Source: Ruegeria sp. THAF57
GTDB lineage: Bacteria > Pseudomonadota > Alphaproteobacteria > Rhodobacterales > Rhodobacteraceae
DNA: 64,000 nucleotides
Assembly (NCBI RefSeq): GCF_903914075.1
Contig: NZ_CAIWNQ010000005.1
Coordinates: 124,001 to 188,000 of the forward strand
Reading direction: 5' to 3'
Positions 1 through 64,000 of the stretch are shown here, one piece after another. How positions within the stretch are numbered: position 1 is the stretch's first letter; each line of letters begins with the position of its first letter. The notes beneath the pieces are model-generated. The model was not told where the DNA came from, did no database searches, and worked only from the letters and a program-made list of their open reading frames with translations. Made by a program: the position numbers and the translations under genes.

Positions 1-18
1 GAACGGGTCGAAAGCACT

Positions 19-1230
19 GTGCTGACAAATACTCTGACCGTCGATCTTGCAGTGATCGGCGGGGGGTATACCGGCTGCGCGGCGGCGTTGACCGCGGCAC
101 GCGCTGGGGCGTCGGTCTGTTTGCTTGAGGCGCAAGAGATCGGGCATGGCGGGTCAGGTCGCAATGTGGGGCTGGCAAATGCCGGATTGTGGCTGCCGCC
201 CGAGGATATCCGGGCGCATCTGGGGGCGGCGTCAGGGGATCGCCTGATCAACCTGCTTGCTGACGCACCTGCCGGTGTCTTTGACCTGATCGAGCGGCAC
301 GCAATTGATTGCGAACCTGTGCGCAACGGAACCCTGCATTGCGCCCATTCCTGTGCGGGTTTGAAAGACCTGCAAAACCGCTACGCGCAGCAACGCGCGG
401 TGGGTGCGCCGGTTGAGTTGTTATCCACCGATCAGACGCGCCAACGCACAGGCAGCGCGGCTTTCCACGGGTCGCTGTTTGATCCACGGGCCGGAACCAT
501 TCAGCCGCTGGGCTATGTGCGCGGGCTTGCACGGGCTGCGTCCGAGGCCGGGGTGCAGGTATTCACGCGCAGCCCGGGTCAGTCGCTGACGCGTGATGGG
601 GATATCTGGGTACTTGAAACGGAACGAGGCTCGGTGCGGGCCAAGGCCGTGATTCAGGCCACAAACGCCTATCACCTAAACCTCGCTGCTTCGGCACCGG
701 CTTATGTCCCCGTCTACTATTTCCAGTTTTCCACCGCACCCTTGTCGGACAACCTGCGCTCCAGCATTTTGCCGGGCGGAGAAGGGTGTTGGGATACTGG
801 GTTGATCATGACGTCGTTCCGCGTTGATCAGGATGGCCGGTTCATTATCGGTGCGATGGGTGATCTTTCCCACGCGGGGGGCGGAGCGCACAGGCGCTGG
901 ATTCGGCGCAAATTGTCCGAACTGTTCCCGCAACTGTCCGACCAGCCGTTGACTGAGGGTTGGCACGGGCGGATCGCGATGACCTCAGATCATATCCCGA
1001 AGATCACCGAGATTGGCCCAAATGCGCTTTCTGTCCATGGGTATTCTGGGCGCGGCATCGGGCCGGGAACCGTCTTTGGCCGGTTGGTGGCCGAAAGCCT
1101 GTTGCAAGAAGATCGCGATCTCTTGCCCGTCCCCTCGGTGGTGGAATACCGCGAAAGCTGGACTGGCCTGCGCCGCGCCTATTTTGAAACCGGCGCGGCG
1201 TTGACCCATTTTGTCAAAGCGCGGTTTTGA
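19..1230 (+). CDS. FAD-dependent oxidoreductase, DAO (DadA/PuuB-like) family
   Basis: A flavoprotein of the D-amino-acid oxidase superfamily, which oxidises C-N bonds of amines or amino acids. An N-terminal Rossmann dinucleotide motif (GGGYTG, about residues 14-19) is followed by the GHGGSGRN segment that contacts FAD. A C-terminal GYSGRGIGPG motif closes the FAD site. About 400 residues is normal for the family. The first usable start is GTG at 19, but the frame is open to the left edge, so the true start may lie outside the window. It converges on the SDR gene with a 2-base gap. The substrate is unknown; PuuB-type, DadA-type or sarcosine-oxidase-like activities are all possible. A similar protein lies at 45898-47238. 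Confidence 0.85.
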   Translation: MLTNTLTVDLAVIGGGYTGCAAALTAARAGASVCLLEAQEIGHGGSGRNVGLANAGLWLPPEDIRAHLGAASGDRLINLLADAPAGVFDLIERHAIDCEPVRNGTLHCAHSCAGLKDLQNRYAQQRAVGAPVELLSTDQTRQRTGSAAFHGSLFDPRAGTIQPLGYVRGLARAASEAGVQVFTRSPGQSLTRDGDIWVLETERGSVRAKAVIQATNAYHLNLAASAPAYVPVYYFQFSTAPLSDNLRSSILPGGEGCWDTGLIMTSFRVDQDGRFIIGAMGDLSHAGGGAHRRWIRRKLSELFPQLSDQPLTEGWHGRIAMTSDHIPKITEIGPNALSVHGYSGRGIGPGTVFGRLVAESLLQEDRDLLPVPSVVEYRESWTGLRRAYFETGAALTHFVKARF

Positions 1231-1232
1231 AC

Positions 1233-1934
1233 TCAGACCGACCGGGTAATGCCGCCGTCAACGCGAATGTTCTGGCCCGTGATGTAACCCCCGCCTTCTG
1301 ACGCAAGCAATGCAACGACCGAGGCGATCTCATCATAGCTGCGCCCATATCGGCCCATAGGAATGCGGGCGCGGAAGTCCTCTTTCTCGGGCAGGCTGTC
1401 AATAAAGCCGGGTAGGACGTTGTTCATGCGGATATTGTCGGCGGCATATTTGTCCGAAAACAGCTTGGTGAAGGCGGCAAGGCCGGCGCGGAACACGCCC
1501 GAGGTTGGAAACACGGGGTCAGGCTCGAACGCGGCAAAGGTCGATATGTTGATGATCGAGCCACCGCCTTGCGCCTGCATGATCGGCGTCACCAGCCGCG
1601 TTGGCCGGACGGCGTTCATGAAATACACATCCATTCCCGTGTGCCAGTCTTCATCGGTCAGGTCCAGAATGGGCGCGCGCGGCCCGTGCCCCGCCGAATT
1701 CACAAGCACATCTATGCGTCCCCAATGGGCCATCGCTGCATCGACCAGTTTTTGCAGGTCGTCTGTCGACTGGTTCGAGCCGGTCACGCCGACCCCGCCC
1801 AGTTCATGCGCCAATGCCTCGCCTTTGCCCGACGAGGACAGGATGCCCACCTTGAACCCGTCGGCGGCCAAGCGGCGGGCGGAATCTGCCCCCATGCCGC
1901 TGCCACCTGCTGTAATTAGCGCTACTTTTGTCAT
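1233..1934 (-). CDS. Atypical SDR-family oxidoreductase (catalytic Tyr/Lys replaced)
   Basis: A Rossmann-fold protein of 233 residues. The nucleotide-binding loop is TAGGSGMG (near 8-15), followed by NSAGHG (79-84), the NIS segment with Ser131, and the MNNVLPGF motif typical of FabG-like SDRs. The usual YxxxK active site is absent: aligning on the downstream helix puts Ser145 at the Tyr position and Arg149 at the Lys position. It therefore may not be a conventional dehydrogenase. A strong GGAGG ribosome site lies just upstream. It is transcribed divergently from a LysR gene, whose shared intergenic region carries a dyad at 2012-2028. A paralogue with the same kind of replacement is at 37623-38372. 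Confidence 0.85.
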   Translation of the reverse strand: MTKVALITAGGSGMGADSARRLAADGFKVGILSSSGKGEALAHELGGVGVTGSNQSTDDLQKLVDAAMAHWGRIDVLVNSAGHGPRAPILDLTDEDWHTGMDVYFMNAVRPTRLVTPIMQAQGGGSIINISTFAAFEPDPVFPTSGVFRAGLAAFTKLFSDKYAADNIRMNNVLPGFIDSLPEKEDFRARIPMGRYGRSYDEIASVVALLASEGGGYITGQNIRVDGGITRSV

Positions 1935-2011
1935 CTCAAGCCTCCGATGTCTGGTGCCCTAAGGATGCGCTCTGACTGGCAGTTTGACCAATCAGTTCTT
2001 CTGTCTTTATG

Positions 2012-2028
2012 CTGTAGAAAAACTACAG
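2012..2028. promoter_or_regulatory. LysR-box candidate between SDR and LysR
   Basis: A perfect inverted repeat, CTGTAG-AAAAA-CTACAG, contains the symmetric T-N11-A arrangement expected of LysR operators. It ends 9 bases before the preferred LysR start (2038) and lies in the gap shared with the divergent SDR. That position suits autoregulation plus control of the SDR. Confidence 0.6.
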
Positions 2029-2037
2029 GATAGGCAG

Positions 2038-2889
2038 ATGGCAGCCTTGCCCCCATTGAACGCGCTCCGCGCTTTTGAAGCTGCGGCCCGGCACTTGAAT
2101 TTCCGGCTTGCAGCAGAGGAGCTTGGCGTCACTCAGGGTGCCGTGGCGCAACAGGTCCGTGGGCTTGAGGCCCGACTGGCGGAAAAGCTGTTTGAACGTC
2201 TGCCACGCGGTTTGGCGCTGACCGAGGCGGGTCGTCGTTTTCATGCGCCACTGCGCCGGGCGTTCAGGTTGATTGAAGACGCCGTGGATGAATTGTCCAG
2301 CGATCAGCAGGTTGTTGTTTCAGTGACACCAAGCTTTGCTTCAAAATGGCTGGTGCCGCGTTTGCCGGACCTGACAGACAGGCACCCCGACATCTCGGTC
2401 AAAATTGATGCGCGGGAACGGCTGGCGGATTTCAAGGGTGACGGCGTGGACATCGCCGTGCGGCAGGGGCGAGCGCCGTTTGGGGCAGGCCTGACATCAA
2501 CCCCCCTGTTTTCAAATGCATTCGTCCCGGTCTGCAGCCCCAAATTGGCAAGGCAGATCACTAAGCCGGAAGACCTTTGGGACCACGTTCTTCTGAACGA
2601 TACGCATGGGTTGTGGCCGCTGTTCCTTGAACGCCTTGGGCTGGATGGTAAGCCTCGGGTGATGAGCTTCAGCCAGACGAGTTTGGCCATTGACGCGGCC
2701 ACCTCGGGGCAGGGGATTGCGCTGGCACATGAACCTCTGGTCGCGACGGAACTTGCATCAGGACGGCTTGAACGGCCCCTGCCGGATGTTCTGATCGAAG
2801 ACCTTGGGTTCCATGTCGTCAGCCCGGCAAAACCCCGGCAGCCCGAATTGGTTGCGTTGATTAAGAACTGGCTGCTGTCTCAATCGTGA
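2038..2889 (+). CDS. LysR-family transcriptional regulator (GcvA-like)
   Basis: A 283-residue LysR regulator. The N-terminal winged helix-turn-helix reads LNALRAFEAAARHLNF and then LGVTQGAVAQQVRGLE. A periplasmic-binding-protein-like effector domain follows. The opening LPPLNALRAFEAAARH is typical of the GcvA-type branch. I prefer ATG 2038, with AGGA a few bases upstream, over the TTG at 1984, which would add 18 unusual residues and run through the operator palindrome. The likely target is the divergent SDR at 1233-1934. Its 3' end overlaps the convergent LysR gene by 10 bases. The effector is unknown. Confidence 0.9.
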   Translation: MAALPPLNALRAFEAAARHLNFRLAAEELGVTQGAVAQQVRGLEARLAEKLFERLPRGLALTEAGRRFHAPLRRAFRLIEDAVDELSSDQQVVVSVTPSFASKWLVPRLPDLTDRHPDISVKIDARERLADFKGDGVDIAVRQGRAPFGAGLTSTPLFSNAFVPVCSPKLARQITKPEDLWDHVLLNDTHGLWPLFLERLGLDGKPRVMSFSQTSLAIDAATSGQGIALAHEPLVATELASGRLERPLPDVLIEDLGFHVVSPAKPRQPELVALIKNWLLSQS

Positions 2890-3782
2890 AGCGTGCCCGC
2901 TATGCGTTCTATTCGTCCCCGCAACCAGCGATGCGCGGGGTCATTGGCAAACCTCTGATGCCAGACCATGTAGATTGAAACCGGTTCACAGTGAAACGGC
3001 AACGGCGCGCAATCCAGCGCGGCGAGGGGACCGTGCCTCATCAAGGCCGTGTCGGTTGAAATCAGGTCGCTTCCTTTCACGAAGGATGGGATGGCGTTGA
3101 AATGGGGTAAGGTGACGGTGGCTGGCCTGATCTGGTTTTGGTCCACACCCCGCATGACCGCGCGCGAACTGCGCCCGTCCGTGAACCGCACCTCGACATG
3201 TTCGGTTTCGCAATATGCTTTCCAATCGGTCGGCGGCTGGCGGCGGGTTCCGTCGTAATAGATCATCAACGGGCTGCTGAGGACACGCTTTTGAAAGATG
3301 TCCGGCCCGTCCGGTGGCAATGGGGACAGCATCAACTGACACCGGTCGCTGCGCAGCAGGTCCGGATCCGGCACGCCCGAGGGAATAAAGCCAAGCCGCA
3401 GTCTGATACCTTCGGCGCGGACGGTGCGGAGCAGTTTGGGGAAGATCAACTCTCGCGGCATGTCGTTTGTCGCGATTTGAACGTGCAATTCCTCGGATAG
3501 CGGATCGAACGGGCGATCGTCTGTCAGCGCCCGCAATCCATCAAGCACGCCTTGCACTGGTTCTTTCAGGGACAAGGCGCGTTCGGTCGGTATCAGGCCT
3601 TGACCTGATCGAACGAACAAAGGGTCGCCCAGAACCTGCCTCAGCTTGGCAAGCGTATGGCTGATCGCCGATTGCGTAACGCCCATTCGGTCCGCTGCCT
3701 TTGAAACCGAATTCTCCTCGAGTATCGTCAAAAAGACGCGCAGAACTTTGCCATCAAGGTCAGTGAAATCAATTTTGTTCAT
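2880..3782 (-). CDS. LysR-family regulator, probable regulator of the dehalogenase
   Basis: A 300-residue LysR protein. The helix-turn-helix is at about residues 20-45 (SVSKAADRMGVTQSAISHTL), and LRQVLGDPLFVRSG follows. The effector domain is of the NodD/PBP2 type. It starts at ATG 3782 and is divergent from the large reductive dehalogenase gene across only 76 bases, so it is the best candidate for sensing the halogenated substrate or product. Regulation of rdhA is inferred from position. The 10-base overlap with the preceding convergent regulator gene leaves no room for a terminator between them. Confidence 0.9.
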   Translation of the reverse strand: MNKIDFTDLDGKVLRVFLTILEENSVSKAADRMGVTQSAISHTLAKLRQVLGDPLFVRSGQGLIPTERALSLKEPVQGVLDGLRALTDDRPFDPLSEELHVQIATNDMPRELIFPKLLRTVRAEGIRLRLGFIPSGVPDPDLLRSDRCQLMLSPLPPDGPDIFQKRVLSSPLMIYYDGTRRQPPTDWKAYCETEHVEVRFTDGRSSRAVMRGVDQNQIRPATVTLPHFNAIPSFVKGSDLISTDTALMRHGPLAALDCAPLPFHCEPVSIYMVWHQRFANDPAHRWLRGRIERIAGTLHD

Positions 3783-3795
3783 GTCGCTTATGATA

Positions 3796-3820
3796 ATTCA
3801 TGAATGGATCGGCGGTCCAT
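3796..3820. promoter_or_regulatory. Palindromes between LysR and dehalogenase genes
   Basis: Two adjoining dyads lie in the 76-base divergent promoter. One is the perfect 10-base palindrome ATTCATGAAT (3796-3805). The other is ATGGA-N7-TCCAT (3804-3820). Either could be the operator of the LysR protein encoded at 2880-3782. No cobalamin riboswitch is visible here. Confidence 0.4.
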
Positions 3821-3858
3821 GACGATTTAGATGACGTTGAGCAAACAGGAGGCACGCG

Positions 3859-6800
3859 ATGGGGATCCGCTTTTTTTCGGACAGGAACAGGCCGGTCCAT
3901 ATGGGGTCGTACCCGTTGGAACGGCTGGCTCGGCAGACTGCGTTGCCTGATCTGTCTGGGGTCCGTCAGATGCCGGTTCTCAGTTTCCAGCGCCCCAATC
4001 AGCCCGAAAGTATCGTGAATGCGATGGGTGAGTTTCAGGCGATGATGGATGCGATCCGCGACGGGTTCGTGAACCCGGTGCCGTCCGAAATACCCCCGGA
4101 CCCGACAGCGCGTGCCAACCACCTGAAGGCGTTTGGATATTTCAACGATGCATCCATGATGGGCTGCGGTCCTCTACCCGCCGAAGCGTTGCTGTCCGAA
4201 CCCCGCCGCAACCCCGATATTGACCGTCTGGCCCATGCGTTGAAGACGCGCCAGACAAAGACGCTGGCGTCCGGCATTGATCTGATCATGGCCGATTTGA
4301 AGGAAAGCATGGAGGCCGAGCCGCGCCCCATGGACCGTCATCGTTACGCGATTGTCTTTCTGTACGAATACAACCGCGACCCAAAACCGGAAGAACCCGG
4401 GTCCGACTGGATCATGAACGCGCAGGACCACCGCGCATGTCTGCTGGCCACCGAGAACGCGGTGGTCATCGCCAATTACATCCGCATTCTGGGGTTTGAC
4501 GCGCGTGCGCACACTGTCATGTCAACCGAAGTTGATCTGGGAAAGCTCGCCGTCGCGGCGGGTCTGTGTTCGGTCGAGGACGGAGAGGTCGTTGCCCCAT
4601 GGCTGGGCAAACGGTTCGGGCTGGCTGCCGTGACGACCGAGATGGAGATCGCGTATGATCAGCCATTGGCGCCGATGGCCCAGCAGCCGTGGTTTCACAC
4701 CCAAGGCCCCGCTTGGTGGCTGGGTACTGGGTTTGCCAAGAACGCGCTGAACCGCGACGCTTATGCCAAGCGGCGCTATGTCGATGGGGCGCATCCGTTT
4801 GAAAAACTCAAACGAGTCGACGCACCCACCACTTATATTGACGAAGAAAACGTCGCCCGCGTCCCCAAGCGCGCTGACATGTTTGCCCGTGCGCAATTCG
4901 GCGATATGGGCAAAAATCTGCAGGACGCGGCGAAAGGCGGCTACTACGTTCGCAAAGCGGCCCCCAGTTTCGCGCAACGCCGTGCGCTGGGCGCGTTTGT
5001 GTTGTTGCAGGATGGGGAAAGCGCGGACACCCCTCCACCAACCGATACCGCACACAATGCCGCGAATATCAAGGCGGCCACGTATTTTCTGGGCGTTGAT
5101 GCGGTGGGCCTTAGCCGCTGCCCCGAATGGGCGTGGTACTCCCATGATGCGACGGGCGAGGAGATCAATCCGCCCCACGACCAAGCCATCAGCATGATCA
5201 TCGACCAGGGCTATGAAACGATGGAGGGCGCCAGCGGCGATGACTGGATCAGTGTCGCTCAGTCGATGCGCGCCTATCTGCGGTTCTCGCTTCTGGGTGG
5301 GGTGATCGCGCAGCAGATCCGTAACCTCGGGTACAAGGCCCGCGCGCATACGGTAATGGATGGTGAGGTGCTGCAACCGCCCCTTCTGTTGCTGTCCGGG
5401 TTGGGTGAGGTCAGCCGGATCGGAGAGGTGATCCTGAATCCCTACCTTGGGCCGCGCCTGAAATCCGGTGCGGTGACGACGGATATGCCGATGGTCCATG
5501 ACAAACCCATAGACTTCGGCCTGCAAACCTTTTGCGAGAGCTGCAACAAATGCGCCCGCGAATGTCCCTCGGGCGCAATCACCGCTGGACCGAAGCTGAT
5601 GTTCAACGGCTATGAAATCTGGAAATCCGACAGCCAGAAATGTGCCACCTACCGCGTGACCACGCCGGGCGGTGCGATGTGCGGGCGGTGCATGAAGACC
5701 TGCCCATGGAACCTTGAGGGGATTTTCAAAGAGCGCCCCTTCCGATGGGCCGCGATGAATATTCCCCAGGCCGCGCCAGCGTTGGCGAAACTGGATGACG
5801 CTGTCGGCAATGGCGGCCTGAACGACATCAAGAAATGGTGGTGGGACATCGAATTGCAATCGGACGGCGCGTACCGCCCGACTGAGCATCCGTTGAACCG
5901 GCGTGACCTGCAAACCGATCTTGATCTGAAATACGAAGACCAGACGCTTGCGGTTTACCCCGCCTACCTTGCACCGCATCCATGGCCCTATCCCTTTGCC
6001 ATGGACCGTGAGGCCGGGATCGCCGCGTATCAGGCAATGGTGAGCGCAGATGAATACAAGACCCGCAAAGCTGCTGGAGATATGTCGGTGATCCACCGAT
6101 ACGCGATCGCGGGCGATGCTCCGGTGATGCGGGTTGAGCTGACGAAGGTTGGTAAGATGACGACGGATGTGACCAAGTACGAATTCTCGACGCTGGACGG
6201 GTCGCCCTTGCCGGAATGGACCGCTGGCGCGCATCTGGACGTTCTGGTCGCGCCGGAATTCCTGCGGCAATATACCATGTCCGGTAATCCGGCGGACCGA
6301 ATGACATATCAGATCGGTGTACTGCGCGAGGATGACGGGCGCGGCGGCTCGGTCCTGCTGCATCGTATCTTTAGCGAAGGGCGCAAGGTCTTCATCTCGA
6401 AGCCCATCAACCATTTCGAACTGGACGAGGGCGCCACCAAGACGTTTCTGATGGGCGGCGGGATCGGCATCACGCCGATGATCGCCTTTGCTCATCGTCT
6501 GCACGCCTTGGGCAAACCGTTCGAGCTGCACTATTCCGCCAGCACCCGCGCCGGGGCCGGGTATCTGCAGGATCTGGCGACGATGCCGTGGGCGGATCGC
6601 GTCCACTATCATTTCTCGGACGAGGGCACGCGCGCTGATCTGGATGCGATCCTGTCGGCTTATCAGACCGGCTGGCATGTCTATACCTGCGGCCCGGATC
6701 GGTTCATGGACGGGGTGATGCAGGCGGCTGAGCGTCAGGGCTTTCCCGATGAGGCGCGGCATCTGGAGTATTTCTCAGTCCCCGAACAACCCGATTACGA

Positions 6801-7071
6801 GAATCACGAATTCACCCTGCGGCTGGCCAAGTCGGGCCGCGATCTGGCCGTGCCTGCCGACAAGGACGCCGCGCAGGTGTTGAATGAGGCGGGGATACAC
6901 GTGGATGTGAAATGCGCTGACGGCATCTGCGGGGTCTGTAAGTGCGGCGTGATCTCGGGCGAGGTCGAACACCGCGATTTCGTTTTGTCCAACAAGCAGC
7001 GCGAGGGGTCGATCATCCTTTGCCAAAGCCGAGCTGCGCAAAAAGATGGCGTGATCGAGATCGACCTCTGA
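3859..7071 (+). CDS. rdhA: Self-sufficient reductive dehalogenase: RdhA fused to flavin/[2Fe-2S] reductase
   Basis: Predicted cobalamin and iron-sulphur enzyme that removes halogen from organohalides using NAD(P)H electrons carried by its own C-terminal domain. Residues 1 to about 550 form the corrinoid-binding region. It looks internally duplicated: ARAHTVM followed by VTT(E/D)M occurs near 215 and again near 493. Two [4Fe-4S] motifs follow: C559/C562/C565/C569 and C595/C608/C611/C615. From about 740 there is a ferredoxin-reductase-like module with an RQYTMS flavin motif (803-808) and GGGIGITP (866-873). A plant-type [2Fe-2S] site (C1019, C1024, C1027, C1055) ends the protein. There is no Tat signal or membrane anchor, so it should be cytoplasmic and non-respiratory, like catabolic RdhA fusions such as BhbA. 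AGGAGG six bases before the ATG supports the start. No rdhB is present. Confidence 0.92.
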   Translation: MGIRFFSDRNRPVHMGSYPLERLARQTALPDLSGVRQMPVLSFQRPNQPESIVNAMGEFQAMMDAIRDGFVNPVPSEIPPDPTARANHLKAFGYFNDASMMGCGPLPAEALLSEPRRNPDIDRLAHALKTRQTKTLASGIDLIMADLKESMEAEPRPMDRHRYAIVFLYEYNRDPKPEEPGSDWIMNAQDHRACLLATENAVVIANYIRILGFDARAHTVMSTEVDLGKLAVAAGLCSVEDGEVVAPWLGKRFGLAAVTTEMEIAYDQPLAPMAQQPWFHTQGPAWWLGTGFAKNALNRDAYAKRRYVDGAHPFEKLKRVDAPTTYIDEENVARVPKRADMFARAQFGDMGKNLQDAAKGGYYVRKAAPSFAQRRALGAFVLLQDGESADTPPPTDTAHNAANIKAATYFLGVDAVGLSRCPEWAWYSHDATGEEINPPHDQAISMIIDQGYETMEGASGDDWISVAQSMRAYLRFSLLGGVIAQQIRNLGYKARAHTVMDGEVLQPPLLLLSGLGEVSRIGEVILNPYLGPRLKSGAVTTDMPMVHDKPIDFGLQTFCESCNKCARECPSGAITAGPKLMFNGYEIWKSDSQKCATYRVTTPGGAMCGRCMKTCPWNLEGIFKERPFRWAAMNIPQAAPALAKLDDAVGNGGLNDIKKWWWDIELQSDGAYRPTEHPLNRRDLQTDLDLKYEDQTLAVYPAYLAPHPWPYPFAMDREAGIAAYQAMVSADEYKTRKAAGDMSVIHRYAIAGDAPVMRVELTKVGKMTTDVTKYEFSTLDGSPLPEWTAGAHLDVLVAPEFLRQYTMSGNPADRMTYQIGVLREDDGRGGSVLLHRIFSEGRKVFISKPINHFELDEGATKTFLMGGGIGITPMIAFAHRLHALGKPFELHYSASTRAGAGYLQDLATMPWADRVHYHFSDEGTRADLDAILSAYQTGWHVYTCGPDRFMDGVMQAAERQGFPDEARHLEYFSVPEQPDYENHEFTLRLAKSGRDLAVPADKDAAQVLNEAGIHVDVKCADGICGVCKCGVISGEVEHRDFVLSNKQREGSIILCQSRAAQKDGVIEIDL

Positions 7072-7084
7072 TCGGAAGTTTAGA

Positions 7085-7116
7085 AACGACATTTTGAATC
7101 GCAAAATTTGGTCGTT
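7085..7116. terminator. Stem-loop after the dehalogenase gene
   Basis: AACGACATTTTG pairs with CAAAAT and GTCGTT across a 5-base loop and a 3-base bulge, 13 bases after the rdhA stop codon. There is no clear T-run. It could be a terminator or processing site for rdhA, or a dyad operator for the molybdenum hydroxylase operon that begins at 7201. Confidence 0.4.
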
Positions 7117-7200
7117 CCAGCCATGGACGCCGGGGCGGTGCTGCACTAACGTCCCCTGCGAACCCTAGTGAATCCTGATCAACAGGTGCGAGGTATTTTC

Positions 7201-8067
7201 ATGGATTATCACAGCCCCGCCAGTTTCGCCGAGGCGTCGGCTCTGGCTGCAAACGCAACGGGTGTCACCCGCTTTCTGGCCGGTGGAACGGATGTTCTGG
7301 TGCAGCTGCGCTCGGAACTGGTCACACCCGACACGCTGATCGACATCAAGAAAATCGACGGTGTCAGCGACATAACCCGCAACGCTGATGGAAGCTGGAC
7401 GCTGGGCGTTGCCGCCACCGGTGCCGAGATGAGCGAACACCCCGACCTAGGCCGCGACTGGCCCGGTGTGGTTGAGGCGATGGACCTGATCGGATCCACG
7501 CAGGTGCAGGGCCGCGCGACGCTGACCGGCAACTTGTGCAATGGTTCTCCGGCGGCGGATTCGGTACCTGCGATGGTTGCGGCAGGCGTGAGTGTGACGG
7601 TGACCGGCCCCGAGGGTGAACGCGAGGTGGCCGTCGAAGACATCCCCACCGGCCCCGGCAAAACGTCACTGGCCAAGGGCGAGGTTGTCTCAGCCGTGAA
7701 TATCCCCGTGCGCGGGGACAACGCGGGCGACGCCTATCTGCGGTTCATTCCGCGCACCGAGATGGACATCGCCGTGGTTGGCGTAGGTGTTAGCCTGCGT
7801 CTGGACGGCGACACCGTGACCGAGGCGCGTGTATCCCTGGGCGCGGTCGCCCCCACCGTCCTGCTGGTTGAAGATTGCGCCAAGGCCATCATCGGTAGCA
7901 CTCTGGACGATACCGCGCTGGACGCGCTGGCGGCGGCGGCCTCTGCGGCCTGTAACCCGATTGACGATAAACGCGGCACGATCGCATTCCGCACCGAGGT
8001 CGCTGGCGTTCTGGCCAAGCGTGCCGCGAAAATCGCCTATGCCCGCGCGAAAGGAGAGAAAGCATGA
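7201..8067 (+). CDS. Molybdenum hydroxylase, FAD-binding medium subunit (CoxM/XdhB-like)
   Basis: FAD subunit of a xanthine-oxidase-family hydroxylase; it passes electrons from the iron-sulphur subunit to an acceptor. The FAD-binding motif AGGTDVLVQLR lies near residue 30, the second FAD-contact segment (GRATLTGNLCNGSPAADSVP) near 105, and the CO-dehydrogenase flavoprotein C-terminal domain in the last third. Length (288) is standard and there is no extra [4Fe-4S] insertion as in 4-hydroxybenzoyl-CoA reductase. I chose ATG 7201, with GAGGT six bases upstream, over GTG 7168. Its stop overlaps the next start (ATGA), so it is translationally coupled to the small subunit. Confidence 0.92.
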   Translation: MDYHSPASFAEASALAANATGVTRFLAGGTDVLVQLRSELVTPDTLIDIKKIDGVSDITRNADGSWTLGVAATGAEMSEHPDLGRDWPGVVEAMDLIGSTQVQGRATLTGNLCNGSPAADSVPAMVAAGVSVTVTGPEGEREVAVEDIPTGPGKTSLAKGEVVSAVNIPVRGDNAGDAYLRFIPRTEMDIAVVGVGVSLRLDGDTVTEARVSLGAVAPTVLLVEDCAKAIIGSTLDDTALDALAAAASAACNPIDDKRGTIAFRTEVAGVLAKRAAKIAYARAKGEKA

Positions 8068-8543
8068 GCAAGCTCCATGTATCCACCACCGTAAACGGGG
8101 ATGAGGTCGATTTTCTGTGCGACCCCCGTGAAACCCTGCTGGACTGTCTGCGCGACAAGCTGAACCTGACCGGCGCGAAAGAGGGCTGCGGCACCGGCGA
8201 TTGCGGTGCGTGTTCCGTCACAGTCGATGGCCGTTTGGTCTGCTCGTGCCTGATGTTGGGTGCCGAGGCAGACGGTAAGCAGATCGAAACTGTCGAAGGT
8301 CTCGCAGATGGTGACGTGTTGCACCCGTTGCAGCAGAAGTTCATCGACCATGCCGCCCTGCAATGCGGCATCTGCACACCGGGCATTCTGGTGGCGGCCA
8401 AGTCGCTGCTGGAAAAGAACCCCAACCCGACCGAGGAAGAAACCCGGTATTGGCTGGCAGGCAACCTGTGCCGCTGCACCGGTTATGACAAGATCATTCG
8501 CGCCGTGATGGAAACGGCGGAAGAATTGCGGGAGGCGTCGTAA
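8064..8543 (+). CDS. Molybdenum hydroxylase, [2Fe-2S] small subunit (CoxS-like)
   Basis: A 159-residue electron-transfer subunit with two [2Fe-2S] clusters. The N-terminal plant-ferredoxin-type site is at EGCGTGDCGAC with a further Cys in LVCSC. The C-terminal helical site is QCGICTPG followed by NLCRCTGYDKI. This arrangement defines the CoxS/XdhC-type small subunit. It is cytoplasmic and has no Tat signal. It overlaps the genes on both sides by 4 bases and 1 base, so the three subunits are almost certainly made together. Confidence 0.95.
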   Translation: MSKLHVSTTVNGDEVDFLCDPRETLLDCLRDKLNLTGAKEGCGTGDCGACSVTVDGRLVCSCLMLGAEADGKQIETVEGLADGDVLHPLQQKFIDHAALQCGICTPGILVAAKSLLEKNPNPTEEETRYWLAGNLCRCTGYDKIIRAVMETAEELREAS

Positions 8544-10798
8544 TGGCTCTGGACGATCGAAAGACAGAATTTACCTTTGTCGGCACCCGCCCGAACCGCC
8601 CAGACGGGCTGGACAAGGTCACAGGCCGTGCCAAGTTTGGAGCGGACATGTCAGCCCCTGGGATGCTGCACGGCGCGATCCTGCGCTCGCCCCATGCCCA
8701 TGCACGGATCGTGAAGATCGACGCGTCCAAGGCCGAGGCGTTGAAGGATGTCAAAGCCGTCGTCACCCGCGCCGATTTCGCCGAAGTGCCGTTCATGCCC
8801 GGTCTGGAAGGTGAGTTCTGGAATGTGCTGGAAAACGTCATGGCGGGTGAAAAGGCGCTGTATGACGGGCACGCAGTTGCGGCTGTCGCGGCGACTTCGG
8901 CTCTGGCCGCACGCGACGCGCTGAAACTGATCGAGGTCGAGTACGAGGTTCTGCCCCACGTCACTGACGTGGACAAGGCGATGGCCTCCGACGCGCCGGT
9001 CATCCGCGAAGGGGCTGCGGACTATTCCGTGCCTGAGGGGATGCATCCCAACGTCGTGCGTTATCACGAAAGCGGCCATGGCGATGTCGAGGCCGGGTTC
9101 GCCGAGGCCGATCTGGTGATCGAAGACAGTTTCGTCACCGAAGCCACCCATCAGGGCTATATCGAACCGCATGCCTGTCTGGGGATGCTGGGCAATGACG
9201 GCAAGGGTGAGCTGTGGTGTACCACCCAAGGTCACTGGATCGCGCAAAAAACTTGTGCGGCGCTTTTGGGCATCGAAACCTCGCAATTGCGCGTCACCGC
9301 ATCCGAGATCGGAGGCGGTTTCGGCGGCAAGACAACGGTATTCATCGAACCTGTCGCGCTAGCACTCAGCCGCAAAGCCAACCGGCCCGTTAAAGTTGTG
9401 ATGACCCGATCCGAGGTGTTCCGGGCGACCGGTCCGACCGCCTCGGCGTCGATGGACATCAAAATCGGGATGAAGAAGGACGGCACAATCTCTGCCGCGC
9501 AGGGTGTATTCCGCTTGCAGGGTGGGGCATTCCCGGGCGCGCCCGGCGACATGACCGCCATGTGCGCCTTTGCGCCTTACAACCTGACCAACGTCAAGCA
9601 GATCGGCTATGACGTCATGGCCAACCGCCCAAAACAGGCGGCCTATCGCGCGCCGGGTGCGCCAATGGGTGCGTTCGCAGTCGAGTCGGTGATTGACGAG
9701 CTGTGCAAGAAGCTGGGTCTGGACCCAGTCGATGTACGCCTGAAAAACGCGGCCCATGAAGGGTCCAAGGCCAGCTATGGCCCGCGCTATCAGCGCATAG
9801 GTCTTGTTGAAACGCTGGAAGCGGCCAAGGCGCATCCGCATTATTCGGCCCCGCTGAAACCGGGACAGGGGCGTGGGATTTCCTGCGGGTTCTGGTTCAA
9901 CCACGGCGGCGAGACAAGCGTGTCGCTGGCCCTGTCCGAGGACGGCTCGGCGCAGTTGATGGTGGGGACGCCCGATATTGGGGGTTCGCGCGCGTCGATG
10001 GCGCTGATGGCGGCCGAAGTGCTGGGTATCCCTTACGAAAACATCCGTGTGACAATCGCGGATACGGCGACGCTGGGCTATAACGATGTCAGCCACGGTT
10101 CACGCGTGACCTATGCCAGCGGTCTGGCGACCATCAAGGCAGCCAGACATGCAGTTGAGAAACTAAGCGAACGCGCGGCGGCCAAGTGGGGCATCCCTGT
10201 GGACGCGGTAAAATGGGAAAACGGTTGCGCTGTCCCGTCCGGCCCCAATGCCGGAGATTTCGATCCGATGCCACTGGCTGATATCACGGCCGATATGGGC
10301 AGCACCGGGGGGCCGATCTCGGGCCATTTTGAGGCGACTCCCGAAGGTGCAGGTGTATCCTTCGGCACGCATATTGTGGATGCCGAAGTTGACCCGGAAA
10401 CGGGTAAGACCAGCATCACCCGCTATACGGTCATTCAGGACGCGGGCAAGGCTATCCACCCGACCTATGTGGAAGGCCAGTACCAAGGCGGCGCTGCACA
10501 AGGGATCGGTTGGGCGCTGAACGAGGAATATATCTATGGCGAGGATGGTCGGCTGCAAAACTCGATCTTCCTTGACTATCGCATCCCCGTCGCCAGTGAC
10601 CTGCCCATGATCGACACGGTGATTGTCGAAGTCCCCAACCCTGGCCACCCGTTCGGCGTGCGCGGAGTGGGCGAAACAGGAATCGTGCCGCCTCTGGCCG
10701 CTATCGCAAATGCGGTATCGCAAGCGGCAGGCGTACGAATGAAGCAACTGCCGATGTCCCCGCCGCGCATTCTGGCCGCGCTTAGGGACAATGGTTGA
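8543..10798 (+). CDS. Molybdenum hydroxylase, molybdopterin-binding large subunit
   Basis: Catalytic subunit (751 residues) of a xanthine-dehydrogenase-superfamily enzyme, which hydroxylates an aldehyde or N-heteroaromatic carbon using water. The molybdopterin-binding segment GGGFGGKT is near residue 260. The loop AYRAPG (367-372) replaces the AYXCSFR loop of true CO dehydrogenase, so it is not a form I CODH. The catalytic glutamate is Glu711 in GVGETG. The start overlaps the small-subunit stop (TAATG). The real substrate cannot be read from sequence. Proximity to the dehalogenase may mean aromatic or heteroaromatic compounds, but this is inference. Confidence 0.92.
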   Translation: MALDDRKTEFTFVGTRPNRPDGLDKVTGRAKFGADMSAPGMLHGAILRSPHAHARIVKIDASKAEALKDVKAVVTRADFAEVPFMPGLEGEFWNVLENVMAGEKALYDGHAVAAVAATSALAARDALKLIEVEYEVLPHVTDVDKAMASDAPVIREGAADYSVPEGMHPNVVRYHESGHGDVEAGFAEADLVIEDSFVTEATHQGYIEPHACLGMLGNDGKGELWCTTQGHWIAQKTCAALLGIETSQLRVTASEIGGGFGGKTTVFIEPVALALSRKANRPVKVVMTRSEVFRATGPTASASMDIKIGMKKDGTISAAQGVFRLQGGAFPGAPGDMTAMCAFAPYNLTNVKQIGYDVMANRPKQAAYRAPGAPMGAFAVESVIDELCKKLGLDPVDVRLKNAAHEGSKASYGPRYQRIGLVETLEAAKAHPHYSAPLKPGQGRGISCGFWFNHGGETSVSLALSEDGSAQLMVGTPDIGGSRASMALMAAEVLGIPYENIRVTIADTATLGYNDVSHGSRVTYASGLATIKAARHAVEKLSERAAAKWGIPVDAVKWENGCAVPSGPNAGDFDPMPLADITADMGSTGGPISGHFEATPEGAGVSFGTHIVDAEVDPETGKTSITRYTVIQDAGKAIHPTYVEGQYQGGAAQGIGWALNEEYIYGEDGRLQNSIFLDYRIPVASDLPMIDTVIVEVPNPGHPFGVRGVGETGIVPPLAAIANAVSQAAGVRMKQLPMSPPRILAALRDNG

Positions 10799-11036
10799 GG
10801 TTCACCTCTGGTCTGGCCTTCGGTCTTTGACCGGGGGCCAGCAGGTAGTGGAGGTCGATGCCAAAACCACGGGTGAGCTGCTACAGGAACTGGTGCGGCT
10901 GCATCCTCAGCTTCAGGGGCCGATAGATGCCGGCGTGTCCATCGCGATTGACGGGCGCGTTGTCGCCAGCGGTCTGACCGAGCCGATCCCCGAAGGCAGC
11001 GAAATCTATCTGATGCAAAGGCTGAGGGGCGGTTAG
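10791..11036 (+). CDS. MoaD/ThiS-family ubiquitin-like protein
   Basis: An 81-residue beta-grasp protein ending in RLRGG. The terminal Gly-Gly is the part of MoaD/ThiS proteins that becomes a thiocarboxylate sulphur donor. It overlaps the large-subunit gene by 8 bases and so belongs to the molybdenum hydroxylase operon. A role in sulphur transfer to molybdopterin, or in sulphuration of this particular enzyme, is the natural inference. It may be a dedicated paralogue rather than the general MoaD, because no other moa gene is nearby. Its end overlaps the convergent acyltransferase-like gene by 4 bases. Confidence 0.8.
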   Translation: MVEVHLWSGLRSLTGGQQVVEVDAKTTGELLQELVRLHPQLQGPIDAGVSIAIDGRVVASGLTEPIPEGSEIYLMQRLRGG

Positions 11037-11737
11037 CCCTTCGGCGACCACGGCTCGCGCCCGACCATCCGGTCAGCCTCGGCGGTGATGTCGTTCATAT
11101 GTTTTTCAAGGCTGAGGCGCAGCGCTTCGATCTGGTCTTCGGTCGCTTTGCGCGGAACGGGATCCGTCCATTCGCGGCACAAAAAAACGCCCTCGTTCCG
11201 CCACGGGCGCGGCATCAGAAGGCGATCCCAGGTTCCGGCCTCGCTTCCGTGTTTGGCTGAGAACGTGATGCCGAAGACCCGTTTGCCCGAGGTGCGCGCC
11301 CAGATCAGGGGCACGGTTGAAGATACGCGTTCAGGCCCACGCGGACCATCGGCGGCGATCCCGATCGAGATACCCTGCTTCATCTTTCCGAGAACTTCGC
11401 GCGACAATGCGACGTGGCGCTTGTGGCTGGACATGGCAATCGTGTCCATGCCGAACAGCTTCTGCACCCGGCCCACCATGCTGCCTGCACGTGCCGACGA
11501 GGTGATCGAACAGATGCGACCCTTGTCCAACGGAAAGAAATAAGGCGATTGCGCCAGTCGCTGATGCCACAGAACAACGATGACCGGTTCGCCTTGATCG
11601 GCCAGTTGGTCAAGTTCTTCGTACCCGATACGTTGCCACTTGGTATTGCGGTTGACCATCCGGATATAGCTTGCGATCCGCCGGGCCGCCCAGTCCAGGA
11701 CGGCTTCGCTGTCGGCAATTTTCTTGCGGATGTTCAC
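11033..11737 (-). CDS. DUF374 lysophospholipid-acyltransferase-like protein
   Basis: A member of the LPLAT superfamily (DUF374 branch). Family features are VVLWHQRLAQSPYF (the H of the acyltransferase HX4D-like region) and GIAADGPRGP, a DUF374 hallmark. It probably transfers acyl groups to a lipid or lipid A precursor at the inner membrane, but the reaction is not established for this branch. I chose GTG 11737 because AAGGA lies 8 bases upstream and the 234-residue length fits the family. The alternative ATG at 11812 would add 25 residues and has no good ribosome site. Confidence 0.75.
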   Translation of the reverse strand: MNIRKKIADSEAVLDWAARRIASYIRMVNRNTKWQRIGYEELDQLADQGEPVIVVLWHQRLAQSPYFFPLDKGRICSITSSARAGSMVGRVQKLFGMDTIAMSSHKRHVALSREVLGKMKQGISIGIAADGPRGPERVSSTVPLIWARTSGKRVFGITFSAKHGSEAGTWDRLLMPRPWRNEGVFLCREWTDPVPRKATEDQIEALRLSLEKHMNDITAEADRMVGREPWSPKG

Positions 11738-11879
11738 GTCAGGCGTCCTTCTGTTGGCGAAAATGTGTCTTATAGAACTCAACGCCGCGCGCAACTTGTT
11801 TGTGGAATACATAACTGTAGCTGAATCTCAAAAAGCCTCTTGAGTCCGCCGCGCGGCTGGCATATCTGAGGCGCACCTT

Positions 11880-11955
11880 AGGGGTATAGCTCAGTTGGTA
11901 GAGCGACGGTCTCCAAAACCGTAGGTCGCGGGTTCGAACCCTGCTGCCCCTGCCA
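11880..11955 (+). tRNA. tRNA-Trp (anticodon CCA)
   Basis: A 76-base cloverleaf including an encoded CCA end. The acceptor stem AGGGGTA pairs with TGCCCCT, the D-arm TAGCTCAGTTGGTAGAGC is normal, and the anticodon loop CTCCAAA gives CCA. The T-arm carries GGTTCGAACC. Discriminator base G. Confidence 0.97.
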
Positions 11956-12086
11956 TTTCCCTCAAAATTTCAAGTGCGTGCACGCTGTTGGCGTCATAGC
12001 AGTCTGGCCGGAATTTCTGGATTTTCAGCAAATCAAGTAGTGTTGGCCGCGTTCTTGATGAGTTTTTGCTGTTTTGGGGGCAATCC

Positions 12087-12530
12087 ATGCGTATTTTCTT
12101 TAAGCAAAGCCTTGTGGCGTTCTGGTTCATATGGTGGGCCTTTGCTTTCCTCACCGACTTTATCGGTGGTCTGGAGCTGCTTGGGTATACGTCTACGCCG
12201 TGGTTCGATGGGCACAATTATCCGTTCTTGCAAAAAACACTTGAGCAGTTCGGAGCGACTCCGGCCGTGGATATCGCCCTGTTCGTCGGTATCATCGCTT
12301 GGGCTTTGATTGCGGCCTTGCTGTTTTTAATCGCAGTTGCAACGCCTTATCAGAACAGGAAGCTTTGGATCAAACGCGTTGATACGGCCTTTGTGGTGTC
12401 AATTGGCTTGTGGCTTGCGTTCTTTTTGTCCGATCAGACGGTCATGAAATTTGATCTGGAAGAAAACCACATGGTTCAGGGTGGTTTTCAGCTTTTGTGC
12501 TATCTGACTATTCACCTGCTGCCGGATTGA
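12087..12530 (+). CDS. Hypothetical four-helix membrane protein
   Basis: A 147-residue integral membrane protein not recognised as a named family. Hydrophobic segments lie near residues 5-27, 62-87, 103-122 and 130-145. The N-terminal helix is rich in Trp and Phe (FWFIWWAFAFLTDFIGG). Polar loops include a PYQNRKLWIKR segment, suggesting that end faces the cytoplasm. I prefer ATG 12087, preceded by GGGGG six bases upstream, to the TTG at 12066. It stands alone between tRNA-Trp and the LptF-like gene, with about 90 bases to the latter. Confidence 0.7.
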   Translation: MRIFFKQSLVAFWFIWWAFAFLTDFIGGLELLGYTSTPWFDGHNYPFLQKTLEQFGATPAVDIALFVGIIAWALIAALLFLIAVATPYQNRKLWIKRVDTAFVVSIGLWLAFFLSDQTVMKFDLEENHMVQGGFQLLCYLTIHLLPD

Positions 12531-12621
12531 GGTAAAATTCAGCCGAGTGTCCAATCGCGGTTTCCACGGCTTTCCTAATACAATACTGTCGGCGGGAACT
12601 TGATCAGACGGATGGAGTCTC

Positions 12622-13752
12622 ATGTCGCGCTTCGATGGCTATTTCCTGCGGCAACTGCTGATTCTGTTCGGCTTTTTCACCTTGGTTCTGGTGGGTGTTT
12701 TCTGGATCACCCGGTCGGTCAGCCTGTTTGACCGTGTGATCAGCGGCGGGCAGTCGGCTATGGTGTTTCTGGAGTTCACCGCCCTGACCCTTCCCACCCT
12801 GATACGAACCGTGATGCCGATGGCGGTGTTTGCCGCCGCCGTCTATGCCACCAATCGTCTGAGCCGGGAAAGCGAACTGACGGTCATGCTAGCCACCGGG
12901 TCCAGCCCGTGGCGGTTGGCGCGCGCCGTGTTTCTGTTTGGGCTGATTACGGGGCTGATGATGGCTGCGATCAGTGTCTTCCTACGCCCCGCGTCCGTTG
13001 ATCAGCTTGAGCGACGTCAGGCTGAGGTCGCAGGCGATGTCACCGCCCAGCTATTGAATGAGGGTGAGTTTATGCACCCCGCAGTTGGTGTGACGGTCTA
13101 TATCGGACGGATTGACCTGGATGGGACTCTGTACGAGGTGTTCGTCTCTGACCGTCGGGATGAGGATAATCCGGTCAGCTACTCAAGCAAAACCGCCTAT
13201 CTGGTCAATAGTGGCGAGGGGATACACCTTGTGATGGTGGACGGGGTCGCTTTGCGGTTGACCAAAGATGGGCGAACGCTGTCATCGACCCTGTTTGAGG
13301 ACGCGTCTTATGACATCTCTGGGATGACAAACACCAACCGGATAAATAATCGCAGTCTCGAAGCCATTCCCACCCTCGAGCTTTTGCAAAGCCGGGATAA
13401 AATTATTGCTGCAGAGGAGTTCAGCGCAGGTGAGTTGATCGACGAACTGCATCAGAGGTTTTCGTGGATTGCCATATGCGTCGCAGTCGCGATGGCCGGA
13501 TATGCCACTTTGATGTTGGGAAGTTTTTCAAGGTTCGGGCTGTGGCCACAGATTTTCGGGGCGTTTACGATTCTGGTCCTGCTCGAGGGCGTTCGGGGAT
13601 TTGTGTCACCTGTCGTGATCGACGACCCGGACCTGTGGATATTGCTCTATCTACCAGCGATTTTGGGCATCCTGATTTCGTGCGTGTTTCTGGTGATCGC
13701 AGGACGCCCGCTGTTGCGGACCAGACGGCGAACAGCGCTGTCTGCGGCCTAG
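12622..13752 (+). CDS. LptF/LptG-family permease (LptF-type, unpaired)
   Basis: A 376-residue inner-membrane permease of the YjgP/YjgQ family, which with LptB2 and its partner extracts lipopolysaccharide for export. Three N-terminal helices (about 10-30, 50-75, 98-120) are followed by a periplasmic beta-jellyroll domain (about 130-255) and three C-terminal helices (about 285-365). The cytoplasmic coupling segment NRLSRESELTVMLATGSSPW is characteristic of LptF. LptF and LptG are normally encoded side by side; here there is no lptG, so this is probably an extra LptF paralogue. It ends 4 bases into the convergent LysR gene. Confidence 0.82.
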   Translation: MSRFDGYFLRQLLILFGFFTLVLVGVFWITRSVSLFDRVISGGQSAMVFLEFTALTLPTLIRTVMPMAVFAAAVYATNRLSRESELTVMLATGSSPWRLARAVFLFGLITGLMMAAISVFLRPASVDQLERRQAEVAGDVTAQLLNEGEFMHPAVGVTVYIGRIDLDGTLYEVFVSDRRDEDNPVSYSSKTAYLVNSGEGIHLVMVDGVALRLTKDGRTLSSTLFEDASYDISGMTNTNRINNRSLEAIPTLELLQSRDKIIAAEEFSAGELIDELHQRFSWIAICVAVAMAGYATLMLGSFSRFGLWPQIFGAFTILVLLEGVRGFVSPVVIDDPDLWILLYLPAILGILISCVFLVIAGRPLLRTRRRTALSAA

Positions 13753-14579
13753 CTTGCTCCTCTAAGGTCTGTCACGCACCCCAGAACGCTTTCCAGGGCT
13801 GGACTGTTCTTTCGGGCGATCAGGTAAACAGGCAGCAAAAGGTCGCGCGAACCGATCACGCGGCATAGATCGCCAGCGTGTAGATACTCATCAACGAGAT
13901 ATTCGGGGAAATAGCCGGTTCCGCCCCTCTTGAGGATATAGCGCAGGGCCATCATGCAATTTCCCAGAAAGACCGATTGAGTCGACGCCTGTCGCGCGAT
14001 TGACCGAATATGATCCTGATAGACCTCGCCTAGTTCCAGATTGACGAAGACGGGATCGTACAGGTTGGTGGTTGCCTGAACCAATATCAACCGCTCTGGG
14101 GCAAGTTCCTTACACTCAACCCGCGCATCTGTTGGTTTTTCATGTGTCAGCGCCGCGTCAAGAACATGGGTCGCAACGGCGTCGACCATGTTCAGATCGT
14201 GATCATAATTCAGCGTTAGCAGAATTTGCCCAAGCCGCTGCTCAAAACGCACCGCGAGATCGACCAGCAAAGGGTCCCAAATGCTGAGTTGCGCACCTAA
14301 ACGCAAAGCGACCCGGTTCTGTGATTGGGCAGGCAGATCGCGGGAAGCAAAGGACCAAAGCGACAGCATCTGTTCCGCATAGGGCCGGAATTGGCGTCCG
14401 AATTCCGTCAGCCTAGTGCCCCCGGCGCCGCGGGTGAACAGGGGCTTTCCGGTTTCTTCTTCGATCAATCGGATGCGGGCGCTGACAGCCGTCTGGGTGA
14501 TGTTCAGCTTGCGGGCCGCCGCGTGAAAGCCTCCGGTTTCGGCAACGCACAGAAAGGTCTCAAGGGCTTTGGTTTGCAT
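13749..14579 (-). CDS. LysR-family transcriptional regulator
   Basis: A 276-residue LysR protein. The helix-turn-helix is near residues 15-40 (GFHAAARKLNITQTAVSARI), and a LysR effector domain follows. I use ATG 14579, which gives the usual MQTKALETFLCVAETG opening, instead of the TTG at 14615. No strong ribosome site is visible. It is divergent from an HD-domain gene across 100 bases containing an AT-rich dyad (14596-14617), so control of that gene is likely. Its stop overlaps the LptF-like gene by 4 bases. Confidence 0.88.
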   Translation of the reverse strand: MQTKALETFLCVAETGGFHAAARKLNITQTAVSARIRLIEEETGKPLFTRGAGGTRLTEFGRQFRPYAEQMLSLWSFASRDLPAQSQNRVALRLGAQLSIWDPLLVDLAVRFEQRLGQILLTLNYDHDLNMVDAVATHVLDAALTHEKPTDARVECKELAPERLILVQATTNLYDPVFVNLELGEVYQDHIRSIARQASTQSVFLGNCMMALRYILKRGGTGYFPEYLVDEYLHAGDLCRVIGSRDLLLPVYLIARKNSPALESVLGCVTDLRGAS

Positions 14580-14595
14580 GTTGAAAGTATTTTTT

Positions 14596-14617
14596 AATTG
14601 ATATGATAAAATCAATT
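14596..14617. promoter_or_regulatory. AT-rich dyad between LysR and HD-domain gene
   Basis: Perfect 7-base arms AATTGAT and ATCAATT flank an 8-base spacer. The dyad begins 17 bases upstream of the LysR start and ends 62 bases before the HD-domain gene. It may be the operator of the LysR protein or part of overlapping promoters. Confidence 0.4.
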
Positions 14618-14679
14618 CATTTTTTTGGGCAAGCCGTTTGTTCTATCCTCGCTGAACAAATCAGCCAAAGGACCGCGCG

Positions 14680-15270
14680 ATGCTGGACAAAAGCCACAAA
14701 CCCACCTGGACCAGTTTCGAGGAGGCGACCAAAGCCGACTGGGATGCCGTCATCGAATATGAAGAGGCCTATAACGCCGCTCTGCCCGACCGAATTCTGG
14801 ATGCGATCCGCTCGCTGGACGAAGACTGGACGCCGTACCCGGTGAATCGCTACCAGCACAGTCTTCAGGCCGCGACCCGTGCCTATGAGGATGGCGCGGA
14901 TGAGGAATTGGTCGTAGCGGCCTTGATCCATGACACTGGCGATATTCTGTCCCCCTACAATCATGGTGAGTTATCAGCCGCAATGATGAAGCCCTATGTC
15001 AGCGAAAAGACCTATTGGATTTTGAAACATCACTGTGTCTTTCAAGGGTACTACTACAACCACCATTGGGGCGGAGATCGAAATGCCCGCGACAAGTACC
15101 GCGACAGCCCGTACTGGGAGGACTGCCGCTATTTTTGCCACGAATACGATCAAAAGGCGTTCGACCCGGACTATCGGACCAAACCGCTGGAATTCTTCGA
15201 GCCGATGCTGCGCCGCGTGCTGAGCAAGGGCAACGGGCACATGGAGCTGAACGAAACGTCCGAGGGTTAA
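14680..15270 (+). CDS. HD-domain protein, possible di-iron oxygenase (PhnZ/TmpB-like)
   Basis: A 196-residue soluble protein with an HD metal-binding fold. His60 (in YQHSLQAATRA), His84-Asp85 (LIHDTGD), His95 (NHGE), His117/118 and Asp157 provide the number of ligands expected for a two-metal HD site. The 24-residue spacing from His60 to His84 matches the PhnZ type. PhnZ and TmpB split organophosphonates by oxidation, while other HD proteins are phosphohydrolases, so substrate and chemistry stay open. AGGA nine bases before the ATG supports the start. It is divergent from a LysR gene, and its stop overlaps the convergent agmatinase gene by 4 bases. Confidence 0.7.
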   Translation: MLDKSHKPTWTSFEEATKADWDAVIEYEEAYNAALPDRILDAIRSLDEDWTPYPVNRYQHSLQAATRAYEDGADEELVVAALIHDTGDILSPYNHGELSAAMMKPYVSEKTYWILKHHCVFQGYYYNHHWGGDRNARDKYRDSPYWEDCRYFCHEYDQKAFDPDYRTKPLEFFEPMLRRVLSKGNGHMELNETSEG

Positions 15271-16109
15271 CAGGCTGCCATCAGCCGATAGACGACTTGT
15301 GCCGCGGTAAAGTCCCACGCTGCATTGCCGTCGGGGGCCAGCTCGACCACATCGAAACCCACGCATTTGCGGCCTTTCAGGGCGTGTTCGACCAATCGCA
15401 GCGCCTGATAATAGCCCAAACCGCCCGGAACCGGGGTGCCGGTGGCGGGCATCAACGAGGGGTCCAGACCGTCCACGTCAAAGCTGACATAGACCAGCTC
15501 GGGGAAGTCCTCGGGCAGGTCGACCGCGTGGATGTTGCCTGTGACCAGCTCCTCGGCGTCGACGTGGAAGACGTGGTTTTTCAACCGGCTTTTGGCCTCT
15601 TCGGTCGAGAACGCGCGGACCCCGAACTGGGCCAGTTTGATGCCTTCTTCTGCCAAAAGGTGCATGACCGACGCGTGAGAGTGTTTCTCGCCCTGATACG
15701 CATTGCGTAGGTCGGCATGGGCGTCAATTTGAACGATGCCGATGGGTTGGTTCAGCGCCCGCGCCACGCCCATTACCGCGCCGTAACTGAGCGAATGCTC
15801 CCCGCCCAGCGTCACAGGCACTTTGCCCGCGCGAATGGCGGCCTCGGTGCGTTGGGCGAGTCGCTCCATAACCTCGGGCAAGGGGGCGTCGCAATCCAGC
15901 GGGTCTTCTGTGAAGATGCCTTCGACGCAAGGCTCGGCATGGCCGGTGATGCGCTCCAGCTCATTGCTAGCCTCGATGATAGCGTCGGGGCCTTTGGCGG
16001 TGCCCGAGCCATAGGACACGGTGCGCTCCAGCGGCACAGGGATTACGCGGAACCGCGCGTCTTCGGTGCGTTCAGACGCAGTTAGTTCACTGTCGAGGAA
16101 AATGCTCAT
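15267..16109 (-). CDS. speB: Agmatinase / ureohydrolase
   Basis: A 280-residue member of the arginase/agmatinase family, which hydrolyses agmatine to putrescine and urea. The binuclear manganese motifs are present: GGEHS, DAHADLR and SFDVDGLDPS. It is the last gene of a leftward operon whose first gene is arginine decarboxylase, which makes agmatine, so agmatinase is the natural assignment. Its start overlaps the nspC stop by 4 bases. Confidence 0.9.
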   Translation of the reverse strand: MSIFLDSELTASERTEDARFRVIPVPLERTVSYGSGTAKGPDAIIEASNELERITGHAEPCVEGIFTEDPLDCDAPLPEVMERLAQRTEAAIRAGKVPVTLGGEHSLSYGAVMGVARALNQPIGIVQIDAHADLRNAYQGEKHSHASVMHLLAEEGIKLAQFGVRAFSTEEAKSRLKNHVFHVDAEELVTGNIHAVDLPEDFPELVYVSFDVDGLDPSLMPATGTPVPGGLGYYQALRLVEHALKGRKCVGFDVVELAPDGNAAWDFTAAQVVYRLMAAC

Positions 16110-17275
16110 GAGAGGCGGTCCTTGAAGTCTTCATAGCTAAACTGTTTGATGATCTTCAGTTCGTCCGTTTCGCTGTTCCACAGGGCGATGGTTGGCAAGG
16201 GAACGCCGTTGAACGTGTTGGTCTTGACCATCGAGTAGTGCGCCTGATCGAGAAAAGCGAAACGCTGGCCGATTTCCAGCGGTTTGTCCCATGTGTAGTC
16301 GCCGATCACGTCACCGGCCAGGCAGGACGGCCCGCCAAGGCGGTAAGTATGACCTGCATCAGCCTCACCCATCAGGGCGGGGCGATAGGGGGCCTCGATC
16401 ACGTCGGGCATGTGGCAGGTGGCCGAGATATCGGTGATCGCAAGGGGCATTCCGTTAGTCGGCAGGTCGAGGACTTCTCCGACCAGAATCCCTGCGTCCA
16501 AGGCGACGGCCTCGCCGGGTTCGAGGTAGACGTCGATACCGTATGTCTCACGGATGGATTTGATGAATTCCACGAGCTCGTCCCGGTCGTAGTCATCGCG
16601 GGTGATATGGTGCCCGCCGCCGAAATTCAGCCATTTGAGCTGGCCGAGGAAGGGTTTGAGTTTCGGCTCGACCGCGGCCCATGTGCGTTGCAGCGGTTCG
16701 AAGCCCTGTTCGCAGAGCGTGTGCATGTGCAGCCCGTCCACGCCGGTCAGAGTGTCTTCGGTCAGTTGGCTGACGGGTGTCCCAAGGCGTGAACAGGGCG
16801 CGCAGGGATCGTATTTGGGAATCTCGCCTTCGGAATGTTCCGGATTGATGCGCAGGCCGATCTGCACATTGGTCGCTTGGGCTTTGGCGAGGAAGCGGTC
16901 TTTTTGCGCGGGCGAGTTGAAGATGATGTGGTCGGAGAGCGACAGGATTTCGTAGATATCCGCGTCTTTGTAGCCAGCGCAGAAGGTTGCGACCTCACCA
17001 CCGTATTCCTCGCGGCCCAGTCGCGCCTCATAGATGCCAGAGGCGCAGGTGCCACCGAGGTGTTGGCGCACCAGCGGGGCCAGTGAGAACATTGAAAACG
17101 CTTTGAGCGCGCTGAGGATATGTGCGCCGGAGCGGGTGCCGATCTCGGAGAGGATGGTCAGGTTCCGTTCGACCGCTTTTTCGTCGACCACAAAGCAGGG
17201 TGTGGGGACGCGGCTGAGGTCGAAATTGCGGAAGGCACCGGCGTCTCCGGCTTGGGTGGTCATCATGTCGGACAT
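16106..17275 (-). CDS. nspC: Carboxy(nor)spermidine decarboxylase
   Basis: A PLP-dependent alanine-racemase-fold decarboxylase (389 residues) that converts carboxyspermidine to spermidine. The PLP-lysine segment is SALKAFS near residue 58. Other family motifs are LNFGGGHHITRDDYD, the glycine-rich phosphate-binding region, and LEPGEAVALDAG. It is placed between carboxyspermidine dehydrogenase and agmatinase. Overlapping ends with speB indicate coupled translation. Confidence 0.93.
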   Translation of the reverse strand: MSDMMTTQAGDAGAFRNFDLSRVPTPCFVVDEKAVERNLTILSEIGTRSGAHILSALKAFSMFSLAPLVRQHLGGTCASGIYEARLGREEYGGEVATFCAGYKDADIYEILSLSDHIIFNSPAQKDRFLAKAQATNVQIGLRINPEHSEGEIPKYDPCAPCSRLGTPVSQLTEDTLTGVDGLHMHTLCEQGFEPLQRTWAAVEPKLKPFLGQLKWLNFGGGHHITRDDYDRDELVEFIKSIRETYGIDVYLEPGEAVALDAGILVGEVLDLPTNGMPLAITDISATCHMPDVIEAPYRPALMGEADAGHTYRLGGPSCLAGDVIGDYTWDKPLEIGQRFAFLDQAHYSMVKTNTFNGVPLPTIALWNSETDELKIIKQFSYEDFKDRLS

Positions 17276-17301
17276 GTCGGGCGTCTCCGATTGTGGAGAG
17301 G

Positions 17302-17350
17302 CCGGGGGGCCAGCCCCCCGGACCCCCCGGGATATTTTTAGCCAGATGAA
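17302..17350. repeat. GC-rich hairpin and AT-rich tail, roseobacter-type intergenic repeat
   Basis: CCGGGGGGC and GCCCCCCGG form a 9-base perfect stem around a 2-base centre (17302-17321). A run of C, then GGGATATTTTTAGCC and GATGAAG follow. I recall this combination as a common intergenic element in Rhodobacteraceae genomes. It lies between nspC and the carboxyspermidine dehydrogenase gene and may tune operon expression or stabilise transcripts. Confidence 0.5.
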
Positions 17351-17359
17351 GTTCTGGAT

Positions 17360-18571
17360 CTAGAACTCGACTGGGCCGTCAAGCTCGTGGACCTGCCAGG
17401 GCAGGCCTTGTGTGTTCAGCATGTCCATGAAGTCGTCCGGGTCGAGCTGTTCCATGTTCCAGACGCCCGGTTGCGTCCAGTTGCCTTTCAGCACTTGGGC
17501 TGCGCCGATCATGGCGGGGACGCCGGTGGTGTAGCTGACGGCCTGGCTGCCGACCTCGGCGTAGCACTCTTCGTGGTCGCAGATATTGTAGATGTAGTAG
17601 GTTTTTTCCCCCGACCCGTCCTTGGCCTGACCTGTGGCGATGTCGCCGATGCAGGCTTTGCCCTTGGTCTCCGCGCCCAGATCGCCGGGGTCGGGCAGCA
17701 GGGTTTTCAGGAACTGGATCGGGATGATCTCCTTGCCGTCATGCATCACCGGGTCGATGCGGGTCATGCCGACGTTTTCCAGCACCTTGGCGTGGGTGAT
17801 GTAGGCATCGCCGAAGGTCATCCAGAATCGGGCGCGCTCGATCTCGGGGAAGTGAGTGCTAAGCGATTCCAGCTCCTCGTGATACATCAGGTACATGTTT
17901 TTGGGACCGATGGCGGGGAAGTCGAATTCGACCTTGTGGGTCATGGCGGGGGAGTGTTGCCACGCGCCGTTTTCCCAGTGACGCACTTCGGCCAGCACTT
18001 CGCGCAGGTTGATTTCCGGGTTGAAGTTGGTGGCGAATTCCTGGTCGTTGCTGCCGCCATTGGCGTCCAGTACGTCGATCTGGCGGATCGTTTCCAGCTT
18101 ATGTTTCTTGAGCCATTTCGCGAAGACGGATGTCACACCCGGATCGAAGCCCGAGCCGAGGATGGCGGTCAGGCCGGCCGCTTTGAAGCGCTCCTGATAG
18201 GCCCATTGCCAGTGGTATTCGAACTTGGCTTCATCCTCGGGCTCATAATTCGCAGTGTCGAGGTAGTGGATACCAGCCTCGAGGCACGCGTCCATCAGCA
18301 CCAGATCCTGATAGGGTAGGGCGAGGTTCACGAGAATCTCGGCCCCGGTTTCCTTGATCAGTTTGACCGTATCTTCGACCTTGTGGGCGTCCAGTTCAGC
18401 GGTCTTGATCTCGACGCCGACGCGATCCTTGACGGCCGCTGCGATGGCATCGCATTTCGATTTCGTGCGACTGGCCAGAGTGATTTCGGTGAAGATATCT
18501 AAATTCATCGCCATCTTGTGCACGGCTGCGTGGGATACGCCGCCAGCGCCGACAACCAGTGTTTTGCCCAT
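17360..18571 (-). CDS. Carboxyspermidine dehydrogenase (saccharopine-dehydrogenase family)
   Basis: A 403-residue enzyme that reductively condenses putrescine (or diaminopropane) with aspartate semialdehyde to form carboxyspermidine, using NADPH. The N-terminal Rossmann motif is VVGAGGVSHA. The central part resembles saccharopine dehydrogenase, including GSGFDPGVTSVFAKW. Context fixes the role: the gene lies between arginine decarboxylase and nspC in a leftward operon. It follows speA after 14 bases, with AGGAG upstream of its ATG. Confidence 0.93.
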   Translation of the reverse strand: MGKTLVVGAGGVSHAAVHKMAMNLDIFTEITLASRTKSKCDAIAAAVKDRVGVEIKTAELDAHKVEDTVKLIKETGAEILVNLALPYQDLVLMDACLEAGIHYLDTANYEPEDEAKFEYHWQWAYQERFKAAGLTAILGSGFDPGVTSVFAKWLKKHKLETIRQIDVLDANGGSNDQEFATNFNPEINLREVLAEVRHWENGAWQHSPAMTHKVEFDFPAIGPKNMYLMYHEELESLSTHFPEIERARFWMTFGDAYITHAKVLENVGMTRIDPVMHDGKEIIPIQFLKTLLPDPGDLGAETKGKACIGDIATGQAKDGSGEKTYYIYNICDHEECYAEVGSQAVSYTTGVPAMIGAAQVLKGNWTQPGVWNMEQLDPDDFMDMLNTQGLPWQVHELDGPVEF

Positions 18572-18585
18572 GGTGTGTCTCCTTT

Positions 18586-20475
<1,890 letters not shown>

Positions 20476-20577
20476 TCGAGTCAGTCCTTAACTCAGAGGG
20501 GAGCCGGTGTTGCGCCTGCCAATACGGTAGCTGTTTGATTCTTCCAAGTGTAATCTAAGGGGGGGTGTTTGCCCAAA

Positions 20578-21660
20578 TTACGCGGGACGTCCCACGGGGA
20601 TCAGGTGGTTGTCCCATTGGCAGTGCTGCCGGGCCGTCGTTTTGACCGTTGTTCCCAGCGTTCCAACCGCGCCGGTGCCGGTGGTGTAAACAAGCCCGTC
20701 TGCGCTGGAGCCAAGTCCGCAGACGTCATCCAGTTCGAAAACACCTATCAATTGACCGTCTTCGACACGAAACTGGTGCAAAGCGTTTCCACGGGGACAG
20801 GTGATCGCGATCGATGCTCCATCGCCGGAAAAAGCGATGCTGCCGGCATAGCCTTGCAATCTGCTTTGATACGCATTCGGGGCGGCTAGAAGGCGGATTT
20901 CGTCGCCCGGTCTGTGCAGGCCAAGCAGCGGCGGGTGTTCAGTGGTTTGACCCTGCCACTGGGTCGCAAACCCAATCAGCCCGTCAGGCCGGACCGCCAG
21001 ATGACGGATCGAGTTCTGGCGCAGCCCCGGCGGCAATTCGGCCTGTTCAAGCATGGAGCCGTCGAGGCCCAGATAGGTGAGGTTCGGCTGCATGACCGGC
21101 AGGTTCAGCTTGGTGCGGCCGGTGTCGGGGTGCGTTTCAATCCCTCCGTTGGCGATGACCAGTGTTTGCCCGTCGGCCATAAGGCGAATGTCATGGGGGC
21201 CGGTTCCCCCTGACGGAAATTCGCCTAACCGAGTATATTGTGCAGTCTCCCAGACACCGATCACGCCTTCTCCGGCTTCGTAGTCATTTTCTGTTGTGAA
21301 TAGTCGGGTGCCATCCTGTGAAAATGCGCCGTGACCGTAGAAGTGTCTGCCGTAAGGCGCGTTTAACGCCGCGGTTTGCGCACCTGTTGTGCAGTCGATG
21401 ATCACGGCAAAGGTTCCCGGTCGCCGCGCGAAGGCAACAGCCTGCGGGCGATGGGGGTGCGCGGCGGCGGCGTGGCCTCGGGCGGGCAAGGTCAGTGAGA
21501 ACAGAATACTTCCATCCGCCAACAAACCGACCAACCGGTGTGATCCATCAGGAAACAGGGCGGCGGCCAGATAGTCGGGCGCACCGACGGCCGCCCATCC
21601 TTGTGTCGGGGCAACGCTTAAGGCAGCCAGTCCTGCCAGAAATCGGCGGCGGCTGGTCAT
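20578..21660 (-). CDS. DUF1513 beta-propeller-like protein with Tat signal
   Basis: A 360-residue exported protein. The N-terminus SRRRFLAGLAALSVAP is a twin-arginine signal, so it is folded before export to the periplasm. The body resembles repeat beta-propeller blades (FSQDGTRLFTTENDYE, LMADGQTLVIANGG) and matches DUF1513. DUF1513 genes are commonly found after imelysin and di-haem DUF1111 genes, as here. The biochemical role is unknown; involvement in periplasmic iron handling is inferred from context. The start lies 3 bases after the imelysin stop. Confidence 0.85.
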   Translation of the reverse strand: MTSRRRFLAGLAALSVAPTQGWAAVGAPDYLAAALFPDGSHRLVGLLADGSILFSLTLPARGHAAAAHPHRPQAVAFARRPGTFAVIIDCTTGAQTAALNAPYGRHFYGHGAFSQDGTRLFTTENDYEAGEGVIGVWETAQYTRLGEFPSGGTGPHDIRLMADGQTLVIANGGIETHPDTGRTKLNLPVMQPNLTYLGLDGSMLEQAELPPGLRQNSIRHLAVRPDGLIGFATQWQGQTTEHPPLLGLHRPGDEIRLLAAPNAYQSRLQGYAGSIAFSGDGASIAITCPRGNALHQFRVEDGQLIGVFELDDVCGLGSSADGLVYTTGTGAVGTLGTTVKTTARQHCQWDNHLIPVGRPA

Positions 21661-21663
21661 ACC

Positions 21664-22674
21664 TTAATCACCATCTAATGCGTTAAACCCGGCGTTGATG
21701 CCCAAAGTCGGGCCAAGTTCAGTTGTGGCGACCGACCGGATGTCGTTGATCGACTGCTGCAGTGCTTCAACCCGCAATCGCCCCTGAGGTGTCGCAACGC
21801 CCGCAAGCACCGGATCATCCAAACGCTGCGCGCGGTCGATTGCCTTTCCGAACGCTTTGGCCAGATCGGAGGCAACCTCGGGGTGATCAGCCGACAATCG
21901 CGCCGCAAGATCCCGCAATGCGATCAGGGACAATTCGACATGGCGCAACGAGCGTTCAGATCGCCGCGCTTCGGCACGCTTGGGCCGGGGGCGGTCGAAC
22001 GCTCCTAATGGCCGCCCGAGGCGGGTGTCGGCTGTGAACTCCAGCCCGGTGACAAGCGCCTTGTACAGCTCTTGCATGGCTTCATCGTCCGAGCGGAATG
22101 CGCTTTGGCCTCCGGTTGTGGTGATTTGATTTGCGTATGACGCCCAATCCGTATCAATCACTTTGGCGTTGCGATTGATGTCGACTGCGATTGCTTGAAC
22201 AAGGGCGCATCGGTACGGCTCGTCTTCGGTTTCCATGAAGGCGGTGTCGTACAGCATCATCTCTAACGCAAAGAAACCGCGACCTGCGACTGAAGTCTCG
22301 GCAAACCCATCTGGCGTTTCAATGGCGGAATCCTGAACCGCGATCAGACCGGACAGCGCTTTGGGTGTGAACCCTTTGGTGTCGGGCCAGAACGCCAGTG
22401 CAAAGGCCCGGTTGTCGGCCTCGGAGGGACCGAACCGTAAATGGCTTACCGCGATCCAGCGATCAAAAGCAGCATGATAAGCCGCGCGCAATTCGGGGGA
22501 TGTGGCTGCGCAATCCCACTGCGCCGCGCTGCTAAGTGCATCGGTTGCCTTGGACAAACGCGCATAGCCGGGCAGGATGTGCCCTTCGACCACGTCCGTC
22601 AGGATCGGCCCCCGGTCCTGAGCTGTTGCGGGCAAAGGGGTCATCAGAGCGCAAGCAAGCAGAACGGCACGCAC
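21664..22674 (-). CDS. Imelysin-family periplasmic protein (second copy)
   Basis: A 336-residue imelysin/M75-family protein with an N-terminal signal peptide ([19 protein letters not shown]). I chose GTG 22674 because it overlaps the DUF1111 stop as TAGTG; the longer frame would run deep into that gene. Imelysins are alpha-helical, iron-related periplasmic or outer-membrane-associated proteins without proven peptidase activity. The family GxHxxE motif is altered here to GFFALE, with Phe replacing His, unlike the copy at 25035-26306. It sits between di-haem DUF1111 and DUF1513. Confidence 0.88.
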   Translation of the reverse strand: MRAVLLACALMTPLPATAQDRGPILTDVVEGHILPGYARLSKATDALSSAAQWDCAATSPELRAAYHAAFDRWIAVSHLRFGPSEADNRAFALAFWPDTKGFTPKALSGLIAVQDSAIETPDGFAETSVAGRGFFALEMMLYDTAFMETEDEPYRCALVQAIAVDINRNAKVIDTDWASYANQITTTGGQSAFRSDDEAMQELYKALVTGLEFTADTRLGRPLGAFDRPRPKRAEARRSERSLRHVELSLIALRDLAARLSADHPEVASDLAKAFGKAIDRAQRLDDPVLAGVATPQGRLRVEALQQSINDIRSVATTELGPTLGINAGFNALDGD

Positions 22675-24188
22675 TATAGGCTCTCCAAAAACCGAATGAG
22701 GGCCGCACGGTCTTCCTTGGGCAGCGTGACAACCTTGTCGCGTGCCCCCTGAGCTTCGCCGCCATGCCACAGGATAGCTTCCAGTAGCGATTGCGCGCGA
22801 CCGTCGTGCAGGAACTGGGTATGCCCCGAAACCTGCTCCGTCAGGCCAATCCCCCACAACGGCGGCGTACGCCACTCGCGCCCTGTCGCGCGGGCCTCAG
22901 GACGGTTGTCGGCAAGACCCTCGCCCATGTCGTGCAACAGCAGGTCGGTATAGGGCCAGATCAATTGGAAACTTTGCTCGGGCCGGTCTTCCAGCCGGTG
23001 CGTGACGTGTGACGGCGTATGGCACGCGGCGCACCCGCTGTCGTGGAACACGCGCTTGCCGTGCAGTACTTCGGTGTCGTCCACGTCGCGCCGCTCTGGC
23101 ACGCCCAGGTTGCGGCTGTAGAAAACGACCAAATCCATGCCCTGCTGGTCTATTTCAAACGTGCGATCGTCACCGTCCCCGTGCGGGGCGCTTACACACT
23201 CTGCCTGCAATTCAGTGCAGTCCCCATGCGCTGCCGGGTACATGGGACTTGAAATCCCGATGTCCCCGGCAAAGGCCGCAGCGGATTGCTGCGCAATCGT
23301 CGGCATACCAGCCTTATGCCCAAAGCGGCCCATCATCGGCGCGCCATATTCGATCGACCAAACGATATTCGGTCGGCCCGAAACACCATCGCCATCTGCA
23401 TCGTCGGGGTCAGCCTTGGCGAGCAGGTCATCGACGGGGATCGCCTCAAGCAGTCCCAACCCGATCATCTGCGGTGCGACACGGGGGCTGAGCATCGCAT
23501 CGGGGTGCAGAGGGCCATAGCCCAGATCAACGGCCTCATAGGTTGGTTTGCGCAAGACGACAGTTTCATCGCCCGAAAGCTTTATGGGCACGTCCTCGTA
23601 GGTGATGTCCAACCTGTATTCCGCCGGGTGACCGGGCAGGGACAGGTCCTGCATCTGTCCGCCGTAGTTCGGCTCGGGCTGTGTGGCGATGTAGTCTTTG
23701 ATCTCCTGTATCTGATCCCCGCCGGGGACCGACACACGCAGAAACATCGAAATGGCGTTGTCATCCGGCCCATTCGGCGTGTGCCCCCGACCATCCTTGA
23801 GGTGGCAGCGTTGACACGAGCGCGCGTTGTATAGCGGCCCCAACCCGTCCGAAGCCAGAGTGGATGACGGCGATGAGACCCAGATTTTCTTGAACAGCCC
23901 ATTGCCGACTTTGAAGTCGAGTTCCTGCGCGAATTCCAGATTGCCGGACGGTTGGGAAAACGCGTCCGCGTCGGTGCGCAGGCGCACGGTTGCTGCACCC
24001 GCAGGTAGTTCTTCGAACCTTTGTGGGGCGTCGAAATCCAACGGAGCAGCCGTCGCAGCCGCAATCCGGGATTTTTCGTCTTCGGTTCTGGGGATGACGT
24101 TTAAGTGCAGGTCCTGCAACTCGGCCGACAGGGATGGGGTCGCCGCGCAAACGACCGCCACCGCAAACAAAAGCTTACTCGCCTTCAT
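22674..24188 (-). CDS. DUF1111 di-haem c-type oxidoreductase
   Basis: A 504-residue periplasmic cytochrome of the di-haem oxidoreductase family (DUF1111). Two c-type haem motifs are present: CQRCH (Cys125/Cys128/His129) and CAACH (Cys386/Cys389/His390). The signal peptide begins [23 protein letters not shown] chose ATG 24188, which overlaps the bfr end by 14 bases, because the longer frame has no export signal and runs antisense-like through bfr. The likely role is electron transfer linked to iron uptake or oxidation, inferred from the imelysin neighbours. Confidence 0.88.
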
Positions 24189-24660
24189 CCATTTTCGATG
24201 CGTTGAGGTGTGCATAATTGGCCTCGCCGATCCTTTCAAACAGATCAAGCTGCGTTTCAAGAAAATCAATATGCCCTTCTTCATCGGCCAGTAATCCTTC
24301 AAACAGAGACATGGTGACGTAGTCCCCGGCGCTCTGACAATATTCGCGCGCTTCCTTGTAGAGGGCCCTGGCGTCAATCTCTACCGCCAGGTCGCATTCG
24401 AGTGTTTCCTTCGGGGTTTGCCCGATGCGCAAAGGGTCCAGCTTCTGAAGGTTTGGATGGCCGCCGAGAAAGATGATCCGCTCGACCAGCTTGTCAGCGT
24501 GCCCCATCTCTTCGATGCTTTCCTCGCGGCTTTTCTTGGCCATGTGACCAAGACCCCAGTCTTCCTGCAGACGATAGTGAAGCCAGTACTGGCTGACGGC
24601 CGTCAGCTCATGCCGCAGAGACTTGTTTAGATATTCTATGACCTTTGGGTCGCCCTTCAT
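24175..24660 (-). CDS. bfr: Bacterioferritin
   Basis: A 161-residue haem-containing iron-storage subunit forming a 24-mer in the cytoplasm. All ferroxidase ligands are at the usual positions: Glu18, Glu51, His54, Glu94, Glu127 and His130. The haem ligand Met52 is present. ATG 24660 is preceded by AGGAG, so the longer frame to 24696 is not used. It overlaps bfd by 53 bases and DUF1111 by 14 bases, an unusually compact arrangement that ties iron storage to an otherwise periplasmic iron cluster. Confidence 0.96.
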
Positions 24661-24901
24661 TCGTATTCTCCTGTGTTGCTCCGGTGCGCAACGCACGAAG
24701 CTGCATGGGGACTTCCAGTTTGTCGTTGGACCGCATCGTGTCTAAGAAAAGCGGCATGCAGCCGCCACAATCCGCAGACTTTCCAAGGGCATGGTAGATC
24801 TTTCCGGGCGTGATGACCGCAAAGGGATCAGCCGTGCGCATCCAGTCAATCGCTGCTTGGATGTCGTGATCCGTTATATTTGTGCAGTGGCATACGATCA
24901 T
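24608..24901 (-). CDS. bfd: Bacterioferritin-associated ferredoxin
   Basis: A 97-residue Bfd-type [2Fe-2S] protein that reduces Bfr to release stored iron. Cluster ligands are Cys4, Cys6, Cys45 and Cys48 (CHC and CGGC), the Bfd spacing. The C-terminal 25-30 residues exceed the usual Bfd core and are encoded in the part that overlaps bfr by 53 bases. ATG 24901 is chosen because the TTG at 24934 falls inside an upstream palindrome. It is the first gene after the 133-base gap following the imelysin gene. Confidence 0.88.
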
Positions 24902-24925
24902 GGCGACTCGGTGCTCGATAGATTT

Positions 24926-24942
24926 CTTACTCAATTAGTAAG
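24926..24942. promoter_or_regulatory. Palindrome upstream of bfd, possible iron-responsive operator
   Basis: CTTACT-N5-AGTAAG, a perfect dyad, lies 25 bases upstream of the bfd start in the gap after the first imelysin gene. Position and AT-rich character suit an Irr, RirA, IscR or Fur-type site, but I cannot tell which. Confidence 0.45.
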
Positions 24943-25034
24943 TTATTTGTCCTTGATCCAGAGTCAACGGGTGGGTCTCCGGTTTCAGGAATGCCAGAGG
25001 CGTGGCAAAAGACGCGCCTCCGGCAAAAATTGAG

Positions 25035-26306
25035 TTACTGGAAAACAGCGTTTGGGTTGTCCAGACTGTCCGAGCCTTCAAACTCGATCTGGTCCAGTTC
25101 CAGAGCTGTGACGATCCGCTCGATCGTTTTCGTCTGATCGACCAGACCGTTAACACCACCCATGATCAGTTGCTCACCGCCTTCGTTGCCACGCTCGAGC
25201 ATCTGGTCATAAGCAAACCCGGCCTCCGCCGTGGATTTCAAGCGCCCCAGCGCCTGCATTGTGTTCGCCAGCTTGATCTTCATCTCGGCGTCCAGTTCCG
25301 GATTGCTTGACGACACCAGATCAGACAGAGATGCGCCGCTGACCGGGGTGCCGTCTATGCGGGTATAGTTGCCCAGATAAACATTCTGGATACCAAGCCC
25401 GTCATAGTAATGGCTGTTGTGTGTGTTGTCAGAAAAGCAATCATGTTCTTCCTCGGGGTCGTTCAGCATCAGGCCAAGGCGCATCCGCTCACCTGCCTGT
25501 TCACCGTAAGACAGCGAGCCCATTCCGGTCAGAATGGCAGCGACACCGGCGGTTTCGTCCGCTGCCAGAGCGGCCCGCGCTTCACCGCCTTCTTTCCATT
25601 GATCGGCCATCCAAGCCAGATCGCTGACCAACAGGTCGGTGGCCGCACTCAGGTACTGCGCGCGGCGGTCGCAATTGCCGCCTGTGCATGCGTCGCCCTG
25701 CACGTAGTCCGTGAAAGGACGGTTTCCTGCGCCCGAACCGTGGCCGTTCAGGTCCTGACCCCATAGCAGGAATTCAATGGCGTGATAGCCGGTCGCAACA
25801 TTGGCCTCGATCCCATCCGCTTCGTGCAGGGTGTCGCTTAGAAGGGCCGGGGTGATCTCGGAGGCGTCAATTGCTTCACCTGAAAGGTCGAAGCTGGGAT
25901 TGGCGATCACGTTTAGCGCAGCGAATTCGTTTTCGTCGCTCGGGCCGCCATAGGACGCATCGACATAGTCGATCAGCCCTTCGTCCAACGGCCACGCGTT
26001 AACCTTGCCTTCCCAGTCATCGACAATGGCATTTCCAAAGCGGTAAACTTCGGTCTGCTGATAGGGCACACGCGCCGCAATCCAAGCGGCCCGGGCAGCG
26101 CTCAGTGTCGCGTCCGACGGGTTCGCGATCAGCGCATTCACAGCCGTCTGCAGAGACTTTGCCGCAATCAGGCTGTCGTCGTACTTCGCCTCGGCAATGT
26201 TGGCATAAGTGGTCAGGACGTCCGACTTGGACTGGTCTTCACCCGCGGCAAACGCGGTAGATGCGGTTAGGGTCAGGACGCTGGTGGCGGCAAATAACTT
26301 TTTCAT
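25035..26306 (-). CDS. Imelysin-family periplasmic protein (first copy, IrpA-like)
   Basis: A 423-residue imelysin-family protein with a signal peptide (MKKLFAATSVLTLTASTAFA). The GxHxxE motif is intact (GYHAIE) and the FLLWGQD segment that follows is typical of IrpA-type imelysins. Likely an iron-regulated periplasmic or surface protein; the exact role is unsettled for the family. I chose ATG 26306 because it starts directly at the signal peptide. Two dyads lie upstream (26373-26406). It faces away from a DUF2796 gene. Confidence 0.9.
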   Translation of the reverse strand: MKKLFAATSVLTLTASTAFAAGEDQSKSDVLTTYANIAEAKYDDSLIAAKSLQTAVNALIANPSDATLSAARAAWIAARVPYQQTEVYRFGNAIVDDWEGKVNAWPLDEGLIDYVDASYGGPSDENEFAALNVIANPSFDLSGEAIDASEITPALLSDTLHEADGIEANVATGYHAIEFLLWGQDLNGHGSGAGNRPFTDYVQGDACTGGNCDRRAQYLSAATDLLVSDLAWMADQWKEGGEARAALAADETAGVAAILTGMGSLSYGEQAGERMRLGLMLNDPEEEHDCFSDNTHNSHYYDGLGIQNVYLGNYTRIDGTPVSGASLSDLVSSSNPELDAEMKIKLANTMQALGRLKSTAEAGFAYDQMLERGNEGGEQLIMGGVNGLVDQTKTIERIVTALELDQIEFEGSDSLDNPNAVFQ

Positions 26307-26372
26307 CGGGGTCAGATCTTTCTTTTCAGAAACGGGGATCAGTGCGCTTGGCGGCACCGATTGGCCGATAAC

Positions 26373-26406
26373 TGAGTGAAAAAGTCAACAATGTCAACCT
26401 GACTTT
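26373..26406. promoter_or_regulatory. Iron-box-like dyads upstream of imelysin
   Basis: TGA-N9-TCA (26373-26387) matches the spacing of rhizobial RirA IRO boxes. It overlaps AAAGTCA-N12-TGACTTT (26381-26406). The region is 67-100 bases upstream of the imelysin start, in the 221-base divergent intergenic region. Function is inferred. Confidence 0.4.
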
Positions 26407-26527
26407 TATTGTCGGATATTTTATCGCCGATGCCTGCGCACTCCCCATATCTGGTGGGGTTTTGGGGGCTCGTGTTGTGATTGTACGAGGTGTAATACAG
26501 ATTTATTTTTGAGGCGCAGAGTCCAGG

Positions 26528-27085
26528 TTGGGTGTTGCCGTGTTAAAGAAGTTTTTTGTTTTAGTTTTGGCCCTGATTCCCGCAATCGCAGTGTCGTCCA
26601 CGCAGTCCAAGGCGTTTGGGCAGGTCGGGTCAGGCCGCCTGAATATCGCAATTTCGGGTGGGAAGATTACCTTGTCATTGTCGGCCCCCGGTTCGGAAAT
26701 CATGGATCAATTGGGCGCCGAACAGGACAGCCAAACACGTGTGGCGATTGCAGTCTCGCGTCTGTCTGACCCGATGAAATTGTTTCGCATGGCTGACAGT
26801 GCAAGGTGCTTTGCAACCTCGGCCAATGTCACACTGCCAGGAAAACGCTTTGGCGTGATTTCCGACAAGGGCGAAGAAAGAGATCAGGTCAAAAATTCTG
26901 AGTTTCACGCTGACTATGAGATCAGGTGTCAGAACATGGACGCGTTAAGGGAAATCGAGTTTCGGTATTTTGATCGTTTCCCAAGCGCCAAGACATTGGC
27001 GGTGAAAATCACCGAAGCCGAAGGTATCAGCACACAGCAGGTAACCCGCACAACACCGATGTTAAACGTAGCCCGCGCGCGCTGA
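26528..27085 (+). CDS. DUF2796 / ZrgA-like exported protein
   Basis: A 185-residue exported protein. A hydrophobic signal segment (KKFFVLVLALIPAIAVSS) leads into LNIAISGGKITLSLSAPGSEIM, and the end reads FDRFPSAKTLAVKITEAEGISTQ followed by LTP-like TTPMLNV. These resemble the start and end of DUF2796, the ZrgA zinc-uptake-associated family. The His-rich linker common in that family is not evident. The frame starts at TTG 26528; GTG 26540 is an equally good choice because neither has a strong ribosome site. It is divergent from the iron cluster, so shared metal-dependent control is possible. Confidence 0.65.
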   Translation: MGVAVLKKFFVLVLALIPAIAVSSTQSKAFGQVGSGRLNIAISGGKITLSLSAPGSEIMDQLGAEQDSQTRVAIAVSRLSDPMKLFRMADSARCFATSANVTLPGKRFGVISDKGEERDQVKNSEFHADYEIRCQNMDALREIEFRYFDRFPSAKTLAVKITEAEGISTQQVTRTTPMLNVARAR

Positions 27086-27093
27086 CTTTCGGT

Positions 27094-28335
<1,242 letters not shown>

Positions 28336-28363
28336 CTGGATACTCCTTTGGGATTGGCGGATG

Positions 28364-29545
28364 TCAGAAGACGATGCGCGTGCGAAGGCTGAATAATGCG
28401 ATGCTGTCCTGATCAGGATTAAGCAGCGGGTTGGAAATGAATTGGGCCGATGGCGTGATCTGCAGCCCTGGCGAAATCGAGAACCGATAGAACGCTTCTA
28501 GCGTGAATTGATCCCCGTCCACGCCGCGCGCCTCGGCCCAGTTCAGACCTAGACCGGCAAGGTCTGTATTGCGGCCATAATACCCGATACCGGTCGACAC
28601 GGATCGGTCATACAAAGCCGCCGTTCCTTTCGAGGCACCTGCGCGAAAGAACGGCATCCACGTGTTGCCAACGAACCAAGCAGCGGAAAAGGCTGCACCA
28701 TAGTCTTCGGCGCGGCTTCCGTCCTCTGCGCCGTCTGCATGCCAAAGGGTTAGGTGGACATTGTCAAAGTAGATACGATCAAACGCTGAGGTATAGCCCA
28801 GCTCCAACGACTTAAAGAGGTTGCCGTCGCTGAACACGTCAAAATCCGGGTCGGACGGGTCCCCGTTGGCGTCGGCAATGCTGGCGACCGCGTAAAGGTT
28901 GCTGCTGAGCTTTAGGCCGCCCGCGATCCCCAGCCCCTGATTGGGGGTGTTGATCGTGGGGTTTGTGTTGAAGGCGAGGTTTTGAAAGCCGCTATAGGGG
29001 CTGACCAGCCCGTAGATATCGACGAAATCCGTCACGTCGATTTGTCCAACCTGCAAGGTCCATGCACCGTTCTGGGCGCGCTGGGTCCAGAACAGATTGG
29101 TCAGCAAAAGCCCGCTGTCGTTGAATGCGGTGCCGGTTATGGACAACGCACCTCCGTCCAGTCCCAGAAACTGAGGAGCGACATCGGTATAGCTGTGGCG
29201 ATCCTCGATCTTGAAGGTCAGCGACCCAAGGTCGCTTGCTTGCCAGTTCCCATAGAACCGCGCGATACCTCCGGCGGCTTCGGCTTCGCCAAGATCAGCA
29301 TTCGTTGTCTGCCCAAGTGCGAGATAATCGATGTTGAACCGAAAGCCATTCTCGGCAAGGCGATCTTTCCATGTAAACCAGTTCGGCGCGATATTGCGGG
29401 GAAAGTCTGATCGGTATTGCGGGTCGGTCAGCCCGTCACCGGGCTCAAGCTCTGCGCCGACAGATGATGGCCCGGACAATCCTTGCGCCAAAGCTATAGT
29501 GCCGCAAGCCATGAACGCCAGTGACGCGCCGAGCATTTTGATCAT
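28364..29545 (-). CDS. OprB-like outer-membrane porin
   Basis: A 393-residue beta-barrel porin resembling carbohydrate-selective OprB-type channels. The N-terminal signal is [20 protein letters not shown]. Alternating aromatic and polar strands fill the body ([30 protein letters not shown]). The C-terminal strand ends RIVF with a terminal Phe, as required for BAM insertion. I chose ATG 29545, with AGGGG upstream, over the frame start at 29575. It lies between the secreted amidohydrolase and dipeptidase genes, so it may import their substrate. Confidence 0.82.
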
Positions 29546-29578
29546 CCCAAACCCCTTGGGCCAGTGGATAGGCAAGCG

Positions 29579-30958
29579 TTACTCCAGCGTATTCTTGTAG
29601 ATCACCCCGTCTTTCATGATCAGGCGAATGGTCTCGGGGCTTTCGGGGCGCGGATCGGCGCCGAACCACTTATCACCGGTGCCAACGACGGAAAAATCCT
29701 CGAGCGGGTTGCCGTCGATCAGCAGGATGTCAGCATAGGCGCCTTCTTCGATCACACCCAGCTTACCCGCAGGGTAGGGGTTCATGAAGTCGCCCGACAG
29801 GGCAACGATCTCACCACCTGTCGAGGTCAGCGTTGTCATGGACACGAAGGGGCCGAAGAAATCGTTGTTGAGCTTCTTCTCATAGGCAATCTGGATGTTG
29901 CAGGCTTCGACTGAGCCGACGCAGTCGGTTTGAAACCCGCGTTTGACAGGACATTCCTTCATGTTGTCGATATAGCCAGCAAAGGTCTCGGACGCGGATT
30001 TGGCCTTGGCGAGGCTGGACGGCACGCTGGCAACGGCGGGAATTTCTAACAGGCCGGGGTCGAACGCGGTCAGGTTGGTCGTGATGTAGGCACCTTTCTC
30101 GTTCATCAGTGCGGCGATTTCGCAATCAAAGGAAAACCCGTGTTCGATGCTTTTGACGCCCGCGTTGAGCGCATTCATGATGGCCTCTTTCCGGTAGGAA
30201 TGTGCCATGACGTAACTGCCGTATTCACTGGCAACCTGCACGGCGGCCTCAATTTCTTCGGGGGATCCGGCCAGCAGTTGCCACGGGTCAAAGGCAGACA
30301 CCACGCCGCCCGATTGCATGTACTTCAACTGCGTCGCGCCCATGCGAAAGTTGTTCCGGCCAAATTTCTGAACGTCTGCAACGCTGTCAACTTCCTGTGC
30401 CATGTTCAGGCGGCTGAAATTTGTCGACGCGCCGGGTGGAGAGGTAAAGCTGGCAAAATCTGCATGCCCGCCTCGCGTGCCCAGAAACGCACCTGAAGGA
30501 TAGTATCGCGGACCAAGTATTTGCCCGGAATCGATGGCCCGGCGCAGCCCTCCATTCGCGCCTCCGGCGTCGCGTACAGTTGTGAAGCCCTGCATCAGGT
30601 ACATCTCGGCCATACGCGTTCCGTGGATGCCGAAATCTTCCCACGTGGCATTGGCTTCCATCGCGGGAATGCTTGGTCCCATTAGCATCAGATGCGCGTG
30701 CGTTTCGATAAACCCCGGCGTCAGGGTGCGGCCTTCACCATCGATCACAATCGCATTGGGCGCGTCTATCTGTGAGGTCGAGACAGCTTTGATCAGGTTC
30801 CCTTCGACCAGAACGTTTGCGTTTTCGACCCGTTGTTCATTCACGCCGTCGAAGACATGCACGTTGGTGAAAAGTGTTTGCTCGGGCGTGGTGTTTTGCG
30901 CAAAGGCAGCGCCCGAAAAAACGAGTGCTATGAGCAGGTTAATCTTGGAAAGCCGCAT
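29579..30958 (-). CDS. Exported amidohydrolase-family protein
   Basis: A 459-residue metal-dependent amidohydrolase with a signal peptide (MRLSKINLLIALVFSGAAFA). The metal HxH is in FIETHAHL, MAHSY and IEHG carry further His ligands, and GFQTD probably supplies the acidic ligand. The GVIEEGAYADILLIDGNPLED C-terminal beta-sandwich is typical of imidazolonepropionase-like and prolidase-like members. Likely a periplasmic hydrolase of amides or dipeptides, supported by the neighbouring M19 dipeptidase and porin. GGAGG precedes the ATG, and a palindrome lies 34 bases upstream. Confidence 0.87.
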   Translation of the reverse strand: MRLSKINLLIALVFSGAAFAQNTTPEQTLFTNVHVFDGVNEQRVENANVLVEGNLIKAVSTSQIDAPNAIVIDGEGRTLTPGFIETHAHLMLMGPSIPAMEANATWEDFGIHGTRMAEMYLMQGFTTVRDAGGANGGLRRAIDSGQILGPRYYPSGAFLGTRGGHADFASFTSPPGASTNFSRLNMAQEVDSVADVQKFGRNNFRMGATQLKYMQSGGVVSAFDPWQLLAGSPEEIEAAVQVASEYGSYVMAHSYRKEAIMNALNAGVKSIEHGFSFDCEIAALMNEKGAYITTNLTAFDPGLLEIPAVASVPSSLAKAKSASETFAGYIDNMKECPVKRGFQTDCVGSVEACNIQIAYEKKLNNDFFGPFVSMTTLTSTGGEIVALSGDFMNPYPAGKLGVIEEGAYADILLIDGNPLEDFSVVGTGDKWFGADPRPESPETIRLIMKDGVIYKNTLE

Positions 30959-30991
30959 CCATCCCTCCTGATCAAGTTGGTTCTTAATCTA

Positions 30992-31009
30992 TCATATTTT
31001 TGAATATGA
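30992..31009. promoter_or_regulatory. Palindrome upstream of amidohydrolase operon
   Basis: TCATATT-TTTG-AATATGA, a perfect dyad with 7-base arms, is located 34 bases upstream of the amidohydrolase start. No regulator gene is adjacent, so the binding protein would be encoded elsewhere. Confidence 0.4.
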
Positions 31010-31143
31010 CGGGGATGCCCGCGCTGTGTCAACGATTTGAACGGGGCGCATTTGCGCAGGTCGAACAATGAGCGTCACGGCCCGATCACCCTTGACGGCG
31101 ACCCGTGTTTGGGCCGCCGTCGGAGGGCATAACCCTATGCCGT

Positions 31144-32559
31144 TCAGGTCGGCAGGATATTATGATTGACCCTAAACAGGTTGCCGGGGTCGTACTTACC
31201 CTTGATTTTGGACAGCTTGCTGCCGTTCGCGCCGTAGGCTCCGGCCATATGGTCAGCCTCATCCTCGGGCATGAAATTCACATAGGCGCTGCCGGTCGCG
31301 TGCGGCTGCATTCTGTCATACAGGGTACGGGCCCAGTCGATGCATTCGGCGTCTTTGGCGGGGTCTTCCCAACGTGTGTGCACATTCATGATAAAATGTG
31401 CCGAGCGTTGTGGATAGGCCGTTGAATCTGCCCCAACCCGTGCCATCGCACCCCCGACATGGGCAATGAAAACTTCGCACGCCGGATCGGGAAGCGTGGC
31501 AATGCCGTCCAGCAATCCCGTTATCGCATCCGAAGACAACGTCTCAAAATCATGGCTTTTCCAATAATTTCGAGCGCCGGGTGTCAGAAGGGCATCAAAA
31601 GCAGCCTGCCAATCCACGAAGGAATGCGGCGAGATAACATCGACAATCGGATCACCCAACGCGCGCAACCTGGCGACGGCTTTTTCGCCATCCTCCATTG
31701 CACCGGCATAGCAGGCGGCAAAGATCAGGATTTCTCGTCCGTGCCACTCTTCCGGCAGGAAGGGCAATGGCGGCGCCTTTCGCATGACGCTCCAAACGGT
31801 CAGCTCGTCCGGTGATGTGTCTGCGATTTTGGCATATTCCGCCAAAAGCGCAGGGGCGTTTTCAATGGGATGGACAATCAAGCCTGAAAGGACTTCTGGC
31901 CCGAGGTCATGCAATTGAAATTCAAAGGACGTCACGACGCCAAAGTTTCCGCCGCCTCCACGGATCGCCCAGAACAACTCGGGGTGGCTGCTTGCAGACG
32001 CGGTGACAATTTCGCCCTCTGCCGTAACAACCTCAGCCGATACCAGATTGTCGATCGTCATGCCGAACTTCCGTGTGGACCAGCCGAAGCCGCCGCCTAG
32101 TGTAAGGCCAGCTATTCCCGTGGTTGAATTGATGCCGGTTGGAACGACAAGACCATGGGCCTGTGTCTCGCGGTCCACATCGCCAAGCACGGCACCCGGC
32201 GCGACCCGCGCAGATTTGGCTATCGGGTCAACATGGACAGATCGCATATGCGAAAGGTCCAGCATGACTGTTTCGTCCGCAACCGCGTGACCAGCAATCT
32301 GATGGCCGCCAGATCTGACAGACATCACCAACCCGGCATTGCGCACAAAGTTGACCGCCTTCTGAACATCGCTGGCACCCAAGGCTCGGATAACAAAACC
32401 GGGGTATCGCTCGACCATACTGTTCCAGGTTGTTCTGGCTTCGTCGTATTCGGGGCTGCCGCGAAGATAGACGCCCCCCCTGAGCGATGCGCTAAGGGCA
32501 TCGAGCGCGTCTTGATCAACCGTTACCATGTCGCCGTCCAGCGACTTCAAATCAAACAT
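31144..32559 (-). CDS. FAD-linked oxidoreductase, berberine-bridge-enzyme-like
   Basis: A 471-residue flavoprotein of the PCMH/BBE family. The N-terminal FAD domain has VRSGGHQIAGH, where His86 is the usual covalent attachment site. GLTLGGGFGW follows. The position that is Cys in bicovalent enzymes appears to be Asn (GINSTTG), so the flavin is probably singly linked. The BBE C-terminal motif YDPGNLFRVNHNI is present. It has no signal peptide, so it is probably cytoplasmic. Likely oxidises alcohols, sugars or alkaloid-like molecules; the substrate is unknown. It is alone between the cyclase pair and the amidohydrolase operon. Confidence 0.9.
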   Translation of the reverse strand: MFDLKSLDGDMVTVDQDALDALSASLRGGVYLRGSPEYDEARTTWNSMVERYPGFVIRALGASDVQKAVNFVRNAGLVMSVRSGGHQIAGHAVADETVMLDLSHMRSVHVDPIAKSARVAPGAVLGDVDRETQAHGLVVPTGINSTTGIAGLTLGGGFGWSTRKFGMTIDNLVSAEVVTAEGEIVTASASSHPELFWAIRGGGGNFGVVTSFEFQLHDLGPEVLSGLIVHPIENAPALLAEYAKIADTSPDELTVWSVMRKAPPLPFLPEEWHGREILIFAACYAGAMEDGEKAVARLRALGDPIVDVISPHSFVDWQAAFDALLTPGARNYWKSHDFETLSSDAITGLLDGIATLPDPACEVFIAHVGGAMARVGADSTAYPQRSAHFIMNVHTRWEDPAKDAECIDWARTLYDRMQPHATGSAYVNFMPEDEADHMAGAYGANGSKLSKIKGKYDPGNLFRVNHNILPT

Positions 32560-32673
32560 TGGGATAACCTTTCATTTGCATAAAAGGTTTCTTGCGCTAC
32601 TGCCCCAGTAATCGAAGATCCACCTGTTCCCGGTGTTGAAGTGATTTTTGATCTGTAAGAGAACCGTTGGGCT

Positions 32674-32931
32674 TCAGGCAAATATTCCGGGATCGATCCG
32701 GTCGACCGGCGTAATGACGTCGGCTGGGATATTCAGCCTTTTGGCCGCCTTGCGCAAACTTTCTTCGTCCGGGGCTTCGTATAGGCAGTAGGTTTTGCGC
32801 TTATCCGCGCTGAGGAACGAGAAAATCCACTCGATCCCTTCTTCGTCGTTGATTTCTTTGATCTTGATCTTGTCGTCGTTTGTTACATCAAGCTGTTCTG
32901 CAAAATTTCTTTCGATAATGTATCTTGGCAT
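32674..32931 (-). CDS. DUF4242 small protein
   Basis: An 85-residue DUF4242 protein: PRYIIERNF at the start, WIFSFLSADKRKTYCLYEAPDEESLRKAA in the middle and IPADVITPV near the end are the family signature. Family members form small ferredoxin-like beta-alpha-beta folds; a metal-binding role has been suggested for some. Two ATGs lie in tandem; I use the second (32931), which is better spaced from GGGGAG. It starts 27 bases after the large cyclase-ATPase gene on the same strand, so the two are probably cotranscribed and functionally linked. Confidence 0.85.
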   Translation of the reverse strand: MPRYIIERNFAEQLDVTNDDKIKIKEINDEEGIEWIFSFLSADKRKTYCLYEAPDEESLRKAAKRLNIPADVITPVDRIDPGIFA

Positions 32932-32958
32932 CATGCTCCCCCAAGCATTTTAAAGGGG

Positions 32959-35900
32959 TCAAACGGCAGTTCCTTCAAGCTTTGACCTAAGGGAAACCAT
33001 ACTTAATTTTTGTGCCGTTGCCAACGCTTCCGCTTCCAGTTGAAACGCCCGGTGCAGGTCGGTCGCGCGTCCCCGACGCCGCAGCGCCGAGGCATAAGCC
33101 GCCTTGCTATGTGCAATCCATGGAACCGAGGCCATCCGCGTGTCGATCTCGATTGCCTTTTCAAAAAGGCGCTCAGCCGCCTCCCAATCCGCCAGCAAAG
33201 CAGCAAGGCTGCCCAGACGCCGCGCGGCGGCACCGGCACACACCGTGGTTGCACCTGCTGTAATCGTCAGCTCTTCGTAGGGTTTGAGAATTTCAAAAAG
33301 CGCCTCCGCGTGCTGCTTGTGTTCGACGGCGACGCTGATGTCAGAAAGGTAGGACAAGGTCGTCGTATACATCGCGTCGGGCGGCAAAACGAAATTGTTT
33401 TCAGCCATTTCGTTAAGAATACGTTCGGCCGGTTCCTTGTACCCAAGCTCGGCTGCGATCAGCCCGAACCCCGGTTTCCAGGCAACATCGCCGGGGCTTT
33501 CCGACATCAGCTTTTTGATGACCGGTGCTACTTCGTGCAATCGGTTCTGTTCGCGACGGATCGTGAACATCTGAACGCCATAGACGCCTTCGACATGCTC
33601 ACCATGCGTCTTTCGTCCAATTTTGACGGCTTCTGTCGCGTGTTTCTCCGCCGCCTCAAAGTCTCCGTCCATGATGGCAACCATGGCGCGCGCATGTTTT
33701 TGCACCCAGTAAAGCTGTAGGTGATTGTCCTTTCTGGATATTTCGGTCAACAACTCAAGCGAGTGCTCCATGAGCTGGCGATCTGCCATTTCCGCACCCA
33801 CAAACAGGCTTAGGGTTCTGTCGCGACCCTGATCAATGCTGCCAAGCTTTTCGGCTACTTTGTGCATTGCTTCTAGGTTCTCGCGCCAGTTACGTGCCTC
33901 GCTTTCCTTTCTGGCGACAAAGGGCGCGCCATAATGCATCATCATGACCGAAAACTGGGATTTGTGATCCCCCAGTTTCGCCGAAAGCTCCATGGCAAGC
34001 TGTCCATATCGGGAACCTTCGGCTAATTGGCCGACAAAGATGTAGGCCCTTGCAAGCTGGCTTATCAGCCGGCAACGGCGGGTTTCATCTTCTTCCGGCA
34101 GGGCGTCCAGAGCATCGCTGCAAAGCTCTATGGCTTCGGCGTGTCGTTCGCTGGACATCATGCAGGAATCCGCAAACTGGTTGGCGGCATCGGCAGCAAG
34201 CCCGATATCGCCAATCTGTCGGGCGGCGTCAGACGCTTTTTTGAGGGTTGCAATCCCTTCGGGTAACTCGCCAAGGCTGTCGTAGCTTCTGCCAACAAGA
34301 ATTTGCCCGACAATCGTTTCCGGGCTGATCCCTGCGCCCATGTTTTGGGCCGCCATAAGCGCCTCGCGCGCATTGGACATTGCCTCTTGGCTGGCGGACC
34401 GGGCAAGGGCCATTTCGGTTGCTGTGCGCCACTTGTCGAAAGCAGCGGCCCAGTCCTCGGCCTCGGATAAATGGCGGGCGACCAGTTCGGGTCGGCGTGC
34501 AATTTCGGCGGATCGTAGCGTGTTCAGGGCCTGTGCGACATCCGCATGTTGCTGCCGCCGGGTAGAGCCAAGCATGGATTGATAGGCCGTGTCGCGGATC
34601 AGGGCATGGCGAAAGACAAAATGCCCACGGTTATGCCCGCTTTCGAAAATCAGGCCAGTACGGGACAACTCATCCAGGCTTGCCTGAACGCTTGACTTGT
34701 CCTCGCGCATGGCAGCGCCCAGCAAGACCGGGTCGAATTCACGGCCAATGACCGACCCCGTCAGCGCAACTCGCTTTGCGGTTTGAGAAACGGCGTCCAG
34801 ACGGGCCATCAAAGCGCCCTTGAGCGAGGACGGAATGGCGACGTTATCCTGACCTCCGGCCTCTAGGATTGCGCGCGTCAGTTCCTCGACGAACAGCGGC
34901 ACGCCGTCGGTTTTTTCGATGATCAGATTGATCATCTTCTGATCAGGCTCTGCCCCCGAGATATTGCGGATTAAATTCGCGACGTGAGCGGAATCGAAGC
35001 GCCGCAATTTCAGGGTTTGAACATGCGCTTCGCCTTCGCTCTTGCCCAACTCCCATTCTGGTCTGTGGGTAATCAGGATCATCAGGCGTAAGTCGGCACA
35101 GATCGTTTTGAACCGCTCTAACAGGGCCTGAGTCGACGGGTCGATCCAATGCGCATCTTCCACGCACAGGATCACGGGTCGTGCGTTCGACCGTATCTTG
35201 ACCGTCTTGATCAGAGTTTGGATCGTAAGGTCGCGTTGTTCCTGTGGTGACAATTCTAGAATCTGTCGGGCCAGCGCACTGCGCGGGGCAACCAGAGCGG
35301 CGAAAACCGGCAGAACCTTATCCAGATTCAGCCCGGGGCGCGAACTGAGCATGTCGCGCACATGTTCCAAAATTAGATTGTCGTCGAAATCGGGCTCGAC
35401 ACCCGCGTCTTGGGAAATTCGTTCCGTGACCGGATGGAAGGGACTGCTGGTCAGGTATGGAGAACAGTTCAGCCGGATAACGTCTGCCTGATCATCCTTC
35501 GTGCAGTCAGCCAGGAACTCTTCTGTCAGACGGGATTTGCCAATGCCCGGTTCGCCCGACAGAAGAACCACCTCGCCCTGTCCGTTACGGGCCCTTTGCC
35601 ACGATTGTAGAAGGATGCCCTTTTCGTAATCCCGCCCAATCAGGGCGCTGGTGCTTTCGTCCCCGTGGGAGGCCTTGAACCGGCTTTCGGCACTGCGTTC
35701 GGCCACCACCTCTAACAAGGTTCGGGGGTCTTTGAACCCTTTCAGATCCACTTCCCCGAGCGTTTCAAACTCAAAGATACGATGCAGGGCAGCTTCGGTT
35801 TCTTCTTCGGGTACGACAACCGTATTTGGCTTTGCATGTTCCTGAATCCGTGCCGCCAGATTGAGGATCGGGCCGGTCATTGCGCCTTCCTCATAAGTGT

Positions 35901-36531
35901 TTTCGGTGACGGTGTCCCCGACTACGACATCGCCGCTTGCGATGCCCAGCCGTGCCGACAGTTGATCCCCATCAGGTGTTCTAAGCTCTCTGACGCGGTT
36001 GATCGCATCCAGCCCGGCTTTGACCGCGCGAATGGCGTGATCTTCGTAGGCGCGCGGCCAGCCGAAGAATACAAGAAGCCCGTCGCCCAGATATTTCGCC
36101 ACGTACCCGCCATATCGACTGACGGCCCCTGCGACTGCGTCCTGATAGTTCAGCAACAAGATCCGCATGTCCTCTGGATCCAACCGGTTCGTCAACTCGG
36201 TCGACCCGACTAGGTCTGCGAACATCACCGTCAGGTGGCGCCGCTCGGCGATCGGGCTTGCACCGTCCGATGTTTCTGGCACGGGGGTTGATCGGGTGGG
36301 CCGGTCGATGGGGTCTGTGTCCACAGCCTTGGGCGCGGGCGCGTCATCGGGTGTCAGATCAGAGATCGCCGCTAACAGAATTTTGCGATGACCGAGGCTG
36401 ACGCCCAATTCCTTCAGGTCTTCCACGGTCAAAAGTGGCAAGACCCGCGCGTCAACGTCATTCTGAACGAAAGCGTCAACATACTGGTCCAGACCAAGAC
36501 CGTTCAGCCAATTTTTGATCCCAACTCCCAT
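32959..36531 (-). CDS. SAM-domain adenylate/guanylate cyclase with AAA ATPase and TPR region
   Basis: A 1190-residue soluble signalling protein. A SAM domain (about 5-60) is followed by a class III nucleotidyl cyclase catalytic domain (about 98-275) with both metal aspartates, Asp106 in FADLVGS and Asp150 in KYLGDG, plus the GPILNLAAR segment. Next is an ATPase of the AAA/NB-ARC-like type with Walker A GEPGIGKS (326-333) and a VILCVEDAHWID Walker B. The last 450 residues are helical TPR-like repeats. The catalytic metal residues suggest activity; ATP versus GTP specificity is not assigned. The TPR/ATPase part probably senses a ligand or partner. It shares a transcript with DUF4242. Confidence 0.93.
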   Translation of the reverse strand: MGVGIKNWLNGLGLDQYVDAFVQNDVDARVLPLLTVEDLKELGVSLGHRKILLAAISDLTPDDAPAPKAVDTDPIDRPTRSTPVPETSDGASPIAERRHLTVMFADLVGSTELTNRLDPEDMRILLLNYQDAVAGAVSRYGGYVAKYLGDGLLVFFGWPRAYEDHAIRAVKAGLDAINRVRELRTPDGDQLSARLGIASGDVVVGDTVTENTYEEGAMTGPILNLAARIQEHAKPNTVVVPEEETEAALHRIFEFETLGEVDLKGFKDPRTLLEVVAERSAESRFKASHGDESTSALIGRDYEKGILLQSWQRARNGQGEVVLLSGEPGIGKSRLTEEFLADCTKDDQADVIRLNCSPYLTSSPFHPVTERISQDAGVEPDFDDNLILEHVRDMLSSRPGLNLDKVLPVFAALVAPRSALARQILELSPQEQRDLTIQTLIKTVKIRSNARPVILCVEDAHWIDPSTQALLERFKTICADLRLMILITHRPEWELGKSEGEAHVQTLKLRRFDSAHVANLIRNISGAEPDQKMINLIIEKTDGVPLFVEELTRAILEAGGQDNVAIPSSLKGALMARLDAVSQTAKRVALTGSVIGREFDPVLLGAAMREDKSSVQASLDELSRTGLIFESGHNRGHFVFRHALIRDTAYQSMLGSTRRQQHADVAQALNTLRSAEIARRPELVARHLSEAEDWAAAFDKWRTATEMALARSASQEAMSNAREALMAAQNMGAGISPETIVGQILVGRSYDSLGELPEGIATLKKASDAARQIGDIGLAADAANQFADSCMMSSERHAEAIELCSDALDALPEEDETRRCRLISQLARAYIFVGQLAEGSRYGQLAMELSAKLGDHKSQFSVMMMHYGAPFVARKESEARNWRENLEAMHKVAEKLGSIDQGRDRTLSLFVGAEMADRQLMEHSLELLTEISRKDNHLQLYWVQKHARAMVAIMDGDFEAAEKHATEAVKIGRKTHGEHVEGVYGVQMFTIRREQNRLHEVAPVIKKLMSESPGDVAWKPGFGLIAAELGYKEPAERILNEMAENNFVLPPDAMYTTTLSYLSDISVAVEHKQHAEALFEILKPYEELTITAGATTVCAGAAARRLGSLAALLADWEAAERLFEKAIEIDTRMASVPWIAHSKAAYASALRRRGRATDLHRAFQLEAEALATAQKLSMVSLRSKLEGTAV

Positions 36532-36625
36532 CTTTGGATCATGCTGAGTTGTTGAATACTAATCAAGAACGTCGAGTCTGAACCCCAAAGGTGGTGATGT
36601 TGACTTTGGTACAACAGGCAAATCC

Positions 36626-37504
36626 TCAAATCGACATGAGCCATTTCTTGAAAATTCTCACCGTGACCCGCTCCTGATCGCCGGGGCGACAGACGAAATA
36701 CAGCCCACGATCCAGTGGGACGCTGCTGTCATCCAGGCGGATTAGTCGGCCAAGTTCCAAGTCTCTGGCGGCCAACAGATGTCTTGCCAGTGCCACGCCT
36801 TGTCCGTCCATTGCGGCCTCCAGCAAGACGGCGCTGTCTACGTATTTGACACTCTGTGACTTGATCCGCTCGGGGCTTAGCCCAACCTGCGCAGCCCAGC
36901 TTTCCCATCCTACGTTGAAGGCGTCGTGCAAGAGCGGGAGGTCAGCAACCTCCTCGGCGAGCATCGGTCGTCGTTGCTTTCCAACAAGCGATGGCGCGGC
37001 GACGACAATCAACTCTTCTTGCTTTATTTGCTCATGATACAGCCCGCCCCAGCCGGGCTTGCCGAAACGCAGGGCTATGTCGACCTCGGATCTGTCGAAA
37101 TCCGCATAAGCGTCATTTGTGTCCAGCAGCAAGGCGATACCCGGATGCTCCTGTTGAAACGAACTGAGCAATGGGACAAGCCATTTGAGCGCCAGAGATG
37201 TGGACAACGACACTGTAATCGACTGGCGATGACGAATCCGCTTTACCTCTGACACGCCAAGTTGCAATGCGGAAAATGCCCCGCGTGTCGATTGGTATAG
37301 GCGTTCCCCGGCCTTGGTCAGTTCGACCCCATTGGGACGACGATGAAAAAGCACCACACCAAGATGCAGTTCCAGCAGCTTGATTTGACGGCTGATCGCC
37401 CCGTGGGTGACGTTCAGCACATCCGCTGCCTTTGTCAGGCTGGAATGGGTCGCCGTTTCATCAAACGCTTGAAGGGCCCGGAGGTGTCTGAGATTTTCCG
37501 CCAT
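36626..37504 (-). CDS. LysR-family regulator (GcvA-like) of the SDR/EctC module
   Basis: A 292-residue LysR protein of the GcvA-like branch: LRALQAFDETATHSSLTKAA then VTHGAISRQIKLLE forms the helix-turn-helix, and KWLVPLLSSFQQEHPGIAL opens the effector domain. ATG 37504 gives the canonical N-terminus; the longer frame to 37687 crosses the divergent SDR. The 118-base gap to the SDR/ectC pair contains both promoters, so regulation of that pair is likely. The same LysR/atypical-SDR arrangement occurs at 1233-2889. Confidence 0.9.
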   Translation of the reverse strand: MAENLRHLRALQAFDETATHSSLTKAADVLNVTHGAISRQIKLLELHLGVVLFHRRPNGVELTKAGERLYQSTRGAFSALQLGVSEVKRIRHRQSITVSLSTSLALKWLVPLLSSFQQEHPGIALLLDTNDAYADFDRSEVDIALRFGKPGWGGLYHEQIKQEELIVVAAPSLVGKQRRPMLAEEVADLPLLHDAFNVGWESWAAQVGLSPERIKSQSVKYVDSAVLLEAAMDGQGVALARHLLAARDLELGRLIRLDDSSVPLDRGLYFVCRPGDQERVTVRIFKKWLMSI

Positions 37505-37622
37505 GTGAGAATATCTAACATCAGGATGCCAAAAACTCGATAGTACTGTTTCCTTTCCAGCAATTAGGATGATTTCGTTTGAGTAAATCTCATACGTAGT
37601 TTGCCTGAAGAAAGGAAAGATG

Positions 37623-38372
37623 ATGCCCGAACTTAAGGTCGCCCTGATGACGGGAACCGGACAAGGTATCGGCCGGGGATGCGCCATTGAAATGGCGAAG
37701 GCCGGCTACAAGGTCTCGCTGATGTCCCCATCTAACCGTTCGGTTGAACTGGCAGAGGACCTTGGCGGTATTGGGCGCAGGGGGTCCGTGCTGGATGTCG
37801 ACGATCTGCAGGCAATGATCGACGACACCATAAGCAAGTACGGACGGATTGATGCGATCGTCAGCAATATGGGCCACGGTGGGACGGTGCCCGAAGCCAT
37901 CAAAACCGTCGGATTCGACCCGGATTTTGACGGGCCGCTATTGGAGCTCAGCGACGCGTTGTGGCACGAAAGTCTGGACATGTATGTGCTGAACGTCGTC
38001 AAGATTGCCCGTATCGTCACGCCCATATTGATCGAGCAGGGCGGCGGTGCATTCGTCAATATCTCATCCATGAACGCAGTAGAGCCGCGTGCGCCTTATC
38101 CCATGAGCATGCTGCGCGGTGCTTTGCACAGTTTCTCGAAGCTGTATGGCGATCGTTACGCGCGGCACAACATTCGTATGAACAACCTGCTGCCCGGATT
38201 TTGCGAGAATGTGAACCTGTCCGATCGGGCCCGTCGGGAAATCCCGGCGCAACGGCCCGCTACCTTTGAGGAAATCGGGCAGGCCTGCGTGTTTCTTGCC
38301 AGCGACGCCGCGCGGTATATCAATGGTCAGAGTATACTGTCCGACGGTGGAATGAACCGGGCGGTGCGATAG
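37623..38372 (+). CDS. Atypical SDR-family protein (catalytic Tyr/Lys replaced), second copy
   Basis: An SDR-fold protein of about 250 residues. The nucleotide-binding loop is TGTGQGIG, the NAG-like segment is SNMGHG, NISS supplies the catalytic-loop Ser, and MNNLLPGF follows. In place of YxxxK the sequence is MSMLR, aligning Met162 with Tyr and Arg166 with Lys (numbered from the ATG at 37620). Two ATGs lie in tandem; 37623 is better spaced from AGGA. It is followed after 17 bases by the ectoine-synthase homologue and divergent from a LysR gene. Function unknown; NAD(P) binding looks intact. Confidence 0.85.
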   Translation: MPELKVALMTGTGQGIGRGCAIEMAKAGYKVSLMSPSNRSVELAEDLGGIGRRGSVLDVDDLQAMIDDTISKYGRIDAIVSNMGHGGTVPEAIKTVGFDPDFDGPLLELSDALWHESLDMYVLNVVKIARIVTPILIEQGGGAFVNISSMNAVEPRAPYPMSMLRGALHSFSKLYGDRYARHNIRMNNLLPGFCENVNLSDRARREIPAQRPATFEEIGQACVFLASDAARYINGQSILSDGGMNRAVR

Positions 38373-38389
38373 AAAAAAGGCGGAGAAAG

Positions 38390-38797
38390 ATGATTGTTAC
38401 AGCACTTGCAGATATCCTTGAGACAGATCGGGACGTCTCTGGACCGGGGTGGAGCAGCCGAAGATTGCTGCTTGCCTCTGACGGATTGGGCTTTTCGCTG
38501 ACGGACACGATCATCAAAAAGGGTGCCGCACTTGAGCTTGAATACAAACATCATTTCGAGGCGTGCTATTGTATCGAAGGTAAAGGGCAGATCAGGGCGT
38601 TTGACGATGACACATGGCATAGCCTTGAGCCATTCACCCTGTATGCGCTGGATCAACACGACCGGCATGTGGTGCGTGCGACAGACACGGACCTGCGGCT
38701 TGTCTGCGTGTTCAATCCGCCGCTCAGTGGACGGGAAGTGCATCGCAAGGATGGAAGCTATGCGCCTTTGGACCTTGAGGAACATAGCGAGGTCTGA
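38390..38797 (+). CDS. ectC: Orphan ectoine synthase homologue
   Basis: A 135-residue cupin closely resembling EctC, which cyclises N-gamma-acetyl-diaminobutyrate to ectoine. Strongly matching segments are TDRDVSG, SRRLLL, GFSLTDT, EACYCIEG, LYALDQHDRH and RLVCVFNPPL. The iron ligands reported for EctC are at identical positions: Glu57, Tyr85 and His93. No ectA, ectB, ectD or ask-ect is in the window. It is paired with an atypical SDR 17 bases upstream, with GGAG five bases before its ATG. It may make ectoine from an imported precursor, or a different cyclic product. Confidence 0.9.
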   Translation: MIVTALADILETDRDVSGPGWSSRRLLLASDGLGFSLTDTIIKKGAALELEYKHHFEACYCIEGKGQIRAFDDDTWHSLEPFTLYALDQHDRHVVRATDTDLRLVCVFNPPLSGREVHRKDGSYAPLDLEEHSEV

Positions 38798-38981
38798 ATA
38801 CCCCAACCAACAATGCGATGTGCGGCGCAGGTTCAACTCATGCGACGCCCGTGCAGCGAATCCCATCACCTTTCGCGTCCGAATTTTCGTCTGCTGATAT
38901 CCGGATCGTCACCCAATGCGCATTCCACGCAAAACCAGCGGAAGAAACTTCACGTACCTATCAGATAACAGGGGGAAGGGG

Positions 38982-39058
38982 TGGTAGCGGAGGAGGGACT
39001 TGAACCCCCGACACGCGGATTATGATTCCGCTGCTCTAACCAACTGAGCTACTCCGCC
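38982..39058 (-). tRNA. tRNA-Met (anticodon CAT, elongator type)
   Basis: A 77-base cloverleaf including encoded CCA. The acceptor stem GGCGGAG pairs with CTCCGCT, allowing one G-T pair. The anticodon stem GCGGA/TCCGC encloses loop ATCATAA, giving CAT. The variable loop and GTTCAAGT T-loop are normal. It lacks initiator features; an Ile-type lysidine tRNA is less likely. Confidence 0.93.
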
Positions 39059-39091
39059 ACGAGTGAGAGGCGATTTAAGGGAGGGGCCCGA

Positions 39092-39116
39092 GGGGGTCAA
39101 GAGGGAAATGACCCCC
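39092..39116. terminator. Stem-loop between tRNA-Met and alpha/beta hydrolase
   Basis: GGGGGTCA and TGACCCCC form an 8-base perfect stem around a 9-base loop. It sits beyond the 3' end of the leftward BVMO-hydrolase pair and upstream of the leftward tRNA-Met. There is no adjacent T-run on the minus strand, so it may be a weak terminator or processing element. Confidence 0.35.
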
Positions 39117-39142
39117 AAACCGGGATTCTTTTTGACGGTGCT

Positions 39143-40117
39143 TTAACCTGTCTTGTCGGTGGCCTCGCCTTCGGCGTTTGCGGCCATCGCAATGCGGCGG
39201 ATAAAAGCAACGCAGGTTTCTGGGGCCGTAATCGGTATCATGTGACCCAGCCCCTCAAGCCGTTCGTCTGTCAGGCCGAACTGCGTCATGGGGGCGGCAT
39301 GCGCCTCGGGCGAGAGGATGGCGTCTTCTTGGCCGTACAGGATGCCGCCGGGAACTTTCAGATCCGGGTAGCGCGCGACCTGCGCGTCCATGCTGTCGTC
39401 AATGCCCGCAACATCCTGTGACGCGGTAACGAAAGCCGTCGGGCGCAGACCCAAGGCACCGCCCGCGCGATCCAGAAAATCTTCGGGCGCGGGCTCGGGG
39501 CCGAACACGATGCCCAGAGTATGAGGGGCGGTTTTTGCCGCCATTGGCACCGCGATCGTGTTTCCGATGAAGCTGCGCAGCCATTCCGTTCGGATCGCCA
39601 GCGGTTTGAAAACGTCAGGCGGCCCCGGCATGACTTGCGTCAACGGGGCCAGCAGCGCCAGCGCCTTTATCTTGCCAGGATTGTCCAGTGCCATGGCCAG
39701 TGACACTGCCCCGCCCAGAGAATGTCCGACCAAGACGGCATTTTCCACGCCCTTGGCGTCCAGCAGCTCTTGTATCATCCGGCCCTGTTGGTGCAGTTGG
39801 CCCAGATCGCCCGTGTCGCGCGTCGAATACCCGCAGCCGGGGCGGTCGACCGCAATGACGTGGTAGTCATCGGCCATCATGTCGACCATCGCATAGGTGA
39901 AATGCTGCAACTGCCCGGCCAGACCGTGGATCATCACAATGGTCTGTTTTGCAGGATCGCCCGCCTCGACATAGTGAATACTGCCGCCTTGTACCGGTGC
40001 GATCTGACCAAGTTGCGGAACCCGCTTCAAGCCATCCTGTGTCAGCTTTCGGGTCCAGAGGTTCATGGCCCCGAAAAATGCTGCGATCAAAAGAACGATA
40101 ATCAAAAAGGTGGTCAT
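39143..40117 (-). CDS. Membrane-anchored alpha/beta hydrolase
   Basis: A 324-residue alpha/beta-hydrolase. The N-terminal helix (TTFLIIVLLIAAFFGAMNLW) is an uncleaved membrane anchor or signal. The oxyanion region is MIHGLAGQ, the nucleophile elbow is GHSLGG (Ser), and the catalytic His is probably in LEGLGHMIPI. It starts one base after the Baeyer-Villiger monooxygenase stop (TGAGATG), so the pair is coupled. The monooxygenase would make an ester or lactone that this enzyme could hydrolyse. The frame beyond 40117 is spurious. Confidence 0.87.
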   Translation of the reverse strand: MTTFLIIVLLIAAFFGAMNLWTRKLTQDGLKRVPQLGQIAPVQGGSIHYVEAGDPAKQTIVMIHGLAGQLQHFTYAMVDMMADDYHVIAVDRPGCGYSTRDTGDLGQLHQQGRMIQELLDAKGVENAVLVGHSLGGAVSLAMALDNPGKIKALALLAPLTQVMPGPPDVFKPLAIRTEWLRSFIGNTIAVPMAAKTAPHTLGIVFGPEPAPEDFLDRAGGALGLRPTAFVTASQDVAGIDDSMDAQVARYPDLKVPGGILYGQEDAILSPEAHAAPMTQFGLTDERLEGLGHMIPITAPETCVAFIRRIAMAANAEGEATDKTG

Positions 40118-40118
40118 C

Positions 40119-41591
40119 TCAATGCTCTCCACTTTGGGTCGGGACGACCGAGTATTGCTCGATCCCGGACCGCGCCATGCGCTTTTCATATTCTGATACG
40201 GTGCCGGGCCAGAGGGTTGTGTTGCGGCCCTTGGCATCCTGATACCAGGACGTGCACCCACCGGCTTGCCAGACACTGTCTACGTGCCTGTCCTGCATTT
40301 CCTGCAGGAAAGCTGCCTGCTTTTCTGCATCCGGCGTGATGGTCTGGGTGCCATTGCTGTTCATTTCGTCCAAGATACGCCCGATATGGCGCACTTGTGC
40401 CTCGATCATCAGAACGACCGAATTATGACCCAACCCGGTATGGGGGCCCAGCAGGATAAAGAAATTCGGAAATCCGGCGATAGCTGTGCCCAGATTGGCC
40501 TTCATCCCGTCGGACCACGCGTCCCGCAAGCTCAGGCCATTTGTTCCATTGATTTTCAGAAATTCGACCGATTCCGTGACATTGAACCCGGTGCCCCAGA
40601 TCAGGATATCGGCCTTGGTACGCGTGCCGTCAGAGGCGATGATCTGATCGCCTTCGATTGCGGCCACACCCCGCGGTACGACCGTTACGTTGTCGCGTGC
40701 AAGGGCAGGGTACCAGTCGTTAGAACTGAGGATGCGTTTGCAGCCGATCTGATAGTCGGGCGTCAGCATGGCGTGCTGGGCTGGGTCCGAGATCGCTTTT
40801 TCCAGCGAATTGCGCCACATCTTCATGGCAAAGTTGACGGCCCCCTTGTCGCCGCGAAAGACCCGGTGGCGATATTCGAAAACCAGATAAATCATTTTTC
40901 GGCGAAGCCGGGGTAATATCGGCAGGCGTTGATACAGGCGGCGGACCCACGGCGCGATCGGTCCATCTGGGCGGGGCAGCACATAAGGCGCGGTGCGCTG
41001 AAAGATCGTGACTTGGGCTGCCATCTTCGCGATCTCAGGGACGAACTGGACAGCCGAAGCGCCTGTTCCTACAACCGCGATACGTTTGCCTGCGAGGGGA
41101 ACATCGTGGTTCCACTGGGCCGAATGAAAGCTGGGGCCGGGAAAGCTGTCTGCGCCGGGAATGTTTGGAATACTGGGGATATGCAGGGCGCCTATGGCAG
41201 AAACAAGAAATCGGGCCGACCAGAGCTGACCCTCGTGGGTTTCGACCTGCCAACGCGCTCCGTCCCACCGCGCCGCCTTCAGGCGCTGGTGAAAATGGCA
41301 CAGGTCGTAAAGCCCTTCGTCCTGTGCGACTTTTTGTAGATACGCCTGTATCTCGGCCCCGCCCGCATAGGCGCGGCTCCAGTCAGGGTTCAGATGCGTG
41401 GCCATGGAATACAGGTGCGAAGGCACATCGCAGGCCACACCGGGATAGGTGTTCTCGCGCCAGGTCCCGCCGATATCGCCTGCCTTTTCAAGGATCGCGA
41501 TTTTGGTGATCCCTCGCTTTCGCGCCTCGATCGCCATGATCAGACCCGAGAACCCCGCGCCAACGATCAGCATATTCGTTTCATGTTCCAT
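40119..41591 (-). CDS. Flavin-containing (Baeyer-Villiger-type) monooxygenase
   Basis: A 490-residue FAD/NADPH monooxygenase. Two Rossmann motifs are present: GAGFSG near residue 12 and VVGTGASA near 180. Between them is FPGPSFHSAQW, which matches the BVMO fingerprint FxGxxxHxxxW. GGTWRENTYPGVACDVPSHLY is also typical of BVMOs acting on ketones. It converts a ketone to an ester or lactone with oxygen and NADPH. The hydrolase gene follows immediately. The substrate, perhaps a cyclic ketone, steroid or terpenoid, is not assigned. Confidence 0.92.
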   Translation of the reverse strand: MEHETNMLIVGAGFSGLIMAIEARKRGITKIAILEKAGDIGGTWRENTYPGVACDVPSHLYSMATHLNPDWSRAYAGGAEIQAYLQKVAQDEGLYDLCHFHQRLKAARWDGARWQVETHEGQLWSARFLVSAIGALHIPSIPNIPGADSFPGPSFHSAQWNHDVPLAGKRIAVVGTGASAVQFVPEIAKMAAQVTIFQRTAPYVLPRPDGPIAPWVRRLYQRLPILPRLRRKMIYLVFEYRHRVFRGDKGAVNFAMKMWRNSLEKAISDPAQHAMLTPDYQIGCKRILSSNDWYPALARDNVTVVPRGVAAIEGDQIIASDGTRTKADILIWGTGFNVTESVEFLKINGTNGLSLRDAWSDGMKANLGTAIAGFPNFFILLGPHTGLGHNSVVLMIEAQVRHIGRILDEMNSNGTQTITPDAEKQAAFLQEMQDRHVDSVWQAGGCTSWYQDAKGRNTTLWPGTVSEYEKRMARSGIEQYSVVPTQSGEH

Positions 41592-41678
41592 GCGTCCGCC
41601 CCTCCCAAAGCGACCGTGGTGGTGCGATCAGGATATAAACTGCACAGGCACGTGGATAGGGTCCCGTAGGGTCAGGTG

Positions 41679-41924
41679 CTAATCCAAAAAGTCCAACCGA
41701 TGCGCACGCCCATATGCAGCCAGTCGCGCGTTCAAGGCGTCTGCCTCGGCTGCGCCGAATTCCAGTGCAAAGACAAAGGCGTGGGTCAAATAAAAACAGG
41801 CCGCGTCGATGTCCTGCGCGGTCTCACACTCGTCAGCGGCCATGGTATAATAGCGGATCAAGGCGTCAAAATCATTGCGATCATGCGCCTCAAGTAACAG
41901 ACGGTCTAGATCTGTCTTGTCCAT
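41679..41924 (-). CDS. Small helical hypothetical protein
   Basis: An 81-residue acidic, probably all-helical protein (MDKTDLDRLLLEAHDRNDFD...), with repeated Ala/Asp/Leu pattern and several Tyr, resembling a TPR-like or four-helix adaptor. I did not recognise a family. ATG 41924 is preceded by GGAG, so the long frame running to 42347 through the Rieske gene is rejected. It lies 46 bases after the Rieske oxygenase stop on the same strand, so it may be cotranscribed and serve that enzyme. Confidence 0.65.
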   Translation of the reverse strand: MDKTDLDRLLLEAHDRNDFDALIRYYTMAADECETAQDIDAACFYLTHAFVFALEFGAAEADALNARLAAYGRAHRLDFLD

Positions 41925-41970
41925 TCGGTCTCCGTCAGGACGGTCGGCGCGGGCCGACCGGTTTGTGGTT

Positions 41971-43125
41971 TTATTCCGCGCGACCGTTTTCGATCTGTGT
42001 TGCGACCCAGTGATGGAAGTTATGCGTCGGCCCGTCCATCGCGGGTGAGAAGCGACCGCCGTCGAACAGAACACCATGGCGGCCTTTCTGCATTCCTTCG
42101 ACAACAAAGACGTCTTCTTCGAACACGGTTTTCCAGAGTTGCGCGTTCGAGGCGCGCAGGCCGTCATGCTGGGGTGTGTCTTCGATGCTTTTGGCATAGT
42201 ACAGTTCGATATGCTCGACCGTGTTTTCCTGATCGACGGGTTCCAGCACGATTGCAAAGGCATGGTCGCGCTGCACGCCCAGCAGGACATTCGGATAGAG
42301 CGCCACATACTCCGCGCCCTCATCCCATTGGTCGCTGAGGCCTTCAAAGTCCTCGAAGGTTGCGCCGTCCTGATCGGTCAGTTGCCGATAGACCAGCGTG
42401 CCCTGACCGGAATAATGCCCGCGCTTTTCGATATTGTAGTGATCCTCAAGCCGGGAATAGCTGTTCAGGCCGGGGTGGACCCACGGCAAGTGATAGCTTT
42501 CGCAATAGTTCTCGACCGCCAGTTTCCAGTTGGTCTTGACCTCCAGTTTGAACGAGGATGTCTCGCCGCCGTGATACACGGGCTGGTCAAATTCCTTCCA
42601 ACGCTCCAGCAAAGCGGCATGGGCGTCCTCGAAGGCAGGGGCATTGCCGTCCACGTTCACAAAGATCACGTCGCGCCAGACATAGGATCGCACGCGGACC
42701 AGCCCCAGGTTCTTGCGGTCAACATCCTCGTGGGTGTTGTGGCCGGGGCCGCCCACATGTGGGGTCGCGCGCAATTCCCCTTTCAGGCTGTAACACCAGC
42801 TATGGTAGGGGCAGCGGATCGCGCCGCCGATTTTGCGGGGGGTATCGACCAGAATCATGCCACGGTGGCGGCAGGTGTTCTGGAAAACGCCGACCTCTCC
42901 GTCGCGGTCGCGCACGATCAGCAGGGGCATTCCCAGAAAGTCGACCGGCTTGGCGTCGCCTTCTTCGGGCACATCCTTGCCGAACCCGATCCCGGACCAG
43001 TTCGCATACAAGACCGATTTCCGTTCTTCGGCGAAAACGGCCGGGTCGATATAATGTTCGTTAGGCAGGCCGTTGGCGACATTTACATCGGCCAGGACGG
43101 AGGACAGCGGGCTATGCTTGTTCAT
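41971..43125 (-). CDS. Rieske non-haem iron oxygenase, alpha subunit (GbcA/CntA-like)
   Basis: A 384-residue oxygenase subunit. The Rieske [2Fe-2S] site is Cys85-His87...Cys105-His108. The mononuclear iron site is NYCESYHLPWVH, with Glu209, His212 and His217. This length and the Glu-containing iron motif fit the group that demethylates or cleaves quaternary amines (glycine betaine, stachydrine, carnitine) more than aromatic dioxygenases. No reductase subunit is adjacent. ATG 43125 has AGGAG upstream. A LysR gene precedes it on the same strand, and an MttB-family methyltransferase gene is nearby. Confidence 0.9.
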   Translation of the reverse strand: MNKHSPLSSVLADVNVANGLPNEHYIDPAVFAEERKSVLYANWSGIGFGKDVPEEGDAKPVDFLGMPLLIVRDRDGEVGVFQNTCRHRGMILVDTPRKIGGAIRCPYHSWCYSLKGELRATPHVGGPGHNTHEDVDRKNLGLVRVRSYVWRDVIFVNVDGNAPAFEDAHAALLERWKEFDQPVYHGGETSSFKLEVKTNWKLAVENYCESYHLPWVHPGLNSYSRLEDHYNIEKRGHYSGQGTLVYRQLTDQDGATFEDFEGLSDQWDEGAEYVALYPNVLLGVQRDHAFAIVLEPVDQENTVEHIELYYAKSIEDTPQHDGLRASNAQLWKTVFEEDVFVVEGMQKGRHGVLFDGGRFSPAMDGPTHNFHHWVATQIENGRAE

Positions 43126-43224
43126 CGGGCTCTCCTGAAGGTGTGCTGGATGCGTTTTATCTGTATTGGCGGAAGGGAAGGGCACCACACAACATCAGAA
43201 ATCCTCATCAAAGAGTGATTTCAC

Positions 43225-44130
43225 CTAAACCGAACCGTTCTGCACCTCTTGAATGATCCAATTCTTCAGGGCGCGCGCGCTGTCGGACAGGTCTTCATCG
43301 GGACGACCGACAAGGTAGAACTGGTTTGGCGCGGTCAGTTGATGCGGACCGATTGTGACCAATTTGCCGGATTGCAGCATCGGCTGGATTAGCCGCTGCC
43401 ATCCCAGCGCCAACCCTGCCCCCTTGCGGGCAAGCTGCAAGGCAACCGAATAGCTGTTTACGCGAGATTCAATTGGAATTGTGCCGCTATACCCCAATTG
43501 CTGAAACCATTCTGGCCAGGTTGTCCAGCTACGGTCTTCGGACTCTAGGTGAATTAACCGCTCGGCTGCAAGTTCATCCAAACTGGCGCCGATCAGTCGG
43601 TCGGCGACCTCGGGGCTGGCGACCGGCACCAAATGATCGCGGAACAAAGGCGTATTCGTCAGGCTGGGATCACTGTCACGGCCATAGCGGATAAAGAAGT
43701 CAACATCCGGCCTGTCGCGAAAGGCGCGATCCTGAGACAATTGATCAACGTTGACCTCGGGCATGTCGCGCCAGAACCGGATGACAGCCGGGGACAGCCA
43801 CAGGGCGGCAACGGCCGTGGTCGATCCCACCGTGACCTTTCCGACCGAAGCTCGATTCCGGATTGCGCCCAGAGTTTTCGAGACACGCGTGAAAGAGGAT
43901 GACAGTGCCTCGTACAAGGCTTTTCCATCTTCGGTCAGATCAACGCCCCGGTGTTTTCGTTGGAAAAGGGCTGTGCCCAGATCGCCCTCAAGCGCCTTGA
44001 TCTGGTGGCTGACCGCGCCGGGAGTGACCGAGAGTTCCTCGGCTGCGTTCTTAAAGCTCAGGTGCCGCGCTGCGGCCTCGAACGCGGATAAGGTGGTCAA
44101 CGGCGGGAGGCTATAGTGGCGTCTGGACAT
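43225..44130 (-). CDS. LysR-family regulator (GcvA-like)
   Basis: A 301-residue LysR protein. LPPLTTLSAFEAAARHLSF and LSVTPGAVSHQIKALEG form the helix-turn-helix, typical of the GcvA branch. ATG 44130 is used. It lies 99 bases upstream of the Rieske oxygenase gene on the same strand and is divergent from the MttB-family gene across 203 bases, so it could control either or both. The effector is unknown, but the neighbours point to a methylated amine. Confidence 0.9.
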   Translation of the reverse strand: MSRRHYSLPPLTTLSAFEAAARHLSFKNAAEELSVTPGAVSHQIKALEGDLGTALFQRKHRGVDLTEDGKALYEALSSSFTRVSKTLGAIRNRASVGKVTVGSTTAVAALWLSPAVIRFWRDMPEVNVDQLSQDRAFRDRPDVDFFIRYGRDSDPSLTNTPLFRDHLVPVASPEVADRLIGASLDELAAERLIHLESEDRSWTTWPEWFQQLGYSGTIPIESRVNSYSVALQLARKGAGLALGWQRLIQPMLQSGKLVTIGPHQLTAPNQFYLVGRPDEDLSDSARALKNWIIQEVQNGSV

Positions 44131-44333
44131 GATGGGTGGCAATCATCGGCGGGTTTTGGATTACTTTCATTCACCTCAGTATTGGTAATTCGACGGGTGA
44201 AAGCCAGTCAGCATTTAAGAGTATAGCGGATCGTTTTCTGGTCAATGTCGCTTCTTGCAAACAGATATCGCAATCAGTGACGTGCGTGGCCTGCGAATCC
44301 TCCAGTCTGGGGGCAAGATCGGAGGATTGCCCC

Positions 44334-45881
44334 ATGAACATTCGCACCGCCACCCGCGCAGGAGGCCGTTCCGCCCGCCGCGCCCTGCGCACCGCGCCCA
44401 ATTTCGACATGCTGCCCGGCCTGACCCGTGGCATCCCCTTGTGTGAGGTGATGGACGGCGCGCAGGTTGAACGCATCGACAATGCCTCAATGGATATTCT
44501 CGAGAATGTGGGTGTCCAGTTCCGCGATCCCATCGCGTTGGAGGATTGGAAGAGGGTTGGCGCCAAGGTCGAGGGTGAGATGGTCTATCTGGATCGCGGG
44601 TTGGTGCGCGATTTAATCGCCACCATCCCCAGCGATTTCACCTATCACGCGCGTGATCCGAAAAAGAATGTGCGGCTGGGCGGGCCGCATTCGATCTTTG
44701 TGCCGATGACCGGCGCGCCCTTCCTGCGCGATCTTGAGGATGTGCGCCGCAATCCGACGCTGGACGATCTGGCGATGTTCCACAAGTTGGCCCACATGCT
44801 GCCTGCGCTTCATTCCAGCGCCCATCACATCGTCGAACCCTATGACCACCCGATTAGCCAGCGCCATCTGCGGATCACCTATTCGTCGATGAAACATTCA
44901 GACAAGACCTTCATGGGCATGACTACCAGCCCTAAAAACGCCGAGGACGTGATGGAGATGTGCGCCATCCTGTTCGGCGAGGAGTACCTAGAGGATCACC
45001 CGGTCACCACCGGCAACTGTAACGGCAACTCGCCTTTGGTTTGGGATGAAACGATGCTGGGGGCCATGCGGGCCTTTTGTCGCCGCAACCAACCGGTGCT
45101 GTGTTCGCCCTTCGTACTAGGTGGGGCGAATACACCGGCATCCGTTCCCGCCACAGTGGCGCAGTTGAACGCCGAGGCGCTGAGCGCGCTGGCCTATACG
45201 CAGGTCATCCGCAAGGGTGCGCCCGCGATCTACGGGCATTACTTGTCGACCGTCTCGATGAAGTCCGGTGCGCCGATGGCAGGCACGCCCGAGATCAGCC
45301 TAATGAACTTTATGATTGGCCAGATGGCACGGCATTACGACGTGCCGTGGCGCACCTCGAACACTTTGGGCGGAGCCAAGACTTTTGACGCGCAGGCTGG
45401 ATACGAGTCTGCCACCACGTTGCAGGCGGTGGTCCATGCAGGTGCCAACTATATATGGCACAGCGCGGGTTGGAATGAGGCCGGGATGCACTGTTCCGTC
45501 GCAAAGTTCATCGTCGATGCGGAACAATGCGCAATGGCCTATCGCATGGCCGAAGGGCCGAAATGGGATGATTTCGATCAGGCCTTCGCCGCTGTTCCCG
45601 ATGTCGGCCCCGGCGGACACTATCTGGGCCATCCGCATACGCAGGACAATTTCCAAAGCGCCTTTTTCATGCCTGAGATGTTCGACAACAACTCGATCGA
45701 GCAGTGGCAGGCCGAAGGCAGCGTCGAGATCACCGAACGCGCCCTGACCCGGGCCAAGACCCTGCTGGCCGAATACCAGGAACCGAAACTGGATGAGGCC
45801 AAGAACGAAGCGCTGCTGGATTATATCGCCCGACGGGAACAGGAAATCCCGGCGGCGGATGAGTTGAACCAAAGCTATTGA
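44334..45881 (+). CDS. MttB-family (non-pyrrolysine) methylamine/betaine methyltransferase
   Basis: A 515-residue member of the trimethylamine methyltransferase superfamily, COG5598. The reading frame is uninterrupted by an amber codon, so it is not the pyrrolysine-containing TMA enzyme. Non-Pyl members demethylate glycine betaine, proline betaine, carnitine or other quaternary amines and pass the methyl group to a corrinoid protein. No MtbC-type corrinoid protein or RamA gene is in the window. ATG 44334 with GGAGGA seven bases upstream sets the start; the longer frame to 44136 is untranslated leader. It converges on the FAD oxidoreductase gene with a 16-base gap. Confidence 0.9.
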   Translation: MNIRTATRAGGRSARRALRTAPNFDMLPGLTRGIPLCEVMDGAQVERIDNASMDILENVGVQFRDPIALEDWKRVGAKVEGEMVYLDRGLVRDLIATIPSDFTYHARDPKKNVRLGGPHSIFVPMTGAPFLRDLEDVRRNPTLDDLAMFHKLAHMLPALHSSAHHIVEPYDHPISQRHLRITYSSMKHSDKTFMGMTTSPKNAEDVMEMCAILFGEEYLEDHPVTTGNCNGNSPLVWDETMLGAMRAFCRRNQPVLCSPFVLGGANTPASVPATVAQLNAEALSALAYTQVIRKGAPAIYGHYLSTVSMKSGAPMAGTPEISLMNFMIGQMARHYDVPWRTSNTLGGAKTFDAQAGYESATTLQAVVHAGANYIWHSAGWNEAGMHCSVAKFIVDAEQCAMAYRMAEGPKWDDFDQAFAAVPDVGPGGHYLGHPHTQDNFQSAFFMPEMFDNNSIEQWQAEGSVEITERALTRAKTLLAEYQEPKLDEAKNEALLDYIARREQEIPAADELNQSY

Positions 45882-45897
45882 AAAGCGGTGGGTCCGT

Positions 45898-47238
45898 TCA
45901 TTCGTCGCGGGCCCGCCATTCCTTCCACCGTAATACTGCATTCGCACCAAGCTCGCGGAAGGGCTGCGGGGGCAGGCGTTTGGGGGGGTGCTCTGCTTCG
46001 AAGTGCCGGGTGATGTCCGAGCTGTGTCCGCAGGCGCGCTCGGCCGCTGCGATACCTGTCAGCGTCCCGCGTGCGGTGCCCAGCCCGTTCTGGACGCAGC
46101 CGGAAAAGACACCCGGTTCGATCTGTCGCGCGACGGACACACCATTAAGGCTCAGACACAGATGGCCCGCCCATTGGTACTGCATTGGCAGGCCTGCCAA
46201 CTGTGGAAAACGCTGATTAAACTTGCGCTGCATGACTCGCGAGGCGCGTTCAAGATCGCGCGCCGTCGCGGCCATGCCAGGACGCAGCGCGGCGCAGGTC
46301 CGGGTAACGATACGGTTGCCGCCCTGACCTGTATCTATCCGCCGCATCGTCGTGCCCATCGGGTCAGACGGGGTTACACCCCAGCGCGTCTGACCGCCGA
46401 TACGGGCCATTTGGTCCACGTCCAACTCGGGCGTCATGGCAGCAAAAAGAAACAGTTGCATCAGTCGGTCGGTCTCAATCCCGAAGCTTTCCAGATGACC
46501 GTTCACCGTCAGGATTACCGTGCCCGTGCTGACCGACCCGCGCACCGTTTGTACCTGCCACGCGCCGCCTTGTTTCTGAAACCCAGTGACGGCCGAGTTC
46601 TCGAATACCGCGACCCCATCCCCGACAAGCCCAGCCGCCAAACCGCGCACATAGCCCGCCGGTTGCAACATCACCGTCCCCGGTGTGAAAAGACCCGAGC
46701 GATAGTGGCGCGATCCGGTCAACTCATACATTTGCTGTGGGTCCAGCATTTCACTGTTTTCGCCCAGACTGGCCAGATGCTGTGTGTAGCTTTTGTTATG
46801 GTCATGCCCGGCTGCACTGGCCGCGCCGTTCACTTTGCCCGCCGCAGCGAAATAGTTCGGGTCGATCCGGTATTGCTCGACGGCCTCACGCGCGAACGCA
46901 ATAGCGCGGCGGTTCAATGCGATCATCGCCCGGTCATCGCCCGCGCCCGCATAATCGTCCGAGGCCAGATCATGCGGCAGGTCGATCATAAAGCCCGAGT
47001 TCCGCCCTGCCGCGCCTTCGGCCACACGCCCCGCTTCCAGCACTACGATCTTGGCACTGGGCTGCAGTTGCGTCAGACGCCGGGCTGCGGACAGCCCGGC
47101 AAACCCCGCGCCGATGATGGTGAAATCAGCGGTTATGGTGTCGACCAGTTCCCGCGCGGGCGGGGGATCGCCCAGAAGGACGCTCCACGCCGCAGGCCCA
47201 CGGTGCAGGGGCAGGGTGCGGGCGGTGTACCTGCTCAA
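45898..47238 (-). CDS. FAD-dependent oxidoreductase, PuuB/DadA type
   Basis: A 446-residue flavoprotein of the DAO family. The dinucleotide motif is IIGAGFAGLSAAR (near 41-53), GAAGRNSGFM follows, and the C-terminal region carries FSGCVQNGLGTARGT. The N-terminal extension before the Rossmann motif resembles gamma-glutamylputrescine oxidase (PuuB). It is the last gene of a leftward set GntR - DapA-like - aldehyde dehydrogenase - this gene, and its start overlaps the dehydrogenase stop by 4 bases. It probably oxidises an amine to the aldehyde used by that dehydrogenase. Confidence 0.88.
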   Translation of the reverse strand: MSRYTARTLPLHRGPAAWSVLLGDPPPARELVDTITADFTIIGAGFAGLSAARRLTQLQPSAKIVVLEAGRVAEGAAGRNSGFMIDLPHDLASDDYAGAGDDRAMIALNRRAIAFAREAVEQYRIDPNYFAAAGKVNGAASAAGHDHNKSYTQHLASLGENSEMLDPQQMYELTGSRHYRSGLFTPGTVMLQPAGYVRGLAAGLVGDGVAVFENSAVTGFQKQGGAWQVQTVRGSVSTGTVILTVNGHLESFGIETDRLMQLFLFAAMTPELDVDQMARIGGQTRWGVTPSDPMGTTMRRIDTGQGGNRIVTRTCAALRPGMAATARDLERASRVMQRKFNQRFPQLAGLPMQYQWAGHLCLSLNGVSVARQIEPGVFSGCVQNGLGTARGTLTGIAAAERACGHSSDITRHFEAEHPPKRLPPQPFRELGANAVLRWKEWRARDE

Positions 47239-48731
47239 TCCACGGCCTCATCCGAGTCATCGGCCAGATCAATCCAGATTGTCTTTAGTTGGGTGTATTG
47301 ATCATGGGCGTGAACCGAGTTGTCGCGCCCGCCAAAGCCGGATTGCTTGTAGCCGCCGAAGGGCGTGGTGATGTCGCCCTCGCCAAAGCTGTTCACCGTG
47401 ACCGTACCGGCCCGGATCGCCCGAGCGCCGCGAATGGCGCGTTTGACATTGGCCGTGAAGATCGAAGCACATAGGCCATACTCAGTGTCATTGGCGATCT
47501 TGATGGCCTCGTCAAAGCCCGAGACTTTAATCACCGACAGCACGGGGCCGAAGATTTCCTCGCGCGCCAAAACTGCGTCGTTGCCGGGCACCTCAACCAC
47601 CGTGGCCTCGACAAACCCGTCCTTGGCAGTGCCGCCGATCACGACATTCCCGACCTGTTCCAGATAGCCGCAGACCTTGGTGAAATGCCCCTCGCTGACC
47701 AGCGCGCCCATGCGGGTTTCCGGGTTCAGAGGGTCGCCAATATTCCACTGTTTCGCGTGATGCGCGATGCGTTCCAGCAGTTCGGCCTTCACGTCCTTAT
47801 GCACGATCAACCGGGACGAGGCCGAGCAGTTCTCGCCCATATTCCAGAACGCGCCGTTGACGACATGCGCGGCCACACGGTCCAGATTTTCGGCATCCTC
47901 CATCACGATGGCGGGGTTCTTGCCGCCCATCTCAAGCACCACCTCTTTGGCGTTGCTTTCCGCCGAATAGGTCAGGAACCGCTTGCCGGTGACGGTGGAA
48001 CCGGTGAAGGACACCATGTCGATATCCATATGTCGCCCGATGGGCTCGCCTACCTCGGCCCCGCCACCCGGAACAATGTTCAGCACGCCGCGCGGCAGAC
48101 CGGCCTCCATCGCCAGTTCGGCCAAACGCAGGGCTGTCAAAGTGGTCTCAGCCGCCGGTTTCACCACCACCGAACAACCCGCCGCCAAGGCTGGCCCGAT
48201 CTTCCACGCCAGCATCAGCAGGGGGAAGTTCCAAGGCAGCACCAGCCCCACAACGCCAATCGGTTCACGCACCACCATGGCGATGTGGTCGTCGCTGGCC
48301 GGCGAGACCTGATCGTAGATTTTGTCGATCGCTTCGGCGTGCCATTTCAGGCAGTGGATCGTCTCGGGGACGTCCACGGTTTCGCAGTCATAGATGGTCT
48401 TGCCGCTGTCGATGCTCTCCATCACCGCCAGTTCACGGGCGTTGCGGGTCATCAGCTTGCACAGACGTATCAGAACGTCCTTGCGCTCGGACGGGTGGAG
48501 TTTCGACCAGCAGCCATCTTCAAACGCTTCGCGCGCCTTTTCGACGGCAAAATCCACGTCTGCGGCACCGCAGGCGGCGATATCGGTCAATTTCTCACCT
48601 GTCGCGGGGTTCACCGTCTCGAACGTCTGGCCCGAGATCGCGGGGCGATAGCTGCCGTCGATGAAGGCCCCGGTGGGCAGGTCCAGCCCTGCGGCGATGG
48701 ATGTGTATTCGTCCTGTGTCAGCAGTTCCAT
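47235..48731 (-). CDS. Aldehyde dehydrogenase (PuuC-like)
   Basis: A 498-residue NAD(P)-dependent aldehyde dehydrogenase. The catalytic Glu is in VLEMGGKNP and the catalytic Cys in NMGENCSASSR. PWNFPLLM and the FTGSTVTGK cofactor motif are normal. Overall it resembles PuuC-type dehydrogenases acting on omega-amino aldehydes. It overlaps the FAD oxidoreductase gene downstream and follows the DapA-like gene after 4 bases, so one transcript is likely. Betaine aldehyde or ketoglutarate semialdehyde are alternative substrates. Confidence 0.92.
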   Translation of the reverse strand: MELLTQDEYTSIAAGLDLPTGAFIDGSYRPAISGQTFETVNPATGEKLTDIAACGAADVDFAVEKAREAFEDGCWSKLHPSERKDVLIRLCKLMTRNARELAVMESIDSGKTIYDCETVDVPETIHCLKWHAEAIDKIYDQVSPASDDHIAMVVREPIGVVGLVLPWNFPLLMLAWKIGPALAAGCSVVVKPAAETTLTALRLAELAMEAGLPRGVLNIVPGGGAEVGEPIGRHMDIDMVSFTGSTVTGKRFLTYSAESNAKEVVLEMGGKNPAIVMEDAENLDRVAAHVVNGAFWNMGENCSASSRLIVHKDVKAELLERIAHHAKQWNIGDPLNPETRMGALVSEGHFTKVCGYLEQVGNVVIGGTAKDGFVEATVVEVPGNDAVLAREEIFGPVLSVIKVSGFDEAIKIANDTEYGLCASIFTANVKRAIRGARAIRAGTVTVNSFGEGDITTPFGGYKQSGFGGRDNSVHAHDQYTQLKTIWIDLADDSDEAVD

Positions 48732-48735
48732 TGCC

Positions 48736-49653
48736 TTACCCCTCAGCCACGATGTCAGCGATTGTCTTTTTCAGCACCCGTGTCACCTGTTCCAGCGCGC
48801 GCTTGTCATCCTTGTTCAACCCCTTCAGCGGGGGCCGCATCCCCCCCGCATCAATCCCGTTCATGGTCACGCCGTGCTTGATCGTCTGGATGAATTTACC
48901 GCCCTGTTCCAGCACCCGCATTAGAGGCATCATCGCCGACATGATCCGGCGGCCCTTGGCGAAATCCCCTTCGATCACGCAAGCCTGATACAGCGCCACA
49001 TGCTCGGCAGGTAGAAAATTCGATCCGCCGCAAACCCAGAAGGGCGCGCCCCATGCAAAGAACTCCAACGCCTGATCATCCATGCCACATCCCAGTTGGA
49101 TATGCGGATAGTCCCGCGCCAGCAGATGCACCCGGTTGATATCGCCCGAGCTTTCCTTGATGCCGCAGAAGTTTCGGCTGCGGCCAACTCGGTCAAGGAA
49201 CTCTTCTCCCATCATCGTGCCGGTGCGGTGCGGATAGTTATACAGCATCACGGGCAGGTCAGCGGCCTTGTCGATGGCCAGCGCGTTCAAGGCGTTTTCC
49301 CGGTCGGTGGGCACCGCATAGGGCGGGCTGGCCAGCAGGATCGCATCCGCGCCAATCTCACGCGCGCCCGAGGCCAGAGCAATCGAATCCGCCGTCAGCA
49401 TCGCGCCGGTGCCGACAACCAAGGGCAGGCGGCCCTTCAACTGCTGATGCGTAAACTTCGCAAGCTCTAACCGTTCCTCAACGGTCTGGGCATAATTCTC
49501 ACCGGTGGACCCGCCCGAGATCAGGCCATGCACGCCATTCTCGATCAGGTACTCAATTACCTGCGCTAGAGCGTCCCAATTCACGGACTCATCGGCTTGA
49601 TGGGGCGTGATTACGGGGGTGTAAATCCCCTCAAACTTGAAAATTGGGTTCAT
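48736..49653 (-). CDS. DapA/N-acetylneuraminate-lyase family protein
   Basis: A 305-residue class I aldolase-fold protein. The Schiff-base lysine is in FCGIKESSGD, the YNYP motif carries the catalytic Tyr, and GGSTGENY is the usual carboxylate-binding loop. Because it sits in a catabolic operon with an amine oxidase and an aldehyde dehydrogenase, it is unlikely to be the housekeeping lysine enzyme. A deaminase/dehydratase such as the pyrroline-hydroxycarboxylate type, or a 2-keto-3-deoxy acid lyase, fits better. ATG 49653 is used instead of the longer frame. Confidence 0.88.
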   Translation of the reverse strand: MNPIFKFEGIYTPVITPHQADESVNWDALAQVIEYLIENGVHGLISGGSTGENYAQTVEERLELAKFTHQQLKGRLPLVVGTGAMLTADSIALASGAREIGADAILLASPPYAVPTDRENALNALAIDKAADLPVMLYNYPHRTGTMMGEEFLDRVGRSRNFCGIKESSGDINRVHLLARDYPHIQLGCGMDDQALEFFAWGAPFWVCGGSNFLPAEHVALYQACVIEGDFAKGRRIMSAMMPLMRVLEQGGKFIQTIKHGVTMNGIDAGGMRPPLKGLNKDDKRALEQVTRVLKKTIADIVAEG

Positions 49654-49660
49654 TGCATCC

Positions 49661-50368
49661 TCATGCAGGTTTCGACAGAGGCGCGCCCATAGGCACATCA
49701 AGCGCGTCGGGCATTACGAACAGTTCGATCTGATCGCGCGACAGGTTCCAGTGGTCGTCGGCTAGCTGCGCAGCCGCCGCCTCATCGCCCGCCTCGATGG
49801 CGGCGATGATGGCGTCATGCTGCTGGCTGGCCTGGGACAGGTTTTCGGTCATCTTGGTGGTTTGAGGGCGATAGAACGTCATCCCGATCCGGGCGTGGTC
49901 AATCAGCAGGCGGTTGAACGAGGGCAGAAGGTAGACATTGCCCGACATCTCTCCGGTCACGTCGTGGAAACGGTTGTTGGCCAATGCGCGGTCTTCGGCG
50001 GACCCAGCGCGCAAGGCCGCCTTGAACGACTGCTGCGCGTCTTTCAGCGCGTCGATCTGCGCGCGTGTCGCGTTCTGGGCCGCCAGCCGCAGGATGGCGC
50101 CGTAAACCATCGGCGCGGCCAGAAAGAAATCGCGCAGGGTGGTATATGACATCTCGGACACACGCGCGGATCGGTTGGTGCGCAGGCCCAGATACCCTTC
50201 ACCGGCCAATTGCCGGAACACCTCGCGCAGCGGGGTCCGCGACAGGCCGAACGCATCCGACAGATGCGCCTCGTCCAGATCGGTGCCGGGTTGCAGGCGC
50301 AGGGTCAGGATGCCGACCCTCAGATGTTCGGTCAATTCCGCTTTGCGGGATTTGGCGTCGTCTTTCAT
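49661..50368 (-). CDS. GntR-family regulator (FadR/FCD subfamily)
   Basis: A 235-residue regulator. The winged helix-turn-helix contains LRLQPGTDLDEAHLSDAFGLSRTPLREVFRQLAGEGYL, the GntR signature, and the helical FCD ligand domain follows. A GGGGGGAACC ribosome site precedes ATG 50368. It heads a leftward set with the DapA-like, aldehyde dehydrogenase and FAD oxidoreductase genes. It is divergent from a GlxA-type activator gene across 123 bases containing two palindromes that match FCD-type operators. Confidence 0.92.
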   Translation of the reverse strand: MKDDAKSRKAELTEHLRVGILTLRLQPGTDLDEAHLSDAFGLSRTPLREVFRQLAGEGYLGLRTNRSARVSEMSYTTLRDFFLAAPMVYGAILRLAAQNATRAQIDALKDAQQSFKAALRAGSAEDRALANNRFHDVTGEMSGNVYLLPSFNRLLIDHARIGMTFYRPQTTKMTENLSQASQQHDAIIAAIEAGDEAAAAQLADDHWNLSRDQIELFVMPDALDVPMGAPLSKPA

Positions 50369-50413
50369 CCGGTTCCCCCCAGTCAAACACGATTCGTGTT
50401 GGGTCTTCCCTTC

Positions 50414-50443
50414 TGTATTCGAAAAAAATACAAAATGTATACA
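50414..50443. promoter_or_regulatory. GntR-type operator candidates
   Basis: TGTATT-N7-AATACA (50414-50432) is followed by the perfect palindrome TGTATACA (50436-50443). The second is the core expected for FCD-type GntR proteins (TTGTATACAA-like). They lie between the divergent GntR and GlxA-like genes, fitting repression of both directions. Confidence 0.6.
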
Positions 50444-50491
50444 GAAAAGAATCGTGCAGCATGAAACACGCCCAACTAGACGGAACACCCA

Positions 50492-51442
50492 ATGCGCCAA
50501 ACCCGGCACATCACCTTCATCCTGATCGAGGAGTTTTCACACCTTGCCTTTTCATGCGCGGTCGAGCCGCTGCGGATCGCAAATCTCGTCAGCGAGGAAC
50601 AGCTTTATGACTGGACGCTGGTTTCAGAGGATGGTGAACGCGCAGTCTGTTCCAATGAACTGGTGACGTTAGTGCATGGCAGGCTGGACGATCTGCCGAA
50701 GACCGACCAGCTTTTTGTGTTGTCCGGCATCCATATGCGCAACCACGTCACACGCCCTTTGCTGGCGACCCTACGCCGCGAACGGGCGCGGGGAACGGCG
50801 ATCGGTGCGCTATGTTCCGGGGCGTGGCTTTTGGCCGAGGCCGGTTTTCTGGATGGAATGCAGGCGGCAATTCATTGGGAATATCACGACGCCTTTATGG
50901 AGGCCTTCCCCGAAGTGAACCTTGTCCGCAGCGTTTTTGTGGCAGATGAAAAGCACATTACCGCGTCCGGCGGTACGGCCACAGCCGACCTGATGTTGCA
51001 CTTGATCGAGCGCGACCACGGCGAGGAACTGGCCATCGCGGTGGCTGACCAGATGGTTTACAACGCCGTGCGCAATGCCACCGCAAAACAGCGCGTTTCG
51101 TTGCAATCCAGAAACGGGATGCGCAACGCGCATTTGGCGAAAGCCATCCACATCATGCGAGATTGTATTGAGGCACCTATGTCTCCGTCGCAGATTGCCG
51201 AAGACCTTGGCATTTCGACCCGGCAACTTGAGCGACTGTTTGGAAAATACCTGAATACGTCCCCCAAGAAATATTTTATGGAATTACGTCTGGAGCGGGC
51301 GCAGAAATTGCTGTTGCAAACCGAAGCGTCGGTCACCGAGGTGGCGATGGCCTGTGGGTTCGAAAGCCCGGGCCATTTCTCAAGGGTGTATCGGTCGAGT
51401 TTCGGCGTCACCCCGCATGCTCAAAAAAGCAAGATCGATTAA
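50492..51442 (+). CDS. GlxA-family AraC-type activator with DJ-1/PfpI domain
   Basis: A 316-residue regulator. Residues 1-180 form a DJ-1/GATase1-like sensor domain, with Cys in GALCSGAWLLAEAG. An AraC helix-turn-helix domain follows (IAEDLGISTRQLERLFGKYL, then VTEVAMACGFESPGHFSRVYRSSFGVTP). This architecture is shared by CdhR, GbdR and ArgR-type activators of betaine, carnitine and arginine catabolism. It is probably the positive regulator of this amine island. It lies divergent from the GntR gene. Confidence 0.93.
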   Translation: MRQTRHITFILIEEFSHLAFSCAVEPLRIANLVSEEQLYDWTLVSEDGERAVCSNELVTLVHGRLDDLPKTDQLFVLSGIHMRNHVTRPLLATLRRERARGTAIGALCSGAWLLAEAGFLDGMQAAIHWEYHDAFMEAFPEVNLVRSVFVADEKHITASGGTATADLMLHLIERDHGEELAIAVADQMVYNAVRNATAKQRVSLQSRNGMRNAHLAKAIHIMRDCIEAPMSPSQIAEDLGISTRQLERLFGKYLNTSPKKYFMELRLERAQKLLLQTEASVTEVAMACGFESPGHFSRVYRSSFGVTPHAQKSKID

Positions 51443-51853
51443 GTCGCTATGATGGGGGAGCTGCACTGCCCTTGGGCGAGTCGGGCTGGGCAGGCGCTCA
51501 CCCCCTTAGTCCCGCTCGTACCCCCTCGTTAAAGTCTTACTGGTAAACAAATCCGCGGGATTGAACTGGTATAGGCGGTGAAATAGGCATAACTGGTACC
51601 AGATCATGTCCGTTTTGAGGGCATTTTGCGTAGGAACGCTTGATTCTGTTGCACGGTTCGGCCGGTGATTGGGGAGAGCCGCGTCACGTCGAAAACAAAC
51701 ATAGAGCGGATATGTTTGCGTTAAACGCCCATTTGTGTCATTTTTGTAATTGCCAGAAATCGAGGAATTACAGCGAAATAAGGCAGAAAAAAACATTAGA
51801 ATGAACTTTGAGTTTCCCATGTCCTCATCAAGGGTTTTTACCGGAGGGCTAAA
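51443..51853. other. 411-base gap without a recognisable gene
   Basis: I found no credible gene. A leftward frame (51506-51871) crosses it but lacks a family match or ribosome site and overlaps the next gene's start. A CTGGTACCAG palindrome (51593-51602) and two near-copies of AACTGGTA (51574, 51591) are the only structures I see. The right part should hold the promoter of the gene at 51854. GGAGG occurs at the end of the gap. Confidence 0.5.
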
Positions 51854-52360
51854 ATGAATTTTGAAACACAAGACGCCGCAGTGAGTTCAGCATCGTGCGG
51901 TGTTCCTACAAAAATGCGCGAACGTCAGATCTGTCAGGCATCCTCGGCGGCAGAAGCAGCGTTTGAACAGATTGCGCGCGCTGCCTCTTTCGGTGCGGGT
52001 TTGACGGGTGAGTTCCAAAAACGCGTTTTCTCCATTTTCCGGTGGTATTTTCTTTCAGCCTTTTGCACGCGGATGCTTTCAGAGTCAGTGCATCGGTTGG
52101 AGCATCAGACGTTGCAGGTATCTATGGATATCTACAGCGCCGTCAGCATGGTCCTGACGGAAAGCGAAATCGAGGAATCGATGGCGCTTGTCCGCACGGA
52201 ACGCACCTCTTTGACATTGGGTCGGGCGAACGACATTGGCGCCAGGGGTCATACGGTTGGCTGGGTCGCCGCTGGTTTGCATGAAAAAGGCCGCGAATTT
52301 CCCGGTGAGATTGAGAATGCCCTGGCGGGTGCGCTGGCTGCGTCCAAGCGATTGAACTGA
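51854..52360 (+). CDS. Hypothetical protein
   Basis: A 168-residue protein of unknown family. A GGAGG ribosome site lies nine bases before ATG 51854, and base use is coding-like. The centre (VFSIFRWYFLSAFCTRMLSESVHRLEH) is aromatic and moderately hydrophobic, perhaps one amphipathic helix. The rest looks helical and Ala/Glu-rich with four Cys in the first 90 residues. There is no signal peptide. Neighbours give no functional clue: a GlxA-type regulator lies upstream and a convergent pentapeptide-repeat gene downstream. Confidence 0.65.
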   Translation: MNFETQDAAVSSASCGVPTKMRERQICQASSAAEAAFEQIARAASFGAGLTGEFQKRVFSIFRWYFLSAFCTRMLSESVHRLEHQTLQVSMDIYSAVSMVLTESEIEESMALVRTERTSLTLGRANDIGARGHTVGWVAAGLHEKGREFPGEIENALAGALAASKRLN

Positions 52361-52464
52361 CGCCACCGGCGGCAAACGGCCCCGCTTACGCAGGCTGGAA
52401 CCCTCGCTAACAATCGGGCGGTTTACGCTACAGAAGCGCCGGGCAGGATTGAGTAATCAACATC

Positions 52465-54123
52465 CTACTCCCGGGCTTCTAACAGACCCCAGGTTTCGCC
52501 TCCAAAGCCGCCATTGAACAAAAAACGGAATCTGGCTGACAGCATGTCGGTCTCGGCCGCGGATGTCAGGCCGTCGCCCTTGAAGTCACCCAAGGAAAAG
52601 ATGAAATACAGCTCTCCGGTGTCGGTAATTTGGCCGACACCCTCGGCCCGTTGTTGGTTTTCGTCGTCGGAAATAATCGTCCAGTGCAGGCGTGCATAGT
52701 TCTTCAGGTCTTCCTCGGCCTGAATCGAGAGGATTCCGTTGTAGCAGCACTGTTCTTCGACATATGTGTTTGTCGCGTTGTCAAAATAGCCGTCGAAATA
52801 CCCCTCCACAAAATACGTGCCGACGATCCGCTCAACGTCTTCGATGGGTTGCATCGTCATCGGGACACCCGGCTCTAAGCCCGATTCTGGATCGCAGTCG
52901 CGGCTTTCAAGTGAACCGTCAGGCATGATCGTGTCGCACAGGATCGCGTTTCGCAGCGTTTTCTTGGCGACTTCAAAGTTCTTTTTCAGGGTTTTCTCTT
53001 TCTGAGCGTGCTCGGGGTCGTGGATTTCCTCGATAAAACTGGCATTGGTCAGATCCGCTCCACTGAGATCGGTACCCAGAAACGAAGTCCCGATCAGGTA
53101 AGAATCATCCAGCAACGCCCCTTGCAGATCAGCCCAGTTGAAATCGGCGCCATCCAGAAATGCCGCCTTGAAGTCTGCGTTGCGCAAAAATGTTTCCGAC
53201 AAGTCTGCGTTTCGAATATCGGCGGCCCAGAAATTAGCGCCTTCCATGGACGAACCCCGGAAATTCGCGCGGCGCAAATCTGCGGCCTCCAGATTGGCCC
53301 CTCTCAGAAAGGAACACCTCAGAATTGCGCCGGTCAGCCCTGCACCACGCAGTTGGGTATTCACCAGATAGGCGCCTGTCATTTCTGCGCCGATCAGGTT
53401 CGCGGAACTAAGGTTGGCCCCCCGTAGATCCGAGTTGACCAAAATGGCCGAGGACAGGTTGGCATTGCGAAGATCGGCTTCGCGCATGTCCACTTCGGTC
53501 AGTTCGACGGCTTGCAGATCCGCGTTGGCTAGGGACACCCCGATCAGCTTGGTATCCTCCAAGGAAAGAAACGCGCGATTATCAGCTTTCGTCGTCGATT
53601 GCGGCGAACAATCATTGCTTTGATAGAACGGTACGACTGTTGCCGGCTGCCTGTGAACAATGAGGTTGGCATCTTTCAGAAACTGAACAACCAGACCCTG
53701 CCGTTCGCGGTTGATTTCCCGCATGATGGTCTGTGTTTTGGTTCTTGCGATCGCCAATACCGCCGGTCTAACCCAGACCTTTCCCAAGGACTGCTCCAAC
53801 TGAAGCTCGCCGATCGCATCGAAATACGCCTGCAGCGCGTTGGTCTGCAATCGGCTTTCATCCCTTTCGCGTTGCCGGAGCGTTTCCTGCTGTTGAATTT
53901 CGTTCTGACGTTTGACCGAAATATCGTTCAGCAAGAATCCACCCACCGCCAGAACAAAAGGCACGATCAAAAGGTTTAGCACATCCCACAGCGTGCGACC
54001 CTGAAACCCCGACCAATTCGCACTGAGCGGAGCGCCGCAAGACGAACAGGTTCCGGACGCAATATCCGTAAGCTGACCGCAATTGGAACATTTGGTCGTT
54101 TGGGGTGGCCGTTTCGTACCCAT
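52465..54123 (-). CDS. Zinc-ribbon, transmembrane, pentapeptide-repeat protein
   Basis: A 552-residue membrane protein. A zinc ribbon (Cys12, Cys15, Cys26, Cys29) is followed by one transmembrane helix (about 47-66), a charged Gln/Glu/Arg-rich coiled-coil segment (70-115), and an extracytoplasmic linker to about 189. Residues 190-363 are about 35 uninterrupted A(D/N)LXX pentapeptide repeats, forming a right-handed beta-helix of roughly nine coils. A 150-residue C-terminal domain with Cys-Cys near 470 follows; its family is not recognised. Pentapeptide proteins are often scaffolds; the function here is unknown. It starts at ATG 54123. Confidence 0.88.
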   Translation of the reverse strand: MGTKRPPQTTKCSNCGQLTDIASGTCSSCGAPLSANWSGFQGRTLWDVLNLLIVPFVLAVGGFLLNDISVKRQNEIQQQETLRQRERDESRLQTNALQAYFDAIGELQLEQSLGKVWVRPAVLAIARTKTQTIMREINRERQGLVVQFLKDANLIVHRQPATVVPFYQSNDCSPQSTTKADNRAFLSLEDTKLIGVSLANADLQAVELTEVDMREADLRNANLSSAILVNSDLRGANLSSANLIGAEMTGAYLVNTQLRGAGLTGAILRCSFLRGANLEAADLRRANFRGSSMEGANFWAADIRNADLSETFLRNADFKAAFLDGADFNWADLQGALLDDSYLIGTSFLGTDLSGADLTNASFIEEIHDPEHAQKEKTLKKNFEVAKKTLRNAILCDTIMPDGSLESRDCDPESGLEPGVPMTMQPIEDVERIVGTYFVEGYFDGYFDNATNTYVEEQCCYNGILSIQAEEDLKNYARLHWTIISDDENQQRAEGVGQITDTGELYFIFSLGDFKGDGLTSAAETDMLSARFRFLFNGGFGGETWGLLEARE

Positions 54124-54272
54124 CCGTCGCTCTCGTTCTTCGGAAACAATAGTTTACTGAGACACGTGCTTTGGTGAGTTATGCCACATTTTCGGAAACT
54201 CTGAAAATTTCGCGAAAAGCGCGCTGGGGCAAACACCAGCCTACGACGGCGACTAAAATGCTTTATGCGCTG

Positions 54273-54851
54273 CTAGGCCGGAAGATACCTGTCCAGCAGG
54301 GCATCGACCAACCCCTCTTGAAGCCGGTCACCGGTCGGCTGGTCCACACGCAAAATGTCTTCGAGAATGATGAACTGTTCCATTCCGGTTGTCATGGAAA
54401 GCCGGTTTGCAAGATCTTCGAATTTAGAAGGGCCCAGAGCAGACCGAACAGGGGCAAGAGCCTCAGCAAAGGCGGCAACGCGTCTGGCCCCCCGCATCTT
54501 TACATTTCCGTCCTGAAGCGATGCTTTGAAGGATTCTGACAAAAACTGGCGAAAGTACGCCTCATGCGTGCGCGAGAATTCAAGGTAATACCGCGCCACC
54601 GCATGAACACGCCGCCGCACGTCCGATATCCCCTCAAGCAAGTCCGACGTCGGCCTGACCTCCATGTCCAATGTGGCATCCAGAGCCAGCACCCCGGGAT
54701 CAGAGAAATACCTGTAAACCGTGGCGCGGCTGATCTGCGCGTGTTCGGCCACTTTCGCCAAGGTTACTTCGGTGCCCTCGGACATGAGCGCACGCGCCGC
54801 CGACAAAAGTGCCTCGCGCGTTCGGTTTTTCTGATTTGTCCGTGTTGCCAA
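54273..54851 (-). CDS. TetR/AcrR-family regulator
   Basis: A 192-residue TetR repressor. Its helix-turn-helix reads TLAKVAEHAQISRATVYRYFSDP (about residues 29-52), after the usual TREALLSAARALM helix. The C-terminal ligand domain is helical and not further assigned. It is divergent from a cupin gene; the 86-base gap contains an inverted repeat with 11-base arms (54864-54904), so it very likely represses itself and the cupin gene. Confidence 0.92.
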   Translation of the reverse strand: MATRTNQKNRTREALLSAARALMSEGTEVTLAKVAEHAQISRATVYRYFSDPGVLALDATLDMEVRPTSDLLEGISDVRRRVHAVARYYLEFSRTHEAYFRQFLSESFKASLQDGNVKMRGARRVAAFAEALAPVRSALGPSKFEDLANRLSMTTGMEQFIILEDILRVDQPTGDRLQEGLVDALLDRYLPA

Positions 54852-54863
54852 GTTCAGGCCCTT

Positions 54864-54904
54864 TTATGATACACTTGTCTCATAAGTAGATATGTGTATC
54901 ATAA
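54864..54904. promoter_or_regulatory. Long inverted repeat, TetR operator candidate
   Basis: TTATGATACAC and GTGTATCATAA are perfect 11-base arms separated by 19 bases. A nested ACTT-N7-AAGT lies in the spacer. The repeat covers most of the gap between the TetR gene and the divergent cupin gene, where a repressor would block both promoters. Confidence 0.65.
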
Positions 54905-54937
54905 TGACGTGAAGATTGAAGTAAAGGGAGTCGCCCG

Positions 54938-55405
54938 ATGACTGAATCTCGTCCACGTATTTATCACCTGCTTGGTAATCTTTTGACCTTTCACGCCTTT
55001 CCTGCAGAGACCGGGGATCGCTATACGATTGTCGAGATCAAGACCGCCCCGGGTGCTGGCGCGCCGCCCAATCATCACGCCGGTGAAGACGAAAGTTTCT
55101 TCGTACTGGACGGGGAGTTTGAGTTTCTTGTTGACGGTGAGACCATCAAGGTCTCAGGCGGTGATTTTGTAAAAGTGCCAGATGGCGCGGTTCACGCATT
55201 TACCTGTACCAGCGCCCAACCCGGTCGGCTGCTTTGCGTCAATTCTCCGGGCGCCATGCATGACACGTTTTTTACCCAGGCTGGCGAAGCCATGCCCGAC
55301 GGAACAACCGAGATTCCGGCAATGGACGCGCCCCCGGATATACCGGCGATCATGGCTGTCGCAACCAGCGCAGGTATGACGATCCTGGCGCCTGCTGACG
55401 CCTGA
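54938..55405 (+). CDS. Cupin-domain protein
   Basis: A 155-residue single-domain cupin of the quercetin-dioxygenase-like type. Motif 1 is PNHHAGEDESFFVLDGEFEF with the two His and Glu metal ligands, and motif 2 is PDGAVHAFTC with the third His. There is no signal peptide. Such proteins may be dioxygenases or small-molecule binders, and the substrate is unknown. It is divergent from a TetR gene whose operator-like repeat covers its promoter. Confidence 0.88.
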   Translation: MTESRPRIYHLLGNLLTFHAFPAETGDRYTIVEIKTAPGAGAPPNHHAGEDESFFVLDGEFEFLVDGETIKVSGGDFVKVPDGAVHAFTCTSAQPGRLLCVNSPGAMHDTFFTQAGEAMPDGTTEIPAMDAPPDIPAIMAVATSAGMTILAPADA

Positions 55406-55784
55406 TCCCTCTTAAAAAAACCTCTGACAAGGCAGCAGTGATTTGCCTTGTCGTACCCGTTAGATGCAAAGCCTTTTGGCGGTTAGACACATGTTTCTGG
55501 CAGGGTTTCATACGTAGACCCGCAGGAAGCTTGCCATATGGGCGGCAGTCCTGCTGTATCGTATGGTTGCCACGTCAACCGAGGGGGTTGCGGCGGGATC
55601 AGGGGGTGCTGCGCATAGCCAAAACACCAAGCACTCGCGGAGGCTGTGATGCCCCCCCGACTGTAACCACATTCAGACTTGGAAACCCATTTGGCCGCAA
55701 TGCGCATGTCATTGGCGCTTTGAAACATGCTGCGCGAACTGCCTCCTTCCACATCACTTGGGTGATTGGAATGGAGATAGGCTT
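55406..55784. other. 379-base gap without a recognisable gene
   Basis: A rightward frame (55438-55806) spans it, but its composition (many Arg, Trp and Cys, no hydrophobic pattern) looks non-coding and no ribosome site is evident. Several GC-rich complementary tracts, such as CCGAGGGGGTTG near 55580 and TGCCCCCCCGAC near 55650, could fold. I could not match a riboswitch or known RNA. Confidence 0.4.
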
Positions 55785-56013
55785 ATGGCGAATATCGAAA
55801 GACTGATTGAGGAACCCACCTTGGACATGCTGAATGCAAAGATTGCACAGATGTCCCAAAATGGCTGGAAACCGATTGGTTGTCCGAAAAGGTCCAGAAC
55901 GGGGTTTGTGCAGACTGTACAGCGGATATGTTGTATCTGTTGAATATGATACGGTCTCGCTGGCTGAACAGTCAGACCCGAATGACAAACCGGTACACCA
56001 ATGTGGGTCGTAA
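55785..56013 (+). pseudogene. Possible frameshifted small gene
   Basis: ATG 55785 opens MANIERLIEEPTLDMLNAKIAQMS, which looks coding, but the frame stops at 55943 after a Cys/Arg-rich tail. Continuing in the next frame gives WLETDWLSEKVQNGVCADCTADML, and the third frame then gives VEYDTVSLAEQSDPNDKPVH with a stop at 56011. All three look protein-like, as if two single-base frameshifts broke an ORF of about 75 residues. If not decayed, the 52-residue first frame could be the product. Evidence is only compositional. Confidence 0.3.
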
Positions 56014-56076
56014 CTGGCGACGATGTGCCAGCGGTGGACGGAGGCCCGGAACGACTAAGTAAGGAACCGAACGCCA

Positions 56077-56319
56077 ATGAGGTATTCCGACATGGTCAAA
56101 AACCGATCTTGGCAATGCGCCACGGAATTGGCGATGGCCGGAGAACATGAGCCTGCGGGAAAAATCCTGCACGCCTACGGGTTGATGAAATCAGAAAGCG
56201 ATGACCTTGAGACTGTCCTGCGCCTAATGCGCGAGGCGCGTGACGATGTGAAAGAACAGGGCAACAGTCAAAAGCCAAAGCACCTGGTTCTGCATTTCGA
56301 AGCACATTTTACGGAATAA
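56077..56319 (+). CDS. Small hypothetical protein
   Basis: An 80-residue, mostly helical, charged protein (MRYSDMVKNRSWQCATELAMAGEH...). No family recognised. The start is uncertain: ATG 56077 has AGGA about 12 bases upstream, while ATG 56092 has GAGG nine bases upstream. It lies about 60 bases after the possible pseudogene on the same strand and 160 bases before tRNA-Thr. Confidence 0.5.
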   Translation: MRYSDMVKNRSWQCATELAMAGEHEPAGKILHAYGLMKSESDDLETVLRLMREARDDVKEQGNSQKPKHLVLHFEAHFTE

Positions 56320-56478
56320 TCCAAGCGGGGCTGACCAATTGCGACCAAAGCTGGATGCAGGAGGTGGCAAAACCTATCGATAAACAGCGTTTCACCCACG
56401 GGCACCCAATACCGGCGAATTCAGCCTGCTAATCCAGTGTTCTACCGGGTTTTCAAACAAAAAATTTTGGGGGCTTGA

Positions 56479-56553
<75 letters not shown>

Positions 56554-56636
56554 GCTGTGGGCGGGTGATTAGACTCAAACGAAACGGTGCGCAAGGGTGT
56601 CTGGACGGTTTTTTTCGCCTCCTGTAGAGAAAGACT

Positions 56637-56792
56637 ATGGCAGATAGAAATACACCTAAAAAACACGGTAAACCCGGTGACGCACGCGAGGAACGGCTGA
56701 AGGCCGCGCTTAAGGCGAATATGGCGCGGCGCAAGGCGCAGGCCAAGGCGCGTGCCACATCTGGGGACAAGGCCGGCAAGGACGAGGGATAA
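56637..56792 (+). CDS. Short basic protein upstream of murA
   Basis: A 51-residue, Lys/Arg/Ala-rich protein (MADRNTPKKHGKPG then AREERLKAALKANMARRKAQAKARA). It should form one charged helix and has no hydrophobic segment. It ends six bases before the murA start, so it is probably cotranslated with murA. I recall similar short ORFs before murA in related genomes, supporting it as real, but its function is unknown. Confidence 0.7.
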   Translation: MADRNTPKKHGKPGDAREERLKAALKANMARRKAQAKARATSGDKAGKDEG

Positions 56793-56798
56793 GAGCAG

Positions 56799-58067
56799 AT
56801 GGATTCGATTCTGGTGACGGGCAACGGGCCGCTGAACGGTCAGATACCGATTGCGGGGGCCAAGAATGCGTGCCTGACCCTGATGCCCGCCACGTTGCTA
56901 AGCGATGAACCGCTGACGCTAACCAATGCGCCGCGGCTGAGTGACATCAAGACCATGACCGCTCTGCTGCAATCGCTGGGCGCCGAGGTGTCGGCGCTGC
57001 AGGACGGGCAGGTGCTGGCGATGTCCAGCCATGACCTCACGAGCCATACGGCCGATTATGAGATCGTGCGCAAGATGCGGGCTTCGAATCTGGTGCTGGG
57101 CCCGCTGCTTGCGCGGTTTGGTGAGGCTGTGGTCTCGCTTCCCGGTGGTTGCGCGATCGGCGCACGACCTATGGACCTGCACGTCGAAGGGCTTGAGGCG
57201 CTGGGCGCCGAGATCGAGTTGAAAGACGGGTACCTTCATGCCAAGGCTTCAGGTGGGCTGAAGGGCGCTGTGCACGAGATGCGTTTTGCATCCGTCGGTG
57301 CGACCGAAAACATCGTGATGGCAGCGACATTGGCCAAGGGCACCACGGTTCTGAAAAACGCCGCGCGCGAACCCGAGATTGTCGATCTGGTGGAATGCTT
57401 GCGCAAGATGGGCGCGCAGATCGCCGGTGAGGGCACGTCGACCATCGAGATTCAGGGCGTCGACCGTCTGCACGGTGCAACCCATCAGGTTGTGACCGAC
57501 CGGATTGAACTGGGCACCTATATGCTGGCTCCGGCCATGTGCGGAGGTGAGGTCGAACTGCTGGGTGGCCGTATGTCTCTGGTCGAAAGCTTCGCTGCGA
57601 AACTGGATGCCGCAGGTGTGAATGTCACTGAAACCGATAAGGGTCTGAAAGTCGCGCGCAAAAACGGTCGCGTCAGCGCAGTTGATGTGGTCACCGAACC
57701 ATTCCCGGGTTTCCCGACGGACCTGCAGGCGCAGATGATGGCATTGATGTGTACGGCCGAGGGGACATCTGTTCTAGAAGAGCGTATCTTTGAAAACCGG
57801 TTCATGCACGCACCCGAACTGGTGCGTATGGGGGCCGACATCGAAGTGCATGGCGGCACGGCCACCGTGACAGGGGTCGAGCGGTTAAAAGGCGCGCCCG
57901 TCATGGCGACGGATTTGCGTGCGTCGGTATCGCTGATTCTGGCGGGATTGGCGGCAGAAGGTGAAACGATTGTTAGCCGCGTGTATCATCTGGACCGTGG
58001 CTATGAACATGTGGTGCGCAAGCTGGAAGGTGTGGGTGCCAAGATTGAACGGATCAAGAACCAATGA
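56799..58067 (+). CDS. murA: UDP-N-acetylglucosamine 1-carboxyvinyltransferase
   Basis: A 422-residue EPSP-synthase-fold enzyme that adds enolpyruvate to UDP-GlcNAc, the first committed step of peptidoglycan synthesis in the cytoplasm. The substrate-binding Lys22 is in GAKNACL. The catalytic loop is [13 protein letters not shown] with Cys118, the residue modified by fosfomycin. C-terminal [12 protein letters not shown] is typical. It overlaps the DUF2948 gene by 4 bases. Confidence 0.97.
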
Positions 58068-58540
58068 CTGATGCAAGCTTCCACGACGGTCGCGAGGCCC
58101 CTCTGAACCTGGGCGCGCAGGACACTGACGACCTTCAGGTGATCTCGACGCTCACGCAGGACGCGGTGTTTCCGATCACCGAGATGACATGGCGTCCGTC
58201 ACAACGTCGCTTCGGTCTGCTGCTGAACCGTTTCCGGTGGGAAGACAAAGATGCCGCCGCCCTTCGCGATCGGCCATTCGAGCGTGTGCAGTCAGTGCTT
58301 GTCTTTGACTCGGTTCTTTCGGTCGCCAGTCAGGGTATCGACCGCAGCGATAAGGACATGGTCATGTCACTGTTGTCGGTCGACTTCGAGGCCGCAGAGG
58401 ACGGTGCCGGTCAGGTCTTGCTGACCTTGGCTGGAGACGGTGCAATTCGCCTGACAGTCGAGGCGTTGGACGCCACCCTGAAGGACGTCACCCGACCGTA
58501 TCAGGCTCCATCTGGGCAGGCCCCGCACCATCCGGAATAA
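58064..58540 (+). CDS. DUF2948 family protein
   Basis: A 158-residue DUF2948 protein, a family largely found in alphaproteobacteria between murA and hisD. Recognisable segments are [36 protein letters not shown] and the C-terminal [18 protein letters not shown]. It has no signal or membrane helix. Function unknown; translational coupling to murA (ATGA overlap) suggests a cell-envelope or housekeeping link. Confidence 0.9.
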
Positions 58541-58601
58541 GCGGGGCATAGCGCAGGCGTTCTCTGGGCCATCCACGGGTCTGGAGCTGCGTCGCGCGAC
58601 C

Positions 58602-59090
58602 GTGTTTGACGTGTTTCAGATCAGCCGGGTTCTGACCCGGTCGATCACCTATCTTTGCGCTGGTGACCACGATAAAGACGCCGTTCTGCTGGCGGCGTGG
58701 ACGGGTGACAAGGATCCTCAGACCATAAGGCGATGGATACAGTCGGGGGCGACCTTATGGCTGGCCGAGGCAGATGGCGTCGTCGCTGGCGTCGGAGGGT
58801 TGCGTCACGGGGCGGAACTCTCGCTGCTTTATGTCGATCCCGCCTATGTGCGGCGCGGGATCGGCTTGGCATTTCTGATCCGATTGGAGCATGAGTTAGC
58901 CGGGCAAGGATGCACGACGGCGCATCTTAACGCCACGGCAACTGCCCGCGCGTTCTATCGTCGCTATGGGTGGTTAGATGTAGGCTCGCCGACAAACTGG
59001 CTTGTTATGCCGCATTATCCGATGCGCAAATCGCTGCACCCTGCCGCTGAAGGGTTGAGGCCAGCCCATCCGGGCGATATGTCCCGGTGA
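58602..59090 (+). CDS. GNAT-family acetyltransferase
   Basis: A 162-residue GNAT protein: VAGVGGLRHGAELSLLYVDPAYVRRGIGLAFLIRLE contains the acetyl-CoA pyrophosphate-binding Arg-rich motif, and TARAFYRRYGW is the GNAT C-terminal motif. GTG 58602 is the first common start, yet the frame reads in sensibly from upstream (LELRRA, typical of GNAT N-termini), so a rarer CTG start at 58581 or 58587 is plausible. It sits between DUF2948 and hisD and overlaps hisD's longer frame. Substrate unknown. Confidence 0.8.
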   Translation: MFDVFQISRVLTRSITYLCAGDHDKDAVLLAAWTGDKDPQTIRRWIQSGATLWLAEADGVVAGVGGLRHGAELSLLYVDPAYVRRGIGLAFLIRLEHELAGQGCTTAHLNATATARAFYRRYGWLDVGSPTNWLVMPHYPMRKSLHPAAEGLRPAHPGDMSR

Positions 59091-59110
59091 AATGCCCCGG
59101 AGTGCACAAT

Positions 59111-60412
59111 ATGCCCGTCTTTCTAGATACAACCTCGCGCGAATTCGAACCGGCGTTCAAGGCGCTGTTGTCCGCCAAACGCGAGGACAGCCCCGATGTT
59201 GACGCCGTTGTGGCACAGATTATTGAAGACGTGCGCACCCGTGGTGACACAGCAGTCATAGAACTGACCGCAAAATTTGACCGGCTTGACCTGACGACTA
59301 ACACATTGGCTTTTTCAGCGGCTGAAATCTCGGAAGCCGTGGCACAGGTCACGCCCGACGATCGCGCCGCCTTGGAATTGGCCGCAAACCGAATTCGGGC
59401 ATATCACGAACGGCAGATGCCGTCTGATGATCAATGGGTTGACGAAACCGGTGCGACATTGGGCTGGCGCTGGTCTGCCGTATCGGCGGCTGGCTTGTAT
59501 GTGCCGGGCGGTCTGGCCTCGTACCCGTCGTCTGTTTTGATGAATGCCATTCCGGCAAAGGTGGCAGGAGTTGATCGGCTGGCGATTGCCGTGCCAACGC
59601 CGGACGGTCAGGTGAACCCGCTGGTCTTGCTGGCGGCGCAATTGTCGGGTGTGGATGAGATTTACCGCATCGGCGGGGCACAGGCGATCGCGGCGTTGGC
59701 CTATGGCACGGGCACGATTGCTCCGGTCGACAAGATTACCGGACCGGGCAACGCCTTTGTCGCCGCCGCAAAGCGTCGGGTCTTCGGCAAGGTCGGCATC
59801 GACATGATCGCTGGACCCTCTGAGATTTTGGTGATTGCCGACAAGGATAACGACCCGGACTGGATTGCGCTGGATTTGTTGAGCCAGGCCGAGCACGACG
59901 AGAGCGCGCAGTCGATCCTGATCACGAACGATGCTGCGTTTGGGCAAGACGTAGCAAAGGCCGTGGCGAAACGGCTTGAAACGCTGCAGCGGAGCGCCAT
60001 TGCCGGTGCCAGTTGGCGCGATTTCGGGGCAATTATAACAGTGCGCGATTTGGACGAAGCGGCGGAGTTGTCCAACCGAATCGCGCCCGAGCATCTAGAG
60101 CTGTGCGTGTCTGATCCAGTCGCGCTTAGTGAAAAAACGGTCCATGCAGGTGCTATCTTTCTTGGGCAATACACCCCCGAAGCGATCGGAGATTATGTCG
60201 GCGGCCCCAATCACGTGCTGCCCACGGCGCGGTCGGCGCGTTTTTCCTCGGGGCTCAGCGTGATGGAATTCCTCAAACGGACCACCCTTAGCCAAATGAC
60301 GCCCGAGGCATTGCGCGCAATTGGCCCCGCGGCCGAGCAACTGGCCCGTTCAGAAAGCCTTGAGGCACACGGTCTGTCTGTCACGGCACGATTGAAGCGG
60401 TTGAACGAGTGA
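59111..60412 (+). CDS. hisD: Histidinol dehydrogenase
   Basis: A 433-residue zinc/NAD enzyme that oxidises L-histidinol to histidine, the last two steps of histidine synthesis. Signatures are GGAQAIAALAYGTG, IDMIAGPSEILVIAD, LLSQAEHDESAQS (metal-binding His) and YVGGPNHVLPT. I prefer ATG 59111, with CGGAG upstream, over GTG 59087, which would add eight residues. The murA - DUF2948 - hisD order is usual in Rhodobacteraceae. Confidence 0.97.
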   Translation: MPVFLDTTSREFEPAFKALLSAKREDSPDVDAVVAQIIEDVRTRGDTAVIELTAKFDRLDLTTNTLAFSAAEISEAVAQVTPDDRAALELAANRIRAYHERQMPSDDQWVDETGATLGWRWSAVSAAGLYVPGGLASYPSSVLMNAIPAKVAGVDRLAIAVPTPDGQVNPLVLLAAQLSGVDEIYRIGGAQAIAALAYGTGTIAPVDKITGPGNAFVAAAKRRVFGKVGIDMIAGPSEILVIADKDNDPDWIALDLLSQAEHDESAQSILITNDAAFGQDVAKAVAKRLETLQRSAIAGASWRDFGAIITVRDLDEAAELSNRIAPEHLELCVSDPVALSEKTVHAGAIFLGQYTPEAIGDYVGGPNHVLPTARSARFSSGLSVMEFLKRTTLSQMTPEALRAIGPAAEQLARSESLEAHGLSVTARLKRLNE

Positions 60413-60597
60413 AAGCTTGGCGGCCTAAAGTTGGTACCCGACACCCATCTGACCCGCTGGCATCCCGGTATGTTCGCCGACCCATTGCTGCAAAAGAGCA
60501 AATTGACCCTGCGGAGCCGTCGATTTGATCCATTCCCGCGTTGTCCAATTATTTCTGTTGCGATAAGCCTGATCCGACCTGAACGGACTGCACACAC

Positions 60598-61077
60598 ATG
60601 ACCCGCATTTCGCATATAGAACTGGATGATCGCAATCTGCCTCCGCCGACCCCTGAAATCGAGCAGGAGCGCAAGGTCGCAATCTATGATCTGTTGGAAG
60701 ACAACTCGTTTGTCCTGCCCAAGCGCGAGGACAGGGTTGTGCCGGACGGTCCCTACCATGTGCAGTTGTCGATCCGCGACAAACGGCTGGTGTTCGACAT
60801 CGCGACCGAGGCCGAGGAGAAAGCGGCCGAGTTTCATCTTTCGCTGGGGCCGTTCAAGCAGGTGGTGAAGGATTACTTCCAGATTTGCGAAAGTTATTTT
60901 GATGCGGTGAAGTCTCTGCCGCCCAGCCAAATCGAAACCATCGACATGGCCCGGCGCGGCATCCATAACGAGGGCAGCCGGGTCCTGCAGGAGCGGCTGG
61001 AAGGTAAGGCCGAAGTGGATACCGATACCGCCCGCCGCTTGTTCACGCTGATCTGCGTGCTGCATTTCGGGGGGTGA
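60598..61077 (+). CDS. UPF0262 family protein
   Basis: A 159-residue UPF0262 protein. Conserved segments include IELDDRNLPPPTPEIEQERKVAI, NSFVLP, GPYHVQLSIRDKRLVFDI and GIHNEGSRVLQERLEGK. Function is unknown; it is soluble and widely retained in alphaproteobacteria between hisD and a low-Mr phosphatase gene, as here. The 185 bases upstream hold its promoter. It is followed after 3 bases by the phosphatase gene, so they form one operon. Confidence 0.93.
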   Translation: MTRISHIELDDRNLPPPTPEIEQERKVAIYDLLEDNSFVLPKREDRVVPDGPYHVQLSIRDKRLVFDIATEAEEKAAEFHLSLGPFKQVVKDYFQICESYFDAVKSLPPSQIETIDMARRGIHNEGSRVLQERLEGKAEVDTDTARRLFTLICVLHFGG

Positions 61078-61080
61078 CGG

Positions 61081-61533
61081 GTGACGCCTCTGCCGCAGTC
61101 CATCCTGTTCTGTTGCGACCATAATTCGGTTCGGTCACCCATGGCCGAAGGCATCATGAAAAAGTTCTATGGAACCGGCACATATGTCCAGTCCGCCGGT
61201 GTTCACAATGACTTGGAAATCGACGGGTTCTGCATTGCAGTGTGCCAGGAAATTGGTGTCGAACTGTCCCGCCATCGTTCACGCTCGTTCGATGAGATGC
61301 AGGAATGGGGCGATGACCTCAGCTCGTTTGACCTGATCGTCGCGTTGTCGCCCGCCAGCCAACGCCGGGCGCTGGACTTAACCCGGATTTTTCATCTGGA
61401 TGTCGATTATTGGCCAATTATGGACCCTACTGGACTGGGCGAGAACCGCGAAGAAAAGCTACATCACTACCGACAGACCCGCGATCAGATCATCAAGCAT
61501 CTGAAAGACCGCTGGGGCGAGCCTACGGAATGA
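61081..61533 (+). CDS. Low-molecular-weight phosphatase-family protein
   Basis: A 150-residue protein of the low-Mr tyrosine phosphatase/arsenate reductase fold. The P-loop is C12-x5-R18 (CDHNSVRS), and DPTG near the C-terminus carries the general-acid Asp. Starts at GTG 61081. It follows the UPF0262 gene after 3 bases and its stop overlaps the next gene (ATGA at 61530), so all are coupled. Phosphatase substrate is unknown. Confidence 0.9.
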   Translation: MTPLPQSILFCCDHNSVRSPMAEGIMKKFYGTGTYVQSAGVHNDLEIDGFCIAVCQEIGVELSRHRSRSFDEMQEWGDDLSSFDLIVALSPASQRRALDLTRIFHLDVDYWPIMDPTGLGENREEKLHHYRQTRDQIIKHLKDRWGEPTE

Positions 61534-61934
61534 TCATGAACGAGACCGTCAAAACCTATTTCGACGCCTTCAACGCAGGCGATTTAGAGGGCATGTTGGC
61601 GTGCCTGTCCGACGATGTGGCCCACCATGTGAACGAAGGCCAAATTCGGTTTGGAAAAGAACAGTTCGCAGCCTTCTGCGCCCACATGAACCGCTGCTAC
61701 CGCGAAATTTTGACCGATATTGTGGTGTTCGATGCCCAGGGCGGCACCCGCGCCGCGGCCGAGTTCATCGTGAACGGCACCTATCTGGAAACCGACGAAG
61801 GGTTGCCCCAAGCGCATGGTCAGACTTATCGCCTGCCTGCGGGTTCGTTCTTTGATCTAAAAGACGGGAAAATTACCCGCGTTACGACCTTCTACAACCT
61901 CGCTGATTGGATCAAACAGGTCTCGAATGGCTGA
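61530..61934 (+). CDS. NTF2-like (SnoaL/ketosteroid-isomerase fold) protein
   Basis: A 134-residue protein with the NTF2 fold: ETVKTYFDAFNAGDLEGMLACLSDDVAHHVNEGQ is the usual opening and FFDLKDGKITRVTTFYNLADW the closing strand. It may be an enzyme or a binding protein, and nothing more specific is visible. The start is ATG 61530, overlapping the phosphatase stop, or ATG 61536. It overlaps the following GNAT gene by 8 bases. Confidence 0.85.
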   Translation: MIMNETVKTYFDAFNAGDLEGMLACLSDDVAHHVNEGQIRFGKEQFAAFCAHMNRCYREILTDIVVFDAQGGTRAAAEFIVNGTYLETDEGLPQAHGQTYRLPAGSFFDLKDGKITRVTTFYNLADWIKQVSNG

Positions 61935-62526
61935 GGTCACAGCCGTTCGCCCCCTGACCGGAATGGCGCTTGAGGCCGCTCTGGACGATGTCGCGCGCTT
62001 GCGGATCGAAGTGTTTCGGGCGTGGCCGTACCTTTATGACGGCGATCTGGATTATGAACGGAAATACCTGCAATCCTACCGTGATAGCGACAAGTCCATC
62101 GTTGTAGGTGCCTTTGATGGTAATCGGCTGATCGGCGCATCCACCGGTGCCCCTCTCATCGACCATTCCGACGATTTCGCAGCGGCCTTTGAGGGCGCAG
62201 ATCTGGACCTGCCGCAAGTCTTCTACTGTGCGGAATCCGTTTTGCTACCGGATTATCGGGGGCAAGGTGTTGGCCACAAGTTCTTCGATCTACGCGAAGC
62301 GCATGCCCGTGAACTGGGCTTCAAGAAATGTGCCTTCTGCGCGGTACAACGCCCGGCGGATCATCCGATGCGGCCCGAAAATTACCGCCTGCTGGACGCG
62401 TTCTGGCGCGCGCGCGGGTATGAACCTTTGCCCGGTGTAGTTGCACAGTTTTCGTGGAAGGATATTGGCGAAGAGGCCGAGACAAAGAAACCGCTGCAAT
62501 TCTGGATCAGGGATCTGAACGCATAG
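61927..62526 (+). CDS. GNAT-family acetyltransferase
   Basis: A 199-residue GNAT protein. Key segments are VARLRIEVFRAWPYLYDG at the start and AESVLLPDYRGQGVGHKFFDLREAHARELG, which contains the acetyl-CoA-binding RGQGVG loop. It is in an apparent operon with the NTF2-like gene, overlapping it by 8 bases. The acetyl acceptor is unknown. Confidence 0.9.
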   Translation: MAEVTAVRPLTGMALEAALDDVARLRIEVFRAWPYLYDGDLDYERKYLQSYRDSDKSIVVGAFDGNRLIGASTGAPLIDHSDDFAAAFEGADLDLPQVFYCAESVLLPDYRGQGVGHKFFDLREAHARELGFKKCAFCAVQRPADHPMRPENYRLLDAFWRARGYEPLPGVVAQFSWKDIGEEAETKKPLQFWIRDLNA

Positions 62527-62541
62527 CTGCGCTGTTAGGTA

Positions 62542-62757
62542 TCAACGGGTCTGTCTGCGGCTGAGAAGGCCATATTTCACCGCCCACCCTCGAAAAGACC
62601 GGCGTCTGGGCTTTTCCAGTTGAACTTCGGACCTAGTTTGCGCCCCGCCTTTTCGATTGAACTCGAATACGTCGATGACGCGTTCGGCGCAGCCACAGGC
62701 CTCGCCCATGCCAACTTTGGCGAAGTAGAACTTTTCGAAGCTTTCAGGGTTTTGCAT
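62542..62757 (-). CDS. Small hypothetical protein
   Basis: A 71-residue protein of unknown family. A strong AGGAGG lies six bases before ATG 62757, the best evidence that it is translated. The first half contains a CGC pair (near residues 21-23), and the C-terminal third is very basic (KPRRRSFRGWAVKYGLLSRRQTR), which might bind nucleic acid or membrane phospholipid. It is convergent with the GNAT gene and divergent from the nitrilase gene. Confidence 0.6.
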   Translation of the reverse strand: MQNPESFEKFYFAKVGMGEACGCAERVIDVFEFNRKGGAQTRSEVQLEKPRRRSFRGWAVKYGLLSRRQTR

Positions 62758-62895
62758 GGGCGTCCTCCTGTCCCTATTGAACCAAGTCGCGGCCTTTATG
62801 CCAATTCACTTTCCTGTCGGGTCGCGTCGGGGTGTATACAGACCGCGCGCTCCTGACTTAGTGTTGCACCAATCCAGAACCGAAGGATCCCCTAA

Positions 62896-63771
62896 ATGAA
62901 AGTCGCAACCGCCGCCTATGACCTCGACTGGCTCGAAAGTTGGGCCCAGTATGAGGACAAGCTGGATCGCTGGGTCCGCGATGCCATTGGGCAGGGGGCC
63001 GAATTGCTGGTTTTTCCCGAATACGGCGTGATGGAATTGTCGACACTGGACGGGGCAGAGGTTGCAGGCGACTTGGAGCGATCGATCCACGCGGTTTCTG
63101 ACCGGATGGAAGACGTGCACACCCTGCATCAGCGACTGGCCCGTGAGTACAACGTTTATATTCTGGGGGCATCGGCCGCGGTTGTGGACGGGCCGGGCCG
63201 CCCAGTGAATCGGGCCGAGCTTTATGCGCCGGATGGTGGGCAGGATCATCAGGACAAACAGATCATGACCCGGTTCGAGCGAGAGCAGTGGGACATCGCC
63301 CCCGGCGGTCCACTGAAACTGTTCGACACTGCGCTGGGCAAGATTGGTGTGCTGATCTGCTACGACAGCGAATTCCCCTTGCTGGGCCGCGCGCTGAGCG
63401 AGGCCGACCTGATCCTTGTACCGTCCTGCACCGAGGCATTGTCGGGCTATTGGCGCGTGCGGATTGGCGCGATGTCCAGAGCTTTGGAAAATCAATGCGT
63501 TACAGTCATGGCCTCGTTGGTGGGAAACAATGACTGGTCCGAATCTGTGGATATGAACACCGGCACCGGCGGCATTTTCGGGCCGCCTGACAAGGGGTTC
63601 CCCGAAACTGGCGTGCTGGCGGAAGGCGTGCTAAATCGGCCCGGCTGGACCTTCGCGGAAATCGACCTTGGAGCGATTGCGGCGGTTCGTGCGGACGGTC
63701 GCGTGCTGAACCGCAGCCATTGGGGCGAGCAGACCACCAGAGTCGAATCCGTCACATTATCCCGACTTTAG
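62896..63771 (+). CDS. Carbon-nitrogen hydrolase (nitrilase family)
   Basis: A 291-residue nitrilase-superfamily amidase. The catalytic triad is visible: Glu42 in VFPEYG, Lys121 in QDKQIMTRFE and Cys155 in LICYDSEFP. It likely cleaves an amide or N-carbamoyl compound; true nitrilase activity is less likely given its length and motifs. It has no signal peptide. It is a single-gene unit between the accessory GNAT/NTF2 genes and infA. Confidence 0.92.
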   Translation: MKVATAAYDLDWLESWAQYEDKLDRWVRDAIGQGAELLVFPEYGVMELSTLDGAEVAGDLERSIHAVSDRMEDVHTLHQRLAREYNVYILGASAAVVDGPGRPVNRAELYAPDGGQDHQDKQIMTRFEREQWDIAPGGPLKLFDTALGKIGVLICYDSEFPLLGRALSEADLILVPSCTEALSGYWRVRIGAMSRALENQCVTVMASLVGNNDWSESVDMNTGTGGIFGPPDKGFPETGVLAEGVLNRPGWTFAEIDLGAIAAVRADGRVLNRSHWGEQTTRVESVTLSRL

Positions 63772-63861
63772 CGATTCCGGCCTTGAAATAAGCCCAAAAT
63801 AGGCTCATTTAGGCGCACATCCTCGTAGATTCTGCGAGTGCAACGTAAATGTGGAGACAAC

Positions 63862-64000
63862 ATGGCCAAGGAAGATACGCTCGAATTTCCCGGTGTCGTG
63901 AAGGAACTCCTGCCTAATGCGACGTTTCGGGTCGAGCTGGAAAACGGCCATGAGATCATCGCACATACGGCAGGCAAGATGCGCAAGAACCGCATCCGTG
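63862..64000 (+). CDS. infA: Translation initiation factor IF-1 (3' end outside window)
   Basis: The first 46 codons are visible and end at the window edge. [29 protein letters not shown] and the [12 protein letters not shown] segment are the S1-like OB-fold of IF-1, which helps assemble the 30S initiation complex. GGAG lies seven bases before the ATG. Confidence 0.97.

Follow-up and report, generated by a model that had tools for sequence, protein, structure and literature searches.

The 64,000-nucleotide stretch of Ruegeria sp. THAF57 DNA analysed here (the window) carries at positions 3859–7071 of the forward strand an rdhA-reductase fusion gene (rdhA hereafter), which encodes 1070 amino acids from an ATG start without an internal stop and is preceded by a good ribosome-binding site, AGGAGG at 3847–3852, read directly from the sequence. 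It lies between a divergent LysR-type gene (2880–3782, reverse strand) and a run of xdhB/xdhC/xdhA-like molybdenum hydroxylase genes (7201–10798, forward strand), all assigned by family match. Related loci were collected and the best 80 of 188 relatives were kept. The rdhA frame is not a chance open reading frame, since the matched frame is free of stops in all 80 kept relatives and 53 of the 54 genomes surveyed in the genus match the gene. An antisense open frame of 746 codons also runs inside rdhA (window positions 4522–6762, reverse strand) and is most likely a mechanical by-product of codon usage.

The rdhA product matched the NCBIfam reductive dehalogenase model TIGR02486 at 195.9 bits, above the cut-off of 160.35, and a sequence search of the PDB placed NpRdhA of Nitratireductor pacificus first (E 7.2e-157). 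The active corrinoid-binding core occupies residues 440–551 (positions 5176–5511, forward strand), with S469, M470, Y473 and K535, and is followed by two [4Fe-4S] sites at residues 559–615 (5533–5703, forward strand; cysteines 559/562/565/569 and 595/608/611/615), where R599, the equivalent of NpRdhA R552, is enclosed and where Pfam recognised Fer4_7/Fer4_16 (residues 559–618). Towards the C-terminus lie a flavin and NAD(P)H module of the phthalate-dioxygenase-reductase type (residues 757–973; 6127–6777, forward strand), with RQYT at 803, GGGIGITP at 866 and CGPDR at 944, and a plant-type [2Fe-2S] domain (residues 984–1067; 6808–7059, forward strand) with cysteines 1019/1024/1027/1055, which Pfam recognised as Fer2 at 991–1059. 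Phthalate dioxygenase reductase (2PIA) matched residues 757–1066 in the PDB search (E 7.4e-55), and this match together with the four cysteines identifies the fused C-terminal flavin/NAD(P)H/[2Fe-2S] reductase used as a criterion of the self-sufficient class. The preliminary description had read a single polypeptide with a corrinoid domain, cluster sites at C559–C569 and C595–C615, a GGGIGITP reductase and a [2Fe-2S] site, and the family models, the 2PIA match and the cysteines all agree with that reading.

Internal alignment of the protein revealed an N-terminal second copy of the RdhA core at residues 161–270 (4339–4668, forward strand), with 46 of 110 positions identical to residues 440–551 and a score of 167, where 500 shuffles gave at most 61. 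By eye, C194 and G254 occupy the places of the catalytic Tyr and Lys in this copy, which makes it the counterpart of the half that is described as vestigial in NpRdhA. All six substrate and catalytic residues of NpRdhA are retained in alignment (F342, S469, M470, Y473, K535 and R599, with NpRdhA numbering fixed by the K488Q variant entry 6ZY0), as are all eight [4Fe-4S] cysteines. Along with the four [2Fe-2S] cysteines, these six residues and the eight [4Fe-4S] cysteines do not vary in any of the 81 sequences (the window and 80 loci). The loss of the catalytic Tyr/Lys pair, named earlier as a possible refutation, was looked for in the alignment, and Y473 and K535 were found in every sequence. 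In addition to its cysteines, the reductase module retains R803, the GGGIGITP loop and CG at 944–945; Y805 is Tyr in 78 sequences and Phe in three, and residue 806 is Thr in the window copy and Ser in the other 80. The domain architecture, the identity of the residues, their conservation and the gene linkage were all read directly from the sequences, with residue counts covering all 81 sequences and the alignment behind the structure model covering 43 of them. The resulting AlphaFold model (mean pLDDT 73.9, pTM 0.76) again retrieved NpRdhA first in a fold search, with a TM score of 0.86–0.87 over the length of NpRdhA, followed by CYP116B-type enzymes and phthalate dioxygenase reductase. This comparison with known RdhA structures, proposed in the preliminary description, supports family membership at the level of a predicted fold and not pocket geometry, as the stretches forming the pocket (452–467, 517–526 and 589–601) were modelled with pLDDT <50.

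Several other identities were considered. A respiratory reductive dehalogenase was rejected, as inspection found no twin arginine in the first 40 residues and neither adjacent gene is an rdhB, both matching instead the LysR and molybdenum-hydroxylase (xdh-like) families; the absence of a Tat signal and of rdhB noted in the preliminary description is upheld for the first 40 residues and the adjacent genes. A decayed gene copy was likewise rejected on the lack of stops and the retention of all key residues. Assignment as the epoxyqueuosine reductase QueG was rejected at 25.8 bits against a cut-off of 200, and that the product is some other class III cobalamin enzyme of the epoxyqueuosine-reductase-like kind rather than a dehalogenase is highly improbable: the weak QueG match is expected of a shared fold, whereas the reductive dehalogenase cut-off was passed and every substrate residue of NpRdhA is present. 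In its sequence, the product displays every feature tested for the self-sufficient (RdhA-PDOR fusion) catabolic reductive dehalogenases. We therefore consider it very probably a self-sufficient reductive dehalogenase of the catabolic type, located in the cytosol and probably tolerant of oxygen, with a predicted NADPH-driven chemistry on bromo- and iodophenols.

Comparison with known systems places the window copy close to several described enzymes. BhbA (WP_015585978), encoded on plasmid pBHB of Comamonas sp. 7D-2, is 50% identical over its full length (539 of 1074 columns) and has the same domains, but its gene is differently set, lying on a conjugative plasmid beside protocatechuate dioxygenase genes (its neighbours being ligA and genes for the beta subunit of an extradiol dioxygenase and for a transporter protein) with insertion sequences near. 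NpRdhA (PDB 4RAS, 6ZXU) shares 225 of 499 aligned residues with query residues 160 to 663 (38–39% identity in the fold alignment) and has the same fold and active-site residues, but lacks the fused reductase module present in the window product. The domain order is also that of JtRdhA from the moderate thermophile Jhaorihella thermophila (WP_104007082), a likeness drawn from the description in the available part of PMC10463259 and not from sequence: no Tat signal, a duplicated core, a fused phthalate-dioxygenase-reductase module and the same Y/K/R residues. JtRdhA belongs to the Rhodobacterales, as do the nearest named relatives of the window copy, and was characterised biochemically in 2023 as a dehalogenase that is driven by NADPH and tolerates oxygen: it turns over bromo- and iodophenols, is only inhibited by chlorophenols and is active in air (available text of PMC10463259). 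In contrast, the roseobacter debrominase Ros_A3X954 of Roseobacter sp. MED193, which also lacks a Tat signal, is described in the accessible portion of PMC13101508 as oxygen-sensitive, and its Fe-S motif positions (283–345) mark it as shorter and as belonging to another clade. As an enzyme of the same order has already been characterised, according to the available part of PMC10463259, where a Ruegeria pomeroyi RdhA is also named in a tree legend, the interpretation is not new, and rdhA adds no new kind of enzyme to a type already described.

The nearest named relatives among the best 80 of 188 are Ruegeria-group records with 82–91% identity. This group comprises 39 of the 80 loci by record title and identity (L005–L038, L045, L058, L063, L078 and L081), including records titled Silicibacter, strain KLH11 and a MAG. 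Within the genus, 53 of 54 genomes (including that of the window) hold full-length or near full-length matches at E <= 1e-100; G048 has none and G037 has three. The host assembly (4.28 Mb, 99.99% complete) contains a single full-length rdhA match and three further matches to the reductase or ferredoxin parts only. Across the family, 152 of 394 genomes (a sample of approximately one per genus) match at the same threshold, mostly at full length among the matches listed, with a few partial (G151, G154 and G392 among them) and G321 holding a stop. The preliminary description was therefore right on identity and too generous on rarity: kinship with BhbA stands and few such fusions have been studied by laboratory assay, yet they are common in genomes. 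A probable NADPH-driven debrominase is thus a near-constant gene of a common marine genus and is matched in 151 of 393 sampled genera of the family, more than one third, which argues for a routine role in the turnover of natural brominated phenols. Nine plasmid records also matched, eight covering at least 80% of the query and the ninth the reductase part only. Ruegeria sp. HKCCD8929 (loci L029 and L071; possibly the same organism as G037) carries a second, diverged rdhA fusion (L071) that is 72% identical to the window copy and lies downstream of TctA and CoA-transferase genes.

The divergent LysR gene, which the preliminary description took to be rdhA's own, is present and is kept beside rdhA in 37 of 39 Ruegeria-group loci (missing in L030 and L081), with the two coding matches beginning 74–78 bases apart. 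The association is limited to this group, as none of the 41 other loci held a match over more than half the length of the window LysR. It probably controls rdhA in response to a ligand that we suppose to be phenolic. The intergenic region contains the palindrome ATTCATGAAT (3796–3805), whose TCATGA core recurs within 130 bp upstream of rdhA in 26 of the 37 LysR-bearing loci (11 lack it) and in none of the two Ruegeria-group loci without LysR or the 41 loci outside the group. We regard ATTCATGAAT as a candidate LysR operator only, a lead from sequence and not proof, because the motif was picked after viewing the alignment and the loci are related. Other groups have other regulators: L039, L057, L060 and L070 share a divergent gene of one cluster (LuxR-type in L039, the one member scanned), and a MarR-type gene lies near rdhA in Jannaschia. 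The rdhA enzyme thus appears as a self-contained module under different control.

Neighbouring genes were taken from a mechanical ORF call, with a Pfam scan on 36 of them (40 proteins, some from the Ruegeria group), and the sulfatase, FAA-hydrolase and LuxR clusters were named from one scanned member each. The xdh-like genes, the first of which is taken from ATG 7201 (GTG 7168 being an alternative start), are neighbours that probably do not belong to the rdhA system. An xdhB gene lies within 400 bp downstream of rdhA in 35 of the 39 Ruegeria-group loci, whereas none of the 41 remaining loci has it there, and a general functional tie between rdhA and the xdh-like genes was rejected on these counts. 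Outside Ruegeria, the neighbours mostly vary by locus (TRAP DctP/DctM in L083, TctA in L071, a transposase in L069 and unrelated genes), which fits a single-gene module.

Cofactors, NADPH use, oxygen tolerance, substrate class and mechanism were taken from characterised relatives, and the residue match indicates that the reaction scheme given in the available part of PMC10463259 applies to the rdhA product. On this scheme, NADPH would deliver a hydride to the flavin in the reductase module, from which electrons would pass singly through the [2Fe-2S] cluster and then through both [4Fe-4S] clusters before reaching the cobalt of the corrinoid. R599 would hold the ortho-halogenated phenolate while Tyr473, with Lys535, would donate a proton as the C-Br or C-I bond breaks, and the phenol produced would then enter aromatic catabolism. 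The host genome encodes the cobaltochelatase CobN, which is consistent with its own synthesis of cobalamin. The substrates are likely to be natural marine bromo- or iodophenols, judging from the relatives.

A catabolic setting is suggested by relatives that lie near dioxygenase or ring genes, namely BhbA and a Nitratireductor plasmid homologue of about 50% identity with an aldehyde dehydrogenase gene just upstream and pobA and dioxygenase genes within a few kb. It is possible, if on balance somewhat doubtful, that the main role is instead detoxification of toxic algal or sponge bromophenols and not growth on them. No ring-degradation genes were recognised directly beside rdhA in the window, and a single gene with its own regulator and no downstream pathway nearby would suit such a role, as would its near-universal presence in the genus and the fact that its steady neighbours in the 39 Ruegeria-group loci are LysR (37) and xdh-like genes (35) and not ring-cleavage genes. 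However, the catabolic neighbours of BhbA and the plasmid relative speak against it, as does an FAA-hydrolase-family gene that precedes rdhA, in the same orientation, by 64–136 bp in nine Shimia-type loci (PF01557 in L040; a tenth cluster member lies 6.5 kb from rdhA). Furthermore, JtRdhA enables E. coli W to grow on a bromophenol, as reported in the accessible text of PMC10463259.

A rather unlikely variant on the substrate side is that the enzyme naturally acts on halogenated derivatives of tyrosine (catabolites of bromo- or iodotyrosine), whose products enter the homogentisate route. The homogentisate dioxygenase HmgA is encoded in the host genome, where no 4-hydroxybenzoate hydroxylase (PobA) scored above the cut-off (best 36.1 against 538.7 bits), a result that also tells against the main catabolic reading, and a red alga yields dibromotyrosine-type compounds alongside bromophenols (available part of PMC9322897). 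Set against this, no tyrosine-catabolism gene was recognised beside rdhA in the window, and HmgA lies on another contig (C7).

Five relatives outside Ruegeria hint at one natural source of bromophenols. In each, rdhA is preceded in the same orientation by a sulfatase-family gene of one cluster (63–80% mutual identity; PF00884 in L061), at L061:6175-7830, L067:6284-7990, L073:6273-8000, L075:6337-8001 and L077:333-1976, separated from rdhA by 170, 10, 0, -1 and 808 bp, respectively. In L077, a short-chain dehydrogenase gene stands between the sulfatase and rdhA, and an FAD_binding_3 gene follows rdhA. By eye, at least six genomes (G116, G425, G189, G431, G303 and G228) hold a sulfatase homologue within about 6 kb of rdhA, on the opposite strand in G189, where simple arithmetic for genomes of ~4 Mb gives a chance expectation well under one; the six are not fully independent, because some may be organisms of the five loci that supplied the sulfatase query. 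As 184 of the 394 family genomes have a sulfatase homologue, mere co-occurrence is uninformative and only close linkage counts, and the sulfatase was rejected as a general genome-level partner of rdhA. Judged by title or abstract, none of the full-text literature matches listed reports the linkage, which is not proof of its absence from print; the available part of PMC6129605 reports anaerobic genomes that contain both sulfatases and RdhA and states no linkage. Sulfated bromophenols, such as lanosol disulfate, have been reported from a red alga (PMC9322897, as far as accessible), and the upstream sulfatase hints that sulfate esters of algal bromophenols could be one natural origin of the substrate. 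With low confidence, we speculate that self-sufficient RdhA is a module of the marine organobromine cycle that is widespread and often equipped with a regulator. In some relatives it would act on algal bromophenol sulfate esters in a line of two or three enzymes, from sulfatase through RdhA to a flavin hydroxylase (L077), with the window copy standing alone for the same chemistry and an unlinked sulfatase as its possible partner. If true, self-sufficient RdhA would serve the natural marine organobromine cycle and not pollutant breakdown. Gene linkages in relatives offer testable guesses at native substrates. The unlinked sulfatase homologue of the host (G000:C9) is 61% identical.
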